Of a DNA stretch of 64,000 nt, positions 1 through 64,000 are shown piece after piece. The notes beneath the pieces are model-generated. The model had not been told where the DNA came from, did not search any database, and saw nothing but the letters and a program-made list of their open reading frames with translations. The stretch's first letter is position 1. Every line of letters begins with the position of its first letter. Position numbers and translations under genes: made by a program. Origin of the DNA: Phycisphaerae bacterium (GTDB lineage Bacteria; Planctomycetota; Phycisphaerae; Phycisphaerales; UBA1924); the NCBI GenBank assembly GCA_016873295.1, contig VGXM01000007.1:1-64000 (forward strand), given 5' to 3'.

Positions 1-224
1 GCGACGAAGCCGACCGGGTCGCGCCACTGCGACCGCCACGGCTCCAGGGCTTCCCGCGTCGGCGACCCCATCCGCCGGCAGCACTCCGCCCCGTCGAGCG
101 CCATCCGGCTCGCCACGCAGTCGAGCCCGCTCCCCTCGGGGATCAACCGCCCGCGTTCGCGGAATCGGCGAGCCGCGTCGCCGGACCTTCCCGCCTTGAA
201 CCTCTCGACGACCATGACGAGCAT
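1..224 (-). CDS. DUF3303-family protein, N-terminal part (cut by window edge)
   Basis: The minus strand reads as a protein beginning MLVMVVERFKAG, followed by RRFRERGRLIPEG, with SRMALDGAECCRRM further on and EPWRSQWRDPV near the window edge. This is the pattern of the small DUF3303 family: an opening 'MLxMVxERFK', a central 'GRxLPEGL', and a C-terminal 'W...W.D.V.F.'. Seventy-four codons are visible and the 3' end lies outside the window. I chose the ATG at 222-224 because family members begin exactly there. A GGGGA stretch sits just upstream. No function is established for the family; the compact ferredoxin-like appearance is inference. It is co-directional with nrdJ but separated from it by about 485 bases. 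Confidence 0.72.
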   Translation of the reverse strand, partial: MLVMVVERFKAGRSGDAARRFRERGRLIPEGSGLDCVASRMALDGAECCRRMGSPTREALEPWRSQWRDPVGFV

Positions 225-709
225 GTCCCCGCGTACGCCCGCCCGCCTGGGATGTTCGGGGGGCCAGAAGCGGAAAACCCCCGGGCCGTGGTGGACGGCG
301 CCGGGGGTAGGGAGGTGCGAGTCTCGGACGCCGAGGGAGAGGGGTGGGATGGCGTCGGGACTCGCGTGGTGGGCTTGGGTTGGTCGGCCTGTCCGGGTCG
401 TTCGTGCTCCCGTCGATCCTCCGTGGCCGCGGCGTGTGGTCCGCGCGCCGAATCCCTCCGGTCGATCGCCGGGCCGTCCCGGCGGGCCGTGTGGTCGTCG
501 GTGGAGTCAGGGGAGGCGCCGCGTCACTCCATCGTGCGTCGCCCCAGCGGCATTCCATCGTCGCGCTGGCCCGGATCCCCGACACGGACGTGCCGATCTG
601 CCCTCCACTCCGGCGCCCGGCCGCGCTCGCCGCGACGCCGACTCCTCGTGTTCGCCGGGCCTTCGCCCGGCTCATCCCTGCCCGGCCGCGCTCGCCGGGC
701 GACGATGGC
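225..709. other. non-coding gap between nrdJ and the DUF3303 gene
   Basis: No convincing gene in about 485 bases. The open frames here are long only because the region is extremely GC-rich, and their translations are Arg/Pro/Gly-rich with no family signature. The one structured element I see is the hairpin at 654-671 just beyond the nrdJ stop. Confidence 0.5.
654..671 (-). terminator. candidate terminator hairpin after nrdJ
   Basis: GCCGGGC, loop CTTC, GCCCGGC: a perfect 7-bp GC stem lying 39 bases beyond the nrdJ stop on its template. There is no U-tract, so intrinsic termination is uncertain and Rho-dependent ending is equally possible. Confidence 0.35.
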
Positions 710-3700
710 CTACGAACACCCCATGCTGTTCCCGCAGTTCAGGCACTTGTAGCACATCCCGCTGCGGACCGTGATCGTGCCGCACACGTCACAGGGCGGC
801 GCGTCCGCCTGGTGCTCGGCGTTGGCGACGCTCATCGGGTCGACCGTCGCCACGACCACCGTCGTGGTCTGCTCGATCAGCCCGACCAGCGAAGCGCGGC
901 TTGCCCCAGGGGCGGGGCTTGCGGGTCCAGGGGCGGGGCCCCCAGCCGACAGGCCCCCCATCCGTCCGCCCGACGGCTCCGACGCGTGGTTCCATCGCCC
1001 GTCCTCCGGCCTGGGCGGGCGCTCCGCGCCCGCGGGTGCGTTTGAACCCAGCGCGCCGCGGCTGGGCGCGTGCTGCTCGCGATACCCCGGAATGAACTGC
1101 ATGCCCATCCAGCGGAAGATGTAGTCCACCAGGCTCTTGGCGAAGGGGATCTCCGAGTTCTCCGTCATCCCCGCCGGCTCGAAGCGCTGGTGGCTGAACT
1201 TGTTGACCAGGCTCTCGATCGGCACGCCGTACTGCAGGGCCACGCTCGTCGCCGTGCCCAGGCTGTCCATCAGCCCGCCGATCGTCGATCCCTCCTTGCT
1301 CATCGTGATGAACAGCTCGCCCGGCTTGCCGTCGTCGTAGAGCCCGACCGTCAGGTACCCCTCGTGCCCGGCGATGTTGAACCGGTGCGTGAAACTCCGC
1401 CGAGTCTCCGGCAGGCGCCGCCTCGTGGGCTTGACGATCGCGGGCGGCTTGCTCTCCACCGCCGCCAGCTCAGGGAGGGGCGAGGCTGCCGACGTCGCCG
1501 CAACCGGGGCGATGGCAGAGGGCTCCGAGCTGGTTGTGGCGCCGGATCCGGCGCTCGGAGGGTTTCCCGCGGTGCCCTCCCTGGCCTTGTCCCCGTCGGC
1601 GTTCGAGCTCAGGGGCTGGCTCAGCTTGCACCCGTCGCGGTACAGCGCGTTGGCCTTCAGCCCCAGCTCCCAGCTCAGGCGGTAGCAGCGACCGATGTCC
1701 TCCACCGTCGCCGAGTGGGGCAGGTTGATCGTCTTGCTGATCGCCCCCGTGACGAACGGCTGCACCGCCGCCATCATGCGGATGTGCCCCTCGGGCGCGA
1801 TGAACCGCTTGCCGATCCGCCCGCAGGTGTTCGCGCAGTCGAACACCGGCAGGTGCTCGTCCTTGAGCCCCGGCGCCCCCTCCACCGTCTGGCGACCGCA
1901 CACCACCTCGTTGAGCCGCTCGATCTGCCCGTCCTTGAGCCCCAGCTCCTTGAGCAGATTGAAGCCGGGCGTGCTCCGCCGCGCCCCGGGGTCGACCCCG
2001 CACCGCCGCAACGCCTCGTCCGGCACGCTCCACGCCGCGAACGCGAACGACAGCTCGAAGACGCCCGGCAGCCCCGACGCGATCTCGCGCACGTCCGCGT
2101 CCGTCAGCCCCTTGCCCACGAGCCACCCCGCGAGCGTCTGCCCGGGCCCGACGCCCTTCACGTCCGTCGGCATGGGCACGTCCAGGTCGAGCGTGCCCAG
2201 CAGGTAGGTCATGATCTTCTTGATCTGCGCGTCGGTGTAGCCCAGGGCCCGCAGCGCGGGGGCCACGCTCTCGTTGGCGATCTTGAAATACCCGCCCCCC
2301 GCCAGCTTCTTGAACTTCACGAGCGCGAAGTCCGGCTCCACGCCCGTCGTGTCGCAGTCCATGAGCAGCCCGATCGTGCCCGTGGGCGCGATCACCGACA
2401 CCTGCGCGTTGCGGTACCCCCACCGCTCCCCGAAGCCCAGCGCCTCGTCCCAGACCGCCTTGGATCGCGCCGACAGCTCGCCGACGTTGGCGACGCCCTC
2501 GAGCCCCAGGAGCAGGTCGTGGTCGATCGGCACCGGGCGCGTGCCCGGGTTCAGCCCCTCGTAGCGCTCCGAGTCGCGCTTCTCCCCGTGGGCCGCCAGC
2601 CGGTGGTTGCGGACGACCCGCAGCATGCTGTCGCGTTCGGGCGCGAAGCCCGGGAAGGGCCCGTGCTCGCGGGCCATGTGGGCGCTGGCTCGGTACGACC
2701 GCCCCGTCAGGATCGCCGACAGGCTCGCCCCGATGGCCCGTCCCCCGTCGCTGTCGTAGGGGACGCCCGCCTGCATCAGCATGGCCCCCAGGTTGGCGAA
2801 GCCCAGCCCCAGCGTGCGGTACTTCCACGACAGCTCGGCGATCTTCCGCGACGGGTACGCCGCCATCAGCACGCTGACCTCGAGCACCACCGTCCACAGG
2901 TCGATCCCGTGCTCGTAGCCCTCGACGTCGAAGGTCCGCGTGCCCGCGTCGTAGAACCGCAGCAGGTTCAGCGACGCCAGGTTGCACGCCGTGTTGTCCA
3001 GGAACATGTACTCGGAGCACGGGTTGCTCGCGTTGATGGGGCCCGCGCCGGGGCAGGTGTGCCAGGCGTTGATCGTCGTGTCGTACTGCACGCCCGGGTC
3101 GGCGCAGCGCCAGGCCGCGTGGCAGAGCGAGCCCCACAAGGCCCTCGCGTCGAAGGTGCGGGCCGGGGCGGCGCTGGTCCGCCACCGCGTCTCCCACGCC
3201 GCCCCCGCGTCCAGGGCCGCGAAGAACGAGTCCGGGATCCGCACGCTGTTGTTGCTGTTCTGCCCGCTGACCGTCTGGTACGCCTCGCCGTTGAAGTCGT
3301 AGTCCAGCTCCAGCCCCATCCGCCCGGCGGTGCCCGCGAACGACGGGTCCGTCTTCATCAGCAGCCGCTGCCCCTCCACCATCGCCTGGACCTTCAACTC
3401 CTCGCGCACCTTCCAGTTGATGAAGGTCTCGATGTCGGGGTGGTCCATGTCCAGGCAGACCATCTTCGCCGCCCGCCGCGTCGTCCCCCCGCTCTTGATC
3501 GCGCTCGCCGCCCGGTCCCCGATCCGCAGCCACGACATCAGCCCCGAGCTCTTGCCCCCGCCCGAGAGCTTCTCCCCCTCGCCCCGCAGGCGCGAGAAGT
3601 TCGTCCCCGTCCCCGACCCGTACTTGAACAGCCGGGCCTCCCGGACCCACAGGTCCATGATCCCGCCCTCGTTCACCAGGTCGTCGTCCACCGACTGGAT

Positions 3701-4243
3701 GAAGCAGGCGTGCGGCTGGGGGTGCGTGTACGCGTCCTCCGCCGGGCACACCTCCCCCGTCCTGGGGTCGGGCACGAAGTGCCCCTGCGCCGGCCCGGAG
3801 ATCCCGTACGCCCAGCTCAGCCCCGTGTTGAACCACTGCGGGCTGTTGGGCGCGCACATCTGGTGCACCATCATGTACACCAGCTCGTCGTAGAACGCCT
3901 GCGCGTCACCGGCCGAATCGAAGTACCCGTGCTTCTCGCCCCAGTGACGCCAGCACCCCACCAGGCGGTGGATCACCTGCCGGGCCGAGCGCTCGGGCCC
4001 CGCGCACGGGCCCTCGACCGGATACCCGTTCGCCCCGCCGTCGGCCGGCACCCCCGCCTTGCGGAAGTACTTGCTCACCATGATGTCCGTGGCGAGCTGC
4101 GTCCAGGTCTCGGGCACCTCCGCGTCCTTCATCTCGAACACCACCGACCCGTCCGGGTTCGTGATCCGCGACGTCCGCCTCACCCACGACACCGTCGCGA
4201 AGGGGTCCTGACCGTCCTTGGTGAACTTGCGCGTGATCTTCAT
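710..4243 (-). CDS. nrdJ: adenosylcobalamin-dependent (class II) ribonucleoside-diphosphate reductase
   Basis: Reduces ribonucleotides to deoxyribonucleotides using adenosylcobalamin as radical source, so it works with or without oxygen. It is 1177 residues from the ATG chosen at 4241-4243, which gives the family-typical opening MKITRKFTKDGQDPF; an in-frame start six codons upstream is possible. Seen: APNSPQWFNTG near 136, FKYGSGTGTNFSRLRG near 206, NPCSEYMFLDNTACN near 404 (an active-site cysteine region), and PTGTIGLLMDCDTTG near 618. A Ser/Ala/Pro-rich low-complexity linker lies near 880-950, followed by the conserved tail domain. The C-terminus carries CDVCG and CYKCLNCG cysteine pairs, as expected for re-reduction of the active-site disulfide. 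It lies downstream of dcd on the same strand, with the four-helix-bundle remnant between them, so the two look like one dNTP-supply unit. No cobalamin riboswitch was recognised. Confidence 0.96.
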   Translation of the reverse strand: MKITRKFTKDGQDPFATVSWVRRTSRITNPDGSVVFEMKDAEVPETWTQLATDIMVSKYFRKAGVPADGGANGYPVEGPCAGPERSARQVIHRLVGCWRHWGEKHGYFDSAGDAQAFYDELVYMMVHQMCAPNSPQWFNTGLSWAYGISGPAQGHFVPDPRTGEVCPAEDAYTHPQPHACFIQSVDDDLVNEGGIMDLWVREARLFKYGSGTGTNFSRLRGEGEKLSGGGKSSGLMSWLRIGDRAASAIKSGGTTRRAAKMVCLDMDHPDIETFINWKVREELKVQAMVEGQRLLMKTDPSFAGTAGRMGLELDYDFNGEAYQTVSGQNSNNSVRIPDSFFAALDAGAAWETRWRTSAAPARTFDARALWGSLCHAAWRCADPGVQYDTTINAWHTCPGAGPINASNPCSEYMFLDNTACNLASLNLLRFYDAGTRTFDVEGYEHGIDLWTVVLEVSVLMAAYPSRKIAELSWKYRTLGLGFANLGAMLMQAGVPYDSDGGRAIGASLSAILTGRSYRASAHMAREHGPFPGFAPERDSMLRVVRNHRLAAHGEKRDSERYEGLNPGTRPVPIDHDLLLGLEGVANVGELSARSKAVWDEALGFGERWGYRNAQVSVIAPTGTIGLLMDCDTTGVEPDFALVKFKKLAGGGYFKIANESVAPALRALGYTDAQIKKIMTYLLGTLDLDVPMPTDVKGVGPGQTLAGWLVGKGLTDADVREIASGLPGVFELSFAFAAWSVPDEALRRCGVDPGARRSTPGFNLLKELGLKDGQIERLNEVVCGRQTVEGAPGLKDEHLPVFDCANTCGRIGKRFIAPEGHIRMMAAVQPFVTGAISKTINLPHSATVEDIGRCYRLSWELGLKANALYRDGCKLSQPLSSNADGDKAREGTAGNPPSAGSGATTSSEPSAIAPVAATSAASPLPELAAVESKPPAIVKPTRRRLPETRRSFTHRFNIAGHEGYLTVGLYDDGKPGELFITMSKEGSTIGGLMDSLGTATSVALQYGVPIESLVNKFSHQRFEPAGMTENSEIPFAKSLVDYIFRWMGMQFIPGYREQHAPSRGALGSNAPAGAERPPRPEDGRWNHASEPSGGRMGGLSAGGPAPGPASPAPGASRASLVGLIEQTTTVVVATVDPMSVANAEHQADAPPCDVCGTITVRSGMCYKCLNCGNSMGCS

Positions 4244-4256
4244 GGGAAGGCACCCC

Positions 4257-4281
4257 GGCATCGAGGCATCAAGGCATCAAG
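4257..4281. repeat. terminal inverted repeat (nrdJ side) of four-helix-bundle cassette 1
   Basis: Tandem copies of an 8-9 base word (ggcatcga/ggcatcaa). The first 18 bases, ggcatcgaggcatcaagg, match the reverse complement of 4663-4680 at 17 of 18 positions. The repeat runs into the last codons of the four-helix-bundle frame and ends 13 bases before the nrdJ start codon. Confidence 0.75.
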
Positions 4282-4649
4282 TGTCCGAATGACGCTCCAG
4301 GCTCCGGATCAACCCCGCGAGCACGCGCTCGCACTCATCGAACTCCGACTCGCCCTCGCCGCACAGGCCCTGGTTGAGGTGCCCGAACTCAACCGCGAAC
4401 ATCGGCTGTGGGTCCAACTCATACAGGGCTCCTCGCGAGACCTTGAGGAAGCGGACGCAGTCCGCCGTGCTCCCGCGTCCGTACCCCTCGGCGATGTTGC
4501 CCGCGAGCGAGACCGCGCCGAAGCGGCACCGTCAATCCGAACCGCTCCCGCTCCGGAAACGCCTCGGTCACTCGATACACCCGCGTGCCCGGCCAGAACG
4601 CCTTCTGCCAAGCCACCAGGTCTCTGTAGCTCTTGATCTCGCCACCCAT
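4277..4649 (-). pseudogene. four-helix-bundle (TIGR02436/S23-like) gene with a frameshift
   Basis: From the ATG at 4647-4649 the frame reads MGGEIKSYRDLVAWQKAF, then TEAFPERERFGLT and LRR. This is the start of a four-helix-bundle protein of the family encoded in 23S rRNA intervening sequences and related to Avd of diversity-generating retroelements. After LRR (near 4510) the frame is lost. The family's second half continues in another frame: VSLAGNIAEGYGRGSTAD, then VRFLKVSRGALYEL, then LAGLIRSLERHSDT and a TGA at 4277-4279. Comparison with the usual 'LRRAAVS' suggests loss of about five bases in a GCG-rich run. It is either a true pseudogene or an assembly error. It lies between dcd (38-base gap) and nrdJ (33-base gap) and is bounded by inverted repeats at 4257-4281 and 4661-4680. 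Confidence 0.8.
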
Positions 4650-4660
4650 TCCCGCCCCAA

Positions 4661-4680
4661 TCCCTCGATGCCTCGATGCC
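4661..4680. repeat. terminal inverted repeat (dcd side) of four-helix-bundle cassette 1
   Basis: Reverse complement of 4663-4680 is ggcatcgaggcatcgagg, matching 4257-4274 with a single mismatch. It is itself a tandem duplication of ggcatcgag. It lies just upstream of the cassette gene's start codon and 7 bases beyond the dcd stop. Confidence 0.75.
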
Positions 4681-4687
4681 TTCCCCC

Positions 4688-5260
4688 TCAATCCACCTTC
4701 GGCAGCGTCAGCCCGCCCTGGTCCTGGTACTTCCCGCCCTTGTCGGCGTAGCTCCGCTCGCACACCTGGTCCGCCTTCAGGAAGACGAACTGCGCGATCC
4801 CCTCGTTGGCGTACACCCTCGCCGGCAGCGGCGTCGTGTTGCTGATCTCCAGCGTCACCCTCCCCCGCCACTCCGGCTCCAGGGGCGTCACGTTCACGAT
4901 GATCCCGCACCGCGCGTACGTGCTCTTCCCCACGCACAGCACCAGCACGTTCCGCGGGATGTCGAAGTGCTCCACCGTCTCGCACAGCGCGAACGAGTTG
5001 GGCGGGATCACCACGTGGTCCGTCTTGAACGCCGCGCAGTCCACCTCCACGAACAGGTCCGGCGAGAAGTTCTTCGGGTCCACCACCGTGATCCCGCCCG
5101 TCCGCGGCGTGGGCGTGAAGATCTTGAACCGCGTCCCCACCCGCACGTCGTACCCGTAGCTCGACACCCCGAAGCTGATCCGCCCGGGACGCTTCACCGA
5201 CTCCTCGAACGGCTCGATCGTCACCAGCTCGCGGATCTGTCTGTCCGAAAGCACCGGCAC
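4688..5260 (-). CDS. dcd: dCTP deaminase
   Basis: Deaminates dCTP to dUTP, the precursor for thymidylate. The 190 residues match the full length of the homotrimeric family. Visible landmarks: the opening [28 protein letters not shown] near 29 (substrate-pocket region), [21 protein letters not shown] in the core, TLEISN carrying the expected catalytic glutamate, and GIAQFVFL near the end. It is the promoter-proximal gene of a minus-strand group that continues with the cassette and nrdJ, so both products feed dNTP pools. The bifunctional deaminase/dUTPase variant cannot be excluded from sequence alone. Confidence 0.95.
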
Positions 5261-5804
5261 GCCCCACCTCCCTGAACCGCCCCACCCGACGGCGCGACAT
5301 CCCCCGGCGCTCCACGCCGGGCATCCCCATAAACCTTACGAACTTAGAACAATACCCGACCAGACCCGAGCGGGTCCTCCCTCCGATCCGAGTTGGAACA
5401 CCGAAGATCCGGACACGTTCCAACCCCAGCCGCCGCCCGCCCGACCCGGCACCCGTCCACCCGGGCACCCCCGCGTCGAATGAGCGGTAAGGGAAAGAAT
5501 ACCACAATCCGTCGTGGGTTCAAGCCCACATGCCCCCAAAGTATCGGGCGGTTGCGGTGCGATCTCTGTCGGATTCGCCGAATCAGAGCGCAAGTCTCGG
5601 CGGATCTTCATCTTGCCGCGAGCCGGACGCCCGCCCCGGCGCCCGGACAACCGACAGCGATCGACAGACCCGAACAGGTTGGGGCCCGGTTATCCACCGA
5701 TCCCGACCTCCGCGTCTCTTGTGCTTCTCCGTCAGGCCGCGCGAGGAGAGACGCGCCGATCCGTACACTCCGCCACGCGGCGGGGCGGGTGGAACGGAGG
5801 CGGC
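5261..5804. promoter_or_regulatory. divergent intergenic region between dcd and the FlgI-like gene
   Basis: About 540 bases with no credible gene and distinctly more A/T than its surroundings (for example 5328-5360 and 5480-5515). It must hold the promoters for dcd-nrdJ leftwards and for the FlgI-like gene rightwards. Structured pieces: GTTGGAAC at 5393-5400 pairs perfectly with GTTCCAAC at 5418-5425, enclosing a smaller CCG/CGG stem; GACCCG-AGC-GGGTC lies near 5363-5377; and a tRNA T-arm-like stretch is at 5512-5530. Confidence 0.45.
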
Positions 5805-7775
5805 ATGCGCAGGACGTGGTCACTGATGCTGGTGCTCGGGGCGGTGGCGGGGCTCCAGGCGTGCAGGGGCGGACCGCCCCCGAGGCCCCGGGCCGTAACC
5901 CCCTCGGTCATCCGCGAGGTCCCTTCGCTCCTGAGGGGCACCGTGGGATCCGAGACCACCATGAACGGCGCCGAGCCGACGCTGGTCTCCGGGTACGGGC
6001 TCGTGGTGGGACTGCGGGGCACGGGCGGGCTGCCGCTGCCCCCATCGATCCAAGCCACGATGGAGCGTGAGCTGGGCCTCCGGGGTGTTTCCCGGACCAG
6101 CGACGCGTTCCGCGGGACGCCCCTGCACGGGTTGACGCCCCAGCAGGTCCTGCGCTCTCCCGAGGTGGGCGTGGTCGAGGTGTGGTCGGCGATCCCGCCC
6201 GGGGCGCCGCTGGGGGCCCGATTCGACGTCGGCGTGCGCGCGGTGAACGCGAGCAGCCTGGAGGGCGGGCAACTCTGGTCGACCGACCTGAGGCTGTCGC
6301 CCCCGGGGCAGCCGCTCGCCTTCGGGCAGGTCCAGACGCGCAAGCTCGCGGAGGCGCGGGGGGCGGTGTTCGTCAATCCATTCACGGAGGCGGGCGGGCA
6401 GGCGGCGACACCGACGGTGACCGGGCGGATCCTCAACGGGGGCACGGTCACCGACCCCATGCTGCTGGAGTTGGCGTTGGACACGCCGAGCCACGCCCGC
6501 GCGCGCGCGATCGCGGCGGCGATCGCGGCGCGGTTTCCGGAGGAGCCTGGGGACGGCGGGTCGATCGCGCGGGGGCGGAATGAGAGCAGCATCTCACTGC
6601 GGGTGCCGCGGAGTTTCCGGGAGAGGCCGGCGGAGTTCCTCGACATCGTGCGCAATCTTCCGATCCACACGCTGGACCCGGAGACGGTGGCTCGTTCGGC
6701 GGTGGAGGGGGTCAAGCGTGAGGCGGCCCTGGCCAACGAGATGTCGTGGATGATGGTCTCGGCGGGCCCGAAGGGTCTGCGGATCATCCGGGAGTTGTAC
6801 GACTTTGCCGAGCCGGTGCCGAGGCTGGCGGGGCTGGCGGCGGGGGCGCGGCTGAACGACCCGGTGGCGGTGGAGCCCCTGATCGAGATCACGCGGCGCG
6901 GGCCGGGGCTGGACCGGCTGCGGGCGATCGAGCTGCTGGCGCGGATCGACGCCGGGCCGAGGGTGGACGCGGCGCTTCGGCCGCTCCTGGGCGAGCCGGA
7001 CCTGCCGGTTCGGGTGACGGCGTACGAGGCCCTGGTGGATCGTGCGGTCAAGGCGCGGCTGGTGCGGCTGTTGGACGCGGACGCGACGCGTGGCCCGACG
7101 GACGGCCCGCCGCGGACCCTCAATCACCTGGAAGTCCTCTCCCAGCAGTCGGTTCCGGCGGGGGCGATCCAGGGGGTCGAGCGTCGGCTGGTGGAGGGGC
7201 GGTTCTTCCTGGACCTGGTGCCGGTGGGGGACCCGTTGATCTACGTGTCCCAGCAGGGGAGCCCGCGGATCGTGGTGTTCGGGGCGGCGGTGTCGCTGAA
7301 CGCCCCGGCGATCCTGACGATGTGGGACGACCGCCTGGCGGTCTCGACCGAGAGCCCCACGGGGCAGGCGAGGCTGATGCACCGGGACCCCCAGACCGGG
7401 GTGGCGGGGACCGAGACGGTCGGCATGGGGCTACCCGAGGTGCTGGACCTGCTGGGGCGGGTGCCGGTGCCGGAGGACGCCAGGCCGGGGTTCGGGTTGA
7501 CGTACTCGGAGGTGGTGTCGGCGGCGTACACGATGCAGCAGCACAAGGTGGTGGAGGCGGCGTTCGCCACGGAGCAGGACCGGTTGCGGGCCCAGATGCT
7601 GGCGGCGACGCGGTCGCAGGAGGTCCGGCTCCGGCCCGAGACAAGCGCGGACGAGTACCGCGTGATCCGCCTGGATGCGGGCACGGCGTCGGCGGCGCCG
7701 GTGGAGCCATCCGGCCCGCCCAAGCCCCGCCTCATTCCGATTGTTCCTCCGGCGGGCGCAACGCCGAAGGGATAG
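5805..7775 (+). CDS. FlgI-like (flagellar P-ring family) lipoprotein with HEAT-like repeats
   Basis: 656 residues from the ATG at 5805, which follows a GGAACGGAGG ribosome site. The N-terminus is a lipoprotein signal (hydrophobic stretch, then GLQAC). Residues near 50-75 carry [14 protein letters not shown], the hallmark of FlgI, the periplasmic P-ring protein around the flagellar rod; FlgI-type secondary features follow to about residue 290. The middle (about 340-430) reads like HEAT/Armadillo repeats ([19 protein letters not shown], then [17 protein letters not shown]), which ordinary FlgI lacks. FlgI is normally about 370 residues. No flagellar gene is adjacent. It may be a P-ring component adapted to planctomycetes or a paralogue with another envelope role. 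Confidence 0.75.
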
Positions 7776-7899
7776 GGGCGGGGCGGCGGGGGGCATCCCT
7801 CGATATGCTCTGCCCACTCCCCGGCGCCGATGCGTCGGGGCGGATCGGGTCACGGAGGACCCCGGCGGGCCCGGGCGCGCCGGCGGCATGAGGTCGCGC

Positions 7900-10800
7900 A
7901 TGCGTTTGACCAGGCTCACCGTCAGCGGGTTCAAGTCGTTCGCGGACACCACGGAGTTCACGTTCGACCGCCCGATCACGTGCATCGTCGGGCCCAACGG
8001 GTGCGGGAAGAGCAACGTCGTCGACGCCATCAAGTGGGTGCTGGGCGAGCGCTCGAGCAAGAGCCTGCGCGGGACGGAGATGCTCGACGTGATCTTCGCC
8101 GGGTCGGCCTCGCGCAAGCCCAGCGGCATGGCGAGCGTCAAGCTCCTGTTCGACAACCCGGTGCTGGAGGGGGCGTCCGCGGCGGTGGCGGCGAGCGTCG
8201 ACCACGGCGAGCGGGGCGTTGAGGACGCGGGCGAGGGAGAGTCGGAGGTGGTGGTCGACCGCGAGGCGATGCGGCTGTCGGGTCGGCGGCGGGGGCTGCC
8301 CATGGACGCCGACCAGGTCGAGGTCGAGCGCCGGCTGTTCCGCGACGGGACGAGCCAGTACCTGATCAACGCCAAGCGGGCGCGGCTGCGGGACATCCGC
8401 GAGCTGTTCATGGACACGGGCGTGGGGGCCGACTCCTACTCGATCATCGAGCAGGGGAAGGTGGACGCGATGCTGCTGGCCAACCCGCAGGACCGGCGCA
8501 CGTTCTTCGACGAGGCGGCGGGGATCGCCAAGTACAAGCAGCGCCGCCTGGAGGCCCAGCGCAAGCTCGACCGAACCGAGGCCAACCTGGGAGATCTCCG
8601 GCGGGAGCTGGAATCGACGGAACGCCGCCTGCGGATCGTGAAGGGGCAGGCCGCCAAGGCGCGGCGGTTCATCGCGCTGGACGAGGAACTCAAGGCCTGC
8701 CGCACGCTCCTGGCGCTGGAGCAGTTCGACGGCGTGCACGAGCGGCTGGCGGGTCTGACGGGCCGGCAGGCGGACCTGTCGTCGCGGCGGGAGGAGTCGC
8801 ACGCGGCCCTGGCGGCGTTGGAGAGCCGCAAGCAGGAGGCGGAGCTGGTCCGGTCGGGGCTGGTGGACGAGCGTCGGCGGATCGAGCACGAGCGGCTGGG
8901 GGCCGAGCACGCCCGCGAGCAGGCGGCCCAGCGCCGGCACATGAGCGAGCGGGCGTTGGACGAATGCAAGGGCCGCCTGGCGGCGGACCGGGAGCGGCTG
9001 GGCGCGACCGAGGCCCGGATCGCCGACGCGGAGGCGGCGCTGGCGGCACGGCGCGAGGCGATCGCGGCCCTGGGCGAGCGCCTCGGCGAGCACGATCGGG
9101 CACTGCGGGCCGGCGCCGACGGGCGTGCCGCGGCCCTGGAGGCGCTCAACGAGCGCCAGGCGGCGCTGGCCGAACTGCGGGCGACGGTGCAACGGATCGA
9201 GCGCGAGCGCTCCGGGCTGGCGGCGTCGCTGGCTTCGGAGGGACGCCGCCTGGAGTCTCTGCGCGAGCAGGCGGAGCGGATCGCGGGCAAGCGGGCCCAA
9301 CTGGGCGAGAGCGAGCGGGCGGCCCGCGGGGCGGCGGGGGAGTGCGAGCGGAACGCGGCCGGTCTGAAGTCGGCGGTGGCGTCGACCGACGCCTCCCTCG
9401 AATCGCTGGAATCGTCCCTGTCGCGGATCACGGGCGACCGGCGCGCGCTGGCGGCCCGGGTGTCGGAGCTGGAGCAGGAGCTGGTGCGGCTGGACAGCCG
9501 GCGGAGCACGCTGGCGGAGATGATCGCGACGCACGCGGGGTTCGGCGAGGCGGTGCGGGCGCTGCTCGATCGGCGGAAGCAGGGCGCGTTCGCGGGGGCG
9601 GTCGGGGCGCTGGCCGACCTGGTGGACCTGGCGACCGCGGGGGGCGAGCCGGACGCGGGAGCGCGGGCGGCGGCGGTCGAGTCGGCGCTGGGGCCGCTGC
9701 TGGAGTGCGTGGTGGTGCGCTCGCTGGGGGAGATGCCGACGCCCGAGGAACTGGCGTCGCTGCCGGGGCGGGTGAGCCTGATGCTGCTGGACCATCCCGG
9801 CGTGGTCGGCGGGGCGCCGGCGCCGTTGGAGCTGGGCGACCGCGTGGTGCCGCTGCGGGGCGCGGTCCGGGCGCGGGCGGGCGAGCGCGCCGAAGCGGTG
9901 ACGCGCCTGCTGGACCGCGTGCTGGGCCGATGCTTCCTGGTGGAGAGCCTGGACGCGGCGGTGCTGTTGTCGTCGGGCCCGCTGGGGCCCGGGGCGCGGT
10001 TCGTGACGCGGGACGGCAAGGTGCTGGACCGGGAGGGCGTGATCGTGGCGGGGCCGAGCGGGGCCGCCGAGCACGCGGGGCACGGGCCGCTGTCGCGTCG
10101 CCAGGAACTCGAGGCCTTGACGACGCGGATCAACGCGATCTCGACGGACCTGGCGGTGGTGCGTCAGGACCTGGCGTCGGCGGACGCGGAATCGGCGCGC
10201 GTGTCGGACGAGGCGTCGGCCCTGCGGACGCGCCTGGCGGGCGAGCAGCGGGCGCTGCTCGGCGAGCAGACGCGGCTGGAGCGGCTGCTGGGCGACGCGG
10301 ACCGGATCGGGCGCGAGGCGGGCGGGCTGGGGCAGGAACTGGCCCAGGCCGAGGCCCGCTCGGCCCAGATCGGCGACGACGTGGCGTCGCTGCGCGAGCG
10401 GCACGACCGGCTCGGCGGGCTGGCGGAGGAGCAGGCGGGGCGGTGTGAGCAGGGCGAGGGCGAGGTCGCGGGGCTGCGCACGTCGGCGGACGAGGCCGCG
10501 GAGCGGCTCACCGCCATCAAGGTGGAGCTGTCGCGCGTGGGCGAGCAGCTGTCCGCGGCCCGTCGCGAGCAGGCCCGGCTGGAGTCGTCGCGCGACGACC
10601 TCCTTCGGGCCAAGCGCGAGGCGGAGGCGTCGCTGGCGGCGCAGGAGTCGCGGCTGGAGGAGCACGTCTCGGCCATCGACGCGGCGGCGCGGCTGATCGA
10701 CGAGGCCGGGGCGAGCATCGCGGACCTCTCGGCGGCGCTGGAGGACGTGGGCGAGCGCCTGGCGTCGGCGGAGGCGGCGGCGCGCGACCTGGGGGAGCGG

Positions 10801-11799
10801 GTCCTGGCGGCGCGGCAGCACGCCCAGCACATCGAGCGCGACTGGCACAGCCTGGAGGTCTCGAAGCGCGAGCTGGAGGTGCGGCGCGAGGGGCTGGAGG
10901 ATCGGACCGCGGAGGAACTGCGGATCGACCTCCACGCCGAGCACGGGCAGTATCGGGAGCTGATCGCGTCGGGCGTGGCCCGCCCGGACGTCGCCGCCCT
11001 GGAGGGCGACGCGGGGGAGCTGCGCGAGATGATCCGGCGGCTGGGCAGCGTGAACCTGGAGTCGATCGAGGAGGAGACGCAGCTCGCCGGCCAGAACGAG
11101 TCTCTGCTCGGGCAGGTGGGGGACCTGGACGAGGCCCGGGGCAAGCTGGCGGCGTTGATCGAGCGGCTGAACGCCGTCAGCCGCGAGCGGTTCGGCGAGG
11201 TGTTCGGGCACATCCAGCGGGAGTTCGGGAGCGAGCAAGGGATGTACCGGCGTCTGTTCGGGGGGGGCAAGGCGGAGGTGCGCCTGATGCCGATGACCCG
11301 CGAGGTGGACGGGCAGACGGTGCAGACCGAGGAGATCGACCTGCTGGAGAGCGGGATCGAGGTGATCGCCAGGCCCCCGGGGAAGGAGCCCCGGTCGATC
11401 AGCCAGCTCTCGGGCGGCGAGAAGACGCTGACGGCGGTGGCGCTGCTCATGTCGATCTTCCGGAGCAAGCCGAGCTGCTTCTGCGTCCTGGACGAGGTGG
11501 ACGCGGCCCTGGACGAGGGGAACGTGGGGCGGTATGTCGGCGCCGTGCGCCAGTTCACGGACCGCTCGAACTTCATCGTGATCACGCACAACAAGCGGAC
11601 GATGCAGTCGGCGGACCAGCTCTACGGCGTGACGATGCAGGAGCGGGGCGTGTCGAAGCGCGTGAGCGTGCAGTTCGACCAGGCGGCCCGCCTTGCCGAC
11701 GGTCGGCACGTGGAGATCCACAAGGCGGAGGCGAAGGGGTCGCTGCGGGTCGCGCTGGCGGGGATGCGCGAGCCGGCGGCGCGGCTCGAGAGCGCCTAG
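7900..11799 (+). CDS. smc: chromosome segregation ATPase SMC
   Basis: 1299 residues. The N-terminal ATPase half has Walker [11 protein letters not shown] at 31-40. Next comes a long Ala/Glu/Arg-rich coiled coil with a hinge near 560-700, then a second coiled coil. The C-terminal half has signature LSGGEK at 1170-1175 and Walker [14 protein letters not shown] near 1196. SMC dimers hold and compact replicated chromosomes and in most bacteria work with ScpA and ScpB, neither of which is in this window. The chosen ATG at 7900 has GAGG eight bases upstream and gives the usual opening [14 protein letters not shown]; an in-frame ATG at 7888 is the alternative. The stop codon shares its bases with that of the convergent MFS gene (CTAG, 11796-11799). 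Confidence 0.97.
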
Positions 11800-13031
11800 A
11801 CGGGCCGCTGGGAGGCCGCAGGGGCGGCGAATCTGCGGAGCACCATCGCGGCGACGAACCACCCGGCGATCGAGAGCAGGCCCGAGAGGAAGTAGGGCGC
11901 GCCGGGGAGGTAGATCGGGGCGCGGTCGGAGATGAAGTAGGCGAAGGTGACGCCGCCGAAGATGGGGCCGAGGATCGCCGCGACGCTCTGGAGGCTGGTG
12001 AGGGCGCCCTGGACCTCGCCCTGCTCGTTGGGGGGGACGGCCTTGGTGATGATGGCCTGCCCGGCGGGCTGGGCGATGCCGCCCAGCGACGCGGCGAGCA
12101 CGATCACGTAGAGCAGCCAGCCCCAGGGCGCCAGCCCGTAGCCGACGTAGGCGACGACGCCGATCCCGATGCCGATGAGGAGCGAGCGGGGCTCGCCGAG
12201 CCAGGGGACGATCTTCCGGACCAGGCCCCCCTGGACGACGGCGGCGCCGACGCCGACGAGCGTGAGCGAGAGCCCGGTCTCGACCTCCGACCAGGAGTAG
12301 CGGTGCTTGGTGTAGAGCACCCAGGTGGCGTGGAGCGCGAACATGGCGAGTTGGAGGAGCACGAGCGAGGCGGCCAGCCCCAGGACGATGGGGTAGCGGG
12401 TCAGGTGGGCGAAGGTGCCGACGGGGCTGGCGCGGGCGAGGCTGAAGGGTCGGCGCCTCTCCCTGGGGAGCGACTCGGGGAGCACGAAGTAGCCGTAGCA
12501 CCAGTTGGCGAGGGTGAGCACGCCCGCGGCGACGAAGGGGAGGCGGATGTTGATCTCGCCGAGGGCGCCGCCGATGACGGGCCCGAGGATGAACCCGATG
12601 CCGAAGGCGGCGCCCATCATGCCGAAGCCGGCGGCGCGCTTGTCCGGGGGGGTGACGTCGGCGACATAGGCGTTGCAGGCGGTCATGTTGGCGCCGGAGA
12701 CGCCGTTGACGGCGCGGGTGATGAAGAGCCAGAGGAGGTTGGGTGCGACGGCCGCGACCAGGTAGTCGATGCCGGAGCCCAGCAGCGAGAGCAGGATGAC
12801 GGGTCGGCGTCCGAAACGATCGGAGAGCCCGCCCAGGATCGGGGCGAAGATGAACTGCATGACGGCGTAGGAGGCGGAGAGGAGCCCGACCATGACCGCG
12901 GCCCCCGCGGTGCCGTGCCCGTAGAGCTGCTCCACCAGCCTCGGGGCCACGGGGATGATGAGCCCGATCCCGATGACGTCGAGGAGGAGGGTGAGGAAGA
13001 CGAAGCGGACGGCGGGCTTGTGGGCGGTCAC
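11796..13031 (-). CDS. MFS transporter, TetA/tetracycline-resistance-like subfamily
   Basis: 411 residues with about twelve hydrophobic segments. The loop after helix 2 reads [14 protein letters not shown], the MFS motif A ('G.LaDR.GRR'). The pattern [13 protein letters not shown] in helix 1, [10 protein letters not shown] in helix 4 and GPVIGGALG in helix 5 (motif C) are typical of proton-coupled drug/H+ antiporters of the TetA group. The substrate cannot be read from sequence. Its 3' end overlaps the smc stop by four bases (CTAG) in convergent arrangement. It is followed on the same strand, 22 bases upstream of its start, by the saccharopine-dehydrogenase-like gene, so the two could share a transcript. 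Confidence 0.9.
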
Positions 13032-13053
13032 GTCGGCTCCACGGTGGCGGTCC

Positions 13054-14256
13054 CTAGGCCCCGGAGGCGAGCGCGTCGGGGGACTCGTACGCCGCGCCGA
13101 ACGGCGTGGCGTTGAAGGCCTCGATCGGGCACTGCTCCTGGCGGATCAGGCCGGTCGCGGGGAGCTTGGCGGTGCGGTGCAGGTCGACCATGGCGCAGAC
13201 GCCGGCGGCGGTGGTCAGCTCGATGGCGGGCCAGATGCGCCCCCACAGGCTGGCGGCGCGGATGACGCGTCGGAAGTTGACCTGCTCGCGACGCCCGTCG
13301 GGGCGGAGGCCGACGGCGTTCGCGAAGACCACGACGCAGTCCTGGAGCGTGGCGGGGATGGCCAGGTCGAGCAGCTCGATGGCGGCGGCGCGGTCGTAGG
13401 CCCGCCCGGAGGGGGCCTTGGGCCCGCCCTTCACGCCCAGGCGCAGGTCCTGCAGCAGGAACTTCATCAGGTCGCGGTGCCCGGGGTAGCGGATGGTCTT
13501 GTAGGCCACGTCGGCGTGCTGGCTGAGGCGGCCCTCGGAGACGAGCGTGTCGATGAGGCTGCCCACGCCGCCGGAGGTGTAGAAGGCCTCGTACTCGACG
13601 CCCTCGAAGGAGAAGCGTTCCAGGCCCTCGAGGGCCGGCACCTTGACCCGCTGCCCCCCCAGCATGACGTTGCAGGGCTCGCAATACTCGTTGATGACGC
13701 CCGCGGCGGACCAGGTGACGTTGTACTTCAGGGCGTTGGTGGGGAACTGGGGCAGGGCCCCGACGCGGAGCGTGAGCTGCTCGATCGATCTGAACCCGCG
13801 GGCCAGGGCGTAGGCGGCGATGGCGACGTACCCCGGGGCCAGCCCGCACTGGGGAACGAGCGCGACCTTGGCGCGACCCTCGGACTGGATGCGGTTCACG
13901 CCCTCGGTCGTGGCGACGTCCTCGGTCACGTCGAAGTAATGGACGTCTTCGGCGTTGGCGGCCTCGGCGACGCCGGCGACGAGGTCGTAGGGGAGCATGC
14001 AGACCACGTAGTCGTGCCCGCGCAGGGCCTGCCGCACGGCCCCGGGGGCGGACAGGTCCGCCTTCTGGACGGCGAACTCCGTGGGCTGGCCGCCCCGGTG
14101 CGCCTTGAGGCGGTCGAGGTTGGCCCGGACCTGGTCGAGGGCGGCCTGCTGGGCGTCAACGACGGTGACGCGGTAGTCCCCCCCGGCGCGGCCCAGGAAC
14201 AACTCCGCGACCGATTTGCCGACCTTGCCGCCGCCCAGCACCAGCACGCTCTTCAT
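13054..14256 (-). CDS. saccharopine dehydrogenase-like NAD(P)-binding oxidoreductase
   Basis: 400 residues from the ATG at 14254-14256, which has GGAGGG eight bases upstream. It opens with a Rossmann fingerprint (VLVLGGGKVGKSVAE), then a DLSAPGAVRQALRGHDYVVCMLPYD segment, and has the domain order of saccharopine dehydrogenase/saccharopine reductase proteins. The middle has VPQCGLAPGYVAI, conserved in bacterial lysine-pathway homologues. It probably oxidises or reduces an amino-acid adduct; saccharopine, carboxynorspermidine and other substrates occur in the family, so the reaction is not assigned. Neighbours (MFS transporter downstream, dtd upstream) do not settle the pathway. Confidence 0.88.
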   Translation of the reverse strand: MKSVLVLGGGKVGKSVAELFLGRAGGDYRVTVVDAQQAALDQVRANLDRLKAHRGGQPTEFAVQKADLSAPGAVRQALRGHDYVVCMLPYDLVAGVAEAANAEDVHYFDVTEDVATTEGVNRIQSEGRAKVALVPQCGLAPGYVAIAAYALARGFRSIEQLTLRVGALPQFPTNALKYNVTWSAAGVINEYCEPCNVMLGGQRVKVPALEGLERFSFEGVEYEAFYTSGGVGSLIDTLVSEGRLSQHADVAYKTIRYPGHRDLMKFLLQDLRLGVKGGPKAPSGRAYDRAAAIELLDLAIPATLQDCVVVFANAVGLRPDGRREQVNFRRVIRAASLWGRIWPAIELTTAAGVCAMVDLHRTAKLPATGLIRQEQCPIEAFNATPFGAAYESPDALASGA

Positions 14257-14314
14257 GGACCCTCCGGAACCGTGGGGGCGATGGTACGCGCCGGGGGGCG
14301 GCGTGCGTGGGATC

Positions 14315-14794
14315 TCAGCCCGGGCGGTGGTCGGCGGAGTCGAGGAGGAGGGTGACCGGGCCGTCGTTGGTGAGTGTGACGCGCATGTGGGCCCCGAAGA
14401 CGCCGGTGGAGACGGGGACCCCCGCGTCGGCGACCCGGGCCGCGACCTGGTCGTACATGGCCCGGGCCCGGTCGGGGGGCATGGCCCGGTCGAACCCGGG
14501 TCGGTGCCCCTTGCCGGTGGAGGCGCAGAGGGTGAAGTTGGGGACCAGCAGCACCCCGACCCCGGACGCAGGCCCCAGTGCCGCAAGGACTTGCAGCAGG
14601 CTGAGGTTCATGCGTCCCTGGTCGTCGGGGAAGACGCGGAGGGGCGGGAGGCGCTGGGCGATCCAGGCCGCGTCGGCGTCGGTGTCGCCGACGTGGATGC
14701 CGAGGAGGACGGCCAATCCGACCCCGATCCGTCCCGTGACCCGGCCATCGACCTCGCAGCGGGCGCCGTCGACTCGTTGGATGAGGGCTCGCAT
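14315..14794 (-). CDS. dtd: D-aminoacyl-tRNA deacylase
   Basis: 159 residues, the normal length of DTD. It removes D-amino acids (and mischarged glycine) from tRNA in the cytoplasm. It begins MRALIQRVDGARCEVDG. The pocket motif usually written SQFTL appears as NFTLCASTGKGHRPGF near 95-110, and the C-terminal Gly-cisPro motif is present in NDGPVTLLLDS. The start ATG at 14792-14794 gives the canonical N-terminus. It lies upstream of the saccharopine-dehydrogenase-like gene with a 58-base gap on the same strand. The Ser-to-Asn change in the SQFTL motif is the only oddity. Confidence 0.93.
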   Translation of the reverse strand: MRALIQRVDGARCEVDGRVTGRIGVGLAVLLGIHVGDTDADAAWIAQRLPPLRVFPDDQGRMNLSLLQVLAALGPASGVGVLLVPNFTLCASTGKGHRPGFDRAMPPDRARAMYDQVAARVADAGVPVSTGVFGAHMRVTLTNDGPVTLLLDSADHRPG

Positions 14795-14915
14795 GTCGTC
14801 GCTCCGATCGGACGGGTGGTCCGCTTGCACGCCGGGCGCGCACAAGGTACATTCACGGGCAAGACCCAGGCGCCTCCGGGGGACCCGGCGGGCGCACTGG
14901 CAAGGAGTACCGCAC

Positions 14916-15119
14916 GTGGCCAAGAAGAAGAAGGGCAAGAAGAAGGGCTCGAAGAAGAAGGCGTCGAAGAAGAAGGGGAAAGCCAAGGCGATGAAGGCTC
15001 CGGCCAGGAAGAAGGCCGCGCGGCGCCCGGCGAAGAAGAAGGCCGCCAAGCCGGCGGCCCCCGCCTCCCTCGGCGTGATCGAGCCGGCGCCGATGACCAA
15101 TCCCCCGTTCATGGGCTGA
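14916..15119 (+). CDS. small lysine-rich basic protein (histone H1-like composition)
   Basis: 67 residues starting at a GTG (14916-14918) eight bases after AAGGAG. The first 45 residues are almost only Lys, Ala, Gly, Ser, Pro and Arg (AKKKKGKKKGSKKKASKKKG onward). The last 20 are a neutral tail ending SLGVIEPAPMTNPPFMG. Composition resembles bacterial histone H1-like tails that coat nucleic acid; DNA or RNA binding is inference. An AT-containing stretch GGTACATT near 14847 could be its promoter -10. It stands alone between dtd (divergent) and gnd. The good ribosome site and the switch from GC-coded Lys codons (AAG) to a non-basic tail argue for a real gene rather than a repeat. Confidence 0.7.
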   Translation: MAKKKKGKKKGSKKKASKKKGKAKAMKAPARKKAARRPAKKKAAKPAAPASLGVIEPAPMTNPPFMG

Positions 15120-15433
15120 GCCGTCTCGCCCGACGACCACGCGGGTGCCCAGCGGCAGCCGCGTCGGTTTTCCACACTCGACGCCCCATGGCGAAGCCCC
15201 CCCGCTCTCGCGAGGAGGTTGGGCGCCCGACGGTTCTCGCCCCACGCCCGCCCGGTCCGGCCGTGCCGACTGCGGCGGTTGCGATGCGAACGCCGATCGC
15301 CGACCATGGCAACCCTCCCGTCCGTTGAGCCCAGGCCCCTACTCGGCCGATCTTCAACCGGTCCGGCGGATACTCGGACCTGCCGCGCCGATCATGTTCG
15401 GGCGGGCTGGACGCATCGACAGGAGTAGACACG
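15120..15433 (+). promoter_or_regulatory. upstream region of the gnd-zwf-pgl operon
   Basis: About 310 bases without a recognisable gene. The frames crossing it are Arg/Pro-rich shadows. It should contain the operon promoter. The only clear element is the ribosome site ACAGGAG at 15419-15425 ahead of the gnd ATG. Confidence 0.4.
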
Positions 15434-16351
15434 ATGGACCTTGGCCTGGTCGGACTCGGGAAGATGGGCGGCAACATGGCCCTGCGCCTCCTGCGGGGCG
15501 GCCACCGCGTGGCGGTGCACGATCACTCAAAGGAGAACATGCAGCGGCTGGCCCGCGAGGGCGCCAAGCCCGTCGAGTCGCTGGTCGAGATGGTCAGGGC
15601 CCTGCCCGGGCCGCGCGCGGTCTGGCTCATGATCCCCGCGGGCGACCCGGTGGACAAGGCGATCGACGCCCTGACCCCCCTGCTCTCGCCCGGCGACACG
15701 ATCATCGACGGCGGGAACACCTACTACAAGGACACGCTCCGGCGGGCGGCGGCCCTCACGAGCAAGGGACTGCACCTGGTCGACAGCGGGACCAGCGGCG
15801 GGATCTGGGGGCTCGACCACGGGTACAGCCTGATGATCGGGGGCGACCCGGACCCCGTCGGGCGCCTCACGCCCATCTTTCAGACGCTGGCGCCCACGCC
15901 CGACTCGGGGTGGGGGCACGTGGGCCCGTGCGGGGCCGGGCACTTCGTCAAGATGGTGCACAACGGGATCGAGTACGGCATGATGCAGGCGTTCGCCGAG
16001 GGCTTCGCGATCATGGAGAAGAAGGCCCAGATGCGCCTGAACCTGCACCAGGTCGGGCGGATCTGGCAGCACGGGTCGGTGGTGCGTTCGTGGCTGCTGG
16101 ACCTTGCGGTGCGGGCGTTGGAGCAGGACCGCACGCTCGACGACATCCGGCCGGTCGTGGGCGATTCGGGCGAGGGGCGGTGGACGGTGGCGGAGGCGAT
16201 CGAGCTGAACGTCGCGGCCCCGGTGATCACCGACTCGCTGCTCATGCGGATCCGCTCGCGCGACGAGCGGTGTTTCGCCGAACGGGTCCTGGCGGTGCTG
16301 CGGAACCAGTTCGGGGGTCACGCCGTGCAGAAGGGCGGGAGCGCCCGATGA
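15434..16351 (+). CDS. gnd: 6-phosphogluconate dehydrogenase, decarboxylating (short form)
   Basis: Oxidatively decarboxylates 6-phosphogluconate to ribulose 5-phosphate. 305 residues, the length of the shorter YqeC/GntZ-related type rather than the ~470-residue enzyme. Cofactor-binding GLGKMGGNMALRLL is at 7-20, SGTSGGIWGL near 116 is the substrate loop, and GPCGAGHFVKMVHNGIEYG near 165 holds the catalytic Lys and substrate residues. The ribosome site AGGAG lies ten bases upstream. It is first of three genes in tight order: its TGA overlaps the zwf ATG (ATGA, 16348-16351), so translation is likely coupled. The short form often prefers NAD; cofactor use here is not determined. Confidence 0.94.
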   Translation: MDLGLVGLGKMGGNMALRLLRGGHRVAVHDHSKENMQRLAREGAKPVESLVEMVRALPGPRAVWLMIPAGDPVDKAIDALTPLLSPGDTIIDGGNTYYKDTLRRAAALTSKGLHLVDSGTSGGIWGLDHGYSLMIGGDPDPVGRLTPIFQTLAPTPDSGWGHVGPCGAGHFVKMVHNGIEYGMMQAFAEGFAIMEKKAQMRLNLHQVGRIWQHGSVVRSWLLDLAVRALEQDRTLDDIRPVVGDSGEGRWTVAEAIELNVAAPVITDSLLMRIRSRDERCFAERVLAVLRNQFGGHAVQKGGSAR

Positions 16352-17802
16352 ACCTCCGAGCGCCCGAGCGTCACACGCTGGTCTGCTTCGGCGCCACGGG
16401 CGACCTGGCCCAGCGCAAGGTCCTGCCGTCGATCTACCGCCTGCACAAGGCGACGCCGGCGCTGCACCGCACGGCGGTGGTGGGCGTGGCCCGCTCGGCG
16501 CTGGACGACAAGGCCTACCGCGAGAAGGTCGCCGCGGTGCTCGTCAAGTCGGGCGTGCCGGGCGAGGGGGCCCGGGCCTGGTGCGAGCAGAACCTCTTCT
16601 ACTGCCCGATCGGCGAGGGGGCGCACGACGCGTTCGCGGCCCTGGGCGCGCGCCTGGAGGCGATCGAGCGCGACATGGGCCTGCCGGGCAACCGGGTCTT
16701 CTACCTGGCGCTGCCGCTGCAGGCCTTCGAGCCCACGATCCGGTGCCTGGGCGAGGCGGGTCTGCACCGGGCCCGGGGCTGGTCGCGTCTGGTGGTGGAG
16801 AAGCCCTTCGGGCGCGACCTGGCGTCGGCGCAGGCGCTCAACGCGCTGGTGCACCGCTACTTCGACGAGTCGTGCGTGTTCCGCCTGGACCACTACCTGG
16901 GCAAGGAGACCGTGCAGAACCTGATCGCGTTCCGGTTCGGGAACTCGCTCTTCGAGCCGTTGTGGAACCGCGACCGCGTGGAGCGCGTGGAGATCACGGT
17001 CGCGGAGGACCTTGGGGTGGAGGGCCGGGCGGCGTTCTACGAGGAGGCCGGGGCCGTCCGCGACGTGCTGCAGAACCACGTCCTGCAGCTCCTGTGCCTG
17101 ACGGCGATGGAGCCGCCGGCGGCGCTGGACGGCGACTCCATCGCCAACGAGAAGCTCAAGGTCCTGCGCTCGATGTCGGTGTTCGACGAGTCCTCGGCGG
17201 TGCTGGGGCAGTACGCCGCGGGCGAGCTGGAGGGCAAGTCGCTCCTGGGCTACCGCGAGGAGCCGGGCGTGCCCGAGGGGTCGGAGGTGGAGACGTTCGT
17301 CGCGGTGTGCACGCGCATCAACAACTGGCGTTGGCACGGCGTGCCGTTCTACCTCCGCACGGGCAAGCGCATGCCCCGGAAACTCAGCCGCATCACCGTG
17401 GTCTTCCGCTCGCCGCCCGCGGCGGTCTTCCAGCCGCTGGTGGTGTGCGGCATGGCGTGCAACCGCCTGGAGATCGCGCTCCAGCCCAACGAGGGGTTCA
17501 ACCTGACGTTCCAGGTCAAGCAGCCGGGCGAGGGCATGCGCCTGCACACCCAGGAGATGCGCTTCCGGTACGCCGAGGCGTTCGGACCGCTCGCCGAGGC
17601 CTACCAGACGCTGCTGCTGGACGTGATGCGCGGCGAGCGCACGCTCTTCGTGCGCCACGACGAGATGGAGGAGGCGTGGCGGCTGTGCGAGCCCCTGATC
17701 AACCGGCCGCGCACGCTGCTCCAGTACCCCGCGGGCTCGTGGGGCCCGGCCCGGGCGTGCACGATGATCGACCACGACGGGCAGGGATGGACGCACCAGT
17801 GA
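16348..17802 (+). CDS. zwf: glucose-6-phosphate 1-dehydrogenase
   Basis: First step of the oxidative pentose phosphate pathway, glucose 6-phosphate to 6-phosphogluconolactone with NAD(P)+. 484 residues, full length. The nucleotide fingerprint CFGATGDLAQRK lies near 13-24. EKPFGRDLASAQ is near 151, and the active-site signature RLDHYLGKETVQN near 178 contains the catalytic histidine region and substrate lysine. The C-terminal half has YLRTGKRMP. The start overlaps gnd by four bases and the 3' end overlaps the pgl coding region, giving a compact coupled operon gnd-zwf-pgl. Confidence 0.97.
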   Translation: MNLRAPERHTLVCFGATGDLAQRKVLPSIYRLHKATPALHRTAVVGVARSALDDKAYREKVAAVLVKSGVPGEGARAWCEQNLFYCPIGEGAHDAFAALGARLEAIERDMGLPGNRVFYLALPLQAFEPTIRCLGEAGLHRARGWSRLVVEKPFGRDLASAQALNALVHRYFDESCVFRLDHYLGKETVQNLIAFRFGNSLFEPLWNRDRVERVEITVAEDLGVEGRAAFYEEAGAVRDVLQNHVLQLLCLTAMEPPAALDGDSIANEKLKVLRSMSVFDESSAVLGQYAAGELEGKSLLGYREEPGVPEGSEVETFVAVCTRINNWRWHGVPFYLRTGKRMPRKLSRITVVFRSPPAAVFQPLVVCGMACNRLEIALQPNEGFNLTFQVKQPGEGMRLHTQEMRFRYAEAFGPLAEAYQTLLLDVMRGERTLFVRHDEMEEAWRLCEPLINRPRTLLQYPAGSWGPARACTMIDHDGQGWTHQ

Positions 17803-18482
17803 TCCGCGTGCTGGAGTCGCCCGACGGAGTCGCCCGCGAGGCGGCCCGCGAGATCGTGGCGCTGGCCCGGGGAAGCGCGCGGTTCCGGATCGCCCTGGCG
17901 GGCGGCTCGACGCCCCGGGCCCTGTACCGCCTGCTCGCGACCGAGTTCCGCGACCAGGTCGACTGGCCCCGCGTCGAGGTCTTCTTCGGCGACGAGCGCT
18001 GCGTGCCGCCCGACCACGAGCAGAGCAACTACCGCATCGCGGCCGAGTCGCTCCTCTCGCGGGTACCCGCGGGCAAGGTGCACCGCATCGAGGCCGAGGC
18101 GGGGCCCGTGGTGGCGGCCGACCGCTACGACGCGCTGCTCAAGTCCCTGGCTCCCTCGGACCCGCTCTTTGACGTGGTGCTGCTGGGGATGGGGGCCGAC
18201 GGTCACACCCTGAGCCTGTTCCCGGGGTTCGACCGCGGCGGGCACGCGGGGCGCCTGGCGGCGGCGGCGGACGCGGGGCCCAGGGCCGCAGTGCGCGAGC
18301 GCGTGACGCTCACGCTCGACGCGGTCGCCCGCTCGCGCGTCGCGATCTTCCTGGTGACGGGGAGCGACAAGGCCGCGACGCTGCGGCGCGTGCACGAGGA
18401 CGGGGGGCCGACGCTCCCGGCGTCGATGGTCCGGGCGAGGGACCGCACGCTCTGGCTCGTGGACGCGGCGGCCCGGGGCTAG
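17787..18482 (+). CDS. pgl: 6-phosphogluconolactonase
   Basis: Hydrolyses 6-phosphogluconolactone, the product of Zwf. 231 residues, typical DevB/SOL family size. Visible: LAGGSTPRALYRLL near 40, EVFFGDERCVPPDHEQSN near 68 and LLGMGADGHTLSLFPG near 132, the three blocks that define the phosphosugar site. Two starts are possible: ATG at 17787, inside zwf, or GTG at 17799 forming GTGA with the zwf stop. The latter would be the tighter coupling. It is last in the gnd-zwf-pgl operon; the palindrome cluster begins immediately after its stop. Confidence 0.94.
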   Translation: MDAPVIRVLESPDGVAREAAREIVALARGSARFRIALAGGSTPRALYRLLATEFRDQVDWPRVEVFFGDERCVPPDHEQSNYRIAAESLLSRVPAGKVHRIEAEAGPVVAADRYDALLKSLAPSDPLFDVVLLGMGADGHTLSLFPGFDRGGHAGRLAAAADAGPRAAVRERVTLTLDAVARSRVAIFLVTGSDKAATLRRVHEDGGPTLPASMVRARDRTLWLVDAAARG

Positions 18483-18917
18483 CGGTGTGTGTCGGAAGTC
18501 CGTGGACGGATGCGCTCCGGGTGCCACGGGTCATCGGGCGCTTCGCCCGTGACCCGTGCGGATCGGGTGTCGGGATCAGGGCGGCACGGGCGATCCGCAA
18601 GGCGGATCGCCCGTGGCACCCGGCGTGCCACGACTGTTCGGCTCGGCGAACACTCGTGCGTCCGTCGCCCGACACTGCTTCCCTCAGCGGACACCGCGTC
18701 CCTCGCAGGACACGACTGTGCCCCAAGCGGCACAGTCGTGGCACCCGGCGCGTTCTTGCGACTCGCACGACGCGCGGTGTGTGTCGGAAGTCCGTGGACG
18801 GATGCGCTCCGGGTGCCACGGGTCATCGGGCGCTTCGCCCGATGACCCGTGCGGCTGTTCGACGCCCGTCCGGACGCCGGCACGGGCGATCCGCAAGGCG
18901 GATCGCCCGTGGCACCC
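18482..18917. repeat. cluster of large palindromic (REP-like) repeats with an internal direct duplication
   Basis: Non-coding stretch between convergent pgl and the DnaJ-family gene. Segment 18482-18560 is repeated at 18774-18853 with one inserted base. Strong hairpins: 18817-18832/18836-18851 (16-bp perfect stem, loop CTT), with a bulged copy at about 18525-18555; 18585-18598/18602-18615 (14-bp perfect stem, loop AAG), with an identical copy at 18881-18894/18898-18911; 18711-18722/18729-18740 (12-bp stem); and one near 18629-18658 with a single mismatch. Most end in the same words, gtgccac...cgtggcaccc, while stem interiors differ, so units share termini but not cores. It could act as a bidirectional terminator or as a REP-type mobile palindrome array. 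Confidence 0.85.
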
Positions 18918-18955
18918 GCGGCGTCCGCCGGCGCCTTTGGGCGCATTCTTCCGAC

Positions 18956-19930
18956 TCACGCCTGGACGCCGCGGTAGAACCCGTCGCGCGGGTTGGGCCC
19001 GCGGGCGGCGATGTCGCGGAGGGTCCGCTGCTCGGCGTCGGAGAGCGCCGAGCCGTCGGGCGGCACGATCTTGAGCACCGCGTACAGGTCGCCCTTGGCG
19101 CCCGAGTCGTCCTCGAGGCCCTTGTTGCGGAGCCGGAGCATCCGCCCGCTGGCCGAGCCCGGCGGCACGCGCAGTTCCACGCGCCCCGACAGCGTGGGCA
19201 CGGGCACCTCCGCGCCCAGCGTCGCCTCCGCGATGGTCAGAGGCAGGTCGACGTACAGGTCGAGCCCGGCCGCGGGCCCGCCCGTGGGCGAGCGCCGCAG
19301 GACCGGGTGCGGCTGCACGCGCACGGTCAGGACCAGGTTCACGTCGTGCCCGCCCTCGGACACGGCCTTGGCGATCCGCAACTGCGTGCCGTCGGCGGCG
19401 GCCCTGGGGATCCGCACCTCGATGGTGCGGGGTTTGCCGGTGGGCGTGGTGAGGCGGAGTTCCTGCGTGCCGCCCCGGGCCGCGGTCATGAAGTCGACGC
19501 CCAGGTCGCGCTCGACGGTCTGCGTGGAGCGGGCGTGCTTGCGGGGTCGGGCGTGCCCGCCCGCGGGTCCGCGGCGTCCGCCGAAGAAGCTCTCGAAGAG
19601 GGACTCGACCTCGAACTCGTCGAAGTCGGCGCCGTGGGCGCCCGGCGCGCCCCCGACGCTGGACCAGGTGTAGGTGCCGGGCCCGGGGGCGCCACCCACG
19701 TCCGCCGCGTGCGCGCCCGCGTGCCCGAACTGGTCGTAGCGCTGGCGCTTGTCGGGCTCGCTGAGGACCTCGTAGGCCTCCTGGACGAGCGCGAACTGGG
19801 CCGCGGCGTCCGGGGCCTTGTTCACGTCCGGGTGCAGCTGGCGGACGAGGCGGCGGTGGGCGCGGCGGATGTCCTCCGCCGACGCGGTCCGCGGCACGCC
19901 CAGCACCTCGTAGTAGTCACGCCTGGCCAT
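18956..19930 (-). CDS. DnaJ-family co-chaperone without zinc finger (CbpA-like)
   Basis: 324 residues. An N-terminal J domain opens ARRDYYEVLGVPRTASAEDI, with the essential HPD tripeptide at 33-35. A Gly-rich linker follows (about 75-120, including LFESFFGG), then the two beta-barrel substrate-binding domains of the DnaJ C-terminus. The four CxxCxGxG zinc repeats of true DnaJ are absent, which places it with CbpA/DjlA-like proteins that stimulate DnaK ATPase. No dnaK or grpE is in this window. Its 3' end abuts the palindrome cluster. Confidence 0.93.
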   Translation of the reverse strand: MARRDYYEVLGVPRTASAEDIRRAHRRLVRQLHPDVNKAPDAAAQFALVQEAYEVLSEPDKRQRYDQFGHAGAHAADVGGAPGPGTYTWSSVGGAPGAHGADFDEFEVESLFESFFGGRRGPAGGHARPRKHARSTQTVERDLGVDFMTAARGGTQELRLTTPTGKPRTIEVRIPRAAADGTQLRIAKAVSEGGHDVNLVLTVRVQPHPVLRRSPTGGPAAGLDLYVDLPLTIAEATLGAEVPVPTLSGRVELRVPPGSASGRMLRLRNKGLEDDSGAKGDLYAVLKIVPPDGSALSDAEQRTLRDIAARGPNPRDGFYRGVQA

Positions 19931-20011
19931 CGAGCGACTGTAGCCGTCGCGGAATGAAACACGCCGGCCCGAGAGGGGCCGGCGCGTGGGAGCATGCGTC
20001 GATCGGCGCGT

Positions 20012-21181
20012 TTACTCGGGGCGATCCATCCCGCCGCCGTCGCTGTCGGGCTTGGCCCCGCCCGGCGCATCGCCCTCGGGGGCCTTGACGGGCTCGACGG
20101 GCGTGGGCTTCTGGATGGCCATGACCTCGGTCTCGAAGATGAGCGTGGAGTGGGGCGGGATGGTGCGCCCCGCGCCCGCCTCGCCGTAGGCCTGCGTCGG
20201 CGGGATGATGAGCCGCCGGATCGTCCCCGTCGTGCCCCCGAGCGAGCCCGCGATGAAGCCGGGAATCAGTCGTCCCTCGGCCACGTCGAAGGGCACGGGC
20301 TGCCCGCGGTCGCGCGAACTGTCGAACTTGGTCCCGTTGGTCAGCCAGCCCGTGTAGTGCATGAACGCGCGGTCGCCCAGGACGATCTCCTGGTCGCCGC
20401 TGGGCCTGGCGTACTCCATGATGAGCACGCCCGCGTCGGTCTTGGTGAGCTTGATGTCCGCCGTCGCCCGTGCGAACGTGTACTTCTCCCCCGCGCCCGA
20501 GCCCCAGACGATCGCGCCCGAGGCGTCGAACCCGCGGTCGATGCTCACCAGCGCGTCGGGCGAGATCGACAGCTCGCTGGTCATCTCCACCGCGCCGCCC
20601 ACGCCCGTCGGGTAGGGGTACGGCGTCTTGCCCGACCACGCCGAGCCCGCCTTGGAGAGCTCGATGTCCAGCGTCGCGATCAGGTCCGAGCGCGGCACCT
20701 TGGGGAAGAACTCCGGCGCCATCCACAGCCCCACCACCGCCGGCTGGATGGGCGTGCGGAAGAACTCGTACGTCCGCAGGCGCACCTTGCCCTTGAACTT
20801 GTACAGCTGGAAGATCGCCTGGCGGTACGGGGCGTGCAGGGCGTCGCTCCGGGCCGCCTCCACGTACAGCGCGTCGGACACGTCGTCCTCCAGGCGCACG
20901 GGCACGATGCTCATCACCACGTCCGTGCTGGCCCCGCCCTCGCCCGCTTCGGCGACGGGCGTCGAGGTCTTCCACGTCCCCGTCAGCAGCTTGGCGATCT
21001 CCGCCAGCTCCGCGTCCGAGAACACCGGCGGCGTCCAGACCTCCGGCTGGGGCTGAGGTGGCTTGGGATCGCTGGGCACCTGAATCTCGTCACGCCCCGG
21101 GCCGCCGTCCTGAGCCATGGCCATCCCCAGGGGAGCCGCCAAGCCCCCCGCCATCACCAACGCCAAAGCACGCGTGCGCAT
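20012..21181 (-). CDS. exported CpcT/CpeT-like domain fused to FKBP-type peptidyl-prolyl isomerase
   Basis: 389 residues with an N-terminal Sec signal (MRTRALALVMAGGLAAPLG, ending near AMA-Q). Residues about 55-240 resemble the CpcT/CpeT family: LTGTW, YVEAARSDALHAPYRQAIFQLY, RLRTYEFF, WSGKTPYPYPTG. In cyanobacteria these attach bilins to phycobiliproteins. Residues about 265-375 are an FKBP domain (VLGDRAFMHYTGWLTNGTKFDSS, FIAGSLGGTTGTIRRLIIPP, ELIFET-like ending TLIFETEVM), giving cis-trans prolyl isomerisation. The ATG at 21179-21181 has GGAGG eight bases upstream, and a TATACT hexamer (21209-21214, minus) fits a promoter. No photosynthetic gene is nearby, so a bilin role is unlikely and periplasmic folding is the safer guess. 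Confidence 0.82.
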   Translation of the reverse strand: MRTRALALVMAGGLAAPLGMAMAQDGGPGRDEIQVPSDPKPPQPQPEVWTPPVFSDAELAEIAKLLTGTWKTSTPVAEAGEGGASTDVVMSIVPVRLEDDVSDALYVEAARSDALHAPYRQAIFQLYKFKGKVRLRTYEFFRTPIQPAVVGLWMAPEFFPKVPRSDLIATLDIELSKAGSAWSGKTPYPYPTGVGGAVEMTSELSISPDALVSIDRGFDASGAIVWGSGAGEKYTFARATADIKLTKTDAGVLIMEYARPSGDQEIVLGDRAFMHYTGWLTNGTKFDSSRDRGQPVPFDVAEGRLIPGFIAGSLGGTTGTIRRLIIPPTQAYGEAGAGRTIPPHSTLIFETEVMAIQKPTPVEPVKAPEGDAPGGAKPDSDGGGMDRPE

Positions 21182-21453
21182 CGAAGACCTCCAGAAAAGT
21201 GCGGCCGGAGTATAGGAAGCCCCCGCGCCCCCTCGCCGCCAGGCCCATGGCCCGTGACCCCATGGGCTGGTCGGCCACGCCACGGCGCGTCGAGCACCAC
21301 GCCTACGACGGCCTGCGCCGCATTCCAGGAGGTCGTCCGCAACCCCTACGTCCCCACCGCCTCCGACCCCAGCGAGGAGGAGTCGGTCGAGAACGAGGAG
21401 CGGCAGAGGCCCGAACGCTTCGACCGGCGCGTGGGGCTCGTGGGGCGCGGGCG

Positions 21454-22422
21454 TCAGGCCAGTTCGGGGAAGAGCTTGATGGTCGCGGCGATCAGGTCCT
21501 TGACGTGGCTGATCGACTCGTTCATGGACCTGGCCTCGGCCTCGTTCATCTTGAACGTGAGGATCTTCTCCACGCCCTTGGAGCCGATGACGCACGGCAC
21601 GCCCACGAAGAGGCCCTTGCCGCTGTTCATCGCCTTGACGCCGAACTCGTTCTCGCAGAAGGCGGCGGAGGGGATGACGCGCTTCTTGTCGCGGACGATG
21701 GCCTCGACCATGTCGATGGTGCCGGCGGCGGGGGCGTAGAAGGCGCTGGTGCCCATGAGCTTGACAATCTCGCCGCCGCCCATCTTGGCCCGCTCGACGC
21801 AGGCGTTGATCCGCTCCTCGGGGAGCAGGTCCTGGACGGGGATGCCGTTGACGCTGGTGAGGCGGGGGAGTGGGACCATGTCGTCGCCGTGACCGCCCAG
21901 GAGCAGGCCCTGGATGTCCTCGACGCTGACGCCCAGCTCCATGGCGAGGAAGGCCTTGTAGCGGGCGACGTCGAGGGCACCGGCCTGCCCCATGACGCGG
22001 TGGGCGGGGAAGCCCGTGACCTTCCAGGCGACGTAGACCATCGCGTCGAGGGGGTTGCTCACGACGATGACGATGGCGTTGGGGGCGTACTTCTTCACGT
22101 TCTCCGAGACGGTGCGCACGATGCCGGCGTTGACCTGCACCAGGTCGTCGCGGCTCATGCCGGGCTTGCGGGGCAGGCCCGCGGTGATGACCACCACGTC
22201 GGAGCCCTCGATGTCCTTGTAGTCGCCGGTGCCGGTGATTCGGCTGTCGAAGTTCTCGATGGGCCCGCAGCAGAAGAGGTCGAGGGCCTTGCCCTTGGCG
22301 ACGCCCTCCCTGTCGGGGATGTCGAGGAGGACGATGTCGCCGAGTTCCTTCTGGGCGGCCCAGTGGGCGCAGGTTCCGCCGATGTTGCCGGCCCCGATGA
22401 TCGAGATCTTCGCGCGACGCAT
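21454..22422 (-). CDS. mdh: malate dehydrogenase (LDH-type fold)
   Basis: Interconverts malate and oxaloacetate with NAD(H). 322 residues. The Rossmann motif IIGAGNIGGTCAHW is near 8, DIPDREGVAKGKALDL near 34, and the mobile substrate loop VITAGLPRKPGMSRDDL has the Arg pattern that selects malate over lactate. VSNPLDAMVY is near 121, and the catalytic histidine lies in GGHGDDMVPLPRL near 176. The ATG at 22420-22422 follows GGAAGG. It stands alone on the minus strand, divergent from the Rrf2 regulator with about 245 bases between starts. The other TCA genes are not in the window. Confidence 0.95.
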   Translation of the reverse strand: MRRAKISIIGAGNIGGTCAHWAAQKELGDIVLLDIPDREGVAKGKALDLFCCGPIENFDSRITGTGDYKDIEGSDVVVITAGLPRKPGMSRDDLVQVNAGIVRTVSENVKKYAPNAIVIVVSNPLDAMVYVAWKVTGFPAHRVMGQAGALDVARYKAFLAMELGVSVEDIQGLLLGGHGDDMVPLPRLTSVNGIPVQDLLPEERINACVERAKMGGGEIVKLMGTSAFYAPAAGTIDMVEAIVRDKKRVIPSAAFCENEFGVKAMNSGKGLFVGVPCVIGSKGVEKILTFKMNEAEARSMNESISHVKDLIAATIKLFPELA

Positions 22423-22618
22423 GTGAGCACCTTCCTGGATATGGCCGCGGTGTCGAACCGGGCCAGTTGGGGGAATGGTCGCTCCCCGTTGGGAGGGCGG
22501 GATGGTAGCCCCGGGGGTGCGGGCCTCCGTCCAACCGCCGTGTGGCCCCCCTGGATCCGAGGGGAGAGGGGCGACAGGCGGGCGAGTCGGGATCCGGCAC
22601 GATCGGAACTTGAATACA

Positions 22619-22627
22619 TGATACACT
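22619..22627 (+). promoter_or_regulatory. candidate extended -10 promoter/operator of the Rrf2 gene
   Basis: TGATACACT reads as an extended -10 (TGn-TACACT) within an isolated A/T-rich island, 22609-22630. The island contains ATAC twice as a direct repeat, which could also be the regulator's own operator. The start codon lies 40 bases downstream. Confidence 0.4.
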
Positions 22628-22667
22628 TATCTGGTTGGTGGCGTCGTTCTGGCGCCAGGGGTGCAGG

Positions 22668-23117
22668 ATGCTGAGCCAGGCCGTCGGATATGCGATCAGC
22701 GCGATGGGGCACGTGGCCTCGGGGGGTGGCCGTCCGGTGCTGGTGAAGGAAGTGGCGGCGGCGGCGGGGATCCCGCAGCCGTACCTGGCGAAGATCGTCC
22801 ACGCGCTGGGGCGTCGTGGGCTGGTGAACACGCAGCGGGGCGTCGGGGGCGGGGTGACGCTGTCGCGTGGTCCGACGGACATCACGCTGTACGACGTGTG
22901 CGTGGCCTTGGACCCCTCGTTCGCCGAGCCCACGTGCATGCTGGGCAACGCCCCGTGCTCGGACCAGCGGGACTGCCCCGCGCACAAGTTCTGGGTGGAA
23001 GAGCGTCGGCGGATCGTGGAGTTCCTGGCGACGACAACCGTGGCGGACGTGTCGGCGTTCGAGGCCCGGCGTTTGGCGAGGCAGGTCGAGCCGCCGGAGC
23101 CGAGGTTCGCGGACTGA
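22668..23117 (+). CDS. Rrf2-family transcriptional regulator with three-cysteine Fe-S motif
   Basis: 149 residues. A winged-helix DNA-binding domain (LVKEVAAAAGIPQPYLAKIV, then LVNTQRGVGGGVTLSR) is followed by the dimer helix. Cysteines at 90, 97 and 103 (EPTCMLGNAPCSDQRDC) occupy the loop that ligates the iron-sulfur cluster in IscR, NsrR and RsrR, so it probably senses Fe-S status, nitric oxide or redox state. Spacing C-x6-C-x5-C differs slightly from IscR and NsrR, so I do not name it. The start ATG at 22668 gives the usual MLSQAVGYAI opening. It is divergent from mdh and convergent with apbE, whose stop lies one base away. Autoregulation is likely for the family. Confidence 0.9.
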   Translation: MLSQAVGYAISAMGHVASGGGRPVLVKEVAAAAGIPQPYLAKIVHALGRRGLVNTQRGVGGGVTLSRGPTDITLYDVCVALDPSFAEPTCMLGNAPCSDQRDCPAHKFWVEERRRIVEFLATTTVADVSAFEARRLARQVEPPEPRFAD

Positions 23118-23118
23118 C

Positions 23119-24153
23119 TCACGGCCGAGCCGTGCCTCCGACCCAACGCAGGGCCGACACCGACCCAACGCAGGTCGCGCGGCCGCCGGGGCGGGCGCTC
23201 AGGGCCGCGGCCCCGGGGAAGGCCCCGATGGCCTGGGCCGCCCGCGCCTGATCGAGCGTGGCGATCGCGGTGGCGAGGGCGTCGGCGACCGCGCCGTCCC
23301 GGCACACGACGGTCGTGGTCGCGGCGGGCGACCCGCTCCATCCGGTGCGCGGATCCAGGAGGTGCGAGGAATGCCGCCCCTCGATGACCACGGACTGCTC
23401 CTCGTCGCCCGAGGTCGAGACGGAGGTGTTGGAGAGGAGGAGGGCCGACCCGAGGCCCAGTGCCGGCGGCGTGCCGATGCGCCAGCCGGCGGCGCCGGGC
23501 GGCGGGTCCCCCGCGGCGACATCGCCGGCGAGGGCCACCATGGAGCAGGGGAGGCCTCGGCGAGCGAGCACGGCGAGGGCTCGCTGGGCGGAGTAGCCCT
23601 TGGCGATGCCGCCCAGGTCGAGGCACATGCCGGGTCGTTCGAGCATCACGGTGCGGGCGGACGCGTCGACGCGGATCGCGGTTCCGTCGATCAGGTCGCG
23701 GGCGGCGCGGAGCGCCTCGTTGTCGGGCGGGCGGGAGGTGCGTCGCGACTCGCGCCAAAGCCTCGACGCGGGTCCGACGGTGACGTCGAAGGCGCCGCCC
23801 GTGGCGTCGTGCACCCGGCGGGCGAGGGTCAGCACCTCGACCAGGTCGGCGCTCACCGGCAGGGACTCGACCCCGGCGGCGCGGGCGAGGGCAGACACCT
23901 CGCTCGAGTCGCGGTAGTCGCTGAACACCCCTTCCAGGCGGGCCAGTTCGGCGAACGCGGCGCGGGCGGCGTCCGCCGCGGGTTCGGCCCCGGGCGCGTA
24001 GGCCACGATCCGGCATTGCACCCCCATCACAACTCGGGTATATTCGAACCGGTCAAGCCTGCGGGAGGCGCAGCACGCGAGGGTCAGCGAGGCGACCAGC
24101 GCCGCCGTCGTGCGGACGAGGGGTCGGAGATCGAGCGATGGCACGGTCGGCAT
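23119..24153 (-). CDS. apbE: FAD:protein FMN transferase
   Basis: Attaches FMN covalently to threonine or serine of target flavoproteins such as NqrB/NqrC and RnfG, outside the cytoplasmic membrane. 344 residues. The N-terminal hydrophobic segment ends LTLACCAS, a lipoprotein-like site. FDVTVGPASRLWRE near 128, LDLGGIAKGYSAQRAL near 180 and SVSTSGDEEQSVV near 245 are the flavin- and Mg-binding blocks, and HLLDPRTGWSG completes the signature. No Nqr, Rnf or other flavoprotein target is in the window. The chosen start overlaps the 5' end of the divergent FGE-like gene by 16 bases, so one of the two starts may be further in. Confidence 0.93.
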   Translation of the reverse strand: MPTVPSLDLRPLVRTTAALVASLTLACCASRRLDRFEYTRVVMGVQCRIVAYAPGAEPAADAARAAFAELARLEGVFSDYRDSSEVSALARAAGVESLPVSADLVEVLTLARRVHDATGGAFDVTVGPASRLWRESRRTSRPPDNEALRAARDLIDGTAIRVDASARTVMLERPGMCLDLGGIAKGYSAQRALAVLARRGLPCSMVALAGDVAAGDPPPGAAGWRIGTPPALGLGSALLLSNTSVSTSGDEEQSVVIEGRHSSHLLDPRTGWSGSPAATTTVVCRDGAVADALATAIATLDQARAAQAIGAFPGAAALSARPGGRATCVGSVSALRWVGGTARP

Positions 24154-24980
24154 CTCAACGGTGGGTGGGGCTCGCGGCGGTCCCTCCGCTCGCGGCGATC
24201 GTACTCGGCGCCCCGTGCGGGCCGCCCGACCCGCCCGGCGAGCGGCTGGCGGTGGAGATCCCGGAGGCGGCGTTCAGGTTCGAGCTGGTGCGCGTCCCCG
24301 CGTCGGCGGACGGCGCCGTCAAGCCCTTCTACATGAGCCGGCACGAGATCACCTGGGAGGCGTTCGACGTCTACATCTACGGGCTGGACGAGGAGAAGTC
24401 GCGGACGCCGGCGGTCGACGCGGTGACCCGTCCGACCAAGCCCTACCTGCCGCCCGACCGCGGGTTCGGGCATGAGGGGTACGCGGCGATCAGCGTGGGG
24501 GCGGCGAGCGCCAAGGGGTTCTGCGCCTGGCTGTCGGCGCGGACGGGCCGCAAGTACCGCCTGGCGACCGAAGCGGAGTGGGAGCATGCGGCCAGGGCCG
24601 GCTCGGCGACGGGGATCCCCGAAGGGGCCACGCTCACCGACGTGGCGGTGTTCAAGGAGAACAGCGGCATGCGCCCGGCCCCGGTGGGCTCCAAGCGGCC
24701 CAACGCGTGGGGGCTGCACGACATGCTGGGCAACGTGCAGGAGTGGGTGGTCGGGGCCGACGGCGAGCCGATCACCAAGGGCGGTTCCTACCGGCACGCG
24801 GCCGAGGCGCTCAGGCCCGGGGCCCGCGAAGCCCAGGCCGAGTGGTGGAACGCGAGCGACCCGCAGATCCCCAAGAGCCGCTGGTGGCTCAGCGACGGCC
24901 CGTTCGTCGGGTTCCGCGTGGTGATGGAGCCGCCCGACGCGCCGGCGTCGGCGAACCCCGAGCCGAAGGAGCAGCCATGA
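24138..24980 (+). CDS. exported FGE/SUMF1-type (sulfatase-modifying factor-like) domain protein
   Basis: 280 residues with an N-terminal hydrophobic signal segment (about 10-28). The FGE-sulfatase/C-lectin-like fold is visible as YMSRHEITWEAFDVY near 70, RTGRKYRLATEAEWEHAARAG near 140, GLHDMLGNVQEWV near 193, GGSYRHAAEALR near 215 and a closing FVGFRVVME. The cysteine pair that activates oxygen in true formylglycine-generating enzymes is not present, so it is probably not a sulfatase activator. Such domains in planctomycetes often accompany sugar-active enzymes. It is first gene of a coupled operon: its TGA overlaps the next ATG (24977-24980). Its 5' end overlaps apbE divergently. Confidence 0.82.
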   Translation: MARSASQRWVGLAAVPPLAAIVLGAPCGPPDPPGERLAVEIPEAAFRFELVRVPASADGAVKPFYMSRHEITWEAFDVYIYGLDEEKSRTPAVDAVTRPTKPYLPPDRGFGHEGYAAISVGAASAKGFCAWLSARTGRKYRLATEAEWEHAARAGSATGIPEGATLTDVAVFKENSGMRPAPVGSKRPNAWGLHDMLGNVQEWVVGADGEPITKGGSYRHAAEALRPGAREAQAEWWNASDPQIPKSRWWLSDGPFVGFRVVMEPPDAPASANPEPKEQP

Positions 24981-26293
24981 GCGAACTGACGCGCCGCGAG
25001 TTCCTGGCCGGCACCGCCGCCGCCGCGACCATCCCGACCTTCGCGGGGGCGCTGGCGCTCCCTCACGCGGTCCGGGCCGCGGCCCACGCGGGGTCGCGCT
25101 CGACGCTGCGGGTGGGGGTGATCGGGTGCGGGGGGCGTGGGACAGGGGCGGCGGTGCAGGCGCTGCGGGGCGACCCGGGGGCCGTGCTGGTCGCGATGGG
25201 GGACGTGTTCCCCGAGCGCGTCGAGTCGTGCCACGCGGCGATCTCCAAGGCGATGGGCGACCAGGCCCCCGAGCGCGTGCGGGCGCCGGAGGAGCGGCGC
25301 TTTTCGGGGTTCGACGCCTACCGCAAGGTCCTGGAGTCGGGGTTGGACGTGGTGGTGCTGACGAGCTACCCGGCGTTCCGCCCGGCCCACCTGCGGGCCG
25401 CGGTCGACGCGGGCGTTCACGTCTTTGCCGAGAAGCCGCTCGCGGTCGATGGCCCGGGGGTGCGCTCGGTGCTGGAGTCGGCCCGGCTCGCGGAGGAGAA
25501 GAAGCTGGGCGTCGTGGTGGGGTTCTGCTGGCGGTTCAACGAGGGGATGTCGGCGACGTTCGAGCGCGTCAACGCCGGGGCCCTGGGGCGGCTGCTCAAC
25601 GTGCACACGACCTACCACACGGGCACGCTGGGTCGGCGCCCGCGCGAGGCGGGCTGGAGCGACCTGGAGTTCCAGATGCGCAACTGGTGGCACTTCACCT
25701 GGCTCTCGGGCGATCACGTCGTCGAGCAGGCGGTGCACTCGATCGACCGCCTCATGTGGGCCATGGGCGACGAGCCGCCCGTGCGCGTCAACTGCCTGGG
25801 CGGGCGTGCCGCCCGCGCCGGGCCCGAGCACGGCAACGTGTTCGACCACTTCGCCGCGGTCTACGAGTACGCCGACGGTCGACGGACGTTCCACACCTGC
25901 CGCCAGATCGACCGCTGCCCGTCGGACAACACGGACTACCTCTACGGCGAGAAGGGGTGGTGCGTGGTCAACGGCTGGCAGCCCACGTACTCGATCCGGG
26001 CGCACGACGGGCGCGAGGAGTGGGCGTACTCGGGGCCCATCGGCGACATGTATCAGAACGAGCACAACGCGCTCTTCAGGAGCATCCGCGAGGGCCCGCC
26101 CCTCAACGACTGCCGACGCGGCGCCCACAGCACCCTGGCCGCCATCATGGCCCGCATGTCGGCGTACACGGGACAGACGGTGACGTGGGAGAAGGCGCTG
26201 AACAGCCAGGAATCACTGGCGCCCGAGTCGCTGGAGTGGGGCGAGCGCGCGACGCCGGAGGTCGCGGTGCCGGGCAACACCCGGCTTCTCTGA
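24977..26293 (+). CDS. Gfo/Idh/MocA-family oxidoreductase, twin-arginine exported (paralogue 1)
   Basis: 438 residues. The twin-arginine signal is SELTRREFLAGTAAAA, so the folded protein with its cofactor is sent to the periplasm. The Rossmann motif LRVGVIGCGGRGTGAAV lies near 45. The family signature EKPLAVD near 155 carries the catalytic lysine, and the C-terminal domain has WHFTWLSGDHVVEQAVHSID. The family oxidises or epimerises sugars and inositols with NAD(P); exported members often retain the nucleotide. Substrate unknown, but a fucosidase follows directly. Start and stop overlap the neighbours (ATGA at 24977; TGATG at the end), so expression is coupled. It is clearly related to the protein at 28123-29415. 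Confidence 0.92.
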   Translation: MSELTRREFLAGTAAAATIPTFAGALALPHAVRAAAHAGSRSTLRVGVIGCGGRGTGAAVQALRGDPGAVLVAMGDVFPERVESCHAAISKAMGDQAPERVRAPEERRFSGFDAYRKVLESGLDVVVLTSYPAFRPAHLRAAVDAGVHVFAEKPLAVDGPGVRSVLESARLAEEKKLGVVVGFCWRFNEGMSATFERVNAGALGRLLNVHTTYHTGTLGRRPREAGWSDLEFQMRNWWHFTWLSGDHVVEQAVHSIDRLMWAMGDEPPVRVNCLGGRAARAGPEHGNVFDHFAAVYEYADGRRTFHTCRQIDRCPSDNTDYLYGEKGWCVVNGWQPTYSIRAHDGREEWAYSGPIGDMYQNEHNALFRSIREGPPLNDCRRGAHSTLAAIMARMSAYTGQTVTWEKALNSQESLAPESLEWGERATPEVAVPGNTRLL

Positions 26294-26334
26294 TGGACGC
26301 GCGGGGCCGAAGGGTCCTGCGCGGGGAGCACCGC

Positions 26335-28086
26335 ATGGCCCGGTTTGCCGTCGCGATGGCGAGCCTGATCCTGGCGGGGGCGTCGCTGGCGTGCCAGGGA
26401 CCGCCGCCCGACGCTGACCGCGACGAGCGGATGGGCTGGTGGCGCGAGGCCCGATTCGGGATGTTCATCCACTGGGGTCTCTACGCGATCCCCGCGGGGG
26501 AATGGGGCGGGACGCCGGCGCCGGGAACGGGGGAGTGGATCCAGCGCAACGCCCGGATCCCGGCGGACGACTACGCCGCGCTCGCGAGCCGATTCAACCC
26601 GCGCCGGTTCGACGCGCGCGCCTGGGCGCGACTGGCCCGCGACGCCGGGATGAAGTACCTGGTCATCACCGCCAAGCACCACGACGGGTTCTGCCTGTTC
26701 GACAGCGCCGCGACTCGCTACGACGTGATCGACGCAACGCCATTCGGGCGCGACATCGTCCGCGAGCTGGGCGAGGCGTGCCGCGAGGAGGGCGTCCGCT
26801 TCGGCGTGTACTACTCCATCTGGGACTGGCGGCACCCCGACTTCCGGCGCGACGACGGCGGCCTCGACCGCATGCCCATGTACGTCGCGTACATGAAGGC
26901 CCAGCTTCGGGAACTCCTTACGGGCGACGACGCCCCCGCCGTCGTGTGGTTCGACGGCGAATGGACCGAGGAGTGGACCGAGGAGCGCGGGCAGGACCTG
27001 TACGCGTTCTGCCGGTCCATCAGCCCCCGCGTCATCGTCAACAACCGCGTGAGCAAGGCCCGCGACGGCATGGCGGGGTTCAGCAGCTACCGGGGCGCCG
27101 GCGACTACCACACCCCCGAGCAGGAGATCCCCGCCCGACCGCCCCCGGGCACCGACTGGGAAACCTGCATGACCATGAACGACACCTGGGGCTACCGCGA
27201 CGACGACCCGAACTGGAAGCCGGCGGCGGCACTCATCCGACAGCTCGCCGAGGTCGCGGGCAAGGGGGGCAACTTCCTGCTCAACGTCGGCCCCACGGGC
27301 GAGGGCGAGATCCCGGCGCCCAGCGTCGAGCGGCTGCGGGCGATCGGGCGCTGGCTGGCGGTCCACGGGGAGGCGATCCACGCCACCTCCGCCGGCCCTT
27401 TTCGCAGAGCAACATGGGGCCACGCGACCGTCAAGGGATCCACGCTCTACCTGCTCGTGACGGATTGGCCCCGGGACGGGCGGCTGGAAGTCGTCGGGCT
27501 GCGTTCTCGCGTGCTCGGCGCCCGCGTGCTCGGGGGGCCAGAGGTGGAAACCCTGGCCCCGCGCGGCCCGATCCGCTGGCCCATGCTCGTGCTCCCCATC
27601 GACCCGCCCGACGAGGCAGCCGGCGTGATCCGGCTCGACCTTGACGGCCCCGCGGACGTCGAGGAACCGCCCATCACACCGGGCCCCGGCGGCGAGCTGG
27701 TGCTCCACGCCGCTGCCGCCGACCTCACCGGGCGGGGTATCCGCGTCGAGCGCAAGGCGGACGACATCCCCAACATCGGGGCGTGGACGGACCGCGACGG
27801 ATCGGCGTCATGGCCCGTGGCGCTCGGCGCCGGCGCCTACCTCGTCGAACTGGAACTGGCGTCCACGGACGGCAGCGCGGGATCGGGGTACGTGGTCGAG
27901 TTGGGCGCCGCCCGAGTGGAAGGCGTGGTGCCGGCGACGGGCGGATGGGAGCGGTTCGTGGCGCACGCCGCGGGCGTGGTGCGCCTCCCCGCCGAGGGGG
28001 CGGGCACGGTCGTGGTCCGCGCCCGGGGTGAACTCAAGCACGCACTGATGAACCTGCGTCGCGTGACGCTCACGCCGGTGCGGTAG
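26335..28086 (+). CDS. glycoside hydrolase family 29 alpha-L-fucosidase, lipoprotein
   Basis: 583 residues. The signal ends LAGASLAC, a lipobox, so it is probably anchored in the envelope. The GH29 core reads REARFGMFIHWGLYAIP near 38, AKHHDGFCLFDS at 113-124, GVYYSIWDWRHPDF near 158, and VVWFDGEW with the nucleophile Asp207. LLNVGPTGEGEIP ends the barrel. The last 150 residues form a beta-sandwich. It retains configuration while releasing terminal fucose from glycans such as algal fucans or mucins. I chose the ATG at 26335 with GGGGAG upstream; an ATG at 26293 overlapping the previous stop would add 14 residues before the signal. It sits between two exported Gfo/Idh oxidoreductases. Confidence 0.94.
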   Translation: MARFAVAMASLILAGASLACQGPPPDADRDERMGWWREARFGMFIHWGLYAIPAGEWGGTPAPGTGEWIQRNARIPADDYAALASRFNPRRFDARAWARLARDAGMKYLVITAKHHDGFCLFDSAATRYDVIDATPFGRDIVRELGEACREEGVRFGVYYSIWDWRHPDFRRDDGGLDRMPMYVAYMKAQLRELLTGDDAPAVVWFDGEWTEEWTEERGQDLYAFCRSISPRVIVNNRVSKARDGMAGFSSYRGAGDYHTPEQEIPARPPPGTDWETCMTMNDTWGYRDDDPNWKPAAALIRQLAEVAGKGGNFLLNVGPTGEGEIPAPSVERLRAIGRWLAVHGEAIHATSAGPFRRATWGHATVKGSTLYLLVTDWPRDGRLEVVGLRSRVLGARVLGGPEVETLAPRGPIRWPMLVLPIDPPDEAAGVIRLDLDGPADVEEPPITPGPGGELVLHAAAADLTGRGIRVERKADDIPNIGAWTDRDGSASWPVALGAGAYLVELELASTDGSAGSGYVVELGAARVEGVVPATGGWERFVAHAAGVVRLPAEGAGTVVVRARGELKHALMNLRRVTLTPVR

Positions 28087-28122
28087 GTGGTGACGCGCGG
28101 GTCCTGGACCCAGGAGGCCGTC

Positions 28123-29415
28123 ATGAAGGAATCCGGCACGACACTGACCCGTCGCGGCGTGCTGAAGGCCGCCGCCGCGACGACGCTCGCCGCGACGCTC
28201 GGGCTCCCCGGCGCGCAGGCCTCGGCCCGGGGCCGGGGCGAGGCGCTCCGCGTGGGCGTGGTCGGCTGCGGTGGGCGCGGCACCGGCGCCGCGGTCAACA
28301 TGCTCGAAGCCTCTCCCGACGCGCGGATCGTCGCGCTGGGCGACGTGTTCGCCGATCGGCTCGCGTCGTGCCGCGAGCGGCTGGCGGACCAGCCCCCGGA
28401 GCGGGCCGGGCGCGTGGACATTCCCGACGAGCGCTGCTTCACCGGGTTCGACGCCTACCGCAGGGTGCTCGGCGCGGGGATCGACATCGCCATTCTCGCG
28501 ACGCCGCCCGGGTTCCGGCCCCTCCACATCGAGGCGGCCCACGGGGCCGGCGCCCACGTGTTTGCCGAGAAGCCGGTCGCCGTGGACCCGGCGGGCGTGC
28601 AGCGCGTCATCGAGGCCTCGCGCCGGGCCAGGGCCCGGGGCCTGCACCTGGTCGCCGGCACGCAGCGCCGGCACGAGGCGTGCTACGTCGAAGCGATGCG
28701 GCGGATCCACGACGGCGACATCGGGCGCGTCACGGGGGCCGCGGTGTATTGGAACCAGGGCGGGCTGTGGGTGAAGGCTCGCCAGCCTGAGTGGTCCGAC
28801 GCGGAGTGCCAGATCCGCAACTGGCTCTACTACGCGTGGCTCTCGGGCGACCACATCGTCGAACAGCACGTGCACAACCTCGACGTGGCCCACTGGGCCC
28901 TGGGCGAGCCCCCCACGCGCTGCCTGGGCATGGGCGGACGACAGGTCCGCACCGGCGCCGAGTACGGGCATGCGTTCGACCACTTCGCGGTGCAGTACGA
29001 GTATCCCGACGGCCGCGCCGTCAGCAGCCAGTGCCGCCAGATCGACGGGTGCTCGGGGCGGGTCGAAGAGGTCGTTTACGGGGCCCACGGGCACGCCGTG
29101 CTGGCGTCGGGGCGGGCCGAGATCTTCGGGCGCCGCCCCTGGCGCTGGGAGGGCGAGCAGGAGAACCCGTACGTCTCGGAGCTCAAGGCCCTCGTCGCGG
29201 CGATCACGGGCCGGGGACCCGCGATCCACGAGGGCGAGCGCATCGCCCACAGCACGATGATGGCCGTCATGGGGCGCCTGAGCGCCTACTCGGGCAAGAC
29301 GCTCACCTGGGAGAAGGCGATGGCGTCCACGCTCGACCTCATGCCGCCCTCGCTGGAGCTGGGCCCGATGGAGACGCCGGCGGTCGCGGTTCCGGGGCGC
29401 ACGCCGCCGGGCTAG
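28123..29415 (+). CDS. Gfo/Idh/MocA-family oxidoreductase, twin-arginine exported (paralogue 2)
   Basis: 430 residues from the ATG after the strong site CAGGAGGCCGTC. The twin-arginine signal is TLTRRGVLKAAAATTLAA. LRVGVVGCGGRGTGAAV is the nucleotide fold, EKPVAVD holds the catalytic lysine, and IRNWLYYAWLSGDHIVEQH parallels the upstream paralogue. The two share order and motifs across their length but differ enough to be old duplicates, probably with different sugar substrates. It is last gene of the operon and ends convergently with the DUF58 gene, sharing a CTAG (29412-29415). Confidence 0.92.
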   Translation: MKESGTTLTRRGVLKAAAATTLAATLGLPGAQASARGRGEALRVGVVGCGGRGTGAAVNMLEASPDARIVALGDVFADRLASCRERLADQPPERAGRVDIPDERCFTGFDAYRRVLGAGIDIAILATPPGFRPLHIEAAHGAGAHVFAEKPVAVDPAGVQRVIEASRRARARGLHLVAGTQRRHEACYVEAMRRIHDGDIGRVTGAAVYWNQGGLWVKARQPEWSDAECQIRNWLYYAWLSGDHIVEQHVHNLDVAHWALGEPPTRCLGMGGRQVRTGAEYGHAFDHFAVQYEYPDGRAVSSQCRQIDGCSGRVEEVVYGAHGHAVLASGRAEIFGRRPWRWEGEQENPYVSELKALVAAITGRGPAIHEGERIAHSTMMAVMGRLSAYSGKTLTWEKAMASTLDLMPPSLELGPMETPAVAVPGRTPPG

Positions 29416-30404
29416 CGGACCAGCCCGCCGCGCCGAAGCGACTGGAGCACTAGCGCGTCGATCGGCGTGTCGGTGGGCACGAGCACGTGGGCGATGCCGC
29501 GGGCGGCGCACTCGCGCTTGAGCCGGGCCAGGTACGCCTCCGCGTTGCGGCGGTAGCGGGCGATGAGGGCCGACGAGACGGTGACCTCGGCGGCCCGCCC
29601 CGATTCCACGTCCGTCAGGCGCAGGTCGCCCGCGAGCACGCCCGTCCCGGCTCGGCGCGGGTCGATCTCCTCGGGCGTGAGCACCTGCACGCAGTAGGTG
29701 TCGAAGGCGCCGCTCTCCGACGCCGCCAGCGCGTTGAGCCCGGGCCCGTACGCCGGCGCATCGCCCTCGCCCGGCACCAGCAGGTCGGAGATGAGGACCA
29801 CGATGCCCCGCCCGGCCCGCCCCCGCGCGACCGTGCGCATGGCGGCGCCGAAGTCGGGCGCCTCGGGCACGGCCCCGCCCCGCTCGCGCAGGCTCCCGAG
29901 CAGGAACACGCTCAGCCGATTCAGGCTCGTGCGCCCGCGCAGCGGCGCCAGGTGCCGCACGCGAGGGCCGCCCGGCGCGCCGAACACCGCGGCGGAGACG
30001 CGGTTCTGGTTCACCAGCCCCACGTACCCCAGCGCCATCGCCAGGCGGTGCGCGTACGCGAGCTTGGTGGTGCCGTCGACGCTCCCGCCCTCCATCGAAG
30101 CCGAGCGGTCGACGATCAGGTGGAGGGCCAGGTCCTCCTCCTCGCGGAAGAGCTTGACGAAGAGCTTCTCGAATCGGGCGTAGACGTTCCAGTCGACGTG
30201 CCGCAGGTCGTCGCCCGGGACGTAGTGCCGGTAGTCGTCGAACTCGACGCTGCGGCCCCGGCGCTTGCTCCGGCGCTCGCCCGGCAGCTTCCCCGCCAGG
30301 ATCTTGCGCGACAACAGGTCGAGGCGATCCAGGCGGGCCGCCAGCCCCGGGCCGAGCAGTTCATCGAGCGTGGCGGGCGGGGGCGTCGATCGGCCGACGA
30401 GCAT
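29412..30404 (-). CDS. DUF58 protein with von Willebrand A-like domain
   Basis: 330 residues. The DUF58 hallmark SVEFDDYRHYVPGDDLRHVDW lies near 54-75, preceded by the charged KLPGERRSKRRGRS. A VWA-type metal site follows (LIVDRSASMEGG near 98). DUF58 proteins usually lie next to a MoxR AAA+ ATPase and membrane VWA proteins and are thought to help metal insertion or envelope assembly; none of those partners is in this window. The only co-directional neighbour is the 3D-domain gene 29 bases upstream. The start ATG at 30402-30404 precedes STPPPATLDELLGP. Confidence 0.92.
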   Translation of the reverse strand: MLVGRSTPPPATLDELLGPGLAARLDRLDLLSRKILAGKLPGERRSKRRGRSVEFDDYRHYVPGDDLRHVDWNVYARFEKLFVKLFREEEDLALHLIVDRSASMEGGSVDGTTKLAYAHRLAMALGYVGLVNQNRVSAAVFGAPGGPRVRHLAPLRGRTSLNRLSVFLLGSLRERGGAVPEAPDFGAAMRTVARGRAGRGIVVLISDLLVPGEGDAPAYGPGLNALAASESGAFDTYCVQVLTPEEIDPRRAGTGVLAGDLRLTDVESGRAAEVTVSSALIARYRRNAEAYLARLKRECAARGIAHVLVPTDTPIDALVLQSLRRGGLVR

Positions 30405-30433
30405 GGGGGACGGTAGCCGGGGGCAACCCCCGG

Positions 30434-31228
30434 TCAGCGCTCGCGTCGGGGGTTCTCGGCGGGCTTGCCGTCGGCGTACTCCCACACCGTCACGCGCAGG
30501 TGCTGCACGCCCCAGCGGACCGCCTGCGAATGGGTGCGGTAGAGCACGTCGAGGCGGTTGCCCTTGATCTTGCCGCCGCAGTCCAGCACCGGGACGATGC
30601 GGCCCTCGTCGTAGCCGGGCACCGTGACCATCGACCCATACGGCAGGACTCGCGGGTCGGCGGCAACCAGTCGATGGGCGTTGGTGTTCACGCTGTGGAG
30701 GGTGGCGGTCCGCCCGTCGGCCCACGGGCCGCACGACCGGGCGTCGGGGGAGTAGGCGGTCACCGTCATCCGGACGGTCCGCGCGGGGCGGATCGGTCGG
30801 CCGTTGAAGAACCTGATCGCGGGCGCCCAGAGGCGCCGGTCGGGCGTGGCGTCGACCGCCCGCTCGGACCCCGCCGGCTCGCCCCCGAGCGCCCGGACCG
30901 GGTCGGGCTCCGGGAGGGGCTGGCTGGGCAGTCGGACGCCCGCCAGGGCGGGAAGCGAATGGGTCTCCTTGACGAGCATCGCGGACCACGCCGAGACCGC
31001 CGCCAAGGCCAGGAAGCACGCCCACTCGGCGACCCGGCGCGCGTGGAGGCGAGAGAGCAACAGCACGGCCGGTTCGGCACGCCCATTCGTGTCCAAGTCT
31101 TGAACTCCACCCAGTGTCAGCCGACTCGGTCGATCCGAACCGGCCCCCGCCGCGCCCACCCGCGCCGCGGGGTCCGACACCCCGGACGGGCGGAGTTTAA
31201 CCTGCCACAGGGGACCAGACTTGGTCAC
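30434..31228 (-). CDS. 3D-domain protein with a single membrane anchor
   Basis: About 264 residues from the GTG at 31226-31228; internal starts nearer to 31100 are possible and would fit the GGTGGAG there. A hydrophobic segment (ACFLALAAVSAWSAML, near 70-85) follows a charged stretch and should anchor or export the protein. The C-terminal ~120 residues are the 3D domain: MTVTAYSPDARSCGPW, AADPRVLPYGSMVTVPGYDE, VLDCGGKIKGNRLDVLY, with the conserved aspartates. This double-psi barrel occurs in MltA-like lytic transglycosylases and Sps/Rpf relatives, so peptidoglycan cleavage is likely. It is upstream of DUF58 on the same strand. Confidence 0.82.
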   Translation of the reverse strand: MTKSGPLWQVKLRPSGVSDPAARVGAAGAGSDRPSRLTLGGVQDLDTNGRAEPAVLLLSRLHARRVAEWACFLALAAVSAWSAMLVKETHSLPALAGVRLPSQPLPEPDPVRALGGEPAGSERAVDATPDRRLWAPAIRFFNGRPIRPARTVRMTVTAYSPDARSCGPWADGRTATLHSVNTNAHRLVAADPRVLPYGSMVTVPGYDEGRIVPVLDCGGKIKGNRLDVLYRTHSQAVRWGVQHLRVTVWEYADGKPAENPRRER

Positions 31229-31355
31229 CTAACGTTATCCTAATCGCATTCAACAAGGCCGCACCGGCGGGCGCAGATCCCCTACCTTCCGGTTTCGGGC
31301 GTTCCCGCATCGGCCATCGTGGAGGCCGTGGGGGACCCAGAACCGGCGGAGCACC

Positions 31356-32231
31356 TTGGACCTGACGCTCGCCCATGCACTGCAGGCCGCCGGTCTTGGC
31401 CTGGTCGCCGGGGTGGCGGGCGGGCTAGCGGGGATCGGGGGGTCGCTGATCATCCTCCCCGGGCTGGGGCTGTTCATGGGGTACGACGAGCCCGAGCGCA
31501 CGGTGCAGCACCTGTACATGGGCTCTGCGATGATCGTGAACTTCCTGGTCGCGGCGCCGGCGGCGTGGCGGCATTCCCGGGCCGGGAGCGTCCCGGGTTC
31601 GATCGTGAAGGTCGTGCTCCCCGCGATGACGCTGGCGATGCTGGCCGGCGTGCTGCTGTCGGACCAGGTTCGGGGTGAGCGGCTCGTGCTGATCCTCGCG
31701 GCGTTCATCGGCGGGTACGCGCTCCTGAACATCTACCGCGTCGTGCGTCCGCGGCGGAACGCCCCCGCCCACCCGCCGGCGCCGCGGGGCGGGTTGCTCG
31801 CCGGGATCGGGGGCTTCACCGGCGTCATCGGGGGCCTGCTGGGGATCGGGGGCGGCATCGTCATGGTGCCGCTGCTCCAGGTCTTCGCCAGGACGCCGCT
31901 GCGCCTGGCGATCGGCGCATCGTCGGCGGCCATGTGCGTGACGGCCGTGTTCGGGTCGACGCTCAAGGTCTGGGGGCTGCCCGCGCACGGGTTCTCCGCG
32001 GGTGATGCGCTGTTGCTGGCCGGGGCGATGGCGCCCACCGCCATCGTCGGATCCCTCGTGGGCGCTCGCCTCACGCACACCCTGCCGCTCAAGGCGGTCC
32101 GGATCATCATCTCGGCGCTGCTCCTGGCGGCGGCTGCCAGAATGGCACTCAGCCACTTCCAGCACGAGCGCCGCACGCCCGGCGCCCCCTCGGTTGAACC
32201 GACCCGGGCCCCTTCCGAACAACCCGGGTGA
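31356..32231 (+). CDS. TauE/SafE/YfcA-type membrane permease
   Basis: 291 residues with about eight hydrophobic segments arranged as two repeats. Each begins with the family's Gly-rich turn: GLVAGVAGGLAGIGGSLIILP near 14 and GFTGVIGGLLGIGGGIVMVP near 155. The family moves sulfonates, sulfite or other anions, often for export; the substrate here is unknown. The start is TTG at 31356, supported by GGCGGAG four bases upstream, because no ATG lies ahead of the first helix. The stop overlaps an in-frame GTG of the following reading frame, but the HtpX start proper is 63 bases on. Confidence 0.88.
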   Translation: MDLTLAHALQAAGLGLVAGVAGGLAGIGGSLIILPGLGLFMGYDEPERTVQHLYMGSAMIVNFLVAAPAAWRHSRAGSVPGSIVKVVLPAMTLAMLAGVLLSDQVRGERLVLILAAFIGGYALLNIYRVVRPRRNAPAHPPAPRGGLLAGIGGFTGVIGGLLGIGGGIVMVPLLQVFARTPLRLAIGASSAAMCVTAVFGSTLKVWGLPAHGFSAGDALLLAGAMAPTAIVGSLVGARLTHTLPLKAVRIIISALLLAAAARMALSHFQHERRTPGAPSVEPTRAPSEQPG

Positions 32232-32293
32232 ACCGCCCGACCGGCACGGCGTATGCACGCGCAGGGTCGGACGACCGCCCCCGGGGAGGCCCC

Positions 32294-33130
32294 ATGACGG
32301 CGACGTGGAACAACTTCAAGACGGTGCTGCTCATGGGCGGGCTGACGGGGCTGCTGCTCGCCGTCGGCGCCGCCATGGGGCAGCAGTACATCCTGCCCTT
32401 CCTGGGCCTGAGCATCCTGATGAACATGGGGGCGTGGTTCTTCTCCGACAAGATCGCGATCGCGGCGATGCACGGGCGCGAGGTGACGCGGGCCACCGGC
32501 GGCGAGCTCTACGCGCTGGTCGACGAACTACGTCAGCGGGCCGGGCTCCCCATGCCCCGCGTCTACATCTGCCCGCACCAGGCCCCCAACGCCTTCGCCA
32601 CGGGGCGCTCCCCCGCCAAGGCCGCGGTGGCCGTGACCGAGGGCGCCCTGCAACTGCTCAACCGGCACGAGCTGGAGGGCGTCGTCGGGCACGAACTGGC
32701 CCACGTCAAGAACCGCGACACGCTCATCAGCACCCTCGCCGCCACCATCGCGGGCGTGCTGGCGACCATCGCCCAGTTCGCGCTGTTCTTCGGCGGTCGG
32801 GGGCGCGAGAACCCTCTCGGGATGATCGTCGCGATCGTGGTGGCGCCGATCGCGGCGGCGGTGATCAAGGCCATGATCAGCCGCTCGCGCGAGTTCGTCG
32901 CCGACGCCGAGGGCGCCGCCATCGCGGGCGCCCCGGACGGGCTCATCAGCGCCCTGCACAAGCTCGACGCCCTCAACCGCCGCATCCCCACGCACCAGCC
33001 CAACCCGGCGATGAACAACATGTTCATCATCGAGCCGTTCAGCGCCCGCGGGCTCATGGACCTCTTCGCGACGCATCCGCCGACGGAGAAGCGCGTGGCG
33101 GCCCTGGCCCAGCTCCGCGGACGGCTCTGA
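32294..33130 (+). CDS. htpX: M48 zinc metalloprotease HtpX
   Basis: 278 residues. It is a membrane-bound protease that degrades misfolded membrane proteins on the cytoplasmic side. Two N-terminal hydrophobic segments (TVLLMGGLTGLLLAVG; ILPFLGLSILMNMGAWF) are followed by NAFATGRSPAKAAVAVTEG and the zinc motif HELAH at 133-137. The third ligand glutamate is in SREFVADAEGAA. The tail THPPTEKRVAAL is conserved in the family. The ATG at 32294 has GGGGAGG upstream. Nothing in sight indicates CpxR/HspR-type control. Confidence 0.94.
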   Translation: MTATWNNFKTVLLMGGLTGLLLAVGAAMGQQYILPFLGLSILMNMGAWFFSDKIAIAAMHGREVTRATGGELYALVDELRQRAGLPMPRVYICPHQAPNAFATGRSPAKAAVAVTEGALQLLNRHELEGVVGHELAHVKNRDTLISTLAATIAGVLATIAQFALFFGGRGRENPLGMIVAIVVAPIAAAVIKAMISRSREFVADAEGAAIAGAPDGLISALHKLDALNRRIPTHQPNPAMNNMFIIEPFSARGLMDLFATHPPTEKRVAALAQLRGRL

Positions 33131-33169
33131 CGCCTCAGGCCCGCGAGCGACACGGCCTGACTCGGGGAA

Positions 33170-33244
33170 TGCCGAGGGGCGGACTCGAACCGCCGACCTC
33201 CGGGTTATGAATCCAGCGCTCTAAACCAGCTGAGCTACCTCGGC
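33170..33244 (-). tRNA. tRNA-Met (anticodon CAT; Ile2 not excluded)
   Basis: Folds as a full cloverleaf on the minus strand. Acceptor GCCGAGG/CCTCGGC, D arm GCTC...GAGC with GG in the loop, anticodon loop TTCATAA, T arm GGCGG-TTCGAGT-CCGCC, discriminator A, no encoded CCA. The anticodon is CAT. The GC-poor start base pairing of an initiator is absent (position 1-72 is G-C), so it is elongator Met, or Ile2 if lysidine-modified. The anticodon stem has an A-C mismatch at its loop end. Confidence 0.93.
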
Positions 33245-33438
33245 GTCGGATCAATGCTACGCCCGATCCCCGCCGAATCGGCGCCCGGGCGGGCGCGGGG
33301 ACCCATCCCCACCCACCCGACACCCCCCCGAAAGGGAGGGTTCGGCGAAGGAGTGGCCCCGGCCTCTGGACGGTGGGCGACTCGGCGGGCCTGCGCCGCG
33401 GCGGGCGCCACTGGAGGCAGTCCCTCCCCTGGAGGGGG

Positions 33439-35739
33439 TCAGTCGGCCTTCTCGAGATCGAGGGTCAGGACCGCGTGGCCGTCGATCTCGAAGTACTCGA
33501 CGCGGATCTCGACGGGCGTGCCGTCGGATTCGAAGGTGCCGGTGTCGCGGGTGGGGCCGTGCCAGGTCCAGTTCTCGACGACGGTCCGCCCGGCGACGCT
33601 GACGCGCACGCCGTCGTCGCTCATGGTCACGACGCGCCACGCCCCCTTGGGGAGCGTCAGCGTGGTCGTGGCGACGAGGCCGAACCGGTCGTTGGGGAGC
33701 GAGCTGGCCTTGACCTGGTCGGACCATGCGAGGGACCGGGGCCCGCCGCCGCCGAACTTGAAGTCGATCGCGGGGCGCTTGACCCGCAGGGCCTTGTCGG
33801 AGCGAGCGAGGGCCCGCCAGCCCTCCAGGTCCTGGCGCGGATCGGCCTCGTCGGTCCAGGGGAAGACCGAGACGTCCCACGACGCGGCGACGAGTGTCCC
33901 GGCGAACGTCGTGGTGCGCCCGGCGGTGGTCGCCTCGAGCGAGTAGGGCCAGGCGCCGGGGGGCGCGGTCAGCGCGATGGCGTGGGGCGGGCCCGGCTCG
34001 ATCTTGACGTCGACCTCCGGCGGGGCGGCCACAAGCACGTCCAGCGACCCGCCCCCGGCCTCGGGGAACGAGGCCAGGTACCGGTCGCGCCCGCTGCGCA
34101 TGCCCGCGGCCCCCGCCGCGCCGAACACCTCGAAGGTGAGTCGGTTGGCGTCCTGCTTCCCGCGCCGGACCATGAGCGAGGCGTGGTCCCACGGGCCCCA
34201 TTGGTCCATGACGATCTTGTCGCGGCCCGCCAGGGACGGGCGCGCGCCCACGGGTCGCGTCTGCCCGAGCGCCTGGGCCTCGGGCAGCACGTACGCCGGC
34301 ACGCCGCCGGCGCGCACGATCTCGATGCCGTCCTTGGCGTCGATCTCAACGGCGTCGGCGAGCTCGACGGTGTTGTCGGCGTAGACGGTGCCGGTGAGGC
34401 GACCGCCCGCGTCGTCGCGCAGGTGCAGGGCGACCAGGCGCTCGTTCGCCCGCATCTTGAAGGGGTGCGAGGCGTCAATGGTGATGGTGTTGCCCGCGAC
34501 GATGTTGCCGGTCGCCCCCTTGTAGTTGGCCTTGCCCCAGGGCTTGTCGGGGAGGTCGTCGGCGTCCCACCACAGGTGCACGGCGGCCTTGTTGTTGAGG
34601 AAGGTGTTGCGGAGGACGCGGTTGCCCGAGCCGTGCTCGATGTTCACCCCGCCCCGCTCCAGCCCGTAGCCCATCCCGCCGTTGCCCTCGACGTGGTTCT
34701 CGGCGATGAGCGAGTCCTGCGAGTACCCCAGCCAGAACCCGCAGATGGCGTTCTGGACGATGCGGTTGCGGGCGAAGACGTTGCCGAAGGAGAAGGTCAT
34801 CTCGATGCCGTGGGCCGGCGCGTGGGAGAAGTCGTTGCCGACGAGCAGGTTGTCGTTGCACCCGCGGCGGACCAGGTCGAGCCCGGCGGAGGTCTGGGCC
34901 TCGCCCATGGCCTCGCGCCCGGCGAAGCCGAAGAACCCGTCCCCGCCGTGCGTCGCGGAGTTCTCGACGAACACGTTGTTCGAGCACTGCTCGAAGGCGA
35001 GGATGCCCGCCGAGTCCTGCCCGCGGTTGTAGACGCCCTCGGCGTGCCCGCGGACGCAGAAGTCGAAGGCGTTGCGGCTGACGAGGTTGCCGCTCGAACG
35101 CCACATCGCCAGCCCCCAGCCCGACAGGAACGAGCAGTCGTTGTCGTAGAGGCGCGAGTCCGTGACGCGGTCGAGCACGATGCCGTTCTGACCCCGGCGC
35201 ACGCGCACCTGGCGGACCGTCACGCCGGTGGAGCGCTCCACGCACAGGGCGGCGCCGTAGCGGGTGATCCACTCGTGCTCGTCGTTGCGGTGGGGCCAGA
35301 GCCAGTCGGCGGAGTCCTCGCCCGCCGGCGTGCTGCCGAGGCGCTGGCGGAAGTTGTCGGAGAGGTCGGCGCGGTCGATCGTGAGCCCGTCGGCTTCCGT
35401 CGCCCGAAGGCCCACCTTGAACCCGCGCACCGCCGCGTTGCGGATCGTCACGCCCCGCCGACCCTCGACGCGGATCCCCACGCCCGCCAGCCCGTCCCAC
35501 GGCGAGCCGTCGGCGGCGCCGCGCAGGACCGACCCCTCCTCGAACGTGATCGTCACGCCGTCGGCGTCGGCGTGGAGCACCCCGTCGCCGTCGGCGTCGG
35601 CGATGACCGTCCCCGGCGGGACGCGCACGGTCACGGAGCGGTCGACCCGTGTGTTGTCCGCGGTGAGCGTCAGCACCTCGCCGGGCTGGGAGCGGACGCT
35701 CGGGAGCGAAAGGAGCAGCACGGCGGTGGCGATCATCAT
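33439..35739 (-). CDS. exported right-handed beta-helix (NosD/PbH1-like) protein
   Basis: 766 residues with a short Sec signal (MIATAVLLLSLPSVRS). Residues about 90-430 are parallel beta-helix turns: repeated GVTIRNAAVRGFKVGL, NDNLLVGNDFSHAPAHGIEM, NVFARNRIVQNAICGFWLG, NRVLRNTFLNNKAAVHLWW, each with the Asn ladder of PbH1 repeats. Such folds bind or cleave polysaccharides (pectate lyase, mannuronan epimerase, NosD). The C-terminal ~150 residues look like a PA14/galactose-binding beta-sandwich (VVTMSDDGVRVSVAGRTVVEN), which fits carbohydrate attachment. No catalytic residues could be assigned. It is flanked by tRNA-Met and the LolA-like gene. Confidence 0.85.
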   Translation of the reverse strand: MMIATAVLLLSLPSVRSQPGEVLTLTADNTRVDRSVTVRVPPGTVIADADGDGVLHADADGVTITFEEGSVLRGAADGSPWDGLAGVGIRVEGRRGVTIRNAAVRGFKVGLRATEADGLTIDRADLSDNFRQRLGSTPAGEDSADWLWPHRNDEHEWITRYGAALCVERSTGVTVRQVRVRRGQNGIVLDRVTDSRLYDNDCSFLSGWGLAMWRSSGNLVSRNAFDFCVRGHAEGVYNRGQDSAGILAFEQCSNNVFVENSATHGGDGFFGFAGREAMGEAQTSAGLDLVRRGCNDNLLVGNDFSHAPAHGIEMTFSFGNVFARNRIVQNAICGFWLGYSQDSLIAENHVEGNGGMGYGLERGGVNIEHGSGNRVLRNTFLNNKAAVHLWWDADDLPDKPWGKANYKGATGNIVAGNTITIDASHPFKMRANERLVALHLRDDAGGRLTGTVYADNTVELADAVEIDAKDGIEIVRAGGVPAYVLPEAQALGQTRPVGARPSLAGRDKIVMDQWGPWDHASLMVRRGKQDANRLTFEVFGAAGAAGMRSGRDRYLASFPEAGGGSLDVLVAAPPEVDVKIEPGPPHAIALTAPPGAWPYSLEATTAGRTTTFAGTLVAASWDVSVFPWTDEADPRQDLEGWRALARSDKALRVKRPAIDFKFGGGGPRSLAWSDQVKASSLPNDRFGLVATTTLTLPKGAWRVVTMSDDGVRVSVAGRTVVENWTWHGPTRDTGTFESDGTPVEIRVEYFEIDGHAVLTLDLEKAD

Positions 35740-35908
35740 GCGCCAACGCTACGCCCGCTTGTTCCGAATCAGCGTCGGGGGGCGCGGGTCCGCGGGGCAC
35801 GCCGAGCCTGAGCGAGCCCCGGCGCGAAGGCCCGGCTCCGGGTCCGCGTCGCGGGGCGATCCGAGGCTTCGCGGACCGGGCGTCGGCGTACGGGGGTGAC
35901 CCCCCGTT

Positions 35909-36805
35909 TCACTTGGGCTGGCCCGGGCCCGCGGGGTTGCTCGCCGGTCCGGAGATCGGCGGTGGAGGGGCCTCGCCGGCCTTCTTGGGGGGCCAGCGAC
36001 CGCCGCTGTCGATCGCGCGCTGCACGTCGGAGTCGGCCTTGAAGACCGCGGGGTCCACCGAGTCGAGCGTGACGCCCGTGACCGTGGTCACGAACTCGCC
36101 GTCCTGCCCCTCGCGGCGCTGGACGATCCGCCCGGGGGACTTGAGACCGCCGAACTCCTTGTAGTCGGACACGATCAGCGTGACGAAGGGCTGCGGGCCC
36201 TGGGCGCCCATGCGGTAGGAGATGAGCCCGTAGATCATGCCGGACTCGGCGTCGAACATGGTGTCGTGGATCCGGCCGTCGGCGGCGGTGCCGCGCACCC
36301 GGAACGTCGGACGCTCGTTCCAGTTCAACTGCTCCACGGTCTCGAGCTTGGCGAAGCGCGTGCCCGCCTCCACCTCCGCGTGGAAGTAGGAGTTGAACCT
36401 CAGGTCGGCCGCCTCGTCGCCCTGGAGGATGGTCGTTTCGCCCACCACGGTCCGCGTCCAGGCGATCTCGCCGTTGAACACCGTGTCCCAGCTGGTGATG
36501 CCCGGCGCCTCGATCATCGTGTGCACCAGGTTCGGCGGGGCGGTCTGCGCCACGATCCGCCCCACGAACCCGGTCGAGGCGTTGCGCACGATCCCGCGGA
36601 CCTCGCGGGACTTGACGGCGGCCAGCTTGTCGGCCCCGCCAATCTCGCGCATGTGCCTCGCGAACAGGTCCTCGGGCGCGGGCGGGCTCTGGGCCGTGAC
36701 CGCCGCCGGCAGGGCCAGCAGGGGCGCGTGCCACTGGCCGTGGGCGGCGGCGCCGAGGGCGGCGGTCAGACCGACCACAAGACCGACGATTCGCATGGGC
36801 TTCAT
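35909..36805 (-). CDS. exported LolA-like outer-membrane-lipoprotein-carrier-type protein
   Basis: 298 residues from the ATG at 36803-36805, with GGAGGAG nine bases upstream. There is a Sec signal of about 24 residues (MRIVGLVVGLTAALGAAAHG). The mature part begins with ARHMREIGGADKLAAVKS, a phrase common to planctomycete and acidobacterial proteins with the half-barrel LolA/LolB fold. It continues as antiparallel beta-strands (TSWDTVFNGEIAWTR, SYKEFGG-like DYKEFGGLKSPGRIV) and ends in a Pro-rich tail. A role in lipid or lipoprotein handling is inferred from fold resemblance only. An N-terminal extension of 15 residues from an upstream ATG is possible but would bury the signal. Confidence 0.7.
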   Translation of the reverse strand: MKPMRIVGLVVGLTAALGAAAHGQWHAPLLALPAAVTAQSPPAPEDLFARHMREIGGADKLAAVKSREVRGIVRNASTGFVGRIVAQTAPPNLVHTMIEAPGITSWDTVFNGEIAWTRTVVGETTILQGDEAADLRFNSYFHAEVEAGTRFAKLETVEQLNWNERPTFRVRGTAADGRIHDTMFDAESGMIYGLISYRMGAQGPQPFVTLIVSDYKEFGGLKSPGRIVQRREGQDGEFVTTVTGVTLDSVDPAVFKADSDVQRAIDSGGRWPPKKAGEAPPPPISGPASNPAGPGQPK

Positions 36806-36903
36806 GGGTGGCTCCTCCGGGCGGGGGCGGATCGCCCGTCGCCCCATCATCGGCCGAACGCCGCTGAGACGTTCGCCGCGGGCCCGCGGTTCGCGCCGAC
36901 GAA

Positions 36904-36977
36904 CATCCCCGACAGGAGTTGAACCTGTAACCTCAGCCTTCGGAGGGCTGCGCTCTATCCAATTGAGCTACGGGGAC
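36904..36977 (-). tRNA. tRNA-Arg (anticodon CCG)
   Basis: Complete cloverleaf on the minus strand. Acceptor GTCCCCG/CGGGGAT (with a terminal G-U pair), D arm GCTC...GAGC, anticodon stem CAGCC/GGCTG enclosing CTCCGAA with anticodon CCG, T arm ACAGG-TTCAACT-CCTGT, discriminator G, no encoded CCA. It reads CGG, a frequent codon in this GC-rich genome. Confidence 0.95.
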
Positions 36978-37072
36978 CCTGGATCGCCCGGGCTCGTCGC
37001 CCGGGCCCGACAACACCCGATCCTACGATCGCTGCCGCCCCCCCGGCAAACCGCCCCTGGATCCCCCGCCCG

Positions 37073-38332
37073 ATGCCCCCCTCCACCCCCGTTGCGCGCG
37101 TCGGCCCCACCCCCGCCGCGCTCACGCCGGTCTTCGTCATCACGTTCCTGAACAGCGTCGGCACCGGCGTGGTGCAGAACGGGATCTACTTCATCACGCG
37201 CGAGGCCTACGGCTTCGGGCCGCTGGGCAACTACGCCCTGGGGACGGTGCTCGGCGTCGCCTACGTCCTCGGGGCCTTCGCCGCCGGGCGGATCGTCGAG
37301 GGGCTGCGCCGACGTCTGGGCCTCACGTCCCGCGGCACGCTGGCGTGGACCATCGCCATCCTCGGGCTGCTCTGCCCCGTGCCCATGCTGGCCGAGCGGA
37401 TGGGGCTGGGGCAGGGCGCGATCTGGCCCATGATCTTCCTCTACAGCGGCACGTCGGGGCTGCTCTGGCCCCTGATCGAGTCGTACGTCTCGGGGGGGCG
37501 ATCGGGGCCTGGCCTCCGGCGGGCGATCGCGCGCTGGAACGTCGTGTGGTCCGCGGCGGTGCTGCTCGCCTTCTGGGCGATGGCGCCGCTCATGAAGACC
37601 AACCCGCTCGTGATCGTCGCCCTGCTGGGGGTGGTGCAGGGCGGGTCAGCCCTGCTGGTCTGGAGGCTCCCCGCCGACCCGCCCCTGCACGACCACGACG
37701 CCGCCGAGCCCCACCCGCCCGTCTACGAGCGCCTCCTCACCGCGTTCCGGCTGCTCCTCCCGACCAGCTACCTCGTGCTGTGCACGCTGGGGCCTTATCT
37801 GCCGGAGGCGATCGCGCGCATGGGCGTGTCGGCGGCGTGGGCGACGCCCCTGGCCAGCGTCTGGCTCGCCGCCCGCGTCGGCACCTTCATCGTGATGGGG
37901 CGCCTCAAGGGCTGGCACGGGCGATGGCTCCCGGCGGTCCAGGGCGCCGTGCTCATGCTCGCCGGGTTCGGGATCTGTGTCCTGGCCCCGCGGGTCGCCG
38001 ACGGCTGGGTGGGGCTGGGCGTGCTCGCGGCGGGGCTGGCCTGCTTCGGCACGGGCATGGCGACCATCTACTCGGCGGCCCTGTACTACGCCATGGCCGT
38101 CGGCAAGGCCGCCGTCGGCGCCGGCGGGACTCACGAGACGCTCATCGGGCTGGGCTACACCGTGGGCCCGGCCCTCGGGCTGCTCGCCTCCTCCTTCGTC
38201 GAGACCGGGTGGATCGCCCGCGACCGGCTCGAGCCCATGCTCCTGACGGGAATCGGCGTCGTGGCCGTCCTTGTGGGCGTGGAGGTCGCCCGCCGGATCC
38301 ACCGGAACACACGCCCTCCCCGGGACGTCTGA
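37073..38332 (+). CDS. MFS-fold membrane transporter of unknown substrate
   Basis: 419 residues with twelve predictable helices, starting PVFVITFLNSVGTGVVQNGIYF and ending VVAVLVGVEVARRIH. A central loop rich in His/Asp/Pro (LPADPPLHDHDAAEPHPP, near 200-220) splits two six-helix halves. Motif A is degenerate (AAGRIVEGLRRRLGL). Overall it looks like a major-facilitator protein of the kind common in Phycisphaerae but without a known substrate. A TACGAT hexamer at 37024-37029 could be the -10. It stands between tRNA-Arg and the S41 protease gene. Confidence 0.83.
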   Translation: MPPSTPVARVGPTPAALTPVFVITFLNSVGTGVVQNGIYFITREAYGFGPLGNYALGTVLGVAYVLGAFAAGRIVEGLRRRLGLTSRGTLAWTIAILGLLCPVPMLAERMGLGQGAIWPMIFLYSGTSGLLWPLIESYVSGGRSGPGLRRAIARWNVVWSAAVLLAFWAMAPLMKTNPLVIVALLGVVQGGSALLVWRLPADPPLHDHDAAEPHPPVYERLLTAFRLLLPTSYLVLCTLGPYLPEAIARMGVSAAWATPLASVWLAARVGTFIVMGRLKGWHGRWLPAVQGAVLMLAGFGICVLAPRVADGWVGLGVLAAGLACFGTGMATIYSAALYYAMAVGKAAVGAGGTHETLIGLGYTVGPALGLLASSFVETGWIARDRLEPMLLTGIGVVAVLVGVEVARRIHRNTRPPRDV

Positions 38333-38493
38333 TGGGTGGGGGCGGGTTGCACGGACCGATATCATCGAGTCGCCCGGCGTGGGCCGGAGGCGGCTGATTC
38401 GCGCCGGACCCCCTGTCGATGCCTGAGAATCGTGGACAAACGGGGCCCCTCGACGCTGGTAGGGCCCGACGCCACCCTGACATGGGACGCTCA

Positions 38494-40749
38494 ATGCCGA
38501 ACACGACCGCTCGCCCGACCGTCCGCCTGGTTCTCCTGACCGCCCTCGTCGCCGGGCTCGCGGCCCCCGCGTGGGCCCAGCCCGCGGCGCCGTCGGCGGG
38601 CCCGCTCACGGTCGCCGACTGGTCGCGCCAGGTCTGGACCACGCCCGTGGGGCGCGACGCGGCGAGCCTGGCCGACACGCTCGCCAGGATCCCGGTCGAC
38701 AGCGCCGACGCGACCCTGATCGGGCACGTGCGTTCGTCGGTCGACTCCTTTCACTCGACGATCAAGGTCAGGGAGGAATCGCGTGCCCAGCGCACCGCCG
38801 AACTGGTGAAGAGCCTGGACGAGGCCATCACCAGGGCGGGCGCCGAGAGCGACCCGAGCAAGGCGGCCCTCGCCATCTCCGAGGCCCTCAAGGCCGCCGT
38901 CGAGATGGTCATGATCTCCGCCGATCGCCACGCCGTGCTCGAGCAGCCGCGGGTCAGGTCGCTGGTCGAGCAGGCCCGCCGGACGGCGCAGGCGGGCGAG
39001 GACCGGGGCGACTGGCTCATCGCCAACGAGCTGCTCGTGCGCCTGCACGGGCTGTTCGAGGAGCAGGGCACGTACAAGGGCGACACGGAGCGTCTGAACC
39101 GCCGCCTGGCGCTGCTTCGCCTCTACGTCCCCGAGCGCCTGTGGACGCTGCGGAACGCCCGCCAGACCGCCGCGGGCGAGAAGCCTCTCCCGCCCTACAA
39201 CCCCATCGCCGACTCCTACCAGGACAAGCTCAAGTCGATCGACCGCACCCTGGTGATGCAGTCGATCGCCCGCTACAGCCGGCACGTCGATCAGCCGTCG
39301 CTCGGGCGCCTGCTCGTGGGCGCCCTGGACGCGGTGGAGACGCTGGTCACGACCCGCGACCTGACGGCGGTGTTCCCGGGGCTTGGGAACGCCGAGGCGC
39401 TCGCCAAGTTCCGCGCCTTCGTCGAGTCGGCCCGGGCCCAGCTCAGCGTCCCCGGCGCCGCCAGCGACTTCGGCACCATGGACTCGCTCCTGGCCCGCCT
39501 CTCCGAGCTCAACGGGCAGACCATCGCCGTCCCCGACCAGGCGATCCTCCACGAGTTCGGCAACGGCGCCATGGCCGCCCTCGACGAGTTCACCTCCGTC
39601 ATCTGGCCCGACGAGCTGTCGCGCTTCGACCGCATCACGCAGGGTCGGTTCCCCGGCGTGGGCATCCGCATCGAGTACGACGAGCTCTTCAACATCCGCG
39701 TGCTCACGCCCCTGGAGGGCCGCCCCGCCGACCGCGCCGGCGTCAAGCCCGGCGACGTGATCAAGAAGGTCGACGGGCGCTCCATCTTCGGCGCCACCCT
39801 CGACCAGGCCGTCGACATGATCACCGGGCCCGTCAACACCCCCGTGACGCTCACGATGGAGCGGGCCCCCGCCGAGGGGCAGGCCCAGGAGCTCGACTTC
39901 ACCATCGTGCGCGCCCAGATCGACGTCCCCAGCGCCCAGGGCTGGCGCCGCATCGGGCCCGCCGAGGACGCCTGGGACTGGTTCATCGACCCCGTGGCCC
40001 GCGTCGGGTACGTGCGCCTGAACGGGTTCTCCGAGAAGACCGACGCCGAGCTCGGGCGCGCCCTCTCCCAGATGCAGGACGAGGGCCTCAACGCCATGAT
40101 CCTCGACCTGCGCCACAACCCGGGCGGGTTGCTCGACCAGGCCGTCCGCATCGTCGGGCGCTTCATCGGTCGCGGCGTGGTGGTCATGATGCAGAACTCG
40201 GGCGGGAAGCTGGGAGACCCGCAGAGCGCCACGGGCCGCGCCACCATCACCGACCTCCCCGTCGCCGTCCTGGTCAACGAGGGCTCGGCCTCTGCCAGCG
40301 AGATCGTCAGCGGCGCCCTCCAGCACTACGCGGCCCAGAACAGCCTCCCCGTCCGCATCGTCGGGCAGCGCACCTTCGGCAAGGGCTCGGTTCAGAACGT
40401 CTATGCCCTGGCCGGCGGCGCCGCCAAACTCAAGCTCACCACCCAGTACTACGCCCTCCCCAGCGGGCGCATCATCCACCGGAGACCGGGCGACAGGACC
40501 TGGGGCGTCGAGCCCGACGTCCGGGTCGACATGCTCCCCCAGCAGATCGCCGACTCGCTCACCCTGCGGCGCAACGCCGACGTGTGGCACGACCCCGCGG
40601 CTCCCAAGCCCGCCAAGGACGCCGGGCCCGCCGAGCCCTCCGACCTCCTCGCCAAGGGACTCGATCCCCAGCTCCACGCCGCCTTGGTGCTGGTCCAGAG
40701 CCAGACCGTCGGCAAGGCCACGGGCCAGGCCACGACGCGCATGCCCTGA
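38494..40749 (+). CDS. S41-family C-terminal processing peptidase with PDZ domain
   Basis: 751 residues with a Sec signal (VLLTALVAGLAAPAWA, mature from about 28). Residues about 30-370 are a helical domain without a named family. PDZ lies near 385-465 (GIRIEYDELFNIRVLTPLEG, RAGVKPGDVIKKVDG). The S41 protease core is near 500-690: VRLNGFSEKT, MILDLRHNPGGLL, and the catalytic Ser about 600 in NEGSASASEIVSG. The catalytic Lys is about 630 in QRTFGKGSVQ, with a longer than usual loop between them. It cleaves periplasmic proteins near hydrophobic C-termini. An in-frame ATG at 38482 is an alternative start. It is followed at 123 bases by pdhA, probably a separate transcript. Confidence 0.93.
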   Translation: MPNTTARPTVRLVLLTALVAGLAAPAWAQPAAPSAGPLTVADWSRQVWTTPVGRDAASLADTLARIPVDSADATLIGHVRSSVDSFHSTIKVREESRAQRTAELVKSLDEAITRAGAESDPSKAALAISEALKAAVEMVMISADRHAVLEQPRVRSLVEQARRTAQAGEDRGDWLIANELLVRLHGLFEEQGTYKGDTERLNRRLALLRLYVPERLWTLRNARQTAAGEKPLPPYNPIADSYQDKLKSIDRTLVMQSIARYSRHVDQPSLGRLLVGALDAVETLVTTRDLTAVFPGLGNAEALAKFRAFVESARAQLSVPGAASDFGTMDSLLARLSELNGQTIAVPDQAILHEFGNGAMAALDEFTSVIWPDELSRFDRITQGRFPGVGIRIEYDELFNIRVLTPLEGRPADRAGVKPGDVIKKVDGRSIFGATLDQAVDMITGPVNTPVTLTMERAPAEGQAQELDFTIVRAQIDVPSAQGWRRIGPAEDAWDWFIDPVARVGYVRLNGFSEKTDAELGRALSQMQDEGLNAMILDLRHNPGGLLDQAVRIVGRFIGRGVVVMMQNSGGKLGDPQSATGRATITDLPVAVLVNEGSASASEIVSGALQHYAAQNSLPVRIVGQRTFGKGSVQNVYALAGGAAKLKLTTQYYALPSGRIIHRRPGDRTWGVEPDVRVDMLPQQIADSLTLRRNADVWHDPAAPKPAKDAGPAEPSDLLAKGLDPQLHAALVLVQSQTVGKATGQATTRMP

Positions 40750-40871
40750 CGGGTCCGACCGTCGTCACCCCCGGCCAACTCCCGAACGTGCCGGTTGCCC
40801 CCTATCCTTCGGGCCGATAGAGAAGCCGGGGGCCGCCTCCTCCGTGGGAGGCCCCGAGTCGGGGATTGCGC

Positions 40872-42041
40872 ATGACCTCAGCGTTCGCCACGCCTCGCAC
40901 CGACCAGTTGCACGTCCCGCCGCAGGGCAAGGAGCAGGGCGCCGGCCGCCTCAGCGACGCGGTTCCAGAAGCCACCCTGGTCAAGTGGCTCCGGGACATG
41001 CTGCTGATCCGGGAGTTCGAGGTTCGCTGCGCCCAGCAGTACCAGCAGGCCCGCATCGGCGGATTCTGCCACCTGTACATCGGTCAGGAAGCGTCCGCCG
41101 TCGGCACCCTCGCGTCGGTCGAGCCCGACGACCCGGTGATCACCGCCTACCGCGACCACGGGCACGCGCTCGTCCGAGGCATGTCGTGCGGGGCCTGCAT
41201 GGCCGAGATGATGGGCAAGGCCACCGGCTGCGCCAAGGGCAAGGGCGGCAGCATGCACATGTTCGACCGCCCCCACCACCTCTACGGCGGGCACGGGATC
41301 GTCGGCGCCCAGACGCCCCTGGGCGCCGGGTTCGCCTTCGCCGCCCGCTACGAGCTGGAGGTGCTGGGGCGGGGCGTGGACGGCGGGCCCGCCAAGAAGA
41401 AGGTCTGCCTCTGCTACCTGGGCGACGGCGCCCTCAACCAGGGCGCGCTCCACGAGGCCATGAACCTCGCCGGGCTCTTCGGGCTGGCGGTCGTCTACGT
41501 CGTCGAGAACAACGGGTATTCCATGGGCACCGCCATCGAGCGCGGCACCACCATGGCCCACGACCTCTCCGCCAAGGCCAAGGCCTACGGCATCGACTCC
41601 ATCGAGATCGACGGCATGGACGTCCGGACCGTCTACGACCGCTTCAAGCCCTTCGCCGACAGGTGCCGCGAGGCCCAGCGCCCCGGGTTCGTGAACCTCA
41701 TCACCTACCGCTACCAGGGCCACTCCATGTCCGACCCGCAGAAGTACCGGACCAAGGAGGAGGTCGAGCAGTGGAAGGAGCGCGATTCGATCGACCGCTT
41801 CGCGCGCCACCTGCTCAGCGAGCGCAAGAAGGCGGACGGGTCCCCCGCGCTCACCGAGACCGAGTTCGAGGCCCTCCAGGCCGACGTGAAGCGCGAGGTT
41901 CGAGAAGGCGTCGAGTTCGCCGAGGCCTCGCCGGCGCCGGACGTCGCGGCCGAGCTGTACAGCGACGTGCTCGTCAACCCGCAGCCCAACATGAGCCCGA
42001 CCCGCGACTATGTGCGCGGCGCCGCGAATCCCCTGCTCTGA
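40872..42041 (+). CDS. pdhA: pyruvate dehydrogenase E1 component, alpha subunit
   Basis: 389 residues. Thiamine-diphosphate-dependent decarboxylase subunit of the alpha2beta2 E1 type. MLLIREFEVRCAQQYQQ near 38 and GGFCHLYIGQEASAVG near 57 are the N-terminal signature. The ThDP/Mg motif is GDGALNQGALHEAMNLA near 184, ending NNGYSMGT. ITYRYQGHSMSDPQKYR near 277 is the phosphorylation-loop equivalent. The GGSMHMFD motif favours pyruvate or acetoin over branched-chain acids. I used the ATG at 40872, not the TTG six bases earlier. Its partner pdhB is 3 kb further on, separated by a chemoreceptor and a sulfatase remnant on the same strand. Confidence 0.95.
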   Translation: MTSAFATPRTDQLHVPPQGKEQGAGRLSDAVPEATLVKWLRDMLLIREFEVRCAQQYQQARIGGFCHLYIGQEASAVGTLASVEPDDPVITAYRDHGHALVRGMSCGACMAEMMGKATGCAKGKGGSMHMFDRPHHLYGGHGIVGAQTPLGAGFAFAARYELEVLGRGVDGGPAKKKVCLCYLGDGALNQGALHEAMNLAGLFGLAVVYVVENNGYSMGTAIERGTTMAHDLSAKAKAYGIDSIEIDGMDVRTVYDRFKPFADRCREAQRPGFVNLITYRYQGHSMSDPQKYRTKEEVEQWKERDSIDRFARHLLSERKKADGSPALTETEFEALQADVKREVREGVEFAEASPAPDVAAELYSDVLVNPQPNMSPTRDYVRGAANPLL

Positions 42042-42049
42042 CGGCGCAT

Positions 42050-42063
42050 CCCCTGATTAGGGG
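42050..42063 (+). terminator. weak hairpin after pdhA
   Basis: CCCCT-GATT-AGGGG, a 5-bp stem nine bases after the pdhA stop, without U-tract. It may end the pdhA message ahead of the chemoreceptor's own promoter. Confidence 0.25.
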
Positions 42064-42199
42064 GAGAAGCCGCGCCCCGGACCAGGGGCGCCCGTGCCGC
42101 GGCGCCGGGCAGAGCGGGTCCCGCGGCCGGTGTTGGTCCCGGAAGGGGCGCAGAACCGCGCCCGATTCCAGATGTCATTGTCCAGCTCTGGCCCGGCGC

Positions 42200-42227
42200 T
42201 GAACTTTGCCGGCGCGGCTTCCGATAC
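42200..42227 (+). promoter_or_regulatory. sigma-28 (FliA)-type promoter of the chemoreceptor gene
   Basis: TGAACTTT (42200-42207), 12-base spacer, TCCGATAC (42220-42227). The enterobacterial consensus is TAAAGTTT-N11-GCCGATAA, so CCGATA matches exactly and the -35 matches at 6 of 8. The start codon of the chemotaxis receptor lies 67 bases downstream, and chemoreceptors are classic FliA targets. Confidence 0.55.
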
Positions 42228-42294
42228 CAAGTCGGCCGCGACGTCGTTGCACGCCCGCGGGCGCTTCGACCACACACCCGGAGATCCTCAGACC

Positions 42295-44100
42295 ATGGCC
42301 ACCCTCAAATCCATCGGCGTCGGCACCAAGCTGCTGCTCCTGACCGCCCTGCTGCTGGCGATCGTCGCCATCGCCAACTTCGCCGTCTTCCTGCCCGGCT
42401 ACGCGCGCGACGTCCAGGCGACGCTCGTGGACAAGGCGGGCGCCTTCACCGCCGTCGCCGACGAGACCAAGAACCACGTGAGCAAACTCCAATCCTCCAA
42501 GACGTTCGACGTCGGGCCCATGCTGGAGGAAGTGCGGTCGGTCGTGGCCGCGAACGGCGACTACAAGACCACGCGGTTCTTCAGGACCATCCCGGTCGTC
42601 GCCGGTTGGCAGGCCGCGGGCGAGGCCGCCACGCGCGAGGGCATCGACTTCAACGTCGTGTCCTTCAACGCTCGCAACAAGGCCAACGAGCCCGCCGCCG
42701 GCTCGTTCACCGCGGGTCTGCTGCGCGAGCTCGAATCCGCCGCCAAGGACGGGAAGACCGAGTTCGTCTCGGGCGTGGACACGAAGACCAACACGCTGCA
42801 CTACCTGCGCGCGATCCGGCTCGACGAGAGCTGCATGATGTGCCACGGCGACCCCGCCAAGTACGACCAACGCGACGCCGCCGGCAACTACGACGGCAAG
42901 GACATCCTCGGGTTCACGATGGAGAACTGGAAGCCCGGCGACACGCACGGTGCGTTCGAGGTGAAGATGCCCCTGGACAAGATGGACGCGCAGGTCGCGG
43001 GCTTCTTCAAGCTGGGGCTGGGCGTGACGGTGCTGGCCTCGGTCCTGGGGTTCGCCGGGTTCTTCTTCATGCTGCGATCGCTCCTGACCCGCCCGGTCGC
43101 CCGTCTCGTGAAGGTGGCCGAGGGCGTGGCCGCCGGCGACCTGACCCAGCGGCTCGCCCTGAACCGCGGTGACGAGATCGGCACGCTGGGACAGAGCTTC
43201 GACAAGGTCGCGGACAACCTCTCGCAGATCATCGGCGAGGTCAAGCGCTCCGCCGCGGACGTCGCCGCCGCCAGCACCGAGATCGCCGCCAGCGCCGAGG
43301 AGATGGCCGCCGGGCTCAACAAGCAGGAGAGCCAGACCTCCCAGGTGTCCGCGGCGGTGACCCAGATGTCGCAGTCGGTCTCCGAGGTCGCCAAGCAGAG
43401 CGCCGAGGCCACCCAGGCCGCCGCCGAGTCGGGGCGCGAGGCCAACTCGGGGGGCGACGTCGTCGCCAAGAGCATCAGCGAGATGGAGGCCATCGCCCAG
43501 CAGGTCAACTCGTCGGCCACCGTCGTCGGGGCCCTGGGCAAGAAGAGCGAGGAGATCGGACAGATCATCGGCGTTATCAACGACATCGCCGACCAGACCA
43601 ACCTGCTGGCGCTCAACGCCGCCATCGAGGCCGCCCGCGCCGGCGAGCACGGGCGCGGGTTCGCCGTCGTCGCCGACGAGGTCCGCAAGCTCGCCGAACG
43701 CACCACCAAGGCCACCGAGGAGGTCGCCAACAGCATCCGCCAGATCCAGGGCGACACGGGCACCGCCGTCCGCCAGATCGAGGACAGCACCAAGCGTGTC
43801 TCGACGGGGGTGGAGCTGGCCAACTCGGCCGGGCAGGCCCTCGAGCGCATCGTGGCGTCGTCCAACAACGTGCAGACGATGGTGCAGAACATCGCCGCCG
43901 CCGCCACCGAGCAGGCCGCCGCCAGCGAGCAGATCTCGCGCTCGGTCGAGGCGATCACGGCGATCAGCCGCGAGTCGAGCCAGGGCGCCCAGCAGACCGC
44001 CCAGGCCGTCACCCAGCTCTCGTCCCAGGCCGAGAAGCTCCGCACGCTCGTCGACCGCTTCAAGGTGAACGAGGCCGGGCAGACGCGCCGCGGCTCCTGA
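42295..44100 (+). CDS. methyl-accepting chemotaxis protein with Tll0287-like haem-binding sensor
   Basis: 601 residues. Transmembrane helix 1 is at about 11-33. A periplasmic sensor (about 34-235) has a c-type haem motif CMMCH at 180-184 within [16 protein letters not shown], the pattern of the DUF3365/Tll0287-like domain. TM2 is at about 238-262, followed by HAMP ([32 protein letters not shown]). A long coiled-coil signalling domain has the hairpin tip [21 protein letters not shown], the CheA/CheW contact. The haem suggests sensing of redox state, oxygen or nitric oxide. Further in-frame ATGs lie upstream, but the chosen ATG at 42295 directly precedes the first membrane helix. It interrupts the pdh cluster. 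Confidence 0.93.
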
Positions 44101-44115
44101 AGAGGATCCTCAACC

Positions 44116-44164
44116 CGCCACCCCGGGCCGTGACGCCCCGCGCCACGCACCCGGGGTGGTGGCG
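44116..44164 (+). terminator. candidate terminator stem-loop after the chemoreceptor
   Basis: CGCCACCCCGGG (44116-44127) pairs with CCCGGGGTGGTGGCG (44150-44164) apart from a three-base bulge. The stem is very stable and lies 15 bases beyond the stop; no U-tract. Confidence 0.4.
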
Positions 44165-44234
44165 CGCGCACCGAGCATCGGCGCGGGCGACGCGCCGGTT
44201 CGCGGAGCCGCAATCCACACCATGACCTGTCGCC

Positions 44235-44954
44235 ATGCTCACCCACGTCATCGCGTCGGCGCTTCCGGCGCCGGCGGCCCTCGCCGCGCCGCCCACGCCG
44301 GCCCCCAACTCCGCCGCCATCATGGCCGACGACCTCGGATGGGGAGAGCCGGGCTGCTGCGGACAGGAGAGGATCCGCACGCCCCGACCCGACCGGATGG
44401 CCGCGGAGGGCGCCCGATTCACGCAGGCCTGCTCCCCGGCGCCCGTGTGCGCCCCCACCCGATGCTCGCTCATGACGGGCCTCCACACGGGGCACGCGCC
44501 CATCCGCGACAACCGGGAGGTGCAGCCGGAGGGTCAGGCTCCGCTGTCCGCCGGCACCGTGACGCTGCCCCGCGTGCTGAAGGGCGCCGGGTACGCCACC
44601 GGCATGTTCGGCAAGTGGCGCCTGGGCGCGCCCGGCTCGGAGGGCGAGCCCAACCGACACGGGTTCGACCGGTTCTTCGGCTACCTCTGCCGGCGGCAGG
44701 CCCACAACTTCTGCCCGACTCACCTCCGGCGCAACGCCGAGAGGGTCGTCCTCGAGGGCAACACCAAGGGCAGCCTCGTCGGCACGCACGACGCGCATGA
44801 CCTCTTTTTCGCCGAAGCCCTCGCCTTCATCCGCGACCGCCGCGACAGGCCCTTCTTCGTCTTGTTCGAGCAGGCCCGCCGGCTCATGGCCGACCTGCGG
44901 ATCCGGTCCGAGCCCTTCCCCTTCCCGGCTTTGGACGCTCCGTCCCCCCGCTGA
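44235..44954 (+). CDS. internally deleted arylsulfatase remnant
   Basis: 239 residues, about half the usual sulfatase length. The N-terminal half is recognisable: IMADDLGWGEPGCCGQ (metal-binding DD), RTPRPDRMAAEGARFTQ, then the formylglycine signature PVCAPTRCSLMTGLHTGH with Cys and Arg in place. GMFGKWRLG and GFDRFFGYL follow. After RPFFVLFEQ the text jumps straight to RRLMADLRIRSEPFPFPALD, which resembles the extreme C-terminus of sulfatases. A block of about 200-250 residues holding the remaining metal and sulfate ligands is therefore missing, with the frame kept. Several conserved positions are also altered (GKWRLG for GKWGLG). I expect it to be inactive. It lies between the chemoreceptor and pdhB. 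Confidence 0.75.
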   Translation: MLTHVIASALPAPAALAAPPTPAPNSAAIMADDLGWGEPGCCGQERIRTPRPDRMAAEGARFTQACSPAPVCAPTRCSLMTGLHTGHAPIRDNREVQPEGQAPLSAGTVTLPRVLKGAGYATGMFGKWRLGAPGSEGEPNRHGFDRFFGYLCRRQAHNFCPTHLRRNAERVVLEGNTKGSLVGTHDAHDLFFAEALAFIRDRRDRPFFVLFEQARRLMADLRIRSEPFPFPALDAPSPR

Positions 44955-45093
44955 CGCTGGCGGCGCGGAACCCGGTGACGCCGCCCCCTAGACTAAGGTT
45001 CGCGCCGGCGAGCGCCACCGAACAGACCCAGAATCCGATCGCCAATAACGCCTTCGGCACCACGCGGCCGGCGCCCCGCCCGAGAAACACCGC

Positions 45094-46155
45094 ATGAACA
45101 CGGCCACGCGCCAGCGAACCCGCCCTCCGCTCGACGAGCTGCTCGCCCGCCCCCTGCCGCCGCGCAAGGGCGACCGCCTCATCCAGTTCCGCGAGGCCCT
45201 GCGCGAGGCCATGACCGAGGAGATGCGCCGCGACGACCGCGTCTTCCTCATCGGCGAAGAAGTCGCCCAGTACAACGGCGCGTACAAGGTCAGCCAGGGG
45301 ATGCTCGACGTCTTCGGCGAGAAGCGCGTCATCGACACCCCCATCAGCGAGAACGGGTTCGCCGGGCTCGCCATCGCCGCCGCCATGTACGGCCTGCGCC
45401 CCATCGTCGAGTTCATGTCCTGGTCCTTCTCCCTCGTCGCCGCCGACCAGATCCTCAACAACGCCCCCAAGATGCTCTACATGTCGGGCGGGCAATGGGG
45501 CTGCCCCGTGGTCTTCCGCGGCAACGACGGGGCGGGCGGGCAGCTCGGCTCCACGCACTCCTGGTGCGTCGAGGGCCTCTACTCCAACGTGCCGGGCGTC
45601 AAGATCGTCATCCCCTCCTGCCCCTACGACGCCAAGGGCCTCCTCAAGACCTCCATCGTCGACGACGACCCCGTCTTCTTCCTCGAGTCCGAACGCATGC
45701 TGGGCGACAAGGGGCACGTCCCCGAGGAGGAGTACTACATCCCCTTCGGGCAGGCCGCGCTGCGGCGCGAGGGCGACGCCTGCACGCTCGTCTCCTTCGG
45801 GCGCCCCGTGAACTTCTGCCTCGAAGCCGCGGACGAACTGGGCAGGCAGGGCATCGAGGTCGACGTGCTGGACATGCGGACCATCCGCCCCCTCGACATC
45901 GACAGCGTGCTGGCGAGCGTCCGAAAGACCGGGCGCGTCGTCGTCGTCGACCAGTCCTGGCCCTTCGCCGGCGTCGCCAGCGAGGTGGTCACGCAGGTCT
46001 GCGAGCGCGGCTTTGACTACCTCGACCACCAGCCCGTCCGCGTCAACTCCGACGACGTCCCCGCCCCCTACGCCCGCAACCTCGAACTGGCCTTCCTCCC
46101 CAACAAGGACAAGATCGTCGCGGCGGTGCGGCGCGTTGTCGCGCCTGGACCCTGA
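45094..46155 (+). CDS. pdhB: pyruvate dehydrogenase E1 component, beta subunit
   Basis: 353 residues, a little longer than usual at the N-terminus (the family typically starts at ITFREALREAM). FREALREAMTEEMRRDDRVF lies near 31. GEEVAQYNGAYKVSQGML and RVIDTPISENGFAGLAIAAA form the ThDP-facing half, FMSWSFSLVAADQILNNAPK follows, and RTIRPLDIDSV and VVVDQSWPFAG form the C-terminal transketolase domain. With PdhA it decarboxylates 2-oxoacids and reductively acetylates E2. A TAGACT hexamer near 44989 could be its own -10, which would make sense given its separation from pdhA. It is followed by the four-helix-bundle cassette and pdhC. Confidence 0.95.
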   Translation: MNTATRQRTRPPLDELLARPLPPRKGDRLIQFREALREAMTEEMRRDDRVFLIGEEVAQYNGAYKVSQGMLDVFGEKRVIDTPISENGFAGLAIAAAMYGLRPIVEFMSWSFSLVAADQILNNAPKMLYMSGGQWGCPVVFRGNDGAGGQLGSTHSWCVEGLYSNVPGVKIVIPSCPYDAKGLLKTSIVDDDPVFFLESERMLGDKGHVPEEEYYIPFGQAALRREGDACTLVSFGRPVNFCLEAADELGRQGIEVDVLDMRTIRPLDIDSVLASVRKTGRVVVVDQSWPFAGVASEVVTQVCERGFDYLDHQPVRVNSDDVPAPYARNLELAFLPNKDKIVAAVRRVVAPGP

Positions 46156-46165
46156 GCGGACCGCG

Positions 46166-46198
46166 AAAGGGCCAGATACTCAGAGGCGCAGATCGCCA
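46166..46198. repeat. terminal inverted repeat (pdhB side) of four-helix-bundle cassette 2
   Basis: 33 bases containing agggccagat and further cagat/gcagat words. They match the reverse complement of 46614-46646 at 26 of 33 positions without gaps. It begins 10 bases after the pdhB stop and ends 18 bases before the cassette gene. Confidence 0.75.
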
Positions 46199-46216
46199 GA
46201 TGAAGGCACCGAACGC

Positions 46217-46594
46217 ATGGGACGGCTCGACCCCAACCTGCTCGCCCGATTCGAAGGCTTCTGCGACCGGATGGTCGGGCTCGCCGAAGACATCGAGCGT
46301 GAGGGGCGATCGCGCCGCGTGTCCGAGCAGGTCCTCGGGGCCGGGGCCGGCGTTGGGGCGAATCTGTTCGAGGCCGACGAGGCGTTGAGCCGCAAGGACT
46401 TCGCCAAGTGCGTCGGGATCGCGCTCAAGGAGATCAATGAGCGTCGATTCTGGCTCCGCCTCGCCTCTCGCCGGGCGTGGCGCCCCGAGCCATCGCTCTC
46501 TTCGCTGCTCACCGAGGCCGAGGAACTCAAGCGGATCCTCGGCGCCATCCTGACCCGCACCCGCCGAGCGGACGCCGCCACGAGCACTCGATGA
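46217..46594 (+). CDS. four-helix-bundle protein (TIGR02436/S23-like), intact
   Basis: 125 residues. RLDPNLLARFEGFCDRMVGL, then RRVSEQVLGAGAGVGANLFE and ADEALSRKDFAKCVGIALKE, then INERRFWLRLASRRAW and LLTEAEELKRILGAILTRT give the four amphipathic helices of the family found in 23S rRNA intervening sequences and in Avd of diversity-generating retroelements. These proteins form pentameric rings that can bind nucleic acid; the cellular role is unknown. I used the ATG at 46217. It lies between pdhB and pdhC, co-directional, with gaps of 61 and 66 bases that are almost filled by terminal inverted repeats. No reverse transcriptase or variable repeat is in the window. Unlike its relative at 4277-4649 it has no frameshift. 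Confidence 0.9.
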   Translation: MGRLDPNLLARFEGFCDRMVGLAEDIEREGRSRRVSEQVLGAGAGVGANLFEADEALSRKDFAKCVGIALKEINERRFWLRLASRRAWRPEPSLSSLLTEAEELKRILGAILTRTRRADAATSTR

Positions 46595-46613
46595 CACTCC
46601 GCCCGTCCGAACA

Positions 46614-46646
46614 TGGCTCTCTGCCCATCTGACCATCTGGCCCTCT
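46614..46646. repeat. terminal inverted repeat (pdhC side) of four-helix-bundle cassette 2
   Basis: Reverse complement begins agagggccagatggtcagat and pairs with 46166-46198 (26 of 33 identical, including a run of nine, gggccagat). It ends 14 bases before the pdhC ATG, immediately ahead of that gene's GGAG ribosome site. Confidence 0.75.
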
Positions 46647-46660
46647 CCCCGGAGTTCCCG

Positions 46661-47944
46661 ATGCCCATCGAGATCACCATGCCCCGCCTCTCGGACACGA
46701 TGCAGCAGGGCACCGTCGTCAAGTGGAACGTCCGGGAGGGCCAGGAGGTGTCCTCCGGCGACGTGATCGCCGACATCGAGACGGACAAGGCGACCATGGA
46801 GCTCCAGTCCTTCGACGACGGCACCGTCGCCAGCCTCGCCGTGCCCGAGGGCAAGACCGTCGCCGTCGGCACCGTGATCGCCGTGCTCGCCGCCAAGGGG
46901 GAGGACGCGTCCGCCGCGAGCGCGGCGAAGACCGCCCCGGCGGTCAAGGCCGAGGGCGAGACCGCCGCGCCCTCCGCCACCGCCGTCGCAGAGCCCAAGG
47001 CCGCCCCGCGCCGCGAGGAGTCCGCGACGAGCAACGGCGGGCGCGTCTTCGCCTCGCCCCTGGCCCGCAAGATCGCCGAGGAGTCCGGCGTGGACCTCGG
47101 ACGCGTCCAGGGCTCGGGCCCCGGCGGGCGCATCATCCGGCGCGACGTCGAGCAGGCCGTCGGTCAGGCGCCGGCCGCGGGCGCCGCGCCCGCTGCCGCC
47201 GCCCCCTCCGTGCCGCCCCTCGGCGCCGCGCTCAAGGGCAAGACGGTGCCGCTCTCCAACATGCGCCGCGTCATCGCGCGTCGCCTGGTCGAGAGCAAGC
47301 AGGCCGTCCCCCACTACCAGGTCACCGTCGAGGTCGACATGGACCCGCTCCTCAGCCTGCGCAAGCAGCTCAACGAGCAGCTGGCCTCGCAGGGCGTCAA
47401 GCTCAGCGTCAACGACTTCCTCGTCCGCGCCTGCGCCCTGGCCATGCACTCGCACCCCTACGTCAACAGCCGCTGGGTCCCCACCGCCAACAACGAGGCG
47501 ATCGAACTCCTCGCCGAGGTCAACGTCGCCATCGCCATCGCCCTCCCCGAGGAGAAGGGCGGCGGCCTGGTCGTCGCCACCATCCGCCGCGCCGACCAGA
47601 TCGGCCTCCGCCAGATCTCCGCCGAGTCCAAGCGCCTCGCCGACAAGGCCCGCGCCAAGGGCCTTTCGCCCGAGGAGATGGGCGACTCCACCTTCACCAT
47701 CTCCAACCTGGGCATGTTCGGCGTGGCCCACTTCACCGCCATCATCAACCCGCCCAACGTCGCCATCCTCGCCGTGGGCGGCGCCATCGAGCGCCCCGTG
47801 GTCAAGAACGGGCAGGTCGTGCCCGGGCACGTCATGGCCATGACCATGTCCAGCGACCACCGCGTCGTCGACGGCGCCATGGCCGCCCAGTACCTGGCTA
47901 CCGTCAGGCAACTCCTCGAGTCGCCCGCGACGCTGCTGGTCTGA
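46661..47944 (+). CDS. pdhC: dihydrolipoamide acetyltransferase E2 of pyruvate dehydrogenase
   Basis: 427 residues. One lipoyl domain (MPIEITMPRLSDTMQQGTVV, attachment Lys43 in ETDKATM) is followed by an Ala/Pro/Glu-rich linker. A peripheral-subunit-binding domain near 128-165 (VFASPLARKIAEESGVDLGR, GSGPGGRIIRRDV) docks E1 or E3. The catalytic acyltransferase core ends in SSDHRVVDGAMAAQYL with the active His400 and Asp404. It accepts the acetyl group from E1 and passes it to CoA. I used the ATG at 46661 with GGAG seven bases upstream; further in-frame starts upstream lie inside the inverted repeat and are unlikely. No E3 (lpd) gene follows. Confidence 0.96.
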   Translation: MPIEITMPRLSDTMQQGTVVKWNVREGQEVSSGDVIADIETDKATMELQSFDDGTVASLAVPEGKTVAVGTVIAVLAAKGEDASAASAAKTAPAVKAEGETAAPSATAVAEPKAAPRREESATSNGGRVFASPLARKIAEESGVDLGRVQGSGPGGRIIRRDVEQAVGQAPAAGAAPAAAAPSVPPLGAALKGKTVPLSNMRRVIARRLVESKQAVPHYQVTVEVDMDPLLSLRKQLNEQLASQGVKLSVNDFLVRACALAMHSHPYVNSRWVPTANNEAIELLAEVNVAIAIALPEEKGGGLVVATIRRADQIGLRQISAESKRLADKARAKGLSPEEMGDSTFTISNLGMFGVAHFTAIINPPNVAILAVGGAIERPVVKNGQVVPGHVMAMTMSSDHRVVDGAMAAQYLATVRQLLESPATLLV

Positions 47945-48069
47945 CACGCACCCCCTTCGCGCCCCGGCGGATCCGGCTCGCGGGGCTCGGGATCATGGCA
48001 TCCCGGGATTCGCGGAGCCTCATCCCGGGCCTGAGGGGCACGTGCGGAACCGGGCGACCACCACCCCGG

Positions 48070-48075
48070 TATAAC
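48070..48075 (+). promoter_or_regulatory. -10 element giving an apparently leaderless transcript
   Basis: TATAAC, a lone A/T hexamer in GC-rich sequence, ends eight bases before the ATG at 48084. Transcription should begin at or within one or two bases of that ATG, and no Shine-Dalgarno sequence is present. The same spacing is seen at 54168-54173. Confidence 0.45.
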
Positions 48076-48083
48076 CTGCGCCG

Positions 48084-49550
48084 ATGCCGGGCTGGTACGA
48101 CCTCATCCCCACGCCCCAGGCCGTCCTCTGGTTCATGGCCGCCTTCCTCCTGGCCTGGGGCCTTTCCGTGCTGCCCCGGGCCGTCACCCGCACGCGCGGC
48201 CTGCGCTGCCCGGCGTGCGCCCAGCCCATGAAGCCAGAGCACGGCACGCGCTGCCCCGCCTGCCTCAACGACGCCTCCACCGAATCCAACCTCCACCACC
48301 GCCGCCGACGCCCCTTCTGCTTTACCGTTGGCGCGCTCGCCATCGTCGCGGGCACCACCGCCGCCATGGGCGCGGTGTACGTCGGACGATTCGTGCGCCA
48401 CGGCTCGTCCGCGCTCTCCGACAGCGGCGCCTGGCACGCCACCGCCACGGGGCTCATCGCGTTCGCCATCGTCTTCGCGGCATGGGCCTGCCGCGGCGAC
48501 CGCAGCCGAGGACGGCGCCGCTGCCCCAGGTGCTGGTACTCCATGGCTGCCACGGCGGGTCAGTGCCCCGAGTGCGGCTTCTCGTCATCGTCCGACCGCG
48601 ACTGGTACCGCCCGCGCCGCCGACGGCGCTCGCTCGCCGCCTCCGCGCTCCTGGCCGCCCTCGCATTGGGCCTCCTGGCCACGCCCCGCGTCATCCGCTA
48701 CGGCTGGGCCGGCGCCGTCCCCACGACCGTCCTGATCGCGGGGCTGCCGTGGCTCCCCGAGCGCCTCATCGACTCGCGATTCAGCTTCGCTCCCAACCCC
48801 GGCGCGCTGAGCCATCGCGTCGCAACCGGGGAGCTTTGGGCATGGCAGAGCCTATGGCTTCGGCGACGCTCGCTCGCCGTTGCTTCGGATCCGCCGACCG
48901 ACGAGGTGTTCTTCAGGGCGATCCCCTTCGCCGACCCGGGTGAACTTGGTTCCGTCGCGACGGCGCTCGTCCTGCGCCAAGCTTCGCTCCTGGCGTCGAG
49001 TGACCCCGCCGTCCGCGCCACCGCCTTGGATCATCGCATCCTGGTCTGGCGCATGGGCGTCGAAGGGCCGGTGCCCGGGCTCTCGTCGTTTCGCGTCGGC
49101 CTCCTCGCGGCCCTCGACGATGAACGCAGCGACGTCCGCGCCCTGGCTGCCGAGATCATCGGCCACCTCGAATCGCTGGCCTCCCATGAGGCCGAGCGAC
49201 TGGCCAATGCTCTGGAAGACCAACCCTGGGTGCAGCGCTCGGCGTTTGCGGCGCTCGCTCGACACCTCGGGCGCGCGCCCGAGGTTGTGCTCGCCGCGCT
49301 CACCGACTACGCCGACCCATCGGGCATCGACCAGACGCCCGACTCGGCCCACAACAGGGGCGTCTTGCTCGCGATCGCTCTGCTGTTCAACGCCGCCGCC
49401 CCGCCATTCGATTCCGACGAGGCCCGCGCCGCCCTGGTTTCGCTCTCCCGCGCGCCCGATGCGCGGACCTCGCGCGCGGCACGCGAAGTGCTCGATCGCC
49501 TGGAGACCGGGCCTACACCGCCACCGACCGCGCCGCCTCCACCGCGTTGA
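48084..49550 (+). CDS. membrane protein with two zinc ribbons and HEAT-like repeats, function unknown
   Basis: 488 residues. Helix 1 lies near 12-32. Zinc ribbon 1 has CPAC (near 42) and CPAC (near 57). Helices lie near 78-98 and 118-135, and zinc ribbon 2 reads CPRCWYSMAATAGQCPECG near 148, a phrase recurrent in Phycisphaerae membrane proteins. Two further helices follow. The C-terminal half (about 285-480) is Ala/Leu/Asp-rich alpha-helical repeats reminiscent of HEAT (LAALDDERSDVRALAAEIIG, LEDQPWVQRSAFAALARHLG). No enzyme motif is visible. Its 3' end overlaps the convergent purQ by 38 bases. Codon use after about 48800 is slightly less GC-extreme than in its neighbours. Confidence 0.7.
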   Translation: MPGWYDLIPTPQAVLWFMAAFLLAWGLSVLPRAVTRTRGLRCPACAQPMKPEHGTRCPACLNDASTESNLHHRRRRPFCFTVGALAIVAGTTAAMGAVYVGRFVRHGSSALSDSGAWHATATGLIAFAIVFAAWACRGDRSRGRRRCPRCWYSMAATAGQCPECGFSSSSDRDWYRPRRRRRSLAASALLAALALGLLATPRVIRYGWAGAVPTTVLIAGLPWLPERLIDSRFSFAPNPGALSHRVATGELWAWQSLWLRRRSLAVASDPPTDEVFFRAIPFADPGELGSVATALVLRQASLLASSDPAVRATALDHRILVWRMGVEGPVPGLSSFRVGLLAALDDERSDVRALAAEIIGHLESLASHEAERLANALEDQPWVQRSAFAALARHLGRAPEVVLAALTDYADPSGIDQTPDSAHNRGVLLAIALLFNAAAPPFDSDEARAALVSLSRAPDARTSRAAREVLDRLETGPTPPPTAPPPPR

Positions 49551-50313
49551 TGAAGATCCGCAGCCCGGGCGTCTGGCCGCGGCGCTGCCCCTCGTCCAGC
49601 CGCGTCCACCACGGGTGCCGCGTCCAGTCCAGGTAGCGCTCCGGGTGCGGCATCAGCCCGAACACCCGCCCCGTCGCGTCGCACAGACCCGCCACCGCCC
49701 CCTCCGACCCGTTGTAGTTGTCCTTGTACCGCAGCGCCACCTGCCCCGCCGACTCCAGCCTCGCGAGCGTGCCCGGCGTGCCGAAGACCAGCCGACCCTC
49801 GCCGTGGGCCGACGGCAACCGCCCCACCTCGTCCCCCAGCCCCTCCAGCCCCCGCGTCCACACGCACACCGATTCCCTCACGAACTCCACGCCGCACCAC
49901 CGGTCCTCGTACCGGGCCGACACGTTGTCGCACAGCGCCGCCGTGGGCGTCGGCGGCGCGTCGATCGGCCACTCCTCGCCCCGCGCCGGCCCGGGCAACA
50001 GCCCCACCTGCACCAGCACCTGGAACCCGTTGCACACGCCGATCACCGGGCACCCGCGGACCACCGCCCCGCGCAGCGCCGGCCACAGACGCTCCCGCAC
50101 CCGCATCGCGAAGATCCGGCCCGACGCGATGTCGTCGCCGTAGCTGAACCCCCCCGGGAACCCGATCAGGTCCGCGTCCTCCATCCGCCGCGGCTCGGCG
50201 ATCACGCGATCCAGGTGCACCAGGTCCGGCGAGGCCCCGGCCATCTCGAAGGCCCGGCACAGCTCGGCGTCGCAGTTGGTCCCCGCCGCTCGGATCACAA
50301 GCGCCCTGGTCAT
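49513..50313 (-). CDS. purQ: phosphoribosylformylglycinamidine synthase subunit PurQ (glutaminase)
   Basis: Releases ammonia from glutamine for PurL in the fourth step of purine synthesis. 266 residues, within the range for stand-alone PurQ. Landmarks: ALVIRAAGTNCDAELCRAF at the start, GFPGGFSYGDDIASGRIF near 51, nucleophile Cys94 in IGVCNGFQVLVQ, and the His/Glu pair in GLMPHPERYLDW near 228. The start ATG at 50311-50313 gives the family-standard N-terminus. purL and purS are not in the window. The stop codon lies inside the coding end of the convergent zinc-ribbon gene. Confidence 0.94.
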   Translation of the reverse strand: MTRALVIRAAGTNCDAELCRAFEMAGASPDLVHLDRVIAEPRRMEDADLIGFPGGFSYGDDIASGRIFAMRVRERLWPALRGAVVRGCPVIGVCNGFQVLVQVGLLPGPARGEEWPIDAPPTPTAALCDNVSARYEDRWCGVEFVRESVCVWTRGLEGLGDEVGRLPSAHGEGRLVFGTPGTLARLESAGQVALRYKDNYNGSEGAVAGLCDATGRVFGLMPHPERYLDWTRHPWWTRLDEGQRRGQTPGLRIFINAVEAARSVAV

Positions 50314-50376
50314 GCACAAGCGTAGTCGCTCCCGCCCGGCCCCCGGACGTATCATGCATCAACCGGAGGACCCAAC

Positions 50377-51723
50377 ATGCCACAGGTGTACCCGTTCAAC
50401 GCGATCCAGTACCGGCACGGCAACGGCGACCTGTCCGACGTCGTGGCCCCGCCCTATGACGTGCTCGACAAGCCCGCCAAGGACCGCCTGGTCCACCGCA
50501 ACCCGCGCAACGTCGTCGCCGTCGACCTGCCCCACACCCCCCCCAAGGAACTGGGCCCGCCCGAGACCTACGCCGCCGCGGGCGACACCTTCCGCGCCTG
50601 GCTCGCCGAGGAGGTCCTCGCCCGGCGCGAGAAGCCCGCCCTCTTCGCCTGCCGCCAGTCCTTCACCTTCAACGGCAAGACCCACGAGCGCTGCGGCATG
50701 GCCTGCACCGTCGGCCTCGTCCCCTTCGGCCCCCGCAAGGGCGGCGGCGTGCTGCCACACGAGGAGACCTTCTCCGGCCCCAAAGAGGACCGCTTCGCCC
50801 TCATGAAGGCCACGCGCTGCCAGCTCTCCCCCATCTTCGGGCTCCACGGCGACGACAAGGGCGACGCGACAGGCCTGGCCCGGATGGTCATGTCCCGCGG
50901 CAACCCGGCGATCACCGCCACCACCGACGACGCCGTCAAGCACGAGGTCTGGCCCATCGACGACCCCGCCATGATCGCCGCCTACCAGCGGGCCCTGGCC
51001 GACGAGGACGTCTTCATCGCCGACGGGCACCACCGCTACACCACCCAGCTCAACTACCTCAAGCTCCTGGAGTCCCAGGGCCCGGTCCCGCCCAACCACC
51101 CCGCCCGCCGCTGCATGATGGTCCTGGTCAGCATGTCCGACCCCGGGCTGGTCATCGCCCCCACGCACCGCGTGCTGGGCGGCATGTCCGGGTACTCCAT
51201 GGACCGCTTCACCCAGGCCGCCAAGGGCCTCCTCACCGTCAAGCCCGCCCCGGGCGACGCCCGCCACCTCGAAGTCGAGATGGAGCGCCAGGCCAAGGAG
51301 GCGCCGGGCCGAAACGTGCTCGGGCTGATCGACATCCCCACCGGCAAGTGCTTCACCGCCACCTTCAACGACGCCGACCCGCTCGCCAGGCGCTACGCGA
51401 CCAAGCCCCAGGCCTGGCGCACCCTCGACGTCGCCCTCGTGCAGTTCGCCATCGTCGAAGAGATCGCCCAGCCCATGCTCAACGACGGGCAGCCCGTCAA
51501 GTGGGCCTTCCCCCACTCGGTCCCCGAGATCCTCGAGATCGCCAAGGGGCACGAGACCGGCGCGGGCGGCGGCAAGGGCTTCGCCCAGCTCGCCGTCGTC
51601 GTCCGCCCCACGCCCCTCGCCACCGTCCGCGCCGTCAGCAAGGCCGGCGAACTCATGCCCCAGAAGTCAACCTTCTTCTACCCCAAGCTCGCCACGGGCC
51701 TGTTCCTCAACTCGCTGGAATGA
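50377..51723 (+). CDS. DUF1015 family protein
   Basis: 448 residues, full length for the family. Characteristic blocks: [20 protein letters not shown] and [14 protein letters not shown] at the start, [20 protein letters not shown] near 126, and [19 protein letters not shown] near 213, the best-conserved motif. [15 protein letters not shown] closes the protein. DUF1015 is related to archaeal ADP-dependent serine kinase SerK and has a ParB-like fold; in many bacteria it lies beside serA/serC, so a role in serine or phosphoserine metabolism is plausible. No ser gene is seen here. The ribosome site CCGGAGG and a TATCAT hexamer (50350-50355) precede the ATG. Confidence 0.93.
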
Positions 51724-51751
51724 CGCGCCGACCGGGGCAGGAAGGGTCGCC

Positions 51752-54046
51752 ATGCCGGAGCACCGCCACGGGCCGCGCGCGCCCAGCCAACCCGACGGCG
51801 CGGCCCGGATCTCGATGCCCATCGAGGGCATGACCTGCGCCTCCTGCGCCGCACGCGTCGAGAAGCAACTGGCCAAGGCGCCGGGCGTCTCCGCCGCCAG
51901 CGTCAACTTCGCCACCAGGCTCGCCACCGTCACCTACCACCCCGGCGCGACCTGCCCCGACCACCTCGCCCGGGCCGTCGACGACGCCGGGTACAAGGCC
52001 CGCCTCCCCAAGCCACCCACCGCCCACGGCCACGCCGGGCACGACCACGCCGAGCACGTGGAGATGGGCGAGGCCCAGCGCCGCGACCTGGTCCGCCGCG
52101 TCATCGTCGGCGCCGCCCTCTCGGTCCCCGTCCTGGCGATCGCCATGTCGCACGGGCGCGTCGAGGCCCTCACCGGCGCGTGGACCAACTGGGTGCAGCT
52201 CGTCCTCACCACGCCCGTCATGTTCTGGTGCGGGGCCCGGTTCTTCCGCAAAGCCGCCAGGAGCGCCAGGCACTTCAGCGCCAACATGGACACGCTCGTG
52301 GCGCTGGGCACGGGGGCGGCGTACGCCTTCTCCCTCGCCGCCACACTCGCCCCCGGGTTCTTCGTGAAGGAGTCGGGCGCGCACGCCATGCCGCCCGTCT
52401 ACTACGAGGCCGCCGCCGTCATCATCGTCCTCATCCTGCTCGGGCGCTACCTCGAGGCCCGCGCCACAGCCCGCACCACCGCCGCCATCAGAAGGCTGCT
52501 GGGCCTCCAGCCCAGGACCGCCCGCGTCGTGCGCGGCGGCTCCGAGCGCGACATCCCCGTCGAGGAGGTCGCCGTCGACGACCTGGTCGTCGTCCGCCCC
52601 GGCGAGAAGATCCCCGTCGACGGGCGCGTCGAGGCAGGCCGGTCCGCCGTCGACGAGTCCATGCTCACGGGCGAGAGCATGCCCGTCGTCAAGGAGCCCG
52701 GGGCCGAGGTCTTCGGCGCCACCATGAACACCACCGGCGCCCTGCGCTTCCGCGCCACCAAGGTGGGGGGCGACACCGCGCTCCAGCAGATCGTCCGTCT
52801 CGTCCGGGAGGCCCAGGCCGGCAAGGCCCCGGTCGCGCGCCTCGTCGACCGCATCAGCGGCATCTTCGTCCCCATCGTCATCGCCATCGCGGTCCTCACG
52901 TTCCTCGCCTGGTGGTTCACCGCGCCCCACGACGACCGCCTCCGCATGGCCCTCCTCACCTCCGTCTCCGTCCTCGTCATCGCCTGCCCCTGCGCCCTCG
53001 GGCTCGCCACGCCCACCGCCATCATGGTGGGCACGGGCCGCGGCGCCGAGCGCGGCATCCTGATCCGCGGCGGCGAGGCCCTCGAAACCGCCCACAAGCT
53101 CTCCGCCGTCATCCTCGACAAGACCGGCACCATCACCCGGGGACGCCCCGCGCTCACCGACGTGATCCCCGCGCCCGGGTTCACCGAGCAGGACCTGCTG
53201 CGCCTGGCCGCCGCCGCCGACAAGCCCAGCGAGCACCCCCTCGCCACCGCCATCGTCCGGGGCGCCGCCGAGCGCGGCATCGACGTAGCCGACCCCTCCG
53301 CCTTCAACGCCGTCGTTGGGCGGGGCGTCGAGGCCACCGTCGACGGCACACGAGTCCTCGTCGGCGGCGCCGCCTTCATGCGCGAGCAGGGCGTCGAAGC
53401 CGCCCTCACAGACCGCGCCGCGGAACTCGCCGCCAAGGCCCATACCCCCGTCTACGTCGCCGTCGACGCCAGGCCCGCCGGCCTCCTCGCCGTCGCAGAC
53501 CCCGTCAAGCCGGAGTCCAAGGAAGCCATCGACCGCATGCACGCCGACGGGCTCCTCGTCGCCATGATCACCGGCGATGCCCGCCCCACCGCCGACGCCG
53601 TCGCACGGCAGGTCGGCATCGACCGCGTCATGGCCGAGGTCCTCCCCGGGGACAAGGCCGCCCACGTGCGCGCGCTCCAGGACGAGGGGCACACCGTCGC
53701 CATGGTGGGCGACGGCATCAACGACGCCCCCGCCCTCGCCCAGGCCGACGTGGGCATGGCCATCGGCACCGGCACCGACGTCGCCATGGAGGCCGCGGAC
53801 GTCACCCTCATCCGCGGCGACCTCCGCACCGTCCCCGACGCCATCGCCCTCTCCCACGCCACCATGCGCACCATCCGCCAGAACCTCTTCTGGGCCTTCG
53901 TCTACAACGTCCTGGGAATCCCCCTCGCCGCGGGCCTCCTCTACCCCCTCACCGGCTGGCTCCTCTCCCCCATCATCGCCAGCGCCGCCATGGCCTTCTC
54001 GAGCATCAGCGTCGTCCTCAACAGCCTCCGCCTCCGGCACGCCTGA
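51752..54046 (+). CDS. copA: copper-translocating P1B-type ATPase
   Basis: 764 residues. One N-terminal heavy-metal-associated domain ([13 protein letters not shown], Cys29 and Cys32) is followed by a His-rich spacer ([14 protein letters not shown]). Eight membrane helices include the metal channel [13 protein letters not shown] with Cys412-Pro-Cys414. The actuator loop is [11 protein letters not shown], phosphorylation occurs at Asp456 in [14 protein letters not shown] is near 495, and the hinge is [17 protein letters not shown]. The CPC plus HMA pattern indicates Cu(I) (or Ag+) export from the cytoplasm. It starts 28 bases after the DUF1015 gene. Downstream come the periplasmic efflux genes, so this opens a metal-resistance island. 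No CueR, CopY or CsoR regulator is present. Confidence 0.95.
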
Positions 54047-54167
54047 CCCCACCCTGGGGTCGATCCCCCCCCCCACCCCCCACGCCCGGGATAAGCGAGT
54101 CCGCGTGCGAATCCCGGGATCGTGCCCCACCCCCCGGCCCCGGGAACCGGCGAGCCCATTCGGACGA

Positions 54168-54173
54168 TATAGT
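54168..54173 (+). promoter_or_regulatory. -10 element giving an apparently leaderless transcript
   Basis: TATAGT ends eight bases before the ATG at 54182, with no Shine-Dalgarno sequence between. It probably drives the Cys-rich gene and the efflux genes behind it. Confidence 0.45.
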
Positions 54174-54181
54174 CTCCAGCG

Positions 54182-54550
54182 ATGGTGTTGCGCTGCCTCA
54201 TCATCCTCGCGGTGTCGTTCGCCCAGGTTCTCGGACCGGGCATGGTCGCGCGCTGCGACGCGACGCCTTCGGGCACCGCTCCCATGTCCTGCAACGATCG
54301 CCTGTCGGGCGGGTGCGGCGCCTGTGCCTGCCCCTGCTGCCAGGCCCCCAGCACCCCCTCCGAGCCGACCCCCGCGACCCCCGCCCCCAACACCGCCGAG
54401 CGGTGGCTGACGGTTCTCGCCGTCCCCCCCGCGCCGCGCCACGCGATCGTGCTCGCGTCCGCCCCGCGTCCGGCGTTCCGCCGGGCCGAGCCCCTCCGGG
54501 CCTTGAGCGCCTGCGCCACGCGGGCCCTCCTCTGCTCCTGGCAAACCTGA
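54182..54550 (+). CDS. small exported cysteine-rich protein of the metal-efflux island
   Basis: 122 residues. The N-terminal hydrophobic signal is VLRCLIILAVSFAQVLGPGM. A compact cysteine cluster follows (SCNDRLSGGCGACACPCCQA, near 36-55, six cysteines in about 20 residues), then a Pro/Ala-rich stretch. The C-terminal tail carries two more cysteines (LSACATRALLCSW). I know no named family. Cys spacing and position ahead of the RND genes suggest a periplasmic or membrane-tethered metal binder, which is inference. Its only promoter candidate predicts a leaderless message. About 120 bases separate it from the TolC-type gene. Confidence 0.6.
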   Translation: MVLRCLIILAVSFAQVLGPGMVARCDATPSGTAPMSCNDRLSGGCGACACPCCQAPSTPSEPTPATPAPNTAERWLTVLAVPPAPRHAIVLASAPRPAFRRAEPLRALSACATRALLCSWQT

Positions 54551-54669
54551 TCCGGGTCTCCCGCGCCCGCGCTGCGCGCTCTTTGCGCGCACGAACGCGG
54601 CCCCACGTGTCCGATCCCCGCGACCCGTGACCATCGCCACGCCACGCGCGTGGCGAGGGAGACCCGACC

Positions 54670-56130
54670 ATGCCAGGCTCAGATTCCCGCGATCGATCCG
54701 CTCCCTCCCCTTCAGGGGAGGGCCGGGGAGGGGTTGGCGCCCATTGCCGGCAACGCGCGCCCAAGAGCGCCCTGGTCCTCACCGCGCTCCTCGCGGCGTG
54801 CGCGCCCACGCCCTTCCCGGGCGGCGAGCGCGAGCTCGTGGGTCGCGACCTCGGGGACCTGGACGCCCTCCAGTCGCGCACGCTGGATCGCCTGTCGTCC
54901 GCGGGCGCGGCCGCGCCGGCCGAGGCGCTCCCCGACGGGACATCGCCCGACGACTACGTGCGCCTGGCGCTCGCGCACAGCCCCGAGCTGGCCGCCGCCC
55001 GCCAGCGCGTGCTGCGCCTGCGCGAGCGCATCCCCCAGGTGACGGCCCCGCCCGACCCCATGGTCGAGGTCACGCCCATCGGCGAGATGGCCCGGACCGC
55101 GGCGGGCGAGGTCACGGTCATGACGGGCGTGAGCCAGGCGATCCCCTACCCCGGCAAGCTCGACGCCCTGGGGCGCGTCGCCGACCAGGAGTCGGTCATC
55201 GCGGGGCGCGAGCTGCGCGAGCGCGAGGTGGAGGTGGCGGGCGAGGTGCGCCGGGCGTACTGGAGTCTCTACGCCGCCGAGCGGGCCCTCGAGCTCACCG
55301 CCGCCGCCCGCGACCTGCTGGCCCAGATCCACGCGGCGACCGAGGCCCAGTACCGGGCCGGGCAGGGGCGTCTGCAGGACGTGCTGCTGGCGGGCGTCGA
55401 GGTGGCGGAGACGGACAGCCGGCTGGTGGAGCTGCGTGCCGACCGGGCCGCCGCCGCCGCGATGCTCAACAGCCTGGCCGACCGCCCCACCGACGCCTCC
55501 GCGCCGGTGGTGTCGAGCGCCGAGCCGGCGTCGATCGGCGCGGCGTTCGACGCTCTGGCCGCCGACGCCGCGGGCGCCAACCCGCGCCTGGCCGCGATCC
55601 GCGAGCGGATCGAGCTGGCCCGCCGCCAGCGTCACGTCGCCCACCTCCAGCGCTACCCCGACCTTGTCGCCAGCGTGTCGTACAACCTCGTGGACGCCGA
55701 CCGCGAGATGCCGACCGCGACGGGGGACGACCAGTGGTCGATCGGCGTGGGGGTGAGCATCCCGCTGTGGCGCGGGAAGCTCGCCGCCGCGGAGCGGGAG
55801 GCGACGCGCGGCATCCTCGAAGCCGCGGGCGAGCTCGCCGCCGAGCAGAACCGCATCGCGTTCCGCCTCCGCGAGTCCCTCGCCCGTCTCGCCTCGCAGC
55901 AGGAGCAGGCGACCCTCCTCCGCGACTCCATCATCCCGCAGGCTCGCGCGGCCCTGGATGCGTCACGGGCCGCCTATCGCACCGGCGCTTCCGAGTTCAT
56001 CACGACGGTGGACAACTGGCGCCGCGTGCTCACGCTGGAACTGATGCGCGAGCGCCTCGTCGCGGACACCCACGCCGCCGCCGCCTCCATCGCCGAGGCC
56101 GTCGGCCGCGACCCGGAGACCAAGCCATGA
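54670..56130 (+). CDS. TolC-family outer membrane efflux lipoprotein (CusC-like)
   Basis: Up to 486 residues. It is a trimeric outer-membrane channel for the RND pump encoded next. The real signal is probably APKSALVLTALLAACAPTP, ending in the lipobox LAAC. The 30 codons before it are partly made by a palindromic repeat (54703-54722), so the true start is uncertain. Two TolC repeats are visible: DYVRLALAHSPELAAARQRV with long coiled coils, and ANPRLAAIRERIELARRQRH. YRAGQGRLQDVLLAGVEV near 225 and YRTGASEFITTVDNW near 435 are the family's equatorial motifs. Its stop overlaps the cusB ATG (56127-56130). Confidence 0.88.
   Translation: MPGSDSRDRSAPSPSGEGRGGVGAHCRQRAPKSALVLTALLAACAPTPFPGGERELVGRDLGDLDALQSRTLDRLSSAGAAAPAEALPDGTSPDDYVRLALAHSPELAAARQRVLRLRERIPQVTAPPDPMVEVTPIGEMARTAAGEVTVMTGVSQAIPYPGKLDALGRVADQESVIAGRELREREVEVAGEVRRAYWSLYAAERALELTAAARDLLAQIHAATEAQYRAGQGRLQDVLLAGVEVAETDSRLVELRADRAAAAAMLNSLADRPTDASAPVVSSAEPASIGAAFDALAADAAGANPRLAAIRERIELARRQRHVAHLQRYPDLVASVSYNLVDADREMPTATGDDQWSIGVGVSIPLWRGKLAAAEREATRGILEAAGELAAEQNRIAFRLRESLARLASQQEQATLLRDSIIPQARAALDASRAAYRTGASEFITTVDNWRRVLTLELMRERLVADTHAAAASIAEAVGRDPETKP
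54703..54722. repeat. short intergenic-type palindrome inside the TolC-type gene start
   Basis: CCCTCCCC-TTCA-GGGGAGGG, a perfect 8-bp stem, continued by ccggggaggggttgg. Related but not identical CCCTCCCC/GGAGGG palindromes lie at about 33340 and 33420 beside tRNA-Met. It is most likely a dispersed extragenic palindrome that has been read into the 5' end. Confidence 0.6.
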
Positions 56131-58412
56131 CCACCCCGCCCCCCAGCCCCAAGCCCCGGCGCGGCCCGCGCGTGTGGCCCTGGCTCCTGGCCCTGCTCCT
56201 CGGCGCCGCGGCCTTTGTGGTCGGCGCCCTGCGCGGGCAGGCCCCCGTCGAGCGGGCCCGCGCCTGCCTGGCCTCGCGGACCGCGGGTCATGCGCACGAA
56301 GAGCCCAAGCCCGAGACCAAGCAGTACTACACCTGCGGGATGCACCCCTGGGTCGTGCTCCCCAAGCCGGGCCTGTGCCCCATCTGCCACATGGACCTGA
56401 CTCCGCTGGACCCGGCCAAGTTCACGGGCGAGATCGCCATCGACCCGGTGGTCACCCAGAACATCGGCGTGCGGATCGCGCCCGTGACCGCCGGGCCCGT
56501 CTCGCGCACCCTGCGCACCGTCGGCACCGTCGCCTATGACGAGACCGCGCTGCGCGACGTGACGACCAAGGTCGGCGGCTGGATCGAGTCGATCAAGGTC
56601 GACTCCATCGGGCGGGCCGTCGCCGGGGGCGAGCCGCTCCTGGAGCTCTACTCCCCCGAGATCGTCGCGGCCCAGGAGGAGTACCTGATCGCGCTGCGCT
56701 CCCCCGGGAACACCGCGCTCATCGACGCCGCGCGCACAAGGCTCGAGTACCTCGACATGACGCCCGACCAGCTCCGCGACCTGGCGGAGACCGGCGTCGC
56801 GCGCAAGACGCTGGCGGTCCGCAGCCCGTTCGCGGGGATCGTGGTGGAGCGTTCGGCGTACGCGGGCGCGCGCACCGAGCCGGGCACGCCCCTCTACCGC
56901 CTGGCCGACCTCTCGCGCGTCTGGGTCATGGTCTCCCTGTACGAGTACCAGTTGCCGTTCGTGCGCCCGGACCAGCCCGCGACCATGTCCCTTCCGTACT
57001 TCCCCGGGCGCGAGTTCGAGGGTCGGGTGGCGTTTGTGTATCCGTACCTGGACCCGAAGACTCGCCAGGCGAGCGCGCGCCTGGAGTTCGAGAACGCCGA
57101 GGGCCTGCTGAAGCCCGGCATGTTCGCGGGCGTGCGCCTGTCGTCGACGACCGAGGGCGTGCGCACGCTGGCGCCGCGCGAGGCGGTCCTGGACACGGGG
57201 GCGCGCACGGTCGCGTTCGTCAGCCTGGGCGAGGGGCGGTTCGAGCCGCGCACGGTCCGCACGGGGATGGCGACGGACGACGGCCGGGTCGAGGTGCTGG
57301 AGGGGCTGGCCCCGGGCGAGATGGTGGTGACGAGCGGGCAGTTCCTGCTCGACAGCGAGGCCCGGATCCGCGAGGGGCTGGCCAAGATGATCCGGGGCGA
57401 GATGGCGTCGGAGCAGAAGCCGCTGATCGCCTCGGCGGGGGCGAGCAAGCTCTCGTCGCTGCCGCCGGCGGCGGCGGAGGCGCTGTCGCGCGTGCTCGAC
57501 GACCTGCTGGACATCGGGAACACGCTCGCCGCGGACACGACGGCGGGGGTGAAGGAACGGGCGGCGAGCCTGGCTTCGACGCTTCGGGCGTTGGTCGCGG
57601 TGCCGATCCCGGAGGACCCGCACTTCTGGCACGAGCACCCGCAGGGCGGTCGCGGCAGGGAGGCGGCGGAGCGGCTCGCCGGCGCGGACGACATCGAGTC
57701 GGCCCGCAAGGCGTACGCGGCCCTGAGCGCGGAGCTGACGCCGCTGGTGGGCGCCACGGGCGTGCCCCCCGGGTACCCCTCGCGGGTGCAGCGCCTGCAC
57801 TGCCCGATGTACGACGGGGGGGTGCTGTGGCTGCAGCGCGAGGGTCGCGTGCGCAACCCGTACTACGGCGCGATGATGCTGGAGTGCTTCGATGAGCGTG
57901 CGGAGATCCCGACGACGGGCGCAGCGCCGGCGGCGGAGCCGGTTGAGCCCGCGCCCGCCGCGGCACGGGACGTGGGCGCCGAGGACCAGAAGCTGCTCGA
58001 CGCGGTGTACGCCTCGTACCTGGCGATGCAGCAGACGCTGATCAAGGACGACCTGGACGGGAGCAAGGCGATGCTCGGGCGCTTCGCCGACGCGGCCAAG
58101 GCGCTGGCGAAGGGGGAGAGTGAGGCCGGGGCGCTGGGCGGGGCGCTGGTCAAGGCGGCGTCGATCGACGGGGCGACGCTGGACTCGTTCCGCGAGGGGT
58201 TCGAGCCGGTGTCGGACCTGCTGATCGCGGCGGCGGCGACGATGCCGCCGAGCGCGGCGGTGGCCCCGGCGGTGCGGCACGCGTACTGCCCGATGGTGGA
58301 CGCGGCGTGGCTTCAGGCGGCGGACAAGGTCGAGAACCCGTACGACCCCGGGATGCTGCGCTGCGGGGTGATCAGGGCGACGATCCCGGCCCGGCAGGAG
58401 GCCCCGCGATGA
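56127..58412 (+). CDS. cusB: heavy-metal RND membrane-fusion protein (CusB-like) with extra C-terminal metal-binding repeats
   Basis: 761 residues; typical CusB is about 400. There is one N-terminal membrane anchor (VWPWLLALLLGAAAFVVG). A heavy-metal-binding domain reads YYTCGMHPWVVLPKPGLCPI then CHMDLTPLD, near 69-92. Fusion-protein barrel-sandwich, hairpin and beta-barrel domains run to about 430 (TKVGGWIESIKVDSIGRAV, VRSPFAGIVVERSAYAG). The extra 330 residues contain two DUF3347-like modules, each ending with a Cys-Met motif: LHCPMYDGG...NPYYGAMMLEC and AYCPMVDAA...NPYDPGMLRCG. These probably bind Cu+ or Ag+. Start and stop overlap the flanking genes by four bases (ATGA), so tolC-cusB-cusA are coupled. 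Confidence 0.9.
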   Translation: MTTPPPSPKPRRGPRVWPWLLALLLGAAAFVVGALRGQAPVERARACLASRTAGHAHEEPKPETKQYYTCGMHPWVVLPKPGLCPICHMDLTPLDPAKFTGEIAIDPVVTQNIGVRIAPVTAGPVSRTLRTVGTVAYDETALRDVTTKVGGWIESIKVDSIGRAVAGGEPLLELYSPEIVAAQEEYLIALRSPGNTALIDAARTRLEYLDMTPDQLRDLAETGVARKTLAVRSPFAGIVVERSAYAGARTEPGTPLYRLADLSRVWVMVSLYEYQLPFVRPDQPATMSLPYFPGREFEGRVAFVYPYLDPKTRQASARLEFENAEGLLKPGMFAGVRLSSTTEGVRTLAPREAVLDTGARTVAFVSLGEGRFEPRTVRTGMATDDGRVEVLEGLAPGEMVVTSGQFLLDSEARIREGLAKMIRGEMASEQKPLIASAGASKLSSLPPAAAEALSRVLDDLLDIGNTLAADTTAGVKERAASLASTLRALVAVPIPEDPHFWHEHPQGGRGREAAERLAGADDIESARKAYAALSAELTPLVGATGVPPGYPSRVQRLHCPMYDGGVLWLQREGRVRNPYYGAMMLECFDERAEIPTTGAAPAAEPVEPAPAAARDVGAEDQKLLDAVYASYLAMQQTLIKDDLDGSKAMLGRFADAAKALAKGESEAGALGGALVKAASIDGATLDSFREGFEPVSDLLIAAAATMPPSAAVAPAVRHAYCPMVDAAWLQAADKVENPYDPGMLRCGVIRATIPARQEAPR

Positions 58413-61400
58413 TCGCCAGGCTGATCGAGTGGTGCGTGCACAACCGCGCCATGGTGCTGCTGGCGTCGCTGGCGCTGGTGGTGGGCGGCGTGTGGGCGGC
58501 GCGGACGATCCCGGTCGATGCGATCCCGGACCTGTCGGACGTGCAGGTGATCATCCGGGCCGAGCACCCGGGGCAGGCGCCCGAGATCGTCGAGGCGCAG
58601 GTGACCTATCCGCTGACGACGGCGATGCTGGCGGTTCCCAAGGCCAAGGTGGTGCGCGGGTACAGCATGTTCGGGGTGTCGTTCGTCTACATCATCTTCG
58701 AGGACGGGACGGACATCTACTGGGCCCGCAGCCGCGTGCTGGAACAGGTCAACGTGGCGACGTCGCGTTTGCCGCGGGGCGTGACGCCCCTGATCGGGCC
58801 CGACGCGACGGGCGTGGGCTGGGTGTACGAGTACGCGCTGGTGACAGGTCCGTACGACCCGCGTCACCCGGAGGGGCTCTGGCACGACGGGGCGGGCGAC
58901 CGGTGGTACGCGTCGGCGGACGAGGCGCCGTCGGGCGCGGTGCGCCGACGGATCTTCCCGGGGCTGGACGCCAGCCCGCTGGATGGGGCCCCGCTGGCCC
59001 GCCCGGACGCGAACCTTGCGAAACTGCGGAGCGTGCAGGACTGGTACCTGCGCTTCGAGCTGACGCCGCTGGACGGCGTGAGCGAGGTGGCGTCGCTGGG
59101 CGGGTTCGTGAAGCAGTACCAGGTGGTGGTGGACCCGGTGCGGCTGCTGGCGTTCGACTTGCCCATCTCGCGCGTGCGCGAGGCGATCGAGGCCTCCAAC
59201 GCCGACGTGGGCGGGCGGGCGGTCGAGCTGGGTGAGACCGAGTTCATGATCCGCGGGCGGGGGTACCTGGGGTCGTTGACGGAAGCGGAGCGGGCGGCGG
59301 CGCTGGCGTCGGGGCGGGCCCTGGAGGACCTGCGCACGGAGCGGGTGCTGGCGGACCTGGAGGCGATCGCGCTGGGGGCCGGGCCCGACGGAAGGCCCGT
59401 GCACCTGCGCGACGTGGCGGAGGTCCGCATCGGGCCGGACATGCGCCGGGGCATCGCGGAGTGGAACGGCGAGGGCGAGACGGTCGGGGGCATCGTGGTG
59501 ATGCGTTTCGGCGAGAACGCGCGGACCACGATCGAGCGCGTGCGCACGCGGCTGGCGGAGCTGGAGCCCACGCTGCCGGCGGGCGTCGCCATCGAGGCGG
59601 CGTACGACCGCAGCGACCTGATCGGGCGGGCCGTGGCGACGCTGAGCGACACGCTGCTGGAGGAGATCATCGTGGTGGCGCTGGTGTGCATCCTGTTCCT
59701 GCTGCACGCCCGGAGCGAGCTGGTGGCGGTGTTCGTGGTGCCCACGGGCGTGCTCGCCAGCCTGCTGCTCATGCGGATCCTGGGGATCAACGCCAACATC
59801 ATGAGCCTGGGCGGGATCGCCATCGCCATCGGCGTGATGGTGGACAGCTCGATCGTGATGGTCGAGAACGCGCACAAGCACCTGGACCGGGAGGAGGAGC
59901 GGCTGCACGGGCTGGCGGCGTCGGGCACGCCCGGCGAGCCCCGCCCCCGCGCCGGGATCATCCTCGACGCGGCCCGCGAGGTCGGGCCCAGCCTCTTCTT
60001 CTCGCTGCTCATCATCACGGTGTCGTTCCTGCCGGTGTTCGTGCTGGGGGAGCAGAGCGGGCGGCTCTTCAAGCCGCTGGCGTTCACCAAGACGTTCGCG
60101 ATGGCGGCGGCGGCGCTCCTCGCGGTGACCGCGATCCCCGTGCTCATGACCTTCCTGATCACCTCGCGCGTGCTGCCGCGCGATTGGGGCTGGCGGCGGA
60201 GCGTGGCGACGATGCTGGGGCTGATCCTGCTCCCCGCGGCGGGGCTGATGGGCGCGCCCCTGGGCGACCTGGAGCCCTACCGCGTGTGGCTGGCGGGGGG
60301 ATGGGCGGTGGTCGCGGCGATGCTGCTGGTGCCGCAGAGGATCATCCACGAGAAGGCCAACCCGATCTCGCGGTTGCTGCAGCGCGTGTACGACCCCTTC
60401 TTCGCGCTGGCGATGCGGTTCAAGTGGCTGGTGCTGCTGGGGGCGGTGCTGCTCATGGCGGCGACGCTGTACCCGCTGCGGCAACTGGGCAGCGAGTTCA
60501 TGCCGCCGCTGGAAGAGGGCGACCTGCTCTACATGCCCACGACCGACCCGGGGCTGAGCCCGACCAAGGCCCGCGAGCTGCTGCAACAGACCGATCGGAT
60601 CATCCGCCAGTTCCCCGAGGTGCAGAGCGTGTTCGGCAAGATCGGGCGGGCCGAGACCGCGACCGACCCCGCCCCCATGGAGATGATCGAGACGACGATC
60701 ATGCTCCACCGCGACAAGGGGCGTTGGCGGAGCGTGCCGGTGCGGCGCTTCTTCGACCGGTGGCCAGATTGGATCCGCTCGCGGTTGGCGCGGCGCTGGG
60801 GCGACACGCGCCCCATCACGCTCGAGGAGCTGGTGTACGGGTACACGCTGCCGGGCGGGATCAACGTGCCGGGGCTCAACCAGGCGGTGCAGATCCCCGG
60901 GCTGACCAACGCCTGGACCATGCCCATCCGCACGCGGATCGACATGCTCTCGACGGGCATCCGCACTCCCGTCGGGGTAAAGGTGATGGGGCCGGACCTG
61001 GCGACGCTGGCGGGGCTCGCCGGGGACGTGACGCGGATCATCAAGACCTCGGAAGCGACGGGTCAATACACGCTCTCGGCGTTTCCGGAGAAGACGCTCG
61101 GGGGGCGCTACATCGACGTGGACCTGGACCGCCCCGAGATCGCCCGCTACGGGCTCTCGGTGCGCGAGGTGCAGGACGTGATCGCGACGGCGATGGGCGG
61201 CATGGAGGTCACCGAGACCGTTGAGGGGCTGGAGCGGTACCCCGTCAACCTGCGGTACCCGTCGGAGCTGCGCGACGACCTGGGGGCGCTGCGGGCGGTG
61301 CTCGTGCCCACGCCGACGGGGGCGCACGTGCCGCTGGCGCAGCTGGCGCGGCTGTCGCTGCGCGAGGGGGCGCCGATGGTCAAGAGCGAGAACGCGCGCC

Positions 61401-62119
61401 TGACGGCGTGGGTGTACGTCGACATCGCCGGGATCGACGTGGGCACCTTCGTCGCCGGCGCCAAGCGGGCGGTGAGCCGCGGCGTGACGCTGCCGGCGGG
61501 GTACAGCATCGTGTGGTCCGGTCAGTACGAGTACATGCAGGAGGCGCGGGCGCGGCTGCTGGTGGCGGTGCCGCTGACGCTGGCGGCGATCGTGGTGCTG
61601 CTCTACCTGGCGACGCGCTCGTGGCTGCGCGTCGGGATCGTGCTGCTTGCGGTGCCGTTCAGCGCCGTGGGGGCGATCTGGCTGGTGTGGGCCCTGGACT
61701 ACAACCTGTCGCTGGCGGTGTGGGTGGGGCTGATCGCCCTGGCGGGGCTGGACGCCGAGACCGGGCTGGTCATGCTGCTGTACCTGGACAACTCGTTCGA
61801 GCGCTTCCGGCGCGAGGGGCGGATGCGCAACACGGACGACCTGTGGTGGGCGATCCACGACGGGGCCGTGATGCGGATCCGCCCCAAGACCATGACGGTG
61901 GCGACGACGTTCATCGGGCTGCTGCCCCTGATGTGGGGGGAGGGCGCGGGGGCCGACACCATGCGGCGGCTCGCCGCCCCCATGATCGGGGGGCTGGCGA
62001 GCAGCTTCGTGCTCGAACTGCTCATCTACCCCATCCTGTTCTACGTGGCGAAGAAGACCGCGATGCGCCGGGAGTTCCGCGCGCACGCCCCGCGGGGCGC
62101 CGACCAGGCCGCGGCGTAG
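58409..62119 (+). CDS. cusA: heavy-metal efflux RND pump (CusA/CzcA family)
   Basis: Proton-driven inner-membrane pump taking Cu+/Ag+ (or similar) from periplasm to the outer channel. 1236 residues against about 1040 usual. The first helix region is MIARLIEWCVHNRAMVLLAS. VDAIPDLSDVQVIIRAEHPG and EIVEAQVTYPLTTAML are the HME signature. The proton-relay helix has SLGGIAIAIGVMVDSSIVMV, then ENAHKHL, and the C-terminal half has WVGLIALAGLDAETGLVM. A family-atypical insert of about 55 residues (Asp/Pro/Arg-rich) lies near 153-208 in the porter domain, with another near 290-330. Coupled to cusB by ATGA. The Met ladder for Cu/Ag was not mapped residue by residue, so metal choice stays open. Confidence 0.95.
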   Translation: MIARLIEWCVHNRAMVLLASLALVVGGVWAARTIPVDAIPDLSDVQVIIRAEHPGQAPEIVEAQVTYPLTTAMLAVPKAKVVRGYSMFGVSFVYIIFEDGTDIYWARSRVLEQVNVATSRLPRGVTPLIGPDATGVGWVYEYALVTGPYDPRHPEGLWHDGAGDRWYASADEAPSGAVRRRIFPGLDASPLDGAPLARPDANLAKLRSVQDWYLRFELTPLDGVSEVASLGGFVKQYQVVVDPVRLLAFDLPISRVREAIEASNADVGGRAVELGETEFMIRGRGYLGSLTEAERAAALASGRALEDLRTERVLADLEAIALGAGPDGRPVHLRDVAEVRIGPDMRRGIAEWNGEGETVGGIVVMRFGENARTTIERVRTRLAELEPTLPAGVAIEAAYDRSDLIGRAVATLSDTLLEEIIVVALVCILFLLHARSELVAVFVVPTGVLASLLLMRILGINANIMSLGGIAIAIGVMVDSSIVMVENAHKHLDREEERLHGLAASGTPGEPRPRAGIILDAAREVGPSLFFSLLIITVSFLPVFVLGEQSGRLFKPLAFTKTFAMAAAALLAVTAIPVLMTFLITSRVLPRDWGWRRSVATMLGLILLPAAGLMGAPLGDLEPYRVWLAGGWAVVAAMLLVPQRIIHEKANPISRLLQRVYDPFFALAMRFKWLVLLGAVLLMAATLYPLRQLGSEFMPPLEEGDLLYMPTTDPGLSPTKARELLQQTDRIIRQFPEVQSVFGKIGRAETATDPAPMEMIETTIMLHRDKGRWRSVPVRRFFDRWPDWIRSRLARRWGDTRPITLEELVYGYTLPGGINVPGLNQAVQIPGLTNAWTMPIRTRIDMLSTGIRTPVGVKVMGPDLATLAGLAGDVTRIIKTSEATGQYTLSAFPEKTLGGRYIDVDLDRPEIARYGLSVREVQDVIATAMGGMEVTETVEGLERYPVNLRYPSELRDDLGALRAVLVPTPTGAHVPLAQLARLSLREGAPMVKSENARLTAWVYVDIAGIDVGTFVAGAKRAVSRGVTLPAGYSIVWSGQYEYMQEARARLLVAVPLTLAAIVVLLYLATRSWLRVGIVLLAVPFSAVGAIWLVWALDYNLSLAVWVGLIALAGLDAETGLVMLLYLDNSFERFRREGRMRNTDDLWWAIHDGAVMRIRPKTMTVATTFIGLLPLMWGEGAGADTMRRLAAPMIGGLASSFVLELLIYPILFYVAKKTAMRREFRAHAPRGADQAAA

Positions 62120-62146
62120 GCCGACTCACCGGAAAGGAGTGTTCTC

Positions 62147-62851
62147 ATGTTCGCACGTTCCGTTCTCGCGCTGATCACGCTCGCGGGGCTGGCCCCCTCG
62201 GCGCTGCTGGCCCAGCACGACGGGCACAAGCCGGCCGCCCAGCCCGCGGCCCAGACCGACGCCAAGGCCCGCGTCGGGGACCCGTATCCCTTCAACACCT
62301 GCCCGATCTCGGGCATGGAGCTGGGGTCGATGGGCGAGCCTCCCGCGAAGGTGTACGAGGGGCGCGAGGTCCGCTTCTGCTGCGCGAGCTGCTTCCCCGG
62401 GTTTGAGCGCGACGTGGCGGCCAGCCTGGCCAAGCTCGATGAGAAGATCGTCAAGGACCAGCGTCCGCTCTACCCGCTCAAGACCAGCGTCGTCAGCGGC
62501 AAGCCGCTGGCGGAGAAGCCGGTGGAGGCCGTCGTCGGCAACCGTCTCTTCCTGCTGACCGATGAGGCGGAGAAGGGGCTGCTGGGCAAGGACCCGAAGA
62601 AGTACCTGCTCGCGCTCGACCGGGCGGTCATCGAGGCGCAGGGGAAGGACTACCCGCTGAGCAAGTGCCCCGTCAGCGATGAGGCGCTGGACAGCATGGG
62701 CGGCCCGGTGGACGTGGTGGTCGCCGGTCGCCTGGTGCGTCTGTGCTGCGACGGGTGCAAGGAGGACGTGGAGAAGGCGCCGGCGCGGTTCATCGCGGCG
62801 GTGGACGGTGCGCGCAAGGGCCGGCGAGGCGGGGACCCCGCCGGCCGCTGA
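62147..62851 (+). CDS. exported protein with three TRASH/YHS-like repeats, middle one lacking cysteines
   Basis: 234 residues with a Sec signal (VLALITLAGLAPSALLA). Repeat 1 is YPFNTCPISGMELGSMG plus VRFCCASCFPGFERDV (near 46-85). Repeat 2 is YPLKTSVVSGKPLAEKP plus RLFLLTDEAEKGL (near 108-145). Repeat 3 is YPLSKCPVSDEALDSMG plus VRLCCDGCKEDVEK (near 168-210). Repeats 1 and 3 keep the C...CC..C pattern of metal-binding TRASH/YHS domains, while repeat 2 has none of the cysteines. The protein probably binds copper or silver in the periplasm. The ribosome site GGAAAGGAG precedes the ATG. It is last gene of the efflux island, 27 bases after cusA. Confidence 0.82.
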   Translation: MFARSVLALITLAGLAPSALLAQHDGHKPAAQPAAQTDAKARVGDPYPFNTCPISGMELGSMGEPPAKVYEGREVRFCCASCFPGFERDVAASLAKLDEKIVKDQRPLYPLKTSVVSGKPLAEKPVEAVVGNRLFLLTDEAEKGLLGKDPKKYLLALDRAVIEAQGKDYPLSKCPVSDEALDSMGGPVDVVVAGRLVRLCCDGCKEDVEKAPARFIAAVDGARKGRRGGDPAGR

Positions 62852-62898
62852 CGGTGCGCCAGAGGGGCCCGTGTCCTGCCGGGCTCCCTCGGCGCGGT

Positions 62899-64000
62899 TC
62901 AGATGGTGAACCGAGCCACGAGGGCGCGGAGGCGCTCCGACTGGGTCGAGAGCTGGGTGGCGGCCTGGGCGGCCTGCCCCGCGCCCTGGTTGGACTCGCG
63001 GGTCACCGCGCTGATGGACTCGATCGAGCGGGCGATCTGCTGGGCAGCGGTGGACTGCTGCTCGCTCGCCGCGGCGATGGACTGCACCATCGACTGGAGC
63101 TGGTCGCTGGCGGAGAGGATCCGTCCCAGGGCCGATCCGGCGTCGTTGGCCAGGGCGACACCCTTGGCGACGCGGTCCGTGCCGTCCTGGATGTTGACCA
63201 CGGCGGCGTTGGTCTGGCCCTGGATCTCGCGGATCGATCCGGCGACCTCCTCGGTGGCCTTGGTGGTGCGCTCCGCGAGCTTGCGGACCTCGTCGGCCAC
63301 CACCGCGAACCCGCGCCCGTGCTCGCCGGCGCGAGCGGCCTCGATGGCGGCGTTGAGGGCCAGGAGGTTGGTCTGATCCGCGATATCGTTGATGACGCCG
63401 ATGATCTGTCCGATCTGCTCGGACCGCTTCCCGAGTTCCTGCATCGCGGAGGCGGACTGGTTGACATGCTCGCTGATGCCGCGCATCACCTCGACCGTCT
63501 TGCCGACGACCTGCCCGCCCTCGCTGGCCTCCTTGCCGGCGGCTGCGGCGGCGCCGCTGGCCTCGGAGGCCTTCCTGGCCACCTCCACCACCGACTGGCT
63601 CGTCTCCTCCACCGCCGCCGACACCTGCGTGGTCTGCTGCTCCTGGGCCTTCAGGCCCGCCGCCATCTCCTCGGCGGACGCGGCGATCTGGGTCGCGGCG
63701 GCGGCTACCTGGCCGGCCGCCGAAGAGACCTCCGTGAATACGCCGTGCAGTTCCGCGAGGAACCCGTCGACGGACTCGGCGATCATGCCGATCTCGTCGC
63801 CGCGGCGCATCTCCATGCGGAAGGTCAGGTCCTTGCTCTCGGCGAGGCGGGCCAGACCCTTGCGCATCGCGCGCACCGGCCGCGTCACGCCCGCGGCGAT
63901 GAGCCACCCGGCGCCGATGACCAGCACGACCACGCTCCCGATGATCGACACCAGGACCACCAGCGCCCGCGACGTCGCCGACGTCGCCGTCGCCTCGTTG
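62899..64000 (-). CDS. methyl-accepting chemotaxis protein, C-terminal part (5' end beyond window)
   Basis: At least 367 codons are visible and the frame stays open through base 64000, so the sensor region is outside. Seen in order: second membrane helix ([17 protein letters not shown]), HAMP ([31 protein letters not shown]), and a long coiled coil with [20 protein letters not shown]. The CheA/CheW-contacting tip is [21 protein letters not shown], and the tail ends [11 protein letters not shown]. The signalling half is closely similar to the receptor at 42295-44100, so both probably join the same array. It converges on the metal island with 47 bases between stops. Confidence 0.93.

What the first reader, a model, noticed from the sequence alone, without database searches (positions are those of the whole stretch)
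46166..46646. Second four-helix-bundle cassette with its own, different, inverted repeats between pdhB and pdhC
The intact 125-residue gene is bounded by 33-base inverted repeats (46166-46198 and 46614-46646, 26 of 33 identical, nine in a row). These are made of cagat/gccagat words and share no sequence with cassette 1. Architecture is the same: one gene, co-directional with the host operon, repeats nearly abutting the neighbours' stop and ribosome site. The pairing arms would fold the whole cassette out of the pdh mRNA as a stem.
Basis: partly seen in the sequence, partly recalled or inferred. Interest (0 to 1): 0.72.

Follow-up and report, generated by a model that had tools for sequence, protein, structure and literature searches.

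The report
Repeat-ended selfish gene cassette inside operon
Between two genes of a central-metabolism operon sits a small passenger gene bracketed by mirror-image arrays of 7-8-letter DNA words; the same design surrounds this gene family in many bacterial phyla and appears to be the gene-carrying form of the short tandem repeats scattered through bacterial genomes whose purpose was unknown.

Summary
A 125-aa S23/23S-IVP four-helix-bundle gene (PF05635, E 2e-12) lies between pdhB and pdhC, bounded by 34-nt inverted repeats (79%) that start 9 nt after the pdhB stop and end 13 nt before the pdhC ATG. The junction is filled in 15 and short (<=200 nt) in 37 of 95 family genomes, and differs within genera. 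Most PF05635 genes tested (77/95 in this family; 69/86 across phyla) have such repeats, made of tandem 7-8-nt words. Words follow the IVP protein, not the site or genome. Genomes carrying an IVP with word W also tend to carry many gene-less arrays and hairpins of W. The mRNA-excision reading is not supported: arm mismatches show no G.U preference (178:173), and copies inside host genes (9 dnaE, 1 other) keep the host frame open through the element (10/10 versus 3/71 elsewhere). Best reading: the gene-bearing member of a word-array hairpin mobile-element family, acting at DNA level, tolerated in sense orientation in spacers. Word binding by IVP and the recombination step are inferred. The link between IVP genes and heptamer repeats (cyanobacterial STRRs, Xanthomonas GGGAATC) was not found in the papers searched.

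The parts
45094..46155 (+). host gene pdhB (pyruvate dehydrogenase E1 beta), upstream neighbour
   Evidence: open frame of 353 aa; matched in 96 of 100 family genomes
46165..46198 (+). 5' arm of the element (degenerate CAGAT words), starts 9 nt after the pdhB stop
   Evidence: inverted repeat I1, 34 nt, 79%; 0 of 94 cross-pairings as good
46217..46594 (+). IVP gene, 125 aa, S23 / 23S-rRNA-IVP four-helix bundle, variant without the usual RDLxAWQ start
   Evidence: PF05635 E 2e-12, TIGR02436 9.5e-16; PDB 2RLD E 2.8e-14; AlphaFold pLDDT 89, four helices, matches 2RLD, 2GSC and Avd 4DWL
46614..46647 (+). 3' arm of the element, inverted copy of the 5' arm, ends 13 nt before the pdhC start codon, next to its ribosome site
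46661..47944 (+). host gene pdhC (dihydrolipoamide acyltransferase), downstream neighbour
   Evidence: open frame 46613-47944, start at 46661
   Evidence: same site occupied in 14 other genomes

Best explanation
The insert is one gene-bearing copy of a mobile element whose two ends are inverted arrays of short (7-8 nt) words and whose only gene is an IVP four-helix-bundle protein. Shown: the element is a discrete, patchily present insert; the word-array inverted ends are general for PF05635 genes; words co-vary with the IVP protein across sites and genomes; gene-less arrays and hairpins of the same word are abundant in genomes whose IVP has that word; IVP is under purifying selection (dN/dS about 0.08-0.2 where estimable); nearly all copies lie in sense orientation between stop codon and ribosome site, or in frame inside dnaE. 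Inferred: IVP, probably a pentamer, binds its own words, and this lets the gene-bearing copy and gene-less hairpins persist and spread at the DNA level with host replication or recombination enzymes. Insertion is tolerated because the element adds no stop, no polarity and no lost ribosome site. The window copy looks old: its arms are degenerate and its word is not amplified in its own genome.
For: Discrete and patchy: 15 filled and 37 short pdh junctions of 95, with filled/empty pairs inside five genera. General arms: 77 of 95 family loci with own-locus p<=0.03, 69 of 86 in other phyla and plasmids at p<0.02, Xanthomonadales, Nostoc/Granulicella/Flavobacterium; period 7 or 8. Words follow protein: r 0.23 over 2905 pairs of different site and different genome, 0 of 1000 permutations as high, while same-genome pairs are not alike. 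Trans families: GGGAATC arrays 292, 148, 232, 45, 8 in the five genomes chosen for IVP arms of GGGAATC or a close variant, 0-7 in eight other IVP genomes, 1 match in total in 15 genomes without IVP; 14 of 16 fetched G163 sites analysed with the IVP locus set aside are mostly gene-less hairpins, G163 having one IVP gene; G093, whose only IVP is at the pdh site, has 84 matches to its word. Sense bias 64 versus 3; 5' arm at the upstream stop in 59 of 73. In-ORF copies: 10/10 open host frame versus 3/71; dnaE loop 27-36 aa empty, 194 and 239 aa filled. DNA symmetry of mismatches.
Against: No transposition event or target duplication was seen; empty sites are too diverged to fix element ends to the base. 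No recombinase is encoded. IVPs cluster by insertion site (17 label changes versus 54.6 shuffled) and at groES-EL follow the host tree (Mantel r 0.91), so many copies are old residents and not active. The word-protein link could also reflect co-inheritance of arms and gene without binding. Exceptions exist: G020 and G066 carry many AAGGCACG arrays although the IVP arms examined there have other words; G022, G054 and G098 have arrays but no IVP. Genomes for one search were picked by hand.
Confidence: 0.6

Rival explanations
1. RNA-level intervening sequence: the arms pair in the pdh transcript, RNase III cuts the stem and the IVP cassette is released, as for 23S rRNA IVSs.
For: Arms pair in predicted RNA folds; sense orientation inside operons; IVP family defined from rRNA IVSs; RNase III removal of the Coxiella IVS (PMC4990558).
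Against: No G.U preference in arm mismatches and equal sense and antisense stability; open host frame through the dnaE elements; one antisense copy at the dnaE site (L068).
Confidence: 0.15
2. Neutral arrays: replication slippage makes the words, template switching keeps the two arms alike, and IVP genes are passengers that drift with them.
For: Strand-symmetric mismatches; tandem-word polymorphism and long arrays such as the 3' arm in L409; slippage has been proposed for heptamer repeats (discussed in PMC4692102).
Against: Does not explain why PF05635 genes across phyla have such ends, why words track the protein, or purifying selection on IVP.
Confidence: 0.13
3. Domesticated regulator: IVP binds the stem beside the pdhC ribosome site and sets the pdhB:pdhC ratio.
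For: The 3' arm ends at the ribosome site; similar sites recur across genera.
Against: Absent from most pdh operons and discordant within genera; the same element sits at dcd-nrd, groES-EL, dnaE, accB-C, iscS-U and many single sites; cassette 1 is frameshifted.
Confidence: 0.07
4. Retroelement moved by a reverse transcriptase in trans, IVP acting like Avd of DGRs.
For: Fold match to Avd (4DWL, 8UB7); sense orientation.
Against: RVT_1 found in 19 of 100 family genomes and not in the window's genome.
Confidence: 0.05

Closest known systems
23S rRNA intervening sequences (IVS) with S23/IVP gene (Leptospira, Coxiella)
   Same: Same protein family, one gene, inverted repeats at both ends
   Different: Not in rRNA; in mRNA operons or in frame in dnaE; arms are word arrays; no sign of selection for an RNA stem
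Heptamer repeats: cyanobacterial STRRs and GGGGA(C/T)T of Nostoc, GGGAATC of Xanthomonas (PMC4692102), TAACTGA of Beggiatoaceae (PMC4679880)
   Same: 7-nt unit, often about four copies, intergenic near stop codons, Xanthomonas ones often as convergent pairs and noted near groES and dnaE; Nostoc IVP L375 has GGGGATT/GGGGACT arms
   Different: Those reports treat the arrays as gene-less and of unknown role; here a protein gene sits between paired arrays and the genomes with arrays carry an IVP with that word
REP / RAYT and MITE / IS pairs
   Same: Gene-less hairpins alongside a gene-bearing copy in the same genome
   Different: No transposase gene; ends are word arrays that differ from element to element
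Avd of diversity-generating retroelements
   Same: Same fold; Avd is a pentamer
   Different: No reverse transcriptase, template or variable repeat nearby
23S_rRNA_IVP genes reported in cas loci (PMC3936711)
   Same: IVP gene between cas genes; here cas6-IVP-cas4 in two cyanobacterial plasmids
   Different: These two are flanked by word-array inverted repeats, so insertion is a simpler reading than a CRISPR function

Membership tests
S23 / 23S_rRNA_IVP protein family (PF05635, TIGR02436) | score over curated cut-off | tested here: met
   47.7 vs 33.8 bits; 58 vs 24 bits
S23 / 23S_rRNA_IVP protein family (PF05635, TIGR02436) | four-helix-bundle fold | tested here: met
   pLDDT 89; TM 0.80 to 2RLD, 0.75 to 2GSC, 0.71 to 4DWL
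S23 / 23S_rRNA_IVP protein family (PF05635, TIGR02436) | pentamer | not testable with these tools
   only the monomer was modelled; 2GSC is described as five four-helix bundles (reference cited in PMC3936711)
23S rRNA IVS element | located inside an rRNA gene | tested here: not met
   between pdhB and pdhC; Rfam finds only two tRNAs in the window
23S rRNA IVS element | inverted repeats flanking an IVP gene | tested here: met
23S rRNA IVS element | excision by RNase III | not testable with these tools
   indirect evidence is against a selected RNA stem
STRR / heptamer simple repeats | tandem 7-8 nt units | tested here: inconclusive
   degenerate in the window; clear at the same site in G045, G079, G093 and in most other elements
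DNA transposon / insertion sequence | encodes a transposase or recombinase | tested here: not met
   the only family match between the arms is PF05635
DNA transposon / insertion sequence | target-site duplication | tested here: inconclusive
   empty junctions are too diverged to tell
REP / RAYT | RAYT (Y1 transposase) gene | not tested
   no search for Y1_Tnp was made
group I / II intron | intron RNA structure | tested here: not met
   no Rfam intron match in the window
DGR / retroelement | reverse transcriptase in the genome | tested here: not met
   no RVT_1 match in G000; the assembly is a 94.75% complete draft

The most novel reading that the evidence does not exclude
IVP genes and the heptamer/octamer repeat arrays of bacteria are one system: a recombinase-free mobile element whose protein recognises its own 7-8-nt word and, from a single gene copy, maintains or spreads many gene-less hairpins in trans; some copies are dual-coding, read through in frame as an extra loop of DnaE.
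Probability: 0.45. Interest if true: 0.92.

Novelty: new variant of a known kind. Interest (0 to 1): 0.75.

Why it matters
Two unexplained things would become one testable system: the widespread S23/IVP proteins, known since the rRNA intervening sequences, and the heptamer repeats noticed in cyanobacteria, Xanthomonas and Beggiatoaceae. It also offers a simpler reading of IVP genes filed as CRISPR-associated in cas operons, and shows an element in dnaE that appears to be translated through in a second frame. The predictions (word-specific binding, loss of hairpin turnover without IVP) need only a purified 125-aa protein and a laboratory strain.

Tried and rejected
RNA stem as the selected structure: tested by the G.U/A.C ratio and by sense-versus-antisense duplex energy, no signal. 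Reverse transcriptase in trans: RVT_1 is rare and absent from G000. Word shared across all copies in a genome: rejected, same-genome pairs are no more alike. One recent burst inside the window's genome: rejected, the five copies fall in different clades and use different words. Purely vertical descent at the pdh site: weak, Mantel r 0.25, p 0.03 (14 loci; r -0.05 in the smaller set that included a paralogous operon). Literature terms for IVP with inverted or tandem repeats gave no paper making the link; most subscription papers and all bioRxiv preprints are outside the library. The first pdhC frame I used was off by one; one search was redone.

Full report
What is there. Between pdhB (45094-46155) and pdhC (46661-47944) lies a 125-residue gene (46217-46594, +) of the S23 / 23S-rRNA-IVP family, bounded by 34-nt inverted repeats (46165-46198 / 46614-46647, 79%). 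No cross-pairing with other elements' flanks scored as well (0 of 94). AlphaFold gives a confident four-helix bundle (pLDDT 89) matching 2RLD, Xanthomonas XCC0516 (2GSC) and the DGR protein Avd. The genome holds five such genes; each is flanked by inverted repeats of a different sequence.

The pdh junction in relatives. Of 95 family junctions fetched, 15 carry an IVP, 37 have a gap of at most 200 nt, 28 a longer gap without IVP, and 15 could not be read. Filled and empty junctions occur inside the same genus (G005/G075, G079/G013, G032/G084, G060/G097, and G078/G011, whose gap holds something else). The filled ones run from the pdhB stop codon to the pdhC ribosome site, with arms of different words in each genus (AAAGCTC, CAGCAGA, AAATGGCC, GCACATG and others) that stay complementary; G068 shows no clear pair. 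Some empty junctions look like they keep arm remnants (for example G084, G071; read by eye).

A general design. In the window's family PF05635 is found in 66 of 100 genomes, up to nine matches each. Of 95 loci, 77 have inverted repeats with own-locus p of 0.03 or less; several of the rest are plain inverted repeats whose words are shared with other loci, which inflates their control. Best-fitting periods are 8, 7 and 14, and the 5' arm is purine-rich in 78 of 81. Across named genomes of many phyla and ten plasmids, 69 of 86 pass at p<0.02; Xanthomonadales and three more genomes agree.

Where it sits. By codon usage both neighbours read in the IVP's direction in 64 loci, against it in 3, and mixed in 2. 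The 5' arm begins at the upstream stop codon (-40 to +15) in 59 of 73. The same sites recur: dcd-nrd 15, groES-EL 10, dnaE 9 plus one antisense copy, pdhB-C 8 in this sample, accB-C 6 and others. IVP proteins cluster by site (17 changes against 54.6 shuffled). Host and IVP distances agree strongly at groES-EL (r 0.91), moderately at dcd-nrd and dnaE, weakly at pdh (r 0.25, p 0.03). So many copies are old residents, with loss and possibly re-insertion.

In-frame copies. Ten elements lie inside a host gene (nine in one loop of dnaE, one in another gene). In all ten the host frame, +2 relative to IVP, is open through the element; only 3 of 71 spacer elements have an open +2 frame and none an open +1 frame. 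The nine share a site and partly a clade, so they are not fully independent. The loop is 27-36 residues when empty and 194 or 239 when filled. The simplest reading is that the ribosome reads through the element, so it is not spliced out of these messages. Protein evidence is lacking.

DNA or RNA. Predicted RNA folds pair the arms in 80 of 81 elements, but that follows from any inverted repeat. If pairing in the sense transcript were selected, G.U should outnumber A.C mismatches. They do not: 83:90 in the first set, 178:173 over 166 elements. Sense and antisense duplex energies are equal. The symmetry points to a DNA-level cause. IVP itself is under purifying selection (dN/dS about 0.08-0.2 in close pairs with usable dS; dS is near saturation).

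Words, proteins and gene-less copies. Word similarity follows IVP similarity between different sites in different genomes (r 0.23, 0 of 1000 permutations as high), and same-genome pairs are not alike. Genome scans with single words show gene-less arrays: GTGGTCGA in the window's genome, including a mini-hairpin inside dnaE and three further loci with unpaired arrays; AAGGCACG in the five genomes whose IVP has that word (16-90 matches) but also in some others, mostly as single arrays of about 50 nt in the 20 loci read. GGGAATC gave 8-292 matches in the five Xanthomonadales genomes chosen for IVP arms of GGGAATC or a close variant, 0-7 in eight with other words and one match in total in fifteen without IVP. 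In one such genome with one IVP gene, most fetched sites are gene-less hairpins. G093, whose only IVP is at the pdh site, has 84 matches to its word; the window's genome has one. Counts are overlapping matches, not arrays.

Known context. Heptamer arrays were described in Xanthomonas (186 and 183 arrays, 70 and 75 convergent pairs, about four units, function unknown) and Nostoc (PMC4692102), and TAACTGA repeats in Beggiatoaceae (PMC4679880); cyanobacterial STRRs are from memory. IVP genes in cas loci were read as CRISPR-linked (PMC3936711). None of the papers found joins IVP genes with these arrays.

Verdict. An ordinary member of a known protein family, in an element whose ends and gene-less relatives were not, as far as found, recognised as one system. 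What the element is: fairly sure. That IVP binds the words: inferred. How copies move: unknown.

Noticed in passing
window 18517-18917: Dense cluster of palindromes built on GGTGCCACGGG and CACGGGTCATCGGGCG, the longest arms 37 nt (18579-18615 / 18881-18917); not of the word-array type.
   Followed up: no
window 4244-4685 (-): Cassette 1: IVP gene split between two frames (frameshift), word-array arms, between dcd and a ribonucleotide reductase gene.
   Followed up: partly
window 44235-44954 (+): Sulfatase-like open frame that looks truncated, just upstream of pdhB.
   Followed up: no
L191, L193, L195 (G000 contigs 26, 32, 57): Three near-identical units, each with a long unpaired CCACTCG word array followed by the start of the same gene, at contig ends.
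   Followed up: partly
L068 (G079): IVP element in antisense orientation at the same dnaE loop used in sense by other genomes.
   Followed up: partly
L222, L223: IVP element between cas6 and cas4 on two cyanobacterial plasmids, with word-array inverted repeats.
   Followed up: partly
L349 (G020): Two different 8-nt words (AAGGCACG and AAGCGACG) fused in one array.
   Followed up: no
L402 (G107): Very long inverted flanks made of a 27-nt-like unit that itself contains small hairpins (CTGGGGAACG...), unlike the 7-8-nt words.
   Followed up: no
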